From positions 1 through 33,652 of the forward strand of contig JAAYDB010000116.1 in assembly GCA_012729475.1 (NCBI GenBank): a stretch of 33,652 bases of DNA, in the 5' to 3' direction. The DNA comes from Bacteroidota bacterium (GTDB taxonomy: Bacteria; Bacteroidota; Bacteroidia; Bacteroidales; VadinHA17). The notes under the pieces were generated by a model, which saw only the letters and a program-made list of their open reading frames with translations, was not told the DNA's origin and searched no databases. Numbering within the stretch: position 1 is the stretch's first letter; each line of letters starts with the position of its first letter. Made by a program: the position numbers and the translations under genes. Shown piece after piece: positions 1-33,652 of the stretch.

Positions 1-67
1 TACTCTTCCTGCAGGCCTCCACGTGAGCGAACATCTCAGCCTGGGTGTGTCGTTGGATTTTTCTCAT
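1..67 (-). CDS. 5' end of a transposase accessory ORF (IS66 TnpA-like), cut by the window edge
   Basis: An open frame starts with ATG at 67 and runs off the left edge, giving 22 residues that begin MRKIQRHTQAEMFAHVEACR. The pattern of a basic start, then an EMF-x-x-VE segment and a polar stretch resembles the N-terminus of the small IS66-family TnpA (helix-turn-helix accessory protein). Only the start is visible, so the family call rests on a short match. An IS3-type or other small HTH ORF is possible. A hairpin lies just upstream. No terminal inverted repeat could be identified to its right. Confidence 0.35.
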   Translation of the reverse strand, partial: MRKIQRHTQAEMFAHVEACRKS

Positions 68-76
68 GATCCAAAG

Positions 77-116
77 CTACGAACTAAGCTGCCATCAAAA
101 AAGATGGAGTTCGTAG
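77..116. repeat. Long hairpin in the leader of the left-edge transposase ORF
   Basis: CTACGAACT (77-85) is the exact reverse complement of AGTTCGTAG (108-116). Inside it, CCATC (92-96) pairs with GATGG (103-107) around an A6 loop, leaving AAGCTG (86-91) as a bulge. The structure lies 10 bases upstream of the transposase ATG. It could occlude or modulate translation of that ORF, or be part of an IS end. The pairing is seen; the role is inferred. Confidence 0.55.
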
Positions 117-286
117 GACGGATACACTGTAAGGGTTGTTTTCAAGCCATATAATATCCTGTAGCAGCTGGGATCACAAATATACTATCCACCCGGCTAT
201 AGTTATTTTATCTCCAGGTAATTGTTAGACGAAAGTAATATCAGGCATTGCTAAACACCGGATAATGAGCATGCATGCGTCAGCTC

Positions 287-535
287 CTATCGTTTTTTGA
301 ATATCAGATTGAACAAAAACAGAATAATTATTGCTCCGATAGCACCTGTTAAAATAGCACCAATCCATCCGGTACCAAGACTAATACCAAGTTTCCCCAA
401 AAGCCAGTACCCCAGAAAACCTCCAACAATTCCAACCAGGATATTCCCAATGATGCCCAGGCCACTGCCTTTATAGATCATACTGCCCAGCCATCCGGCT
501 AATGCTCCTATGATAATCGTGACAATTATTTCCAT
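287..535 (-). CDS. GlsB/YeaQ/YmgE-family stress-associated membrane protein
   Basis: This is an 82-residue protein, almost entirely hydrophobic and glycine-rich. It has three likely membrane segments (about 1-22, 27-47 and 55-79) and a basic KKR tail. The repeated small-residue pattern GALAGWLGSMIYKGSG followed by GIIGNILVGIVGGFLG is typical of the transglycosylase-associated GlsB/YeaQ/YmgE family, whose members are usually 80-90 residues. The biochemical role of the family is unknown. Members are often induced by general or acid stress, and the old 'transglycosylase-associated' name is not evidence of enzyme activity. The gene stands alone, between the left-edge transposase and the GH9 terminator. 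Confidence 0.85.
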   Translation of the reverse strand: MEIIVTIIIGALAGWLGSMIYKGSGLGIIGNILVGIVGGFLGYWLLGKLGISLGTGWIGAILTGAIGAIIILFLFNLIFKKR

Positions 536-617
536 TGTAATCAGGTTTAAATGATTAATTAAATGAATATCTAATAAAGATAGGGTATTTATTTAAGAAT
601 TAATCTTTGGTTTACAC

Positions 618-671
618 AAAAAAATAGCACAAGTTACATGTGTTTAAGAAGAAGACATATAACTTGTGCTA
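618..671 (-). terminator. Rho-independent terminator downstream of the GH9 gene
   Basis: Read on the minus strand, TAGCACAAGTTA (671-660) pairs perfectly with 636-625. After one mismatch the stem continues for four more pairs (658-655 with 638-641), closing a loop of about 13 bases. The stem is followed directly by seven Ts (624-618). It lies 54 bases past the stop of the gene at 725-3256, the only minus-strand gene reading into it. Confidence 0.85.
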
Positions 672-724
672 ATCATGAAAATGTTGAATCAGTTATTGAT
701 CCAAGACTATTTTGAACAAACTAT

Positions 725-3256
725 TTATTTTATCATATCTTTAAACGCTGATCCAAAAATTAAATAACTGGTATTTCCCCCAATTGTTCCCTCGTTCTGT
801 CCCCAGATAAATGGCCAGTCGTCGTAGTTTTCAAAGTGGTCAGGCTGTCTGAATAATATACCCGGAGCTACATTGCCCGGAATGAATGAGAAATCAGCCC
901 TGTTATTACCGTAAAAGACTTCTTTGGGACGAGTGGCGCCAATGGTTGCAACTAGTGAATAATTGTGATAAGGATGACAGCCAAACAGCCAGTTTGTTGC
1001 CTTGAAAGCATGGCTGGCATCAATAATATCAGGGAAATGTTTATTAGCGAAACAAATGGTGGTACCAAAGCTCACAATACTTCCGCCTCCTGCCCAGTTA
1101 CCAAGACCTATGGGTACTCCGTAAGGATTATCATTTTCAAGTTCGTCGATATATTCTTTGTATTTAACAACATATGGACGGAGCTTTTCTTTGAAGGATT
1201 CGTCCATGTGTGGTATAGCATGTAATGCTGTCAATATGGTGTAACTGACGTTACGCTCAAGTGCAGGCCATAAAAGTTCCTGAAATTCATCTATATATTG
1301 TTGTTCACCGGTTGAGATGTACAGCTGAAGATTAGTTTCCATATTTGCTGCTCCTCCGCCCCGGAAACCACCGCCCTGTGGTCGATTGGCAAGTAATTCA
1401 GTTGACTCTTCCAGGAGCCTTTTTGATTGTCTTAATGCCCTTGCCGAAAGATTGTCGTTATATCCCTTCAATGCCCGGCTTGCTGCTGCAAACATTGTTG
1501 CAGCTCTCAGGTCCAGTCCCGGATTACGGCTTGTAAAAGCCCACATATCATCTTTTACTCCGCTCGACCGGCCGTCACGGGCTACTTCGTAAGGTCCGAG
1601 GTTAGGATTATAGGGAAGACCATCGGTTATGGAGGCTGCATCACCAAGATGATGGTAATTATCCAGAACAGAGTTAGAGAGAGTTTGTGCCATGTGACCG
1701 ATAATTTCTGCCTGGGCTACCAGTTGCATTGTTCCATGCTCGATATACTGCAGTATGTCTGGTGTCCCATCCGGACGATGGAGGTCAACATAACGTTGTT
1801 TCTGATCAACAAAAGTCTGATCACGTAAAGGTTCGAAATATTCCCATGTTTGAACAAAGTTCTGTACTACGCCAATGTTTGAACCGGTTTCGATATCAAA
1901 ATCGCCGGCGTCGAAGAAACCACCTACATTTAATCCGGGGATCAATTCCAGCCCTTTAAATCTGGTGTCCGTTGTTGGTCCTTGCCCATGGAGGTCAAAG
2001 TGGTCTGTGTTGGGGGGAGCCTGAAGATAACCGTCCTTGAAAGGCTCGCCATGCCATACCCTGTATGCTTCGTTAACGAACATGTGATTCATATGTATTG
2101 GTATCCATATATCACTGGTGGCATCTGTCATCTTATCATAGACATTATCTTCTATTAAAAAGTTATTTGTCTTATAGTCGCCATATTGAATATAGTAAAT
2201 ACCAGGATCGTTAACTGATGAAAAATCGAATTGTACATAGTGATATTTATAATAGTCACCCCATGGCTCTGTTTTGCCATTGAATACTTCGGAAGCTTTG
2301 CCATCGTCGCTTACTTTATATATCGATGCTTTTGCAAGCGGTGTGTCTTTCTTGTCAAGTTCAATGACAGAGACCTTCTGTTGTGAAGGTATGTAACCAA
2401 CCTGAGAGAAGCCGATATTAGGCTCTCTTACCCAGCCCTTTATGGCATTTGGCTCTACTGTCCAGGTCAAAACCTTACCTGTTTTTCCTGCAGGAAGCAA
2501 ACTGCGAACGACAAACCAACCGTTTTGTGCCAGTATTCGACCGTCGAAAAGCATCAGGTCGGTATCATCCGAGAAAATTTTTACCAAACGCTCAGGATCA
2601 TCTGGTGCTAGAACGAAAGAGCGGCCGGTCTCTAAAGGAAGAGGATCAATAAATTTGCCGGTTCCCCTGTCATCGGAAGTTACATAGCCCTTGAATTGCT
2701 TGATTTTTTCGCTGTTTGGCCTGGTAATAGTGTTGCCTACTACATAGCGGGGGAACAGACTGGGACGACCATCCATCAAATAGGTCTTTCCCCAATACTG
2801 AGAAGGCAGAAACTCAAGATTAAATCCGGCACTACCTTCAAGTTCCGGAGGAACAGGGTTGTCAAGATAAACAGATATTTCAACTCCTTTACCCTTTGCC
2901 GTAACAACTACCCTCGAATCAAAATCGTAATCTTCATACCTCAATACAGACTCAATGCTTTGCGATACTGAGTCTACCGTCCTGGTCGGTATAGCAGGAA
3001 CAAGATCCCACTGTTCAGGAGTGTTGGAAAGTCTTATAGCACCTCCTTGCGCTGTTCTGACACCATGATGAATTAATTCTATACCGGCGGTTTTCTCATC
3101 GTTAAAACCTCCGGTAAAAAGGTTATTGTACACAAGAACATTGACCCCTTGTGTTTCAAAATACTCAAGATCATTGAGTTTCAGATCCTGACCTGGATCA
3201 GAATTGCATGCAGCCAGTAGCAGCATAACAATTGATAAAAATAAAAGTCTTTTCAT
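725..3256 (-). CDS. Glycoside hydrolase family 9 lipoprotein (cellulase/beta-glucanase type)
   Basis: 843 residues. A lipoprotein signal peptide ends in the lipobox LAAC (Cys17), so the protein is probably anchored in the outer or inner membrane. Residues about 25-275 form an additional N-terminal domain that I cannot name. About 281-368 is an Ig-like CelD_N-type module (FSQVGYIPSQQKVSV, 283-297). The rest is an (alpha/alpha)6 GH9 catalytic domain. GH9 hallmarks are GGFFDAGDFD, with D449 and D452 as candidate base and nucleophile, WLFGCHPYHNYS (756-767), which corresponds to the family's LLGxNP motif, and NEGTIGGN with candidate acid E822. GH9 enzymes hydrolyse beta-1,4 or mixed-linkage glucans by inversion. 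The substrate cannot be fixed from sequence. It is a single gene with its own terminator (618-671). No SusC/SusD pair is nearby, so it is not part of a classical polysaccharide utilisation locus in this window. Confidence 0.88.
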   Translation of the reverse strand: MKRLLFLSIVMLLLAACNSDPGQDLKLNDLEYFETQGVNVLVYNNLFTGGFNDEKTAGIELIHHGVRTAQGGAIRLSNTPEQWDLVPAIPTRTVDSVSQSIESVLRYEDYDFDSRVVVTAKGKGVEISVYLDNPVPPELEGSAGFNLEFLPSQYWGKTYLMDGRPSLFPRYVVGNTITRPNSEKIKQFKGYVTSDDRGTGKFIDPLPLETGRSFVLAPDDPERLVKIFSDDTDLMLFDGRILAQNGWFVVRSLLPAGKTGKVLTWTVEPNAIKGWVREPNIGFSQVGYIPSQQKVSVIELDKKDTPLAKASIYKVSDDGKASEVFNGKTEPWGDYYKYHYVQFDFSSVNDPGIYYIQYGDYKTNNFLIEDNVYDKMTDATSDIWIPIHMNHMFVNEAYRVWHGEPFKDGYLQAPPNTDHFDLHGQGPTTDTRFKGLELIPGLNVGGFFDAGDFDIETGSNIGVVQNFVQTWEYFEPLRDQTFVDQKQRYVDLHRPDGTPDILQYIEHGTMQLVAQAEIIGHMAQTLSNSVLDNYHHLGDAASITDGLPYNPNLGPYEVARDGRSSGVKDDMWAFTSRNPGLDLRAATMFAAASRALKGYNDNLSARALRQSKRLLEESTELLANRPQGGGFRGGGAANMETNLQLYISTGEQQYIDEFQELLWPALERNVSYTILTALHAIPHMDESFKEKLRPYVVKYKEYIDELENDNPYGVPIGLGNWAGGGSIVSFGTTICFANKHFPDIIDASHAFKATNWLFGCHPYHNYSLVATIGATRPKEVFYGNNRADFSFIPGNVAPGILFRQPDHFENYDDWPFIWGQNEGTIGGNTSYLIFGSAFKDMIK

Positions 3257-3626
3257 ACTGAATAAAGAGTTAAGTTAGATAGTGGTTTGAATATAAGGAT
3301 ATATTAGTATATAAATGTGATATTCAGAAGATAAATATAATACATTATAATTCTGATAATATGAATAATCATTCACTGTTACATGATTCCTGAAATGTAA
3401 AGTTAAAAAAAACGGTCTGAAATGCTATAGCAGAGAAAATTATTTTTATCCGTACATGACACTTGCCTGAAAAGTGTATATTCCTTGTTGTTTATTTTGT
3501 TTTCATTAAGGTGAGGTCTATTGAAATTGTGAACCAATTTGTCCAGTATCAACAGACCATCTCAATTATTCCTCAGAAGAGAAACAACATACCCAGATTG
3601 ATAGTACCGGTATCGCTAAAAATTTA
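3257..3626. other. Intergenic region, 370 bp, no gene seen
   Basis: AT-rich DNA upstream of the GH9 gene and downstream of the FMN-binding gene. The only structure I see is a 6-bp hairpin, ACACTT/AAGTGT (3459-3464 with 3472-3477), with no T tract after it. The region must hold the GH9 promoter, but I find no convincing TAnnTTTG element on the minus strand. An 89-codon plus-strand frame running through here overlaps the 3' end of the next gene and has no coding character. Confidence 0.5.
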
Positions 3627-4049
3627 TTATTCTGTTTTTTTAGCATTTGATAAAGCCTCCAGAGTTGAAGCTTTAAACAAATTATATGACCAGGTTGCAC
3701 CACTAATAACATCTACTTTTTCCGGATCCTGATGTTTTAACAGGCTGTCAGGATAGGACTGAATTCCTTTCCAATCATTTCTGCATTGCTTTATATATTC
3801 ATCGTTTCCGGCAAAATATTTCTCATACTTTTCATCAAAATATTCATGTTTGGAGGAGTCACGAACAAAAAAATTTATCCTGGTAATTATCCCATTTTCA
3901 ATAGTAATCTTTGAATACCCATAATATGGTTCATTAGTGTAAATAGCCCGGGAAATGCCGCTATAATTACCGTCTTTATAAGGTCCTCTGTCCCCTGAGA
4001 AGGCTAAAATTATTAATACGAGAACCCCGGAAAAAATATGTTTTATCAT
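3627..4049 (-). CDS. Small exported FMN-binding-domain protein
   Basis: 140 residues: a hydrophobic N-terminal signal segment (about 1-18) followed by one FMN_bind domain. The typical opening KDGNYSGISRAIY (25-37) and a KITIENGIITRINF strand pair (47-60) lead to DVISGATWSYNLF (113-125). In this family (RnfG/NqrC and single-domain relatives) the residue after SGATx, here S121, is flavinylated by ApbE through a phosphoester bond. The predicted role is an extracytoplasmic electron-carrying flavoprotein. No apbE gene and no partner redox enzyme lie in the window, so its electron donor and acceptor are unknown. The Asp-rich middle (63-110) has no motif I recognise. The gene stands alone on the minus strand. 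Confidence 0.8.
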   Translation of the reverse strand: MIKHIFSGVLVLIILAFSGDRGPYKDGNYSGISRAIYTNEPYYGYSKITIENGIITRINFFVRDSSKHEYFDEKYEKYFAGNDEYIKQCRNDWKGIQSYPDSLLKHQDPEKVDVISGATWSYNLFKASTLEALSNAKKTE

Positions 4050-4158
4050 AATATAAAATGAATTACTGAAAAGTTAATGATTTTATATTTTTATGACCTT
4101 TGATTTTCTGTTTACCCTACCAAATATTTTAAAATAAGTGCTTATTACAGTTTTTTTT

Positions 4159-4635
4159 CTAAAATATATCAAGTTTTTCCAGATTTTTGACTGCTTCTGT
4201 AAAACCTCTTTTCAGAAATTTTATTTTCCATATTTCGACAGGTGAGAAGCTCATCGCTATGGTAGTGCTTTTGATAACAAGCAATTTATCACCAATTTTT
4301 AAGTTACAAGCTTCCATGAAATCATTGTTAAGAAAAACACGGTTTTGTAATACTTTCGTCAAAGCATATGGTCTTGATTTGATATATACAAGAAGGTCAA
4401 TATCATTTATTTGTTGAATGATTTGGCTAAACACAGTTTGCTTGGCATAATTATAATTCAGCACTGCAAGTCCTCCTTCTCCTTTACGGGTAGATGTCAG
4501 GAGTACAAGATCATTATTTGTGATATTGTATCTTTCAAGTGCTTTTGAAGGTATACAAATGCTATAATCATTTCTTAGAATTGCAATTCCATAGGCTTCT
4601 TTTGCACCGGGAGTGCCTGGGGATAAACTTGGCAT
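4159..4635 (-). CDS. Hypothetical protein with two tandem AbrB-like swapped-hairpin units
   Basis: 158 residues without signal peptide or membrane segment. Residues 15-49 (YGIAILRNDYSICIPSKALE, then NITNNDLVLL) and 90-124 (YALTKVLQNRVFLNNDFMEA, then NLKIGDKLLVI) follow the same plan: a strand, a short turn, 'IPxxxxxxxNI', then 'xxDxLLV'. That plan resembles the SpoVT/AbrB swapped-hairpin fold, in which two beta-hairpins associate. Two units in one chain would allow an intramolecular dimer. AbrB-fold proteins usually bind DNA, but the basic residues expected for that are sparse, so DNA binding is not claimed. The neighbours (an FMN-binding protein and a symporter) do not suggest a function. 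Confidence 0.5.
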   Translation of the reverse strand: MPSLSPGTPGAKEAYGIAILRNDYSICIPSKALERYNITNNDLVLLTSTRKGEGGLAVLNYNYAKQTVFSQIIQQINDIDLLVYIKSRPYALTKVLQNRVFLNNDFMEACNLKIGDKLLVIKSTTIAMSFSPVEIWKIKFLKRGFTEAVKNLEKLDIF

Positions 4636-4905
4636 TTTGTCTTGTATTAATTATTTCACGCGTTTATTTATTTATTATTTCATTCGGGTATATAATTATT
4701 TCAATGGTCGAATGGAACTTACATGTATTTATAATGAGTATACGGAATGATTCCATATTGCGAAAATATAATATTTACCATACATGTAATAGCATTGATG
4801 CTGCTATACTCTTTATGAAATGCATTAGATACTCTCTTAACCCACCAACAGAAGGGGGTTTTATGAGGAATTTCACAGGTCAGTCAATGTCGCCGAATAA
4901 GAATA

Positions 4906-6327
4906 TTAACGACTGAGCAATAGTCTTTTATTCGGAATTAATGAAGTTAGCCAATATGCTAGTATAGATATTCCAATCCCAAAGATATTTGCATCTAAAC
5001 CTAATGGTAAACTAATTCCTGAAATTATTAATACTAAAGTGGTACCCCCACCAGCTATCATTGAAGAAAGTGCTGCAACCGGATTAGGGTTCTTCAGAAA
5101 TAATGCAGCCAAAACAGGAATAAACATTCCTGAAACCATAAACGAGTATGAATGAAGCATCAATTCCAGAACGCTACTCATCTTTAAAGCAATCAACAGG
5201 GCCAGAGCTCCAATTATTAAAGTGAGAATCTGAGAATAACGCAAGCCGTTTTTAGAATTATGTTTTCCTAATACATCTGTCAGAATATTTCCCGACGATG
5301 CCATTAAACAACTATCAGCAGTCGACATAATTGCTGAGAAGTATGAAGATAGTACGATTCCTAAAAAGCCTACCGGCAGAATTGTTCTTAGCAGTACAGG
5401 TAATCCCATTTCTGCATCAAGATTCGTTGTTGTGTAACCAGGTAATAGACCATTATCCAATGCAACACGGGCGAACATTCCTAATATTACGCCAACAAAA
5501 GACATTAATGGATACTCAAACAACCCGGCTATAAACCATCCTTTTTGAGCAGTTTTAGTATCTTTTGCAGCATATATTCTCTGATATAATGTCATACCAA
5601 TAAACCAGATCGGAATTATAGTAAACATCCAATTGACAATATTTTGCCACGATATGGCAGTTATACTAAGGAATGACGGCGGAAGTGTTGATTTAATTGT
5701 TTCCAATCCACCAATCTTAAAATAAGCAAAAGGAAGTCCGATGAAAACCAATCCGGTCATTAATACAATCCACTGAACTGTATCTGTGTATATTACCGCT
5801 TTAAGTCCACCTAATACCGTGTAGATAACTGCAACTACTCCCATTATCAACAGAGCCTGATTTAATGACAGGCCGGAAAAAGTAGAAGAAGCCAGTTTTG
5901 CACCTGCCAGGATCTGAGAACTTGTGAAGCCTAAATAACCTATTGCAGAAATTACACCTGCCAGTAAAGCAACCTTCTTATCATAAACATGCTCAAGGAA
6001 TTGAGGAAAAGATAAGAATCCTTTTTTACGTGCTAAGTCTGATACTTTGGGAATTAAGAGTACAGCGCTTAACCAGGCTCCAACAAGCCCTGTGAAAAGC
6101 AACCAGCTTCCGGATAAGCCCATAGCAAACCCCAGACCTCCTAGTCCAATCTAAAAGCCACCACCAACATCAGTTGCAACAACAGAAAGACCAATATGTA
6201 TACTGCTTAACTTTCTTCCACCAACATAATAGTCGTCTGTGGAAGTGTTCCTTCTCATAAAATAGAACCCTACACCCAGCATGGCAGTTAAGTAGGTGCA
6301 AAATATTGTAATATCTATCCAACTCAT
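4906..6327 (-). pseudogene. Sodium:solute symporter (SSS family) interrupted by an in-frame amber codon
   Basis: An SSS-family permease of 473 codons starting at ATG 6327. The first 58 codons give TM1 and the start of TM2, ending [10 protein letters not shown]. Codon 59 is TAG (6153-6151). Reading continues in the same frame with IGLGGLGFAMGLSGSW, the usual continuation, and is open to 4906. SSS proteins couple Na+ import to uptake of amino acids, sugars or osmolytes. TM8 carries the Na2-site-like segment SAIMSTADSCLMASS. Restart at the ATG at 6123 would give 405 residues lacking TM1, which holds part of the Na+/substrate site, so that product is unlikely to work. The gene lies 148 bp downstream of ablB on the same strand with no promoter seen between them. 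It may therefore be part of the osmolyte transcription unit. The amber codon may be a true nonsense mutation or a base-call error (one base from TCG, TGG or TTG). Confidence 0.8.
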
Positions 6328-6475
6328 TTAATAAACTCCCATGTAAATTCATGTCATTGTTATACATCTGCATTTTGTATATCCCTTTGTGCTCAGTGAA
6401 AAAATTTCATGTGTACCTGCTCTATTTTGACAGGACGGGAATTCTTTTAATGAAATAAACAGATATTCCGGCATA

Positions 6476-7315
6476 TTAAATTTGCTTGTAATAAATATTC
6501 ATACTCTCAATGTTGCCTGCAATATTTGTGTTTTTTATGAGTGTGCCGGAATATTGATATTCATTTTTTAAAAACGTTTTGTTCATCGGAATCGAATTCA
6601 GCCGCGCTATGGTATAAAGGGTGTTTATCCCCTGCTGCTTCATTTGTTTTTCCATTTGTCTCAATAATAAATTTGACAGATTATTCCCTGTGTGATCAGG
6701 ATGAGTTGCAAAGTCAGTCATTTCAGCATTTTGCCCTTTAAAATCAATTTCAGATGAAGAAAGTGCAGCTAATTTCCCGTCTTTCTCTGCTCCAAAGTAC
6801 TGCACGTTCTCTCGCATTGTTTTTTGTATATAACCTGGATTATGAATAGGGAAGGGGTAAGTTTCAAAAACTTCCCTGTATATATCTGTAATCTGTTCAA
6901 CATCTGATTTGTCAAGCGTTCTGATGCTGTAGCCATGTGCCTGCTTTTTCAGGTTTCGATTCTTCTCTGCTCTTTCTACAAGTTGGTCAGACAGGATGGC
7001 AAGTTGTTTTTTTTCGATATTCAGTAATCTGTCTGAACTGAGAAATTTGGAAACGAAGAAAACATCATCCTGGTTCTTGAAAAACTTTGGAATAAAACCT
7101 TCAAGAATATAACCATCCATAAAAAACAGGGGAGCTATATACTTTGGGACTTTACAGAATATTTTGGAATAACCTTTTTCCTTTGACAGTTTTGATAGTT
7201 CCGGTATTATTATATCAACATCACCTTCATCCAGTTTCATTAAATAAACCCTGTCATTATACGTTCCATGTTGTATTACTGAACCTTTCCCTATTACATC
7301 AACCTTGTCATGCAT
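6476..7315 (-). CDS. ablB: Beta-lysine N6-acetyltransferase
   Basis: 279 residues from the chosen start. AblB acetylates L-beta-lysine with acetyl-CoA to give N-epsilon-acetyl-beta-lysine, a compatible solute known from methanogens and some bacteria. The N-terminal half (about 1-110) is the AblB-specific part. The C-terminal half is a GNAT fold, with [20 protein letters not shown] as the acetyl-CoA loop region. The family-typical end [11 protein letters not shown] is present. Start choice: the frame is open nine codons further upstream, but AGGAGG (7328-7323) sits seven bases before the ATG at 7315. That ATG overlaps the ablA stop in ATGCATGA, an 8-bp overlap that implies translational coupling. 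Adjacency to a lysine 2,3-aminomutase supports the call strongly. Confidence 0.88.
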
Positions 7316-8621
7316 TTCCATTCCTCCTCTGTAACCTTTCATTATCTCCCGGTATCAGAGAAATGGTGTCGCAGGAATCAGAAAGTAGTTTTTCAATCCC
7401 AATTGCTGCTGACTCGTCTCTCTCATCCAGGTTTAATTCCAAATCGCAGTTATCGCAATCCCGGTTACACATCTTGGGCTCGTAACTATCAGGCTCTTTG
7501 TAGGTAGTAATAACCCCTTCGTAATTTCGGAGTACAACTTTATTTGTTGACCACGAAATTATATAATTAGGCATCACAGGTATTTTACCACCACCCCCCG
7601 GAGCATCAATAACATAAGTAGGACGGGCAAAACCACTGGTATGGCCAATAAGGCTTTCCATTATCTCAATTCCTTTACCAATCGGTGTTCTGAAATGAGA
7701 CAGACCTTCTGAAAGATCACATTGGTATAAATAGTAGGGACGTACCCTGTTTTGAACCAGTTTGTGCAATAATGATCTCATTATCCTTGGACAATCATTT
7801 ACATCAGCCAATAAAACCGACTGATTACCTAAAGGAAAACCTCCATCGGCAAGTTTGGCCAAGGATTCTTTCGATGAAGCTGTTATCTCTTTCGGGTGAT
7901 TAAAGTGAGTATTGATCCACAAGGGCTGATATTTCTTTAATATCGAAACCAGGTTGTCTGTAACTCTGTATGGAAGCACTACTGGTATTCTTGTTCCTAT
8001 ACGAATTATTTCAACATGTGGTGTTTTTTTGATCTCAGAGAGCAGCCAGTCTATTTTATCATCAGGCAACATAAATGGATCACCTCCGGAGAGTAATACA
8101 TCCCTGACCTGTGGTGTATTCTTTATGTATTCAATCCCTTCTGATAACTGATCTTTTGAAGGTACAAAGTCAACATCTCCGACTTTACGTTTTCGTGTGC
8201 AATGCCTGCAATACATCCCACAAATATTGCTGACGTGAAAAAGTACTCTGTCAGGGTATCTGTGTGTAATCCCTTCTACAGGACTGTCCTTGTCTTCTGA
8301 AAGTGGATCTGCAAGCTCAGATGGACGCGTTATAAGCTCTTCCTTGCTGCCAAAGGATTGTTTGAAAACCGGGTCATTTTTATAGTTCTGCTTATCAATT
8401 AATGACAGATAATAAGGAGTAATTGATAATGGGAATTTTTTAAATGTCTTTTCTAAATCAGCTCTTTCCTTTTCTTCGAATTTAATACCTGTCAAATATT
8501 CAAACTTTTCTAAGGTTCTGATAGAATTCTTTATTTGCCATTTCCAGTCTTTCCAATTCGACAATTTTGATTCTTCCTCAATCTTGTATGCTATCTCTTT
8601 TTGTATTGTGTTGTATATCAT
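7308..8621 (-). CDS. ablA: Lysine 2,3-aminomutase (radical SAM, PLP)
   Basis: 437 residues from ATG 8621. The frame extends 12 codons further (MYFCSHRNK...), but that part is not family-like. The enzyme converts L-lysine to L-beta-lysine using SAM, a [4Fe-4S] cluster and PLP. Residues seen, numbered from M at 8621: the radical-SAM motif CGMYCRHC (C134, C138, C141); GGDPF; the PLP-lysine segment [15 protein letters not shown] (K346); and a C-terminal Cys-rich segment CNRDCDNC of the kind that binds zinc in this family. The length is close to the usual 410-440. It overlaps ablB by 8 bp, and together they make N-epsilon-acetyl-beta-lysine. A promoter-like TATTTTTG sits 26-33 bases upstream of the start, so the pair may be transcribed independently of the MarR gene behind it. 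Confidence 0.93.
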
Positions 8622-8646
8622 AAAATAAAATTTGTTTCTATGCGAA

Positions 8647-8654
8647 CAAAAATA
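8647..8654 (-). promoter_or_regulatory. Candidate Bacteroidota -7 element for ablAB
   Basis: On the minus strand TATTTTTG matches the Bacteroidota -7 consensus TAnnTTTG. It predicts a transcript starting near 8640, about 20 bases before the ablA ATG. No good -33 TTG is visible at the expected distance, so support is limited to the -7 box and its position. Confidence 0.35.
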
Positions 8655-8746
8655 CAAAAAAGGACTAAATACTACTAATTAAATACAGTATATTTTGAAT
8701 ATGTTGTTTTAGAATGACTTAATTGAGGGCTTGATTCCGGGCAAGG

Positions 8747-9235
8747 TCAGTCTTCATTAATATCCTCTAAATCACCATCTAAGGTAATTAAAGGAGATGC
8801 TTTGACGTGCTCTATTCTTAACAAAGTTACCAACGTATCCAGACTGTCTTCTACTTTTCTAATTTCTGAATCATCCAGCTTCTGAAGTTTTTCAGATAAT
8901 TGTTCATGCAGAAGTGATGGGATAGTGCCTAAGAGCCTGTCACCAGCTGATGTGAGGGCGATATTCACAACGCGTTTATCACCGTATTTTGGTAACCTGG
9001 CCAGAAGTCCTTTCTTCTCAAGTCTGTTAATAATTCCACTAACAGTACTTGAATTAAGGTTCAGGAAATTCTTTATTTCTGCCTGTGTCGACTGATAATT
9101 GGGTGATTTATGTAAGAAATTTAAACATAAAACCTGAGGAATACTTACCCCATATTCCTTTTGGATTTTCTTTGATTCAATATCTACTGACCTGACAATT
9201 CTCCTTATCTTGATTAAGATATCTGCAGTATCCAT
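8747..9235 (-). CDS. MarR-family transcriptional regulator
   Basis: 162 residues. A winged helix-turn-helix occupies about 28-105. The recognition helix region is TQAEIKNFLNLNSSTVSGII, followed by NRLEKKGLLARLPKYGDKR, whose 'wing' carries the conserved D-x-R. Helices at both ends would form the MarR dimer interface. MarR proteins are usually ligand-responsive dimeric repressors of neighbouring genes. The gene lies 125 bp upstream of ablA on the same strand, so control of the osmolyte genes is plausible by position. MarR-type regulators are known at other osmolyte loci, for example EctR of ectoine synthesis. Its ATG overlaps the stop of the preceding small ORF as TAATG, which implies coupled translation with the DinB/NimA-like unit behind it. 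The acidic tail DLEDINED is unremarkable. Confidence 0.88.
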   Translation of the reverse strand: MDTADILIKIRRIVRSVDIESKKIQKEYGVSIPQVLCLNFLHKSPNYQSTQAEIKNFLNLNSSTVSGIINRLEKKGLLARLPKYGDKRVVNIALTSAGDRLLGTIPSLLHEQLSEKLQKLDDSEIRKVEDSLDTLVTLLRIEHVKASPLITLDGDLEDINED

Positions 9236-9459
9236 TATTTATTATTTGAAACAAAAGTAGAAAATGTTTTTGTATTATGTGGGTTATAATTTCTATACAA
9301 ACTGTATATAAAAGCGGCATTATACAGTCTGTGTAAGAACTTGGTATTATCTGATTCTTTCCCGTTTCCTTTGAGATCTGTCAAGCCGTTCTGGAACCTG
9401 GCCATAGATGCGCCATCTGTTACATAATGGTCAATAAGGATTGTCATGCCTGAAATCAT
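9235..9459 (-). pseudogene. C-terminal remnant of an E2/CAT-fold acyltransferase
   Basis: A 74-codon frame whose first third, TILIDHYVTDGASMARFQNG (residues 6-25), carries the H-x-x-x-D-G-A motif. This motif closes the catalytic domain in dihydrolipoyl acyltransferases (E2) and chloramphenicol acetyltransferases. Those domains are about 200-230 residues; here only the last few dozen plus a 45-residue tail of no known family remain. Going upstream in frame, a stop codon appears five codons before the ATG, and the next gene ends 16 bp away, so the rest is truly absent. The stop overlaps the MarR ATG (TAATG). The remnant may be retained because it couples MarR translation. It could instead be a genuine small protein; I consider that less likely. 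Confidence 0.5.
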
Positions 9460-9475
9460 TCTGTTTTTTATTTAA

Positions 9476-9961
9476 TTATCGTCCAGCCTTTCCATGTATT
9501 TGCTTAATATCAAGTCTCAGTATCTCCATTTTTGAGTAAGAATCATAAGATCTTATCAACTTTTCTTCAATTATTGAGTCTTTTTTCTCTAAATGATGAA
9601 GCAAAATATTCATTCCATGTTTTTTCTCACCAATGTCATTAACAATTTGCATATCACCCCGGAAAACAACTGACTTATATTCATGACAGCACTCATTAAT
9701 AATGTATCCACCATCTTCAATAACAGTAGCACATACTCTTTTATTGGAATTTATGAAATCCAGTTTTAATCCCTTCTTTGCAGAATGAAAATAAAGAGTT
9801 TTTTTCTCTGAATCATAGCCATAGCTAAGGGTTACAATATATGGTTCATTGTTCCTGCACATAGAAATCACAGCAAACTTCCCCTTGTTTAGAATAGCAT
9901 CAATATCAGATTCTTCCTTTAATTCTCTGTTGGGACGATTTCGTAAATGATATTGCGTCAT
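9476..9961 (-). CDS. Pyridoxamine 5'-phosphate oxidase-family (NimA-like) flavoprotein
   Basis: 161 residues forming one FMN-binding split beta-barrel. The pattern follows the NimA/Pyridox_ox_2 group: RELKEESDIDAILNKGKFAV at the start, EPYIVTLSYGYD (40-51), LYFHSAKKGLKLDFI, and the strand RVCATVIEDGGY. Such proteins bind FMN or related cofactors as dimers. Some members reduce nitroimidazoles, but most have no assigned substrate, so drug resistance should not be inferred. The gene starts 6 bp after the end of the DinB-like gene and ends 16 bp before the acyltransferase remnant, so the four minus-strand frames DinB-NimA-remnant-MarR look like one transcription unit. Confidence 0.8.
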   Translation of the reverse strand: MTQYHLRNRPNRELKEESDIDAILNKGKFAVISMCRNNEPYIVTLSYGYDSEKKTLYFHSAKKGLKLDFINSNKRVCATVIEDGGYIINECCHEYKSVVFRGDMQIVNDIGEKKHGMNILLHHLEKKDSIIEEKLIRSYDSYSKMEILRLDIKQIHGKAGR

Positions 9962-9967
9962 AAAAAA

Positions 9968-10444
9968 TTACTTGTCAATTAATTCCTGAATCTCTGCAAG
10001 ATGTAAATTAAAGTGTCTCAAAAAATCAGTAATCATATCTTTTAGCCTGATCTTATCAGATGTTGAATCTGAAATCCATTCATTATCCAATTTTTCGGGA
10101 TTAACATTTTTTATTACGTGAACCAGATGAATATGACTATATTTCCAATGTTGAATCAAATTTTTCCAATGCTCTCCCTGGTAGTTCTGTATTGCAATCC
10201 ATCTATCATTATTACCATTTGCAGCATAATCAGGAAAACTGAAAGGGCTATTCTGATATTGTAAATGGATAATTCTGTGAGTATTATTTGATGCAGAATC
10301 TACCATATGCCCAAGAATCTCTTTGATGGTCCTGTTTTGATCATTATGTTTATTCATAATAGTATCCTCAGATAACTTAGTCAGTTTTGATTCCCATGTA
10401 CTTAATCCTTTTAGGATCTCATTTGTCATATTGGAAAAATCCAT
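9968..10444 (-). CDS. DinB-family metal-binding four-helix protein
   Basis: 158 residues, all-alpha, with the DinB/YfiT pattern. H46 and D49 lie in ILGHMVDSA. H144 and H148 are in FLRHFNLHLAEIQEL near the C-terminus and complete a three-His metal site with H46. The DinB superfamily includes thiol-dependent S-transferases (bacillithiol or mycothiol type) and many proteins of unknown function. No substrate can be assigned here. It is the first gene of the apparent minus-strand unit that continues through the NimA-like gene (6-bp gap) to MarR. About 190 bp of AT-rich DNA separates it from the end of katG. Confidence 0.75.
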   Translation of the reverse strand: MDFSNMTNEILKGLSTWESKLTKLSEDTIMNKHNDQNRTIKEILGHMVDSASNNTHRIIHLQYQNSPFSFPDYAANGNNDRWIAIQNYQGEHWKNLIQHWKYSHIHLVHVIKNVNPEKLDNEWISDSTSDKIRLKDMITDFLRHFNLHLAEIQELIDK

Positions 10445-10635
10445 ATTTGTAAATTTTTAAATAAACACCAAATAATAATAACATAGCTGCATTAGCAATA
10501 ATACTATGCATTAGCTCATAGAATAAAACAAGTAAATGAAGTGCAAATATACCTAATCCGGGAAACAAAAACAGTATCCCGTTTTGAGAATTCTTTGTCT
10601 TCAGATCTCAGGAATGTTTAATCCATTATCCGGTT

Positions 10636-13278
<2,643 letters not shown>

Positions 13279-14214
13279 TCATAGTTCTTCAAGGATCCAG
13301 TCCAGGATAATTTTCAGGGTTTTATCCGGAATTTTAGTTGACTTAATCTTTCCCTCAGTATTTTCCTGTAATAATAAATGATTATGATGGCTTAAAATAT
13401 GTGTGGTAACATTAAGATTGCCATTATTATTCATTTCCCTTTTCAATTTCAGAGCATCTCCTGGTGGAACATTCTTATCTGACTCACCATGTATTATCAG
13501 AGTCGGCTGTGTAATTAGTCTGGCTGATTCCATTGGATCAAAATTGTACAGGTATTTGAGGTTGATATCTTTATTAAGAAGTTTTTTAAAACTCTTCTGA
13601 TCTAAAAGGCCATTACTTATCTGGTAGTTTAATATTTCTTTACCTTTTGATCCTGGTGCAGACAGAAGAATTATAGTCTTTAATGAAATATCCTTTGAAG
13701 CAATCATGTGTGCAATTGATGCTCCTTCACTTAATCCCAGAAGCCCTATCCTGGAATTATCAATATCTGATCTGGATTTCAGATATTTGATTAATTGTTC
13801 TATATCTTCTGATCTTTCAGCAGTAGTCATTTTATTAATGTCTCCACCTTTTGACAAACCAATACCCCGGTCATCCATTCTCAAAACCGCAATCCCGTTT
13901 GTCGAGAGCAGATCAGCAATCTGACGGAAAGGTCGATACGCTGTTATTGGATTATAAGGTTTTGAATTGTCTCTGTCATGAGGGGAACTACCGGTAATTA
14001 ATAATACACAGGGAAACTTCTTTCCCTTATCTTTTGAAATTGTCAGAGTCCCGGCCAGAATGTCTCCGCAATCCAAAGTAATTTCAATGGCCTCCCCTGT
14101 GTAATTTGCTCCTTCAGGAGGATCATAACTGACGGATTTCGGATCAGAGCAACTGTATTGTGATATAAGGCAGGCAACAATGAAAAATATACTGTATATT
14201 ATGAATCTGTTCAT
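13279..14214 (-). CDS. Exported alpha/beta-hydrolase (esterase/peptidase-like)
   Basis: 311 residues with an N-terminal hydrophobic export signal. Two cysteines could be lipidated: C15 after IVA fits the lipobox better, and C22 after QYS fits poorly, so lipoprotein status is uncertain. The hydrolase core begins with VLLITGSSPHDRD (70-82). It contains VLRMDDRGIGLSKG, the nucleophile elbow GLSEGA with S162, GESDKNVP with D246, and a His cluster HHNH (276-279) that supplies the third catalytic residue. This arrangement is typical of BAAT/DLH-like or peptidase S9-like secreted hydrolases. The substrate is unknown. It is a single gene, divergently oriented from the hyf-like operon that starts 364 bp away. 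Confidence 0.8.
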   Translation of the reverse strand: MNRFIIYSIFFIVACLISQYSCSDPKSVSYDPPEGANYTGEAIEITLDCGDILAGTLTISKDKGKKFPCVLLITGSSPHDRDNSKPYNPITAYRPFRQIADLLSTNGIAVLRMDDRGIGLSKGGDINKMTTAERSEDIEQLIKYLKSRSDIDNSRIGLLGLSEGASIAHMIASKDISLKTIILLSAPGSKGKEILNYQISNGLLDQKSFKKLLNKDINLKYLYNFDPMESARLITQPTLIIHGESDKNVPPGDALKLKREMNNNGNLNVTTHILSHHNHLLLQENTEGKIKSTKIPDKTLKIILDWILEEL

Positions 14215-14577
14215 GAATTGTTTAAGCTTGACTTACTGTCCGGATTAATTTAGCTTTCAATATCTTTTTCATTGTATTAAAAATTAATATTATTAATCAA
14301 AAAATTAAAATGATGATTCAATTTAAAAGAAATGATAATCCTTGAGTCGGTATATATTGTAAATGGGATCCTGTATACACGCACAAAAAAAGAAATATAC
14401 CATATTTTAAGAATGACATATATCATATTTCAGGCAGTGACCATTAGATATCTTTGCGCCGTTTTTTGCCTCTTGTTTTTGGGTTTCCGTTAATTGTTTA
14501 GAATAATGACAGAGGTTGTTGGTTTGACAGCATCAGTATTGGTTTTGTGAAAGATTGTTAACTCAAAAAAAGAGGAA
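14215..14577. other. Divergent intergenic region, 363 bp, before the hyf-like operon
   Basis: It separates the minus-strand hydrolase from the plus-strand operon and must carry both promoters. Toward the operon it contains the -7-like box at 14449-14456. It also holds two similar short stretches, ACCATATTTTAAG (14399-14411) and ATCATATTTCAGG (14422-14434), 23 bp apart, which could be a pair of regulator sites. Near the hydrolase it is a run of A/T with no recognisable element. Confidence 0.45.
14449..14456 (+). promoter_or_regulatory. Candidate Bacteroidota -7 element of the hyf-like operon
   Basis: TATCTTTG fits TAnnTTTG exactly and would start a transcript near 14463, leaving a leader of about 115 bases. 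TTTC at 14428-14431 is at the place of a weak -33 element. A purine-rich AGAGGAA just before the ATG at 14578 would serve as ribosome-binding site, unusual for this AT-rich phylum. Confidence 0.45.
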
Positions 14578-16599
14578 ATGGGAAAAACATTATTTGAATT
14601 AATAAATCTTCTGGCTCTTGTGGCCATCGTTTTATTGCCTCTTGTCAGGAAGGGTAAAGCCCTTTTTGTAATTATTATTTTTCTGCAACTTTTCCTGGGC
14701 TCACTACTTGCCCTGGGGGTAATAGTGGGTGATAGTATTGAATTTTTCTACAGGGGCACAGCAGTAACAAGTGTCGTCCCCATTAGAATTGACGGGTTAT
14801 CAGCCTGGTTTATATTGGTTATTGGGTTGACCTTTTTTACCGGGATCTGGTACGGAATGCACTACTTAAAGAGGTATACAGGAGAGAGGGCTAACCTTAC
14901 CCTGCATTACCTCTCTTTTGTTTTGGTTTACACCGCTTTAATTGATATCTGTGCAGTACAAAACAGTTTTGTATTTCTTGTGGTATGGGAGATCATGGCC
15001 CTGGGTACCTTCGTGATGGTCATACTTGACAACCACAAGTCTAAAACATTAAAGGCTGGTATAAACTACCTTATTCAGTCACATATCGGCATACTACTGC
15101 TTACTCTGGCCTTTATTTGGGTTAAACTGGAGACAGGATCTTATGATTTTAATGCCATAACGGGGTTTACCTCCTCCCTCTCTGCTTCTGCTGGCTTGTT
15201 TCTTTTCACTATCCTGTTTATGGGGTTTGCCATAAAAGCTGGCTTTGTACCTTTTCATACATGGTTGCCTCATGCGCACCCTGCTGCCCCGGCCCACGTA
15301 TCAGGGATAATGTCGGGAGGTATAATTAAGTTAGGTATTTACGGTATTTTAAGGATGTTAATGCTGGTAAGGATTGATATGGTTATGGTAGGGCAACTGC
15401 TACTTGTAGTATCAGTGATAACAGGAGTATACGGGGTTATGTTGGCAATTATTCAACACGACCTGAAGAGCTTACTTGCTTATCACAGTATAGAAAATAT
15501 TGGTATTATTGGAATAGGTATAGCTATAGGCTGCCTGGGTATTGGTCACGAGAATCCCCTGTTAATGGCTACCGGCTTTGCAGGGGCACTATTACATACC
15601 CTTAACCACTCGCTGTTCAAATCACTTTTATTTTACTCAGCGGGTAATATATACCTGGCCAGGCACACTATGAACATCGACTCCCTGGGAGGATTGTTAA
15701 AGGAGATGCCGCGTAACGGGTACCTCTTTCTAATTGGCTCCCTGGCTATATGCGGGTTACCCCCGTTCAACGGTTTTGTGTCGGAGTTCCTTATCTATAA
15801 AGGTATCATTAGTGGTATAATAACCAGCAACTCCATGTCGGTTCTTGTAATCCTCTTCGCCCTGCTTGGTCTGGTTATCATAGGTGGACTGGCGTTGATC
15901 TGCTTCACTAAGGCATTTGGTATAATGTTCCTGGGTAAGCCCAGGGGGAGGCCAGAGCCTGTGACAGAGGATGAAGGAAAGAGTTATCCCCTGATCCTGA
16001 CGGCACTGCTTATATTGTTAATCGGGCTCTTCCCTCTTCTGCTTGGGCCAACCCTGGTTAAAGTGACTGCTCTGTTTGGTACAGCCCGGGGAGTGGCAGA
16101 ACCATATGGTTTACGCGAAGCTGTGAACAGCTCCATGATAATTGGATGGTACTCACTGGGGTTCATTTTGTTAACAGTAGTTATTTTTCTTTTACGAAGA
16201 GAACTGGTAGCCCATAGAATTGTTGCAACAGAAGAAACATGGGGATGTGGGTATCAGGGTGATAACTCCAGAATGAGCTATACCGCCTCATCTTTTGTTC
16301 GTACCTACCGCAAACTGTTTAGCCCCTTGCTGAACATTCACAGTTCCAGGGAGGGGGCTTCAGGTCTTTACCCAGTAAGCATGGGAAAGGAAACCTATCC
16401 GGGCGACAAGGTTGAAAGGTGGCTGATAGATAAACCACTGAATTTATCAAAGAAACTGCTTGAAAGGTTCAGCTTTCTGCAGAACGGAAATATCCAGGCT
16501 TATATACTGTATGGTTTGGTTTTTATTACCATGGTGATTCTTCTACCCACCATATATGCTCTCGCTGCTTCTTTTATTAAAATATTAAATCAACTCTGA
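14578..16599 (+). CDS. hyfB: HyfB/NuoL-like proton-translocating membrane subunit
   Basis: 673 residues with many transmembrane helices, of the antiporter-like (MrpA/NuoL/HycC) family. The functional polar residues are kept: E138 in VVWEIMALG (the TM5 glutamate), K220 in IKAGFVPFHTWLP (the TM7 lysine), K251 in TM8, and K348 in LNHSLFKSLLFYSAG (the TM12 lysine). The C-terminal soluble loop ETWGCGYQGDNSRMSYTASS is characteristic of HyfB/HycC rather than NuoL. It is the first gene of a six-gene plus-strand operon; the next ORF starts 1 bp after its stop. It probably pumps H+ or Na+ as part of a membrane complex. The gene symbol is by homology; the complex is not a normal hydrogenase (see hyfG and hyfI). 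Confidence 0.9.
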   Translation: MGKTLFELINLLALVAIVLLPLVRKGKALFVIIIFLQLFLGSLLALGVIVGDSIEFFYRGTAVTSVVPIRIDGLSAWFILVIGLTFFTGIWYGMHYLKRYTGERANLTLHYLSFVLVYTALIDICAVQNSFVFLVVWEIMALGTFVMVILDNHKSKTLKAGINYLIQSHIGILLLTLAFIWVKLETGSYDFNAITGFTSSLSASAGLFLFTILFMGFAIKAGFVPFHTWLPHAHPAAPAHVSGIMSGGIIKLGIYGILRMLMLVRIDMVMVGQLLLVVSVITGVYGVMLAIIQHDLKSLLAYHSIENIGIIGIGIAIGCLGIGHENPLLMATGFAGALLHTLNHSLFKSLLFYSAGNIYLARHTMNIDSLGGLLKEMPRNGYLFLIGSLAICGLPPFNGFVSEFLIYKGIISGIITSNSMSVLVILFALLGLVIIGGLALICFTKAFGIMFLGKPRGRPEPVTEDEGKSYPLILTALLILLIGLFPLLLGPTLVKVTALFGTARGVAEPYGLREAVNSSMIIGWYSLGFILLTVVIFLLRRELVAHRIVATEETWGCGYQGDNSRMSYTASSFVRTYRKLFSPLLNIHSSREGASGLYPVSMGKETYPGDKVERWLIDKPLNLSKKLLERFSFLQNGNIQAYILYGLVFITMVILLPTIYALAASFIKILNQL

Positions 16600-16600
16600 T

Positions 16601-17506
16601 ATGGTCAGTTTGCTGCTGGTATTTTTTGTTTCTCTTTTCTTCATGGGTGTGGTTACAAGAATCAGGAGCCTGACATCAGGCAGGAAGGGCCCCTCTGTTA
16701 TGCAACCTATGTGGGATATTGTCAGGTTGTGGAGAAAAGGTTCGGTTTACAGCACAACCACCAGCTTCATTTTCCAGCTTGCACCAATAACCTATATTGC
16801 CTCTCTACTGGTAGCAGTCCTTATGGTTCCTCATGGGAGTAGAGCGGGATTGATCTCCTTTGAAGGCGACTTTATAATGTTTGCTTATCTCCTGGCTTTC
16901 GGGAAATTTATGATGATAATAGCTGCCCTTGATACCGGTAGCAGCTTCGAAGGCATGGGAGCAAGCAGGGAGGCTCTCTTCTCAATGCTTGCTGAACCGG
17001 CTTTCTTTATACTGATGGGATCATTTGCCCTCTTTACCGGCAATAGCTCGTTCCAGGGAATCTTCAACGGGTTGTACTACGGATCTCATTTCTCCTATAT
17101 GCTTGGAGGGTTGGCTACATTTGTCTTAATTATTATTGCAATGGTAGAGAATAGCCGTATGCCGGTAGACGATCCCAAAACTCACTTGGAACTGACCATG
17201 ATACATGAGGTGATGATACTGGATAACAGTGGGTTCGATCTTGGTTTAATAATGTATGCAACACACCTGAAATTTGCTATGTATGGTTCTATAATAGCAA
17301 GCTTCTTTATTGGATCACTGCCCCTTTGGTTATCAATACCTCTTACCCTGGTAATACAGATGTTTTTTGCTATAGTGGTGGGCATCATGGAGTCCTTTAC
17401 AGCTCGCTTCAGGATGGGCCATAACCCACAGTTTATCTTTATACTAACCTCAGTAGCCATCCTGATCTTCTTCGGAGTATTGATGTTGCTCGGAAGATTC
17501 ATGTAA
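16601..17506 (+). CDS. hyfC: HyfC/NuoH-like membrane subunit
   Basis: 301 residues, about eight transmembrane helices, homologous to NuoH and HycD/HyfC, the subunit that joins the soluble arm to the membrane arm and carries the E-channel. The family-typical loop segments are intact: GMGASREALFSMLAEPAFF (113-131), and ENSRMPVDDPKTHLELTMIH followed by EVMILDNSGFDLG, with the acidic residues that line the connecting channel. It starts 1 bp after hyfB and ends 12 bp before hyfE. Conservation of these loops shows that the docking surface for the soluble arm is still under selection, although the soluble arm has lost most metal ligands. Confidence 0.92.
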   Translation: MVSLLLVFFVSLFFMGVVTRIRSLTSGRKGPSVMQPMWDIVRLWRKGSVYSTTTSFIFQLAPITYIASLLVAVLMVPHGSRAGLISFEGDFIMFAYLLAFGKFMMIIAALDTGSSFEGMGASREALFSMLAEPAFFILMGSFALFTGNSSFQGIFNGLYYGSHFSYMLGGLATFVLIIIAMVENSRMPVDDPKTHLELTMIHEVMILDNSGFDLGLIMYATHLKFAMYGSIIASFFIGSLPLWLSIPLTLVIQMFFAIVVGIMESFTARFRMGHNPQFIFILTSVAILIFFGVLMLLGRFM

Positions 17507-17518
17507 TCAATAGATGTA

Positions 17519-18148
17519 ATGACAGATATATTGTTAATAGCTTTCGCAATGACGCTACTCTACATGAGCATAGCGAACAGGTTGAATACCTATCTCGTAA
17601 TCCTTGTTTTCCAGGGTATACTCCTTTTTGGCATAACCCTGCTTACTCTTACAGAGGTGAAAACCCTAAACCTGTTGCTGATCCTGCTGGAAACCATTGT
17701 ATTCAAGGCAATTGCTGTTCCCTGGTTTCTGGGATACATCATTAAACATAACGGAATAACAAGGGTTGCAGAGCCTTATTTACCCTACTTTGTTTCACTT
17801 ATTATCGTGACCCTGATCATTGTGGGAACCATAATCTTGTCAAGTTCAATCAGAGAGGAGAACCTGGATAAAACCTATTTCGTTGTGGCATTATCTACAC
17901 TCTTCACCGGTTTGTATATGATTGTCTCAAGGAAGAAGATCATTTCACACGTCATTGGTTACCTGGTAATTGAGAACGGTGTTTTTATTCTTTCACTGGC
18001 AGTGGGAAACGAGATGCCTATGATGGTGAACCTGGGGATTATGCTCGATATTTTTGCAAGTGTCCTTATCCTAGGAATATTCTTCAATAAGATTGGGGAT
18101 ATAATAAGGGATCCTGATGTCAATCTTTTACGTAATCTTAAAGACTAA
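17519..18148 (+). CDS. hyfE: HyfE/NuoK-like membrane subunit
   Basis: 209 residues, about seven hydrophobic segments. The N-terminal half contains the NuoK-like core, LLLILLETIVFKAIAVPWFL (54-73), with a membrane glutamate and lysine of the kind conserved in HyfE. The second half repeats a similar plan, with a glutamate in HVIGYLVIENGVFILSLAVG. HyfE proteins are longer than NuoK (about 100 residues) because of this extension. The gene sits between hyfC and hyfF with gaps of 12 and 5 bp. It is expected to be part of the ion-translocating membrane arm. Confidence 0.85.
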   Translation: MTDILLIAFAMTLLYMSIANRLNTYLVILVFQGILLFGITLLTLTEVKTLNLLLILLETIVFKAIAVPWFLGYIIKHNGITRVAEPYLPYFVSLIIVTLIIVGTIILSSSIREENLDKTYFVVALSTLFTGLYMIVSRKKIISHVIGYLVIENGVFILSLAVGNEMPMMVNLGIMLDIFASVLILGIFFNKIGDIIRDPDVNLLRNLKD

Positions 18149-18153
18149 TATTG

Positions 18154-19581
18154 ATGGTCATAGCCGGTTTTTTTATTCTTACGTTGATTATATCTGTTGT
18201 ACTCTTCCTAAACAGAAGTAGTTTGGTGAACAGTTTATTACTGTTACTCTACCTGGCCTCACTCTGGTTCACTGGAATCTATGGTCTGCTTCACAAGGGA
18301 GAGATTGATTCCTGGTTTTTCAGACCGGATGCCCTAGGAATACTAATGGTTCTGGCTCTCTGTATAATCTCTATTCCTTCTCTCTACCATGGATGCAGGT
18401 TTATTGCTACTCATGATGAGACTCCCCGTTCCAGAGGACTTTTCTTTGCTGCCATGGTCTTGTTGATGACAGCCTGTGCCATGGCTTATCTCTCCAACCA
18501 TATAGCGGTGACATGGATATTCGTGGAGGTGACTACCTTAAGTGCATCTGTGTTAATTTATCACAATAGAAATATTAAGGCACTGGAGGGGGTTTGGAAG
18601 TACGTCTTTATCTGCGCCATCAGTATTACCTTTATTTATGTTGGGATTCTGTTCCTCAGTCTTTCTCTGGCGCAGACAGGGGTGGTGGATCTTTCTTTCG
18701 ACTCCCTGAGAGCTAATTATGCCAATATGGATCCATTCTGGTTAAAACTGGCCTTCCTCTTTATCTTTACAGGTTTCACTGCAAAGTTGGGGCTGGTCCC
18801 TATGTATACAGCAGGTATTGATGCCAAGGATGCAGCCCCCTCACCCGCTGGAGCTATCTTTGCCAGCGTACTCATGAATGTAGGTTTTATAGGTATTTAC
18901 AGGGTTTACGCGTTAATATCTCACACACCATTGCGACATTGGGCTGATACCATAGTAATAATTGCAGCGTTGCTATCGGTATTAGTGGCAACGGTATATA
19001 TGGCCAGAATAAAAAATATCAAGAGAATGTTCGCATATTCCGGGGTGGAGCATATGGGACTGGTAATGCTGGGTCTGGTCTCAGGTGGAGTGGGTGTATA
19101 CGCTGCAATATTACACATATTGCTCCACACCTTACTTAAGCCTACTCTTTTCTTTCAGTATGGACAAATATTCAGGGTCTATAAAAGGAATAACATGGAT
19201 TACGTGGGAAACTATTATAAGTATAACAAGGCAGGAGCCATGGTAGTGTTACTAGGTTTTATCTCAGCTACGGGTATGCCCCCGGCCGGTTTGTTCGTAA
19301 GCGAGTTTCTAATATTCCAATCGCTTTTTCAGGCTCACAACCTGATTATACTCCTGGTGGTTCTGATATTACTGACAATGATAATATACGGGTTTGGTTC
19401 AAATGTTTTCAGACTTCTTTTTACTCCACCCGTGGAAATAAATGAAAAACAAATCCCTGTGATAAAGGTGAGAGAATCCTTATCACAATACCTCCTCCTG
19501 GCTCTGACTGTCTATTTTGCCTACTGCCCGCCTTCTCAGCTGGTATCATTGATACAGGAGGCAGCTAACCTTATAAATTGA
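18154..19581 (+). CDS. hyfF: HyfF/NuoN-M-like proton-translocating membrane subunit
   Basis: 475 residues from ATG 18154 (a TTG codon directly before it is open but offers no advantage). This is the second antiporter-like subunit. E125 in TWIFVEVTTLSASVL corresponds to the TM5 glutamate. K211 in FTAKLGLVPMYTAGIDA is the TM7 lysine, followed by the family loop APSPAGAIFA. K329 in ILLHTLLKPTLFF is the TM12 lysine. Together with hyfB it gives the complex two antiporter-like channels. It ends 5 bp before the hyfG ATG. There is no HyfD, so the complex has one antiporter-like subunit fewer than E. coli hydrogenase-4. Confidence 0.9.
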   Translation: MVIAGFFILTLIISVVLFLNRSSLVNSLLLLLYLASLWFTGIYGLLHKGEIDSWFFRPDALGILMVLALCIISIPSLYHGCRFIATHDETPRSRGLFFAAMVLLMTACAMAYLSNHIAVTWIFVEVTTLSASVLIYHNRNIKALEGVWKYVFICAISITFIYVGILFLSLSLAQTGVVDLSFDSLRANYANMDPFWLKLAFLFIFTGFTAKLGLVPMYTAGIDAKDAAPSPAGAIFASVLMNVGFIGIYRVYALISHTPLRHWADTIVIIAALLSVLVATVYMARIKNIKRMFAYSGVEHMGLVMLGLVSGGVGVYAAILHILLHTLLKPTLFFQYGQIFRVYKRNNMDYVGNYYKYNKAGAMVVLLGFISATGMPPAGLFVSEFLIFQSLFQAHNLIILLVVLILLTMIIYGFGSNVFRLLFTPPVEINEKQIPVIKVRESLSQYLLLALTVYFAYCPPSQLVSLIQEAANLIN

Positions 19582-19586
19582 TAGAG

Positions 19587-21086
19587 ATGGATTACTTAAC
19601 AATAAGAAACAATCAGGTGGTTCCACTGAGCGATATTCCGTTGATCAGCTACGACTTCTTTAAAGAAACCAACCTGAGACTAATGGAGGAGTCCGAAGCC
19701 CGACACTGTGTTAATTACTTCGGTTACCGGGAGTCGGGTCAGATTAGACTGATCTGTTGTATAGCTGACGATACAGACCATTCCATCTTTATTACCTCTG
19801 CCATTACCCCGGCTGATGCAGTGCTGGATTCGTTTACCCGGCCAAACGCGAATTTCGAGCGTTTCGAGAGGGAGATACATGAGAATTTTGGGGTGGAGTA
19901 CAGGGATCACCCATGGCTAAAACCACTCAGATACAGTTATGACAGGTTTGATAGCTCTCAAAAGATGGAAAACTACCCTTTTGTCAAGGTGGAAAGCGAT
20001 GAGCTTCACGAAGTGGGGGTGGGGCCAATACATGCCGGAATAATTGAGCCGGGTCACTTCAGGTTTATCTGTAACGGGGAGCAGATCATGCATCTGGAGA
20101 TACAGCTGGGGTATCAGCACAGAGGAATAGAACGACTATTCCTGCAGAAGAGCAGAGTGGAGGAGAGAACCATACTTGCCGAGAACATTGCAGGAGATAC
20201 AGTTGTTGGGCATACTACAGCTTTTGCAAACTTATGGGAGAGCCTGATCGGAGCTGAAACCACCAACTCTCTTAATTTCTCCAGAACTATTGCACTTGAA
20301 CTGGAGAGAATAGCTATTCACACAGGCGACCTGGCAGCTATATGTGGAGATATTGCCTATCAACTTGGTAACTCTGTATATGGCAGGCTACGTACACCTA
20401 TAGTCAACTTCTTTCAGGAGTGGGGAGGAAACAGACTGGCAAAAGGGTTGGTACGGGTAGGAAGGATGAACTACCCCTTCACCTCAGAGCTGGGGGATAG
20501 ATTGCTGGATATATTCAATGCTTATGAACCCGACTTTAATGAAATTACCAGGAAGTTATGGAGACTGCCCAGTGCTCTCTCAAGAATGGAACGAACCGGT
20601 GAGCTGACTACAGGAGAAGCACGTGAGATAGGAGTTGTAGGTATGGCCGCCAGGGCAAGCGGACTGGAGAGAGACGTGAGAAAATCCCATCCCGGTAATC
20701 TGTACCATGAGATATCCCATCAACCGGTGGTAAAACACCATGGGGATGTATATTCCAGGGCACAGATAAGAAAGGAGGAAATAAAACAGTCGATCTCCTA
20801 TATAAAAGAGTTACTTCAAGACATACCCGATAATAACGATGTTAATACAGAAGGAATGATAATCCAACCCAATGTATTTGTTATCTCCCTGGTGGAAGGG
20901 TGGAGAGGAGAGATATGCCACTGTGCTGTTACCGGTAAGAAAGGAGATCTTCTGCTCTACAAAATAAAGGATCCTTCATTCCACAACTGGATGGCACTAG
21001 CCCAGGCCGTGAGGAATAACGAAATATCCGACTTTCCTGTTTGCAATAAAAGCTTTAACCTCTCATATTGCGGACATGACCTTTGA
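19587..21086 (+). CDS. hyfG: HyfG-like large subunit (NuoC-NuoD fusion type) without NiFe ligands
   Basis: 499 residues from ATG 19587 (a TTG nine bases earlier overlaps the hyfF stop by 4 bp and is an alternative). Residues about 1-140 are NuoC-like. About 145-499 are the NuoD/hydrogenase-large-subunit domain, with GPIHAGIIEPGHFRF and LGYQHRGIERL. In real group 4 hydrogenases the N-terminal motif is ERICGIC; here the segment reads AENIAGDT (198-205), with no cysteine. The C-terminal DPCxxC motif is replaced by DFPVCNKSFNLSYCGHDL, which has C486 and C495 eight residues apart. The NiFe site therefore cannot form. This places the protein with energy-converting-hydrogenase-related (Ehr) proteins. 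Remaining cysteines include a C444-x-C446 pair. No hyp maturation genes are nearby. Confidence 0.9.
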   Translation: MDYLTIRNNQVVPLSDIPLISYDFFKETNLRLMEESEARHCVNYFGYRESGQIRLICCIADDTDHSIFITSAITPADAVLDSFTRPNANFERFEREIHENFGVEYRDHPWLKPLRYSYDRFDSSQKMENYPFVKVESDELHEVGVGPIHAGIIEPGHFRFICNGEQIMHLEIQLGYQHRGIERLFLQKSRVEERTILAENIAGDTVVGHTTAFANLWESLIGAETTNSLNFSRTIALELERIAIHTGDLAAICGDIAYQLGNSVYGRLRTPIVNFFQEWGGNRLAKGLVRVGRMNYPFTSELGDRLLDIFNAYEPDFNEITRKLWRLPSALSRMERTGELTTGEAREIGVVGMAARASGLERDVRKSHPGNLYHEISHQPVVKHHGDVYSRAQIRKEEIKQSISYIKELLQDIPDNNDVNTEGMIIQPNVFVISLVEGWRGEICHCAVTGKKGDLLLYKIKDPSFHNWMALAQAVRNNEISDFPVCNKSFNLSYCGHDL

Positions 21087-21127
21087 CAGGATCGCTTTTT
21101 TATCATTAACAGAAACTATAAAAAGCT

Positions 21128-21880
21128 ATGTTTGACAACTTGAAAATAATGTGGCACCAGGGAAAACAGTATATCCCTGATGTAAGGACCGCTAAAGTAC
21201 CAGGGATTTTTCGGGGCCGACCAGTGATCACTGCTGTTAAAGTTGATGAGGAACGATTGGCGGGTTTATGCCCTGCAGGTGCAATAACAACTTCCCCGCT
21301 TTGTATTGACCTGGGCAAATGTACCTTTTGCGGGGAGTGTGCTCTTCATTTCAAGACAAAAATCAGCTTTACTGCTGATTACCGTCTGGCTTCCAATAGC
21401 AGAGAGAGACTGGTTGTCAGGGAAGGTGAGGAGAGGGTTATCTCTGTCGACCCGCTCTTAGTCAGGAAGGAGGTTAGACGGCTTTTTGCCAACTCACTAA
21501 AGCTCCGCCAAATATCAGCCGGGGGTGATAACAGCTGCGAATGGGAATTAAATGCTTCCAATAACGTCCAGTTCGATATGAGCAGGTTTGGGATAGAGTT
21601 TGTGGCCTCCCCAAGACATGCCGACGGGATAGTCATAACCGGACCCATAACGAGAAATATGGCCACAGCACTGGAAAAATGCTACAATGCAGTGCCTGAC
21701 CCTAAGGTAATCATATTGGTGGGGACAGATGCTATTAGCGGGGGAATATTTGCTAATACCCCGGCAGTGGATAGGAGCTTCCTGGACAGACATAAACCGG
21801 ATTTATATATTGCCGGAAACCCCGCACACCCGCTTACCATTATCAATGGTATGCTGGATCTGGTTAAGTGTAAACGGTAA
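21128..21880 (+). CDS. hyfI: Fused ferredoxin-HyfI-like small subunit with most cluster ligands lost
   Basis: 250 residues. About 1-110 is a HyfH/NuoI-type ferredoxin module (YIPDVRTAKVPGIFRGRPVI). C48 (CPAGAI) plus C65, C68 and C71 (GKCTFCGEC) can hold one [4Fe-4S] cluster. The ligands of the other cluster are all gone: VDEERLAG replaces the first CxxCxxC and HF replaces the second CP. About 130-250 is NuoB/HyfI-like, with FDMSRFGIEFVASPRHAD and VPDPKVIILVG. The proximal-cluster ligands are mostly replaced: CxGC is DNSC (D134, C137), GDCA is GTDA (D201), GCPP is GNPA (N231). The gene lies 41 bp after hyfG and is the last of the operon. It is convergent with the AraC gene 91 bp away. Confidence 0.85.
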   Translation: MFDNLKIMWHQGKQYIPDVRTAKVPGIFRGRPVITAVKVDEERLAGLCPAGAITTSPLCIDLGKCTFCGECALHFKTKISFTADYRLASNSRERLVVREGEERVISVDPLLVRKEVRRLFANSLKLRQISAGGDNSCEWELNASNNVQFDMSRFGIEFVASPRHADGIVITGPITRNMATALEKCYNAVPDPKVIILVGTDAISGGIFANTPAVDRSFLDRHKPDLYIAGNPAHPLTIINGMLDLVKCKR

Positions 21881-21971
21881 AGAACTATGGACATTTTTTC
21901 GCAATAGTAAAGTACCACTTTTGGGTGTAAAATCATTGTCTGATCACAAAGGAGTTTGTAACCTGGTATCT

Positions 21972-22835
21972 TCATTTCGTATAATTTAGCCTGTATTCGT
22001 TTGGATTCATTCCTGTATGCTTTTTGAAAAAACGAATTAAATTGGGAACATCAGAAAAATTCATTCCGAAACATATTTCTTTGATGGATTTATCGGTATA
22101 TAATAACTCCCTCTTTATTTCGGTTAACAATCTTTCTTTTATTATTGCAGAAACAGGTAAACCAAACGTCTTTTTTGAAATATTGTTTAAATGAGCCCGA
22201 CTGATTTTCAGAAGATTAGCATAGTCCTCTACCCTATGATAATTCCTGATTTTAACTTCCAATATTTTTTTAAATTGAAGTCCGGTATTATTCTGAAAAG
22301 AGTTAACTGATAAACCATAATATGCCATATATTTCCTGTTGATCTGGATCAGAATATTATAAAGTATCGAACGTAAATAATGATGGCTGTCTTCCCGAAG
22401 ATTCGATAATTCATGGGTAATTGTTGAGCAGAGATCCGTCAACGATGTTAAAAATTCATTATTGCATTCTAATGTGCATAAGGTTGTGGTATTATGAAAA
22501 AATGGAAAACGATAGATAAAAAAGCTATCCTGAAAAAATGTTTCAATAAATTCATTTTCAAATACCAGCAAGTAAGCATCAAAATCTGAAGATATATTTT
22601 GCCATTGTCTTACCTGATTGGGTCGAATAAATAGAAGAGTTCCTTTTTTAAGATGAATATTGTTGTTATCAACCATAATTGAGCCCTTCCCCGATGTTAC
22701 AAACAGGATACAGTAAACACTTGTAATAAAGGGATATTGAGGAAGTTTAAAGCTCGACTTTGAGTATAGAGAACAATCGATTAAATATTTATTCCCATAT
22801 TTTCTTTTTATGAAATGTCGTTTTCTTTTTCTCAA
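21972..22835 (-). CDS. AraC-family transcriptional regulator
   Basis: 287 residues. The N-terminal part (about 15-150) is a cupin-like sensing domain with SGKGSIMVDNNNIHLKKGTL and FIRPNQVRQWQ. The C-terminal ~100 residues carry two helix-turn-helix units: VEDYANLLKISRAHLNNISK for the first and SIKEICFGMNFSDVPNLIRF for the second, then the closing FFKKHTGMNPNEYR. Such single-cupin AraC proteins usually activate nearby metabolic genes in response to a small ligand. It faces the end of the hyf-like operon and lies downstream of an aldo/keto reductase gene on the same strand, with about 380 bp between them. A degraded paralogue of its last 24 codons lies at 25173-25244. Confidence 0.88.
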   Translation of the reverse strand: MRKRKRHFIKRKYGNKYLIDCSLYSKSSFKLPQYPFITSVYCILFVTSGKGSIMVDNNNIHLKKGTLLFIRPNQVRQWQNISSDFDAYLLVFENEFIETFFQDSFFIYRFPFFHNTTTLCTLECNNEFLTSLTDLCSTITHELSNLREDSHHYLRSILYNILIQINRKYMAYYGLSVNSFQNNTGLQFKKILEVKIRNYHRVEDYANLLKISRAHLNNISKKTFGLPVSAIIKERLLTEIKRELLYTDKSIKEICFGMNFSDVPNLIRFFKKHTGMNPNEYRLNYTK

Positions 22836-23213
22836 GTCGTCTTATTGTTTAGGCTTGTTTACAGATCAAAATTTATAGAACTTCAGTGTTTTTGTTCTAT
22901 TATTATGCTTATGACTACTTTGGATATAAAATAATAGATATTTATGAATCTCTCTCCTTTATGTTCCTGTTTCATTAAAAGAATGATCACAATATTTAGA
23001 TGAAGTACTAAGTAACCGGATATTAAATTATTATGAAAAGATATGTTGTATCACTAAAGAGAATTCTCCTCATAGAATTGTCCTAGCGAGTAAGCCATAA
23101 CTGTTAGGAGGCGAGGTGTTTTATTATTTGCATATTAGATATGGTTGATTCTGTAACTCTGGTTCGAAAAGAAGATGAATTTTACTAATTACATAAACAA
23201 CATTACGGAATAA
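22836..23213. other. Intergenic region, 378 bp, no gene seen
   Basis: AT-rich DNA between the AraC start and the aldo/keto reductase stop. A weak inverted repeat TCCTA/TAGGA flanks about 19 bases near 23080-23110. GGTTCGA at 23161 looks like a tRNA T-arm, but no acceptor stem or anticodon arm fits around it. No promoter consensus for the AraC gene was found. Confidence 0.45.
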
Positions 23214-24182
23214 TTACAATTCTAAACTCGGATACTCGAAAAGAGGTTTTCCTTCTGAACCAGCCCTTTTAATATCTTCTATCTCTGAAGAAGATAAAGG
23301 TTCAAATCTGGTCATCAGATCAAGAGCCATTCTAAAGAGGCTTTCGTTACCTGGAGGAATAGCAGATGTAACTGGATGCGAAAGTGTAAATCTCAAGGCC
23401 TTTGATGCTTCATTGGGATTTGTAAGTGGCTCGTACCAGCATTTTTCGATCTGGTTTTCTTCACCTTCTTTCCATGGACCTTTTGCCATCGATTTTATGG
23501 CCAGTATTCCCATATTTTTTTGCTTTGCGCGTTCGAGAACCTGGGGGCCAAAATTACCAGCGTACCATGTAATATAATTTATAGGGAACATTAATGTGTC
23601 GAAATCAAAACTGTCCATCAAAGCAATAGCAGCTTCTACTGAATGGGCATTGAATCCGATGAAACGTATTTTTCCCTCTTTCTTAGCATCAATAATCATG
23701 TTCATAACTCCATCTTCACTAAAAATGGTTTCCACTTCCGCAGGTGTGGTTACTGCATGGAGTTGGTATAGATCGAAATGATCGGTGCGTAATTGACGGA
23801 GAGAATTTTCAAGCTCAATCCGGCCTGCCTTTTTTGTTCTTTCCTGAGTCTTGCATGCAAGAAATACATCCTTCCTGTAAGGTTCTAATGCAGGTCCCAG
23901 CTTTATTTCGGCATCACCATAAGTTGGAGCAACATCAAAATAATTAATGCCAAAATCAATAGCCTCACTCACTCTTGATGAAGCTTCGGATGATGTGGCA
24001 TTCATTACAACCACTCCTCCAAAACCAAGAATTGATAATTTCACTCCGGTTTTACCCAGAGAGCGCTTTTCTATTGTGTCAGGTCTTACCTCACGAAAAA
24101 TACCCGATAGATCTGCAGGGAAACAACCTAATGCTGTAACTGCCACAGAAGCGGATTTTATAAATACTCTGCGTTCCATCAT
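23214..24182 (-). CDS. Aldo/keto reductase with Tat-type signal
   Basis: 322 residues. The start ERRVFIKSASVAVTALG is a twin-arginine-type signal (RRxFIK), so the enzyme is probably exported folded with its NADP(H)-type cofactor, as for many Bacteroidota 'oxidoreductases'. The catalytic tetrad of the AKR superfamily is complete: D83 and Y88 in YFDVAPTYGDAE, K111 in LACKTQ, H142 in LYQLHAV. LGKTGVKLSILGFGG (42-56) is the usual N-terminal strand. A second ATG one codon on (24179) is an equally possible start. The substrate is unknown; relatives act on sugar-like or aldehyde compounds. It stands alone on the minus strand. Confidence 0.88.
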   Translation of the reverse strand: MMERRVFIKSASVAVTALGCFPADLSGIFREVRPDTIEKRSLGKTGVKLSILGFGGVVVMNATSSEASSRVSEAIDFGINYFDVAPTYGDAEIKLGPALEPYRKDVFLACKTQERTKKAGRIELENSLRQLRTDHFDLYQLHAVTTPAEVETIFSEDGVMNMIIDAKKEGKIRFIGFNAHSVEAAIALMDSFDFDTLMFPINYITWYAGNFGPQVLERAKQKNMGILAIKSMAKGPWKEGEENQIEKCWYEPLTNPNEASKALRFTLSHPVTSAIPPGNESLFRMALDLMTRFEPLSSSEIEDIKRAGSEGKPLFEYPSLEL

Positions 24183-24419
24183 AATTAATTTTATACTTTT
24201 TTTTGAATATTATGTCCACGTGGTTATATAAATATTATTTCTTCAGACATATAAAATTGCTCACTTCCTGTTCCTACAAAGGAAATTCTAATCATTCTTG
24301 TTTGCGAAAATTAATCCTTAAATTCTCATGCTCTATTCATAAATAATTAACAAATAAAGAAATGTTACGATCATCACAAAGATCAATTACATGGGCTTAA
24401 AACATAGATTAATAACAAC

Positions 24420-24887
24420 TTATAGTACTTCAATATAATCTGTGCCACTTTTCTTTTCCGTCATTTCTGAAAAACGGTTATACATTTCGTTACATTTATT
24501 GCTACTATTCCAAATATTATTGAACACATCAGAATATTGTTCGTTTTCTGGCCAGTATGTTTTCTTAACATACAGTGAGCTAATGTCATAAACCATTAAA
24601 TAACAGAAATCAATAGAATCATTTTCTTCTTTCATTATTCTTATTGTAATTCCTGGTAAAACATCACGAAGAACAGGATTGAACTCTGATATCACAAATT
24701 GTTCAAAGGTTTCTGGATCAATGTCTTCTTTAAGCGAATAATAGTGTATGCCAAGTACTTTACAATCCTTGCGGGCTTCAATTCTACAATCGTTTATTTG
24801 ATTACGTTGTGCAAATACTTCTCCTAAACTTATGAAGTATATGATAAAGACAAACAGAAATCTGCTAGTATTTTTTAGTGTTCTCAT
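24420..24887 (-). CDS. Hypothetical exported protein
   Basis: 155 residues with a clear Sec signal peptide (hydrophobic 9-22, likely cleavage after VFA, residue 26). The mature part begins with several cysteines in NDCRIEARKDCKVLGIHYYS. It then alternates strands and helices in a way that recalls dimeric alpha/beta-barrel (ferredoxin-like) proteins: FEQFVISEFNPVLRDVLPGI, then SIDFCYLMVYDISSL. I cannot place it in a named family. The four to five cysteines suggest disulfides in the periplasm. Neighbouring small genes on the same strand are separated by 300-400 bp each, so it is probably monocistronic. Confidence 0.6.
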   Translation of the reverse strand: MRTLKNTSRFLFVFIIYFISLGEVFAQRNQINDCRIEARKDCKVLGIHYYSLKEDIDPETFEQFVISEFNPVLRDVLPGITIRIMKEENDSIDFCYLMVYDISSLYVKKTYWPENEQYSDVFNNIWNSSNKCNEMYNRFSEMTEKKSGTDYIEVL

Positions 24888-25172
24888 ATCTCTTTAGGTT
24901 ATATAATAAAATAATATAGTCGCTGTTATACCATAAACCGATAAGATAGTAAATTATCAGCTTAAATTACTTCCTCATTTTTATCATCTTTCGTTTTATT
25001 GTCAATAGTAACTGTCTGTGCCTGAGTCGTTATTGGCTAAATCATGCCTGGATAGCCTATTAAGAATGCTTTTATTTATCAGATTTTTCGTTGATATTTT
25101 TACACTTTCTTAAACAAAACAAATGTAAATTCCCTGCTATATCCTTCTGTTATCATTTTGAAAAAGGAATTG
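24888..25172. other. Intergenic region, 285 bp, no intact gene
   Basis: AT-rich spacer between the exported hypothetical gene and an AraC fragment (25173-25244). With that fragment the gene-free stretch totals 373 bp. I see no promoter consensus, hairpin or RNA gene. Confidence 0.4.
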
Positions 25173-25244
25173 TCATTTCGTATAATTCAGTCTACACTCA
25201 TTAGGATTTAATTCTGTATGATTTAAAAAAAAAACGAATTAAAT
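25173..25244 (-). pseudogene. 3' fragment of a second AraC-family gene
   Basis: Seventy-two bases align with the last 71 bases of the AraC gene at 21972-22042, from its TGA stop upward, with roughly four-fifths identity. Most differences are transitions, as expected between paralogues. The reading frame is broken: a T10 run on the minus strand (25225-25234) adds one base, shifting the frame so that a stop appears within a few codons. The similarity ends abruptly on both sides, and the decayed MORN-type gene begins 17 bp away. No other part of this second AraC gene is present. Confidence 0.65.
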
Positions 25245-25260
25245 CAGTTCCGGAGTATGC

Positions 25261-25828
25261 TTACAAACTCTTCTGTCGAAGGTATTCTTCTTTAGTTATG
25301 CCCTTGTCTTTATCAAATTCCTGGTATTCTGTCAGTTTGCCGGTGTCATCATACTTATTCCACCGGAAGGAATATTCCCCTGTAGCTCTGGACCACCTCT
25401 CGCCGTCATTATATTAGCATTCCCCGTGAAGCCGCCCGTCTGAATATCTTTCTACGCTCCTCAATCTGTCATCATAGTGCCAACCTCTCCATTCCCTATC
25501 TTTCTTACCTTCAAGATAGATTCCGGTATACTGTATATGCCCGTTATCGTAAAACGAAATCCACTTGCCTTCTTTTTTTACCATTTTTGTACACCCCGAT
25601 GGAAGAAAGAGCGGAACCGTCCCAGTAATACTTCCATTCCCCGTTCTTGTCGTCAGCGTTGTATATAGGGTCACAGTCAAGTTCTATTCTGGGCAGTTCG
25701 TTAAGTAAATCCCAGAATTCGAAACCGTCAATGACGGTATCAGTATTGATAATCAGTCCACCGCAGGTGGAGAGAGTACCTTCATGATTGTATATATACC
25801 AGATCCGCGCAGGCTGACCTTTGTTCAT
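25261..25828 (-). pseudogene. Decayed MORN/YwqK-repeat gene (frameshift plus nonsense)
   Basis: Starting at ATG 25828 (MNKGQPARIWYIYNHEG) the frame reads into MORN/YwqK-like repeats, NGEWKYYWDGSALSSIGVYK. It then shifts at an A7 tract (25579-25573). In the +1-corrected frame the repeats continue: KKEGKWISFYDNGHIQYTG, then GKKDREWRGWHY. A TAA stop (25416-25414) interrupts DGRLHGEC-YNDGERW. Coding character then continues to a final stop at 25261. Two independent lesions make a pseudogene likely. Repeats of this type, G-x-W-x-x-[YF]-x-x-[NG]-x-x-x-x-x-G, occur in 'antitoxin component YwqK' and MORN proteins, whose roles are mostly unproven. Confidence 0.75.
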
Positions 25829-26206
25829 CTTTCGTATGACTGAAACAGATCATTATATGATCAACATGCTGTCTGTCCAATCTCTTCTTCAGACTTTTCA
25901 ATATGAACTCAGGGCTAGTATCAACAAGAAGGTTTTTTGTTTTCTGTAAGCAGAAAAACGTTATTTCATCCTGAAAGACCCTGAATTATTTTATATTCAC
26001 GAGATGTAGATCATTTTTTCATTTTAATCAGATTTATAATTAGTAAGCGCGTCTACTGGTATGTTAACTGACATGAGTCTGTGTAAAAACCGGTATCAAT
26101 AAAATAAAAATATGTATTATTTCTGTTTTAAGAAGGTTTAACATTCTTGAATTTTTGGTCTGGCAGACCGCTCTGAGCCCTCTTGTATAAATCGGTATGA
26201 TTATTT
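25829..26206. other. Intergenic region, 378 bp, no gene seen
   Basis: AT-rich. It contains a 7-bp perfect hairpin TTTTCTG/CAGAAAA with a TAAG loop (25940-25957) and the short palindrome GGTCT-GGC-AGACC near 26159. Neither has a U tract in a useful place. The first could be a remnant terminator. Nothing else was recognised. Confidence 0.4.
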
Positions 26207-27055
26207 TTAATCAATTGTAATGTGTTTTTTTAGTGTTATATCACCTAACCAGATCCTGTTTCCATTCTGTATCAAATCATCCTTCTCAACTTGATATGAT
26301 AAACCCGGAAATTCAAATCTTGCATTGTACTCTCCGGTAGCAAGAGGATTGTTTAATGGATAATTTATTGCGAATTCCATTGAATTTCCGGATTTTATTT
26401 CAGATAACCAATCCATCTCCCGACCATTCCATGGGTCTGGGACTTGATGTTGGATTGTACTTGAAAAGATTTCATTATTTGCTAAATCATAGATATAAAG
26501 TCCATTCGTAAAATAATGGAAAAGATTAGGTCCAGTTTTATTTAGATCAATGATCAAAAGGTCAGATAGATCTTTATTAGAAATTGTAAATCTGAAAACT
26601 AACTGCGTTCCAGTAATTTCCACCGTACATGCAGAAATTGCAAGTCCGGAATGTAAAAGACTATTTTGATTTAAAAGCTGAATTATTCTAGAATCGTTTC
26701 TTATATCAGGTTTATCAAAACTCCAGGAACTAATCCTTAAAGCATAATTCCCATACATTGAAGGTGACATAATAAACGGTCCTGATGGGAATGAGCTTGA
26801 ATGACCTGGCCATATGCTCCCTGAATATATTGGATCGCCATCTGATAAAAAAGTAAAAGTGCTCTGATCCAGGTTTTTAAATTCATCATATTCATTCTTA
26901 AAATAAATGATATGAGTTGAAGTATCATATAGTTCAATATCACTGAAACTAAATTCAAAGTCAGTGCCAACTTTTAAGAATATATCACGATCATTTTTCT
27001 CACATGAAGAGGCAATTAGTGGAATTAATAATCCTGCTAATATTAATTTTTTCAT
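26207..27055 (-). CDS. Hypothetical lipoprotein
   Basis: 282 residues with a lipoprotein signal ending IASSC (Cys18), followed by EKND, so the mature protein is probably outer-membrane or surface anchored. The body is beta-rich with many aromatic and Ser/Asn residues, resembling an Ig-like or jelly-roll fold. For example, the 140-160 region TVEITGTQLVFRFTISN and the late YNARFEFPGLSYQVEKD look like paired strands. No known family motif or catalytic residue set was recognised. It is an isolated minus-strand gene with long spacers on both sides. Confidence 0.65.
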   Translation of the reverse strand: MKKLILAGLLIPLIASSCEKNDRDIFLKVGTDFEFSFSDIELYDTSTHIIYFKNEYDEFKNLDQSTFTFLSDGDPIYSGSIWPGHSSSFPSGPFIMSPSMYGNYALRISSWSFDKPDIRNDSRIIQLLNQNSLLHSGLAISACTVEITGTQLVFRFTISNKDLSDLLIIDLNKTGPNLFHYFTNGLYIYDLANNEIFSSTIQHQVPDPWNGREMDWLSEIKSGNSMEFAINYPLNNPLATGEYNARFEFPGLSYQVEKDDLIQNGNRIWLGDITLKKHITID

Positions 27056-27483
27056 AATTATTGAGTTATCAATTATATTTTTACCACAAATTTTATGCCT
27101 GATTTTATTTATATCTTGTATGAGGCCTAACCATAACAGGCAAAAAAATTAATAAATGTTGCTGAGTTAATAAAAGCCGTGGCCACTGAAGCTCTTTTGA
27201 GGCAGAGACCTGAAACACAGCCTTAATGATCGAAGCATAGTACATTATTTGCCTTCCGGTTACAGATTTTGTAAAGCACTATTAGTGTCGGATTATAAAG
27301 ATGGAGGTGAGAAGACAGGGAGTAAGGCTATACAATATATAAATTGGAGTACTGACGCGTTTGTGGCAAAGGTATCTTGCATGTAGAACCGCACCACAGC
27401 TGTTACTAGCTGCGAAGTAAATTGTCAGCTCAAAAATGGCAATTAATTATAGCTATGTTTTGGGCGTTCGTGTTGCTAAATAA
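27056..27483. other. Intergenic region, 428 bp, unusual composition, possible recombination remnant
   Basis: This spacer looks visibly richer in G and C than the genes on either side, though I did not compute it. Read on the minus strand it begins eight bases after the stop of the 27484-28050 gene with AACACGAACGCCCAAAAC. It ends near GTTATGGTTAGGC (27137-27125), where GTTAGGC fits the integron attC R' consensus GTTRRRY. The opposite half-site (RYYYAAC) is not matched well. No ORF with coding character runs through it. Confidence 0.35.
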
Positions 27484-28050
27484 TCACAAGACTATCCTGT
27501 AAATACACCTGTCATCACCTCTGTGAATGGATGAAATAACAGTTGCAGAAGTGGATTTGCCAGTAATATATGAAAACATTAATTCGGCGAAACCTTCTGA
27601 ACAATAGCACATTGATGATAAATCACATTTCTGGTTATTGCTAATAATGGGACAAACACAATGATCTTTATTTTCATCAGCAATTAATATTTTTGTCGTT
27701 CTGTTATAATTAATCTTCCAATCCCATTCAGATTCAAGAAAATTAATGAATTTATCTAAGTCATTCTTGTAAGGGGCGAGTAAAGTATTCATATCCAAAT
27801 CATCATAATGCACAGATGAACATTTTTTTAGAATCTTCCTCTTCTCATTTTCATCGAATTCATTGCTTATATTGGATAATAAAATTGACAACCACTCTTG
27901 GTGCAAATCATTTTTATTGTCTTGTAACTCATAGTCAGAATTTAAAATGCCTATATTGCTATTGGTTAATCCAATAGAACTAAAACCGCAAAGACATGCT
28001 CCTGTATAGCATGCTTTTTTGAAAAATTTTTTCCTGTTTATGTTTGCCAT
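27484..28050 (-). CDS. Cysteine-rich hypothetical protein with Tat-like N-terminus
   Basis: 188 residues. The start NRKKFFKKACYTGACLCGFS has a basic stretch, then a hydrophobic Cys-containing segment that could be a Tat/Sec signal, but the RR pair is RK and the call is weak. The C-terminal half holds cysteines in a spaced pattern: C131-x-C133 (DHCVCPII), C142, C148-x-C150 (MCYCSEGFAE), and C182 in RGDDRCIYRI. The ending '(S)IxRGDxxCxxxI' with an upstream CxCP resembles a family I associate with DUF6144 and the V4R-like or amino-thiazoline hydrolase fold. I cannot verify this. Metal or cofactor binding is plausible. A palindrome lies about 25-42 bp upstream of the ATG. Confidence 0.55.
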   Translation of the reverse strand: MANINRKKFFKKACYTGACLCGFSSIGLTNSNIGILNSDYELQDNKNDLHQEWLSILLSNISNEFDENEKRKILKKCSSVHYDDLDMNTLLAPYKNDLDKFINFLESEWDWKINYNRTTKILIADENKDHCVCPIISNNQKCDLSSMCYCSEGFAELMFSYITGKSTSATVISSIHRGDDRCIYRIVL

Positions 28051-28074
28051 GTTTTATTAACTATGTTGAACTAA

Positions 28075-28092
28075 ATCCCGCTTGTACGGGAT
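28075..28092. repeat. Short perfect palindrome upstream of the Cys-rich gene
   Basis: ATCCCG (28075-28080) and CGGGAT (28087-28092) pair across the six-base loop CTTGTA, 25 bases before the ATG at 28050. It could be an operator or a second weak terminator. There is no U tract directly after it. Confidence 0.35.
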
Positions 28093-28098
28093 AGCTTT

Positions 28099-28126
28099 AA
28101 AAATACCCGATTCTTTTCTTAATCGG
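28099..28126 (-). terminator. Probable rho-independent terminator after the Imm5-like gene
   Basis: On the minus strand CCGATT (28126-28121) pairs with AATCGG (28112-28107) around an eight-base loop, followed by GTATTTTT. It starts seven bases past the stop of the gene at 28133-28555. The stem is short (6 bp), so efficiency is uncertain. Confidence 0.5.
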
Positions 28127-28132
28127 AAATAA

Positions 28133-28555
28133 TTAACTTAAAATTTCTGATGGCAATTGTTTGTTTTGCCATTCTCTCTCTGTTTCTACCGTTTTACCAG
28201 CATTTCTAATGGCTTTTAAAGCATACAGTGCTGCACCAGGTGAATGATCAGCCATATGAGCAGTGGCAACAGCCTGTCCAACAGATCGTGCTATTGCAAT
28301 TGAAATGGGACTGGAAGATTCTCTGGCAACAACATGTGCTGCCAATGAAGCTTTCATCGCGTCACCTGTTGTAGCCTTTTCATCTGCCCATTCATTACCA
28401 ATGATTATTGCATTCTTCAGTCTCTCATCTATTGTATTACCAAAAAGATTCAAAACCTGTTCTGAGCATTTGCATGCCCATTTAATTAATCGTCTGTGTT
28501 GCTCCTTTTTTAGAAGTCTACTCCTATGTGATGCTATAAATATATTATCCCGCAT
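28133..28555 (-). CDS. Imm5-like putative immunity protein
   Basis: 140 residues, all-alpha, no signal peptide. The pattern HRRLIKWACKCSEQVLNLF (20-38), then NAIIIGNEWADEK, then SLAAHVVARESSSPISIAI and AVATAHMADHSPGAALYAL follows the alpha-helical 'putative immunity protein' (Imm5-like) family, with its conserved ATAH-x-x-x-H segment. Members were predicted from positions next to polymorphic toxins, and most have no tested function. No toxin gene is seen in this window, so here it is an orphan. It has its own short terminator. Confidence 0.7.
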   Translation of the reverse strand: MRDNIFIASHRSRLLKKEQHRRLIKWACKCSEQVLNLFGNTIDERLKNAIIIGNEWADEKATTGDAMKASLAAHVVARESSSPISIAIARSVGQAVATAHMADHSPGAALYALKAIRNAGKTVETEREWQNKQLPSEILS

Positions 28556-28821
28556 TAAAATTTTGTTTCGGTAGGATTGAATTAATCATTTCTGCAAAAA
28601 CGACTTTTACTCCTCTGTAAATTAAAGAGCCGGGCAAAATAAGTCAGTGTCCTACTTCTGCCCTTGGCGGACATGAAGAGTTATGTGATAATTGTGAAGC
28701 GTTTAACATAATAGTCATATCTACATTCAATACTGGCTTATGATATAATACTATTGTCGATTAAAGAAATCAGTTATTCGAAAACCGACTGTCAAAAATT
28801 ATCCCGGACAAAAGTGAGGTT

Positions 28822-31278
28822 CTAATTATTTTCTAACATTGTATTTAGCTTATAAGTACTTCCTTTTTCCGTTTCGAATGATACCTTCTTCCCCTGATAA
28901 AATAATGTGCAGTTATTACCAGTTTTTGACAATACTTCAACACCGTTTAGTTTTCCATCCTTCCACTTTATTGAAACTTCGAAACCGCCCCTGGCGCAAA
29001 TACCGGATATTGAACCGGATGGCCAGGCATCAGGTAAGGCAGGCAGAAGGATTATTTCGTTTTCATTGGATTGCATTAACATCTCTATGACACCGGCAGC
29101 GCCTCCAAAATTACCGTCAATCTGAAAAGGTGGGTGGGCATCGAATAAATTGGGATAAGTGCCACCACCGCCTCCATAATTAATATTTTCTGCACCATCG
29201 CGTGGAACATATTTCAGAAGCTCCCGGTACAGTTTGTAAGCCCTGTTGCCATCCCAAAGCCTTGCCCACAGGTTAATGCGCCATCCTTTTGACCAACCGG
29301 TGGTCTCATCACCTTTGATATTCAAGGTTACACGGCAGGCTTCAGCCAGTTCCGGTGTTTTATCGGGTGTAATTTGATGGCCAGGCGACAGGCCGTATAA
29401 ATGTGTCTGATGGCGGTGTGTGGGTTCGAAATCTTTCCAGTCGTAATACCATTCCTGTAAATTTCCTTTCGTGCCTATCTGATAAGGAAATAGTTGTGAA
29501 ATGGCTGTTTTAAGACTGTCGCGAAAACCTGAATCTATTTTCAACATTTCCGAGGCTTCTATGGTTTGTTTTAAACATTCCCTGATCATGGCGATGTCCG
29601 AAGTGCCTCCATAAAGCGTTGCCCCCCTGAAACCGTCAGGTGTAATGTATGTATTTTCAGGAGATGTTGAAGGTGAAGTAATCAGGTAGCCATTTTTATC
29701 CTTAACCATCCATGCCAGACAAAACCCGGCAGCCCCTTTCATGAGCGGATAGGCGTAATCTTTCAGGAACTTTTTATCCCCGGTATATAAATAGTGTTCC
29801 CACAGGTGGGTTACAACCCAGGTTCCGCTCATATTCCAGCAGGCCCACATAGGATCACCTTTCCCAAAATCGCCCACGGGATTGCTCATGGCCCAAATAT
29901 CTGAATTATGGCATGCAGCCCATCCTTTGTCAACACCATAAAATGTCTTAGCAGTTACTTTTCCTGTTTCGGCCAGGTTGCCAATAAAGGTGAGAAAGGG
30001 TTCATGCATTTCAGATAGATTGCCGCTTTCGGCCAGCCAGTAATTCTCTTCCACGTTTATGTTCATGGTGTAATTGCAACTCCAGGGAGGACGCATATAC
30101 GGGTTCCAGATACCCTGCAGGTTAGCCGGAACACCTTCAGTACGCGAACTGGCAATGAGTAAATATCTGCCATATTGAAAATATAATATTTCGAGGTTTT
30201 TGTCGTCAGCACCTTTTGTATAGTTGATCAAACGGTCATCCGTAGATAAATCAGGAACTTCAGGCTCATCCAGATTCAAGTTAACACGGTTAAAAAAAGA
30301 TTGATAGTCCTTAACATGTCTTCCTTTCAACTCCTGATATTTTTGCCTAAAAGCGCCTGTCAATTGTTTATCCGCGATAGATTTATTGTCTAAACCTTCT
30401 TTTGCCGGGTTTTTATCGTATCCGTTGAAACTGGTAGCCATTGAAATGAGCAAGATAGCTTCAGTGGCATTATTAACCTGTATGGCCGAGTCAGAAAAGA
30501 AAACCTCTCCGCCATTGTTTTTAACCCTGAAATAGGAAGAAAACCTGGTGCCTCTGTTTTCATCAAAAAGAACAGGTTCTTCTTCATTCCAATAGTTGGG
30601 TGCAGCATGGTAAGGAGCATAACCGTTTATTTGCAACGTTTTATCTTCTGTTGTAGCAGAATATTTTAACAGGCTGTTAAATCTTACAGTAAAAGTCAAT
30701 GAACCTACTTTGCTTCCTGTAAGCTTAACAACCATTACCTTGTCCGGATGGGAAATAAAATATTCGCGTGTAAAGTGTATATTGTCAACATCATAACTTA
30801 CAGAAGCAACTGCTTCTCCAATATCCAGTTGGCGATGATAATTTCTAACATTGCCCTTGTGCTGAAAATCAATATACATGGTGCCCAAGGGGGCATACGA
30901 TTCTGAAAATTTCCCCTGAATGTTTTTGTTCAGTTTTTCGGCAAGGGGGTAATTTTCCTGCTTCAACGCTTCCCTGATTTGAGAGATATATTTGTATGCA
31001 TCGGGATTCATGTAAGGGTTCACAGGTTCTCCAGACCATAAGGTGATATCATTCAGGTATATCTGGTCAGATTTTACCCCGCCAAAAACCGAGGCACCGT
31101 TTTTACCATTTCCCAATGCAAGCGATTCTTCAAAATACTCCGCAGGTTTATTATACCATAAGGTGGTATTTGATTGTGCAAAGGCCGGAACACAACTAAA
31201 TACAGCTATAAAAAGAATGAGTATAGAAACACAAAGAACTTTTTTCCTAACCATATGCCTTTTAAACTTGTCCATCAT
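28822..31278 (-). CDS. Glycoside hydrolase family 95 alpha-L-fucosidase
   Basis: 818 residues. A Sec signal precedes AFA-QS (cleavage near 34), though the earlier VFSC could act as a lipobox. GH95 enzymes hydrolyse alpha-1,2-linked L-fucose (some act on galactosides) by inversion with Asn-activated water. Domains: an N-terminal beta-sandwich (about 36-290, LWYNKPAEYFEESLALGNGK at its start), a linker, an (alpha/alpha)6 barrel (about 345-730), and a C-terminal sandwich. Candidate residues, by comparison with bifidobacterial AfcA, are N406 and N408 in TMNINVEENYW, E541 in TSPSTSPENTY, and D721 in FQIDGNFGG. Three starts are possible. M9 (31254) has AAAAGG three bases upstream and yields a compact signal peptide, so it may be the real one. 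No SusCD genes are adjacent. Confidence 0.92.
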   Translation of the reverse strand: MMDKFKRHMVRKKVLCVSILILFIAVFSCVPAFAQSNTTLWYNKPAEYFEESLALGNGKNGASVFGGVKSDQIYLNDITLWSGEPVNPYMNPDAYKYISQIREALKQENYPLAEKLNKNIQGKFSESYAPLGTMYIDFQHKGNVRNYHRQLDIGEAVASVSYDVDNIHFTREYFISHPDKVMVVKLTGSKVGSLTFTVRFNSLLKYSATTEDKTLQINGYAPYHAAPNYWNEEEPVLFDENRGTRFSSYFRVKNNGGEVFFSDSAIQVNNATEAILLISMATSFNGYDKNPAKEGLDNKSIADKQLTGAFRQKYQELKGRHVKDYQSFFNRVNLNLDEPEVPDLSTDDRLINYTKGADDKNLEILYFQYGRYLLIASSRTEGVPANLQGIWNPYMRPPWSCNYTMNINVEENYWLAESGNLSEMHEPFLTFIGNLAETGKVTAKTFYGVDKGWAACHNSDIWAMSNPVGDFGKGDPMWACWNMSGTWVVTHLWEHYLYTGDKKFLKDYAYPLMKGAAGFCLAWMVKDKNGYLITSPSTSPENTYITPDGFRGATLYGGTSDIAMIRECLKQTIEASEMLKIDSGFRDSLKTAISQLFPYQIGTKGNLQEWYYDWKDFEPTHRHQTHLYGLSPGHQITPDKTPELAEACRVTLNIKGDETTGWSKGWRINLWARLWDGNRAYKLYRELLKYVPRDGAENINYGGGGGTYPNLFDAHPPFQIDGNFGGAAGVIEMLMQSNENEIILLPALPDAWPSGSISGICARGGFEVSIKWKDGKLNGVEVLSKTGNNCTLFYQGKKVSFETEKGSTYKLNTMLENN

Positions 31279-31681
31279 CCGCGGGATTTATTTTTTTTGT
31301 AATTTTTGCATATCTTATTTCACTGTACATTTTATCATTTTTGCAAATTGCTTGATTGAATACTGCTTCTTTAATAAATCTGCATTTTTCAAGAACTCTT
31401 TGCAAAGCTTTGTTATATTCAAAAACTCCGGTATGAATTCGAATGTCTGATCCTAAAATATGGCTACCGGTTAAACATGATTATCAAGCTTTATTTTTAA
31501 AGACCATATTCGCTGTTTTGTATCCTAAAGATATATTTAATCTTTTATTGCCCTAAATATTAATAGCATTGTCTGTTGTTGTACATTAAGTTTTCTGACC
31601 TGCAACAAAAAACCGGGCAATTTATTAAGCCACTTCACTGGTGGGCACTTAAAACCCACTGATTATTAATTGGTTATTATT
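31279..31681. other. Intergenic region, 403 bp, between GH95 and the IS element
   Basis: AT-rich upstream region of the GH95 gene. It must hold that gene's promoter, but no minus-strand TAnnTTTG was found. A weak 5-bp hairpin GTGGG/CCCAC (near 31642-31660) is the only structure noted. It ends at the target-duplication copy TTATTATT (31674-31681) beside the IS. Confidence 0.45.
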
Positions 31682-31683
31682 AA

Positions 31684-31714
31684 GTTCTTTGACATTATTG
31701 TAATCGCATTTTGT
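31684..31714 (+). repeat. Left terminal inverted repeat of the IS4-family element
   Basis: GTTCTTTGACATTATTG followed by TAATCGCATTTTGT. It matches the inward-reading right end with two or three substitutions and a two-base gap. Confidence 0.65.
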
Positions 31715-31720
31715 AAGCAC

Positions 31721-32818
31721 CTAATTTACAGGGGTTTTGTCCAGTAATGAGATGCTCAGGATTTGTAGAATTTCGTAGATTGTACGCTTAACTTTCAATT
31801 TATTACCGACCAGAGCAACCAGACAGTAAGCTATAATGGCACAGTACATTTGTATCTTTACGGCATTGAGAGTTATTCCCCAAAAAGATTTGATCTTAAG
31901 ATGTTGCTTCAGCCATTTGAAAAACAACTCTACTTCCCATCTTTTCTTATACAGGAAGGCAATCTCAGTAGCGTCCAGGTCCATGTTATTGGTCAGGAAA
32001 ACAAGTTCCAGGTTATGATCGGCGTCATAATACTTAATTCGTCGCAGCTTTTTAGGATACTCGCTTCTGGATTTGGGTACCAACAATCTGCCAATCTGAT
32101 CATTGATGACACCTGTTGTTTTATCTACGGCCTTGGAATACATCCGCTTGAACTGGAGGTTATCTTTAACCCTTATCACAAAGAAAGACCCGTTAGCATT
32201 TATCCTTTGGAGTCGATGAAAGTCTGTGTATGCTTTGTCAGCAACGTAAAAACTACCTCTTTCGTAAGGAATGAGATCTATAATGTTGACATCGTGAACC
32301 TTGGCTGTTGTGATCTGGATAAAACTGGGAATAGAGGTATTTATATCAAAGAGAGTATGGAGTTTTATCCCTCCCTTATGCTTTCTGAACTCAGTCCACC
32401 AAAAGACGCTTAAAAAAAGGTCTATTGTTGTGGAGTCCAGCGCATAAACATTGCTATCAACCTCTATCTCAAAATCATTCCGATAACAACTTCTGCGTGC
32501 TTCTGCAATCAGTACATAGGCAAACTCTTCAAAAATTTGGCAATTCCTCTTTTCATTTGCAGTTCCAAGATTTCGGCGAGAAACAGTTGGCCCAAAGCCC
32601 AGATGATAGTACTTTGATTGGTGTGCTTCCAGGCTCAGTATTATATCTCTCATACTGTCTCTGGCTGTTAGTTGCCCAAACACCATGCAAAGCATTTGAT
32701 TCCAACAAGTAAAAGATCTCACACGTTTATTACCTTCATACTTGTCAACAATTCTATCAAATACTCTGCGAGGTAAAAAATCTGTAAGCTGAGCGAAAAT
32801 ATATTTGCCTTGATTCAT
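31721..32818 (-). CDS. IS4-family DDE transposase
   Basis: 365 residues, apparently intact. The catalytic DDE set is visible: first Asp in YALDSTTIDL, second in FYVADKAYTDF, and Glu in the YREK-like segment FLYKKRWEVELFFKWLKQHL. The N-terminal 110 residues (FAQLTDFLPRRVFDRIVDKY and onward) are the DNA-binding DUF4372-type region typical of one large IS4 subgroup common in Bacteroidota. The stop lies 39 bp inside the left IS end and the start 102 bp inside the right end. Being uninterrupted, it may still be active. Confidence 0.93.
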   Translation of the reverse strand: MNQGKYIFAQLTDFLPRRVFDRIVDKYEGNKRVRSFTCWNQMLCMVFGQLTARDSMRDIILSLEAHQSKYYHLGFGPTVSRRNLGTANEKRNCQIFEEFAYVLIAEARRSCYRNDFEIEVDSNVYALDSTTIDLFLSVFWWTEFRKHKGGIKLHTLFDINTSIPSFIQITTAKVHDVNIIDLIPYERGSFYVADKAYTDFHRLQRINANGSFFVIRVKDNLQFKRMYSKAVDKTTGVINDQIGRLLVPKSRSEYPKKLRRIKYYDADHNLELVFLTNNMDLDATEIAFLYKKRWEVELFFKWLKQHLKIKSFWGITLNAVKIQMYCAIIAYCLVALVGNKLKVKRTIYEILQILSISLLDKTPVN

Positions 32819-32883
32819 GGATTGATGCTTTTCTCAAAGCAAAAATCCACCTTTTAATTCAAATCGTCACGCTTGAAAAAAAT

Positions 32884-32918
32884 TCTACAGATGCGATTAT
32901 TTCATAATTTCAAAGAAC
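32884..32918 (-). repeat. Right terminal inverted repeat of the IS4-family element
   Basis: Read on the minus strand from 32918 it is GTTCTTTGAAATTATG, then AAATAATCGCATCTGTAG, aligned with the left end. It lies about 65 bp upstream of the transposase start and may overlap its promoter. Confidence 0.65.
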
Positions 32919-32940
32919 GATTATTATTTTCTAATGCCCA

Positions 32941-33431
32941 TTAGTGACTGTTTTTATTAAATATGAAAGCGTATTCCATCCCAAAATTTGGAAGTGTTAA
33001 CATCATAAATTCCTTGTCTTCTATTGATGGGCCTGTTATCATACCCAACCGGAATGTTAATACCGAGTAATTTTGAAACCTATAGTAAATTCCGGCACCG
33101 CCTCCAAATCCCAATGAAAACATGGGAGTCATAATATCGATATAGTTGTCAAGTAAACCAAAGTTTAAATTAAATCCAAAAGCATTTTTTGGTCTTGTAA
33201 TTATATATGTACCGAAGAAATTATAAGATAATAAGCTGGGTCCAATTATGCAAAAACCAATAGATGCTTTTAAAGATAATCGTTCTGATGTGTTTTTTTC
33301 TATTCCAAACTTAATGGCCGGAGCAAAACCATCAATGGCTATAAATAATTTTTTGTCAAGCGACTGAGAAAAGCCATTAATGGTTAAAATGGCTATAAAA
33401 CCACTAATTAATATTTTTTTAATTTATTCAT
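32941..33431 (-). pseudogene. Small outer-membrane beta-barrel-like gene with frameshift in an A7 tract
   Basis: From ATG 33431 the frame reads MNKLKK and hits TAA because the A tract at 33420-33414 is seven bases long. With eight As the protein continues as a Sec signal (ILISGFIAILTINGFSQ) and a body of about 140 residues with alternating strands (LFIAIDGFAPAIKFGIEKN, GGGAGIYYRFQNYSVLTFRL) ending FIFNKNSH. Everything downstream of the tract is open, so a single indel (mutation, phase-variable slippage or base-call error) is the only lesion. No family is recognised; the strand pattern suggests a small outer-membrane or surface protein. Its ATG overlaps the stop of the truncated ORF upstream by 8 bp. 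Confidence 0.65.
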
Positions 33432-33585
33432 ATTCAACTATTTTCCCTAAAGTATCTATTCGCACTAAAGAACCTTGTTTCACTATTGTACCGTCAAAAT
33501 TTCTCTGTTCGTTTAATGTGCGGGATGGATATTTCGGAGTATACTGACCCCGGAAAGTGGTAAAAAACTGCTTATTTTTTCTCAT
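33424..33585 (-). pseudogene. Truncated gene end fused to IS-like repeat DNA (53 codons)
   Basis: A 53-codon frame starts at ATG 33585. Its last 25-30 residues (FDGTIVKQGSLVRIDTLGK, then IVEYE) look like a real protein C-terminus, and its stop overlaps the next gene by 8 bp, as in a coupled operon pair. Its first half, including RGQYTPKYP, is encoded by one of the 21-bp repeats (33531-33551). The likely history is an insertion that removed the 5' part of the gene. The family of the original protein is unknown. Confidence 0.45.
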
Positions 33586-33618
33586 TTTCCGCCTGTCATT
33601 TCGGCAGATACTGACCCC
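33531..33618 (-). repeat. Pair of 21-bp direct repeats resembling an IS21-family terminus
   Basis: On the plus strand ATTTCGGAGTATACTGACCCC (33531-33551, one base over the quoted core) and its copy at 33598-33618 share 18 of 21 positions, differing only in the middle AGT/CAG. They are 67 bp apart. Iterated GGGGTCAGTAT-type repeats are found at the ends of IS21-family elements in this phylum, from which I infer that such an element begins here and extends past the right edge. No istA or istB coding sequence is inside the window. Confidence 0.5.
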
Positions 33619-33652
33619 CTGTGATTTAAGCTAAGGTTTTGTTTTTAATAAA

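Follow-up and report, generated by a model that had tools for sequence, protein, structure and literature searches.

What can a relative of complex I still do when its soluble arm has been depleted of redox centers? This question is raised by an operon at positions 14578 to 21880 on the forward strand of the window, i.e., the whole stretch of 33,652 nucleotides from a Bacteroidota genome that was analyzed. Its six intact open reading frames encode a hydrogenase-4-like membrane arm (HyfB, HyfC, HyfE, and HyfF) and a soluble arm made of a large subunit and of a small subunit that is fused to a ferredoxin domain (Table 1). Pfam and NCBIfam place the proteins in the complex I/hydrogenase-4 superfamily, the HyfE-like one solely through sub-cut-off matches. 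A preliminary description of this DNA had proposed a complex I-like operon whose soluble arm is depleted of redox centers but whose pump is largely intact. This picture holds in outline, but it missed the Ehr identity of the complex and the fact that the [NiFe] loss was already known. The six frames were confirmed, and the spacing of 1-41 bp given earlier applies to most junctions: in operon order the spacings are 1, 12, 2, -4, and 41 bp, the overlap of hyfF and hyfG being conditional on a hyfG start at TTG 19578. The promoter-like sequence noted upstream corresponds to TATCTTTG, which by eye fits TAnnTTTG and is a possible Bacteroidetes-type -7 element.

Table 1. Features of the operon and its upstream region (positions in the window).
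Feature	Position	Strand	Basis or remark
TATCTTTG, possible Bacteroidetes-type -7 element	14449..14456	+	About 120 bp upstream of hyfB; fit to TAnnTTTG by eye
hyfB/ehrA-like antiporter-like subunit, 673 aa	14578..16599	+	Pfam/NCBIfam, alignment
hyfC/nuoH-like membrane anchor, 301 aa	16601..17506	+	Family match, alignment
hyfE-like membrane subunit, 209 aa	17519..18148	+	Pfam and NCBIfam matches, both below cut-off
hyfF-like antiporter-like subunit, 476 aa	18151..19581	+	Pfam/NCBIfam, alignment
hyfG/ehrL-like large subunit (30-kDa and 49-kDa domains), 502 aa	19578..21086	+	Family match, alignment
ehrS-like small subunit, 250 aa: N-terminal ferredoxin domain fused to NuoB/HyfI domain	21128..21880	+	Pfam/NCBIfam, alignment

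Judged from its sequences, the complex is of the Ehr (energy-converting hydrogenase-related) type and belongs to a derived Bacteroidota subfamily. It combines a group 4 hydrogenase-like subunit set within one operon with the absence of the four [NiFe] cysteines that characterize group 4 [NiFe] hydrogenases. C243, C246, C517, and C520 of E. coli HyfG align with A205, T208, S496, and G499 of the large subunit, in agreement with the earlier claim that the ligands of the active-site metal are lost. These ligands are absent inside the Bacteroidota clade and outside alike: cysteine occurs in no aligned Ehr row at positions 2, 3, and 4, and at position 1 in only three clade-side rows versus 12 of the 35 rows bearing the N2 cysteines. 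This loss is not new, because it is a known hallmark of Ehr complexes. In the excerpts of the literature used here, such complexes are reported in Margulis-, Sagan-, and Melainabacteria, CPR, ammonia-oxidising archaea, Nitrospira, and Sulfobacillus, and share with our operon the group 4 hydrogenase-like subunits, the large subunit without [NiFe] ligands and the lack of an assigned function (PMC6349859, PMC7894505, PMC7304191, PMC10432482, PMC4378227).

The Bacteroidota clade differs from published Ehr complexes in that the cluster at the N2 position is missing as well, with D/D/N present instead, and in an altered HyfF loop. In the small subunit, the positions of the proximal-cluster ligands C44, C47, C111, and C141 of E. 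coli HyfI are taken by D134, C137, D201, and N231, and the N2 ligands typical of complex I are hence absent. D134 is conserved in 65, D201 in 64, and N231 in 62 of the 67 clade rows, a recurrence that exceeds chance, and the fourth position drifts (C137 in 49/67). The ferredoxin domain retains C48, C65, C68, and C71, one [4Fe-4S] ligand set that is invariant throughout the clade (67/67), and its other four ligand positions read V, gap, L, and F. The preliminary description was thus right that the proximal cluster and one ferredoxin cluster are lost. The latter loss is frequent beyond the clade, the second ferredoxin cluster being complete in only 13 of the 35 N2-bearing rows. We take the remaining cluster to be the N2-adjacent one, of the N6b type (C70, C99, C102, and C105 of NuoI in complex I numbering). 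The small subunit has a predicted fold (mean pLDDT 93.2), for which Foldseek ranks 7z0s_G and 6cfw_J first and second; the best structural match of the model is therefore HycG of E. coli Hyc (7z0s_G).

All four N2 cysteines occur in 35 of the 36 Ehr rows outside the clade, the sole exception being L146, and the full set in none of the 67 rows inside it. The clade forms one branch (SH-aLRT 100) in a tree of the large subunit, which does not itself contain the N2 trait. A second tree with 53 clade rows gave the same value, both being made by a quick method without bootstrap. The 67 rows of the first tree count two contigs twice (L078, L090); the 67 rows of the small-subunit count omit these duplicates and add L038 and L054. 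The N2-bearing group of 35 rows is defined by its own cysteines, and the non-circular comparison is the one with the 36 rows outside the clade. The sister group of the clade includes Melainabacteria/Gastranaerophilales loci, in a tree that holds no sequence named Ehr by others; Melainabacteria carry Ehr according to an excerpt of the literature (PMC6349859). As read from alignments and trees, the N2-position cluster was lost once, on the branch of the clade, and Asp/Asp/Asn became fixed at three ligand positions; this loss and the HyfF loop change are the marks specific to the clade. Both provisionally look new, whereas Ehr complexes and their missing [NiFe] ligands were known already: neither is mentioned in the excerpts of the five Ehr papers cited above, and no report of N2 loss in Ehr was found in the portions of the literature searched, a scope outside which Marreiros 2013, the main Ehr paper, falls.

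One divergent relative, L065, has D/C/D/D at the N2 positions and a small subunit without the ferredoxin domain. A ferredoxin gene may lie past its contig end. It was considered as a transitional form and rejected, since this single genome has a long branch in the tree and splits off before every other Ehr row, and it is thus counted only as a probably independent case. L198 (186 aa), which also lacks the ferredoxin motif, was left out because its start looks frameshifted or cut.

The earlier description, in which the membrane arm keeps its channel lysines and glutamates and the HyfC docking loops, is correct for these lysines and glutamates and for the HyfC charges, but it missed a change in a HyfF loop. 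HyfB has E138, K220, K251, K348, and E403 as well as the HTWLPHAH loop, and HyfF has E126, K212, K330, and E385 (the earlier HyfF numbers are one lower, having been counted from the ATG after the TTG start). These residues align with those of E. coli HyfB and HyfF, most of them also with NuoL/M/N, and are near-invariant among the aligned relatives. E132, E183, R186, D191, H195, E197, H202, E203, and D208 of HyfC are invariant across the aligned rows. In HyfF, HxWLPDAH has become YTAGIDAK, and its Trp and Pro are gone in 60 of 60 clade rows, so that the arm is not wholly unchanged, although its other charges are retained. Among columns with a conservation of 95% or more in N2-bearing Ehr, the clade still reaches 85% or more for 79/84 in HyfB, 47/50 in HyfC, 10/14 in HyfE, and 29/44 in HyfF, and, in the soluble arm, 91/96 in HyfG and 41/50 in the small subunit. 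The large subunit and the anchor are therefore still constrained, even without the relay cluster. HyfG moreover has two cysteines that are near-invariant in the clade and rare in N2-bearing Ehr, C44 (59/65 versus 0/35) and C256 (61/65 versus 2/35). Its Gly206, present in 64 of 65 clade rows, lies at the position of Tyr273 of E. coli NuoCD, which we take to be the quinone-site Tyr-87 of Thermus.

With E. coli Hyf and Hyc, the operon shares subunits B, C, E, F, G, and I in identical order, but it has no hyfA, hyfD, hyfJ, or hyfR, its HyfH-like domain is fused to HyfI, and the [NiFe] site, N2, and one ferredoxin cluster are missing. Complex I (Nuo) has homologous anchor, 49-kDa, 30-kDa, 20-kDa, and antiporter-like subunits; unlike it, the operon lacks an NADH or other electron-input module and N2, and carries Gly at the NuoCD Tyr273 position. 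Pyrococcus Mbx/MBS, in contrast to this complex, retains the proximal cluster and has an Mrp-like membrane module. Mrp antiporters have related antiporter-like subunits, but the six genes do not make up the MrpA-G set: the operon has NuoH/D/C/B-type subunits and, of Mrp types, only Proton_antipo_M.

That the operon is merely decaying and non-functional is highly improbable. It would fit a truncated small-subunit gene (L064), the only one found in genome G043, and short matches to the large subunit in L054 and to hyfC in L062. Against it, dN/dS is 0.02-0.25, far below 1, among the measurable pairs of relatives (pairs involving the window are saturated), which supports the earlier view that the operon is maintained. 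All six genes are present in order at 27 of 36 orthologue loci, eight others being interrupted by contig ends. Absence from close relatives, which had been named as grounds for refutation, was not found either: 40 of 97 relatives, and 32 of 57 within the genus, carry a small-subunit orthologue (E <1e-60), a distribution that is nevertheless patchy. Among the carriers is Ancylomarina sp. 16SWW S1-10-2 (L094), whose genome is not labelled as a MAG. There is similarly very little to be said for a conventional complex I or a conventional group 4 [NiFe] hydrogenase that receives its ligands from an unlinked paralogue, which superfamily membership and the further 49-kDa homologues of many relatives would allow. 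Apart from the near-universal absence of the [NiFe] cysteines in Ehr, the organism's own genome, which is 97% complete, so that the missing 3% could hide genes, has no PF00346 match outside this operon and no small-subunit paralogue at E up to 1e-5 besides the query itself. HypD was not found in it either, in a search that was positive in 4 of 14 control genomes.

Our best guess, made tentatively, is an ion translocator that is gated by, and not driven through, one redox center. H+ would be translocated, or exchanged for Na+, via HyfB, HyfC, HyfE, and HyfF, and the soluble arm would no longer conduct electrons as far as the former active-site cavity. A donor in solution, with reduced ferredoxin as the simplest candidate, would determine whether the single cluster is oxidized or reduced, and this state would act jointly with protonation, or with the binding of a metal, at the Asp134/Asp201/Asn231 site beside the cavity. 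The signal would then reach the membrane arm by conformation, via the conserved cavity loops and the HyfC charges. To our knowledge, no comparable redox gate exists in the complex I/hydrogenase-4 superfamily. At the level of sequence, the fixed D/D/N, the loss on a single branch with little else changed, the low dN/dS, the lack of a recurrent redox partner among the identified neighbors, and, as a single long-branch genome, L065 are consistent with gating. Furthermore, complex I clusters are spaced 9-14 Å apart and tunnelling is limited to about 14 Å, as given in an excerpt of PMC5938582, and by analogy removal of N2 should leave a gap. The four strictly conserved cluster cysteines, however, are what is expected if electrons still flow. 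The fuller proposal, in which the N2 [4Fe-4S] site turned into a conserved, protonatable or metal-binding Asp/Asp/Asn site, the D/C/D/D of L065 probably arose independently, and conformation or protonation drives the pump, a single cluster at most acting as gate, is offered with slightly more reserve.

Nearly as likely as the gated translocator is a relocated redox chemistry, in which the single cluster takes up electrons and hands them on to a substrate, or through a mononuclear metal, in the vacated N2 pocket formed by D134, D201, and N231. The pump would then still be redox-driven, with the usual coupling to the membrane arm. The invariant cluster cysteines, the nearly fixed hard-ligand triad, the preserved cavity and anchor residues, and C44 and C256 of HyfG all speak for it, and Gly at the NuoCD Tyr273 position against it. 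No relative that binds a metal at the former N2 site is known to us, which also counts against it. A quinone-reductase role was checked through the menaquinone genes of 98 genomes. The own genome has two PF02621 (MqnA/D) matches, so a menaquinone pool from these genes is possible; on the other hand, MenA has no match there and MenD matches only below cut-off, as it does throughout the genus sample of 58 genomes. G080 was dropped as a genome without either pathway, since it has a MenA-type match of 94.1 bits, only slightly short of the cut-off (102.15). No donor or acceptor gene linked to the operon was found among the identified neighbors. The search for conserved neighbors recommended earlier covered 114 loci and yielded no recurrent redox or soluble partner among the identified ones. 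Several of the larger clusters (gamma-glutamyltranspeptidase, DNA alkylation repair, peptidase M49, phosphate transporter, PhoU-like, AlbA_2-type, Gfo/Idh/GH109-type) look like gene order common to close relatives. Ten adjacent genes that occur only once were scanned and proved to encode such proteins as a tRNA synthetase, EPSP synthase, peptidase, and transporter; one of the ten, in L115, lies 30 bp upstream of the operon and is of the AhpC/TSA redoxin type. Finally, soluble arm and cluster might be purely structural, with HyfB and HyfF carrying out Mrp-like secondary H+/cation exchange. This is unlikely, even though the antiporter Lys/Glu are retained, redox sites are lost, and a further HyfB-like gene lies immediately upstream in 14 of the 114 loci (7 of the 14 were scanned, all Proton_antipo_M). 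A passive scaffold would not require large-subunit and HyfC conservation similar to that of N2-bearing Ehr, the HyfF loop motif is lost, and none of the six genes is of the MrpB/E/F/G type.

How electron transfer and ion pumping are coupled in complex I has long been in question. This becomes testable with a natural relative that is under selection and that lacks the terminal relay cluster while keeping membrane arm and cavity. If ions are still moved, redox chemistry at the N2/cavity end would not be strictly needed by the membrane arm; if the complex is redox-driven, the D/D/N site would be a new way of driving the pump. Many Bacteroidota would also gain an unexplained, putative ion-handling complex.

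The operon comprises six intact plus-strand genes, as the preliminary description had it, with spacings of 1, 12, 2, −4 and 41 bp; the 1–41 bp range given there fits all but the one 4-bp overlap. Gene order is that of E. coli hyf, which has hyfA, D, H, J and R in addition. The small subunit has a confident predicted structure (mean pLDDT 93.2, pTM 0.90), with E. coli HycG (7z0s_G) and Pyrococcus MbhJ (6cfw_J) as the top two matches among solved structures.

Features of the window, with Pfam/NCBIfam domain matches for the operon genes
Feature	Position	Strand	Remarks
Lysine-2,3-aminomutase-type gene adjoining GNAT acetyltransferase	6476-8657	-	Arrangement presumably as in N-acetyl-beta-lysine (osmolyte) synthesis
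Large peroxidase-family protein	10636-12813	-	725 aa, which we take to be the size of a catalase-peroxidase
Six-gene operon	14578-21880	+	
hyfB-like		+	Proton_antipo_M
hyfC/nuoH-like		+	NADHdh
hyfE-like		+	Oxidored_q2 and hydrogenase-4 membrane subunit, both below cut-off
hyfF-like		+	Proton_antipo_M
hyfG-like	19578-21086	+	30-kDa and 49-kDa domains
hyfI/nuoB-like small subunit		+	Oxidored_q6; weak NuoI matches near N-terminus
AraC-family regulator	21972-22835	-	Convergent with operon
DDE transposase with DUF4372	31721-32818	-	Close to window end

In alignments, A205, T208, S496 and G499 take the place of the [NiFe] cysteines C243, C246, C517 and C520 of E. coli HyfG, and D134, C137, D201 and N231 that of the proximal-cluster (N2) ligands C44, C47, C111 and C141 of HyfI. 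The ferredoxin domain retains C48, C65, C68 and C71, and all four ligands of its other cluster are gone, the positions reading V, gap, L and F. The losses claimed earlier for the soluble arm, i.e., active-site metal ligands, proximal cluster and one of two ferredoxin clusters, are thus borne out. The retained cysteines align with NuoI C70, C99, C102 and C105, presumably the ligands of cluster N6b, the neighbour of N2.

By its sequence, the complex is of the energy-converting hydrogenase-related (Ehr) type. Several papers describe Ehr complexes as relatives of group-4 hydrogenases that lack the Ni–Fe ligands and whose function is unknown (PMC6349859, PMC7894505, PMC7304191, PMC10432482, PMC4378227). 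The Geobacter system is the cluster GSU0739-45, including EhrA-1, EhrC, EhrL and EhrS (PMC7894505). The literature searched, partly available as text, yielded no report of N2 loss in Ehr; as the main Ehr study lies outside this coverage, priority is uncertain.

A large-subunit tree, built without the N2 trait, places the loss on a single branch. Among its 103 Ehr rows, one branch with an SH-aLRT of 100 holds 67 (two contigs being present twice), none with all four N2 cysteines; outside it, 35 of 36 rows have all four. A thinned tree again gave one clade (53/53, support 100); both trees are quick searches without bootstrap. The exception, L146 (Opitutaceae MAG, Verrucomicrobia; small subunit 11487-12302), reads C/A/C/W at the N2 positions and retains the cysteines of both ferredoxin clusters; this is a separate, partial loss. 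Within the clade the replacement is nearly uniform: in 67 distinct small subunits, D134 occurs in 65, C137 in 49, D201 in 64 and N231 in 62. Variants include those of Alistipes (D/V/E/A, D/C/D/A) and kin (D/V/D/A) and of Cytophagales (D/D/H/S, A/D/D/N, E/H/D/N). Each of the four cysteines of the remaining ferredoxin cluster is present in 67/67. A complete second cluster occurs in 13 of 35 N2-bearing rows; among the 70 that lack N2, a total counting L146 and two duplicate contigs, two (L095 and L146) have one. Loss of this second cluster is thus frequent across Ehr as a whole; what sets the clade apart is the loss of N2. HyfG H43 occurs in 65/65 clade rows versus 0/35 N2-bearing rows, C44 in 59/65 versus 0/35 and C256 in 61/65 versus 2/35; E. 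coli HyfG likewise has H at position 43 and C at position 256.

The operon is present, if patchily, among close relatives, against the idea that it might be absent there: a small-subunit orthologue (E < 1e-60) occurs in 40 of 97 relatives, i.e., 32/57 in the genus and 8/40 elsewhere in the order. Wider regions were examined for 36 of the 40; all six genes stand in order in 27 (one gene matching partially in two, the L054 large subunit and L062 hyfC), and 8 are interrupted by contig ends. The remaining locus of the 36, L064 (G043:C141), holds only a truncated small-subunit gene; nothing else of the operon was found within 19.9 kb, and it looks like a decayed remnant. A small-subunit profile (E up to 1e-45) matched in 16 of 392 sampled genomes of the phylum, 14 with whole or partial N2-type cysteine motifs and two (own genome, L167) with D/D/N. 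At least 564 large-subunit relatives emerged from a pattern scan across 84,980 species genomes; the best 80 were retained. An Asp-substituted (D-type) Ehr also lies on a contig labelled Planctomycetota (L099, Phycisphaerae MAG), through either gene transfer or a binning error.

Selection appears to have been maintained. Where N2-bearing rows show 95% or more conservation in a column, the clade still shows 85% or more in 79/84 (HyfB), 47/50 (HyfC), 10/14 (HyfE), 29/44 (HyfF), 91/96 (HyfG) and 41/50 (small subunit) of these columns, in alignments without L064-L068, L146, duplicates and atypically long or short proteins. Relaxed selection, with dN/dS near 1, was not seen: all gene pairs with measurable dS gave 0.02-0.25 (Nei-Gojobori), some near saturation. 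Pairs involving the window are saturated, so selection on its copy is inferred from intact frames and conserved sites.

In the membrane arm, HyfB E138, K220, K251, K348 and E403 and HyfF E126, K212, K330 and E385 are near-invariant and have aligned counterparts among the key residues of E. coli HyfB/HyfF and, in most cases, of NuoL/M/N; many charged residues of HyfC are near-invariant and the HyfB loop HTWLPHAH is retained. To this extent the arm is kept, channel lysines and glutamates included, as described previously. Overlooked there was the HyfF loop HxWLPDAH, whose W and P are present in 33/33 N2-bearing relatives and E. coli HyfF; in 60/60 clade members V/A/I replaces W and I/V replaces P (YTAGIDAK in the window).

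In the own genome (97.33% complete), no unlinked paralogue was found that could supply the missing ligands: PF00346 matches this operon only, and the small subunit (E up to 1e-5) only itself. Neither HypD nor MenA was matched in this genome; MqnA/D-type genes are present, as are five genes outside the operon assigned as Complex1_51K-type. Many relatives carry other 49-kDa homologues. In the neighbourhoods of 114 loci (68 clade, including window and L146, 34 N2-bearing and 12 without small subunit in reach), no recurrent redox gene was found among the identified neighbour clusters; ten one-off linked genes scanned included one redoxin (L115). What recurs is an extra hyfB-like antiporter gene, which immediately precedes the operon in 14 loci, two of these being one and the same contig; all seven scanned are Proton_antipo_M. 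The window has no such extra gene. Six N2-bearing operons (L103, L121, L129, L130, L147, L151) have, about 150–215 bp upstream, a relative of the L121 PTS-EIIA plus HTH_17 gene, a possible regulator, its domains being read from the L121 protein.

Electron tunnelling reaches about 14 Å, and complex I clusters lie 9–14 Å apart (PMC5938582). Once the relay cluster is lost, electrons on the one that remains should have no onward path to the old cavity, unless the pocket is otherwise filled. Large-subunit, anchor and channel residues are nevertheless still constrained, and the cluster cysteines invariant. Our tentative preference is that this single cluster gates ion movement. Possible too, and only slightly less likely, is that redox chemistry has moved into the vacated N2 pocket, with D134, D201 and N231 binding substrate or metal. 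An antiporter left unfuelled is less likely than either and on the whole improbable.

Leaning to the non-redox side is L065 (G069:C386, 539-7758), a divergent Ehr-like cluster from one genome on a long branch, which may encode a complex-I-like complex devoid of redox cofactors. Its small-subunit gene comes first and encodes 175 aa with D/C/D/D at the N2 positions and no ferredoxin domain; its HyfF retains HTWLPDAH. Searching with this small subunit (E up to 1e-25) around G069 matched 43 of 149 genomes, a set partly overlapping the 97 relatives. Of 30 loci examined, 28 carry motifs of the D type that end in GNP (L202 without a match to the middle motif), L182, the same gene as L065, is the one D/C/D/D locus, and in L208 no readable frame was found.

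The redox-stripped complex I-like operon of the preliminary description is confirmed as an observation, and its interpretation partly supported. What gives the case its value is that the loss of N2 is selected and spans the clade, with an all but fixed replacement; it amounts to a natural experiment on how coupling works in complex-I-type machines.
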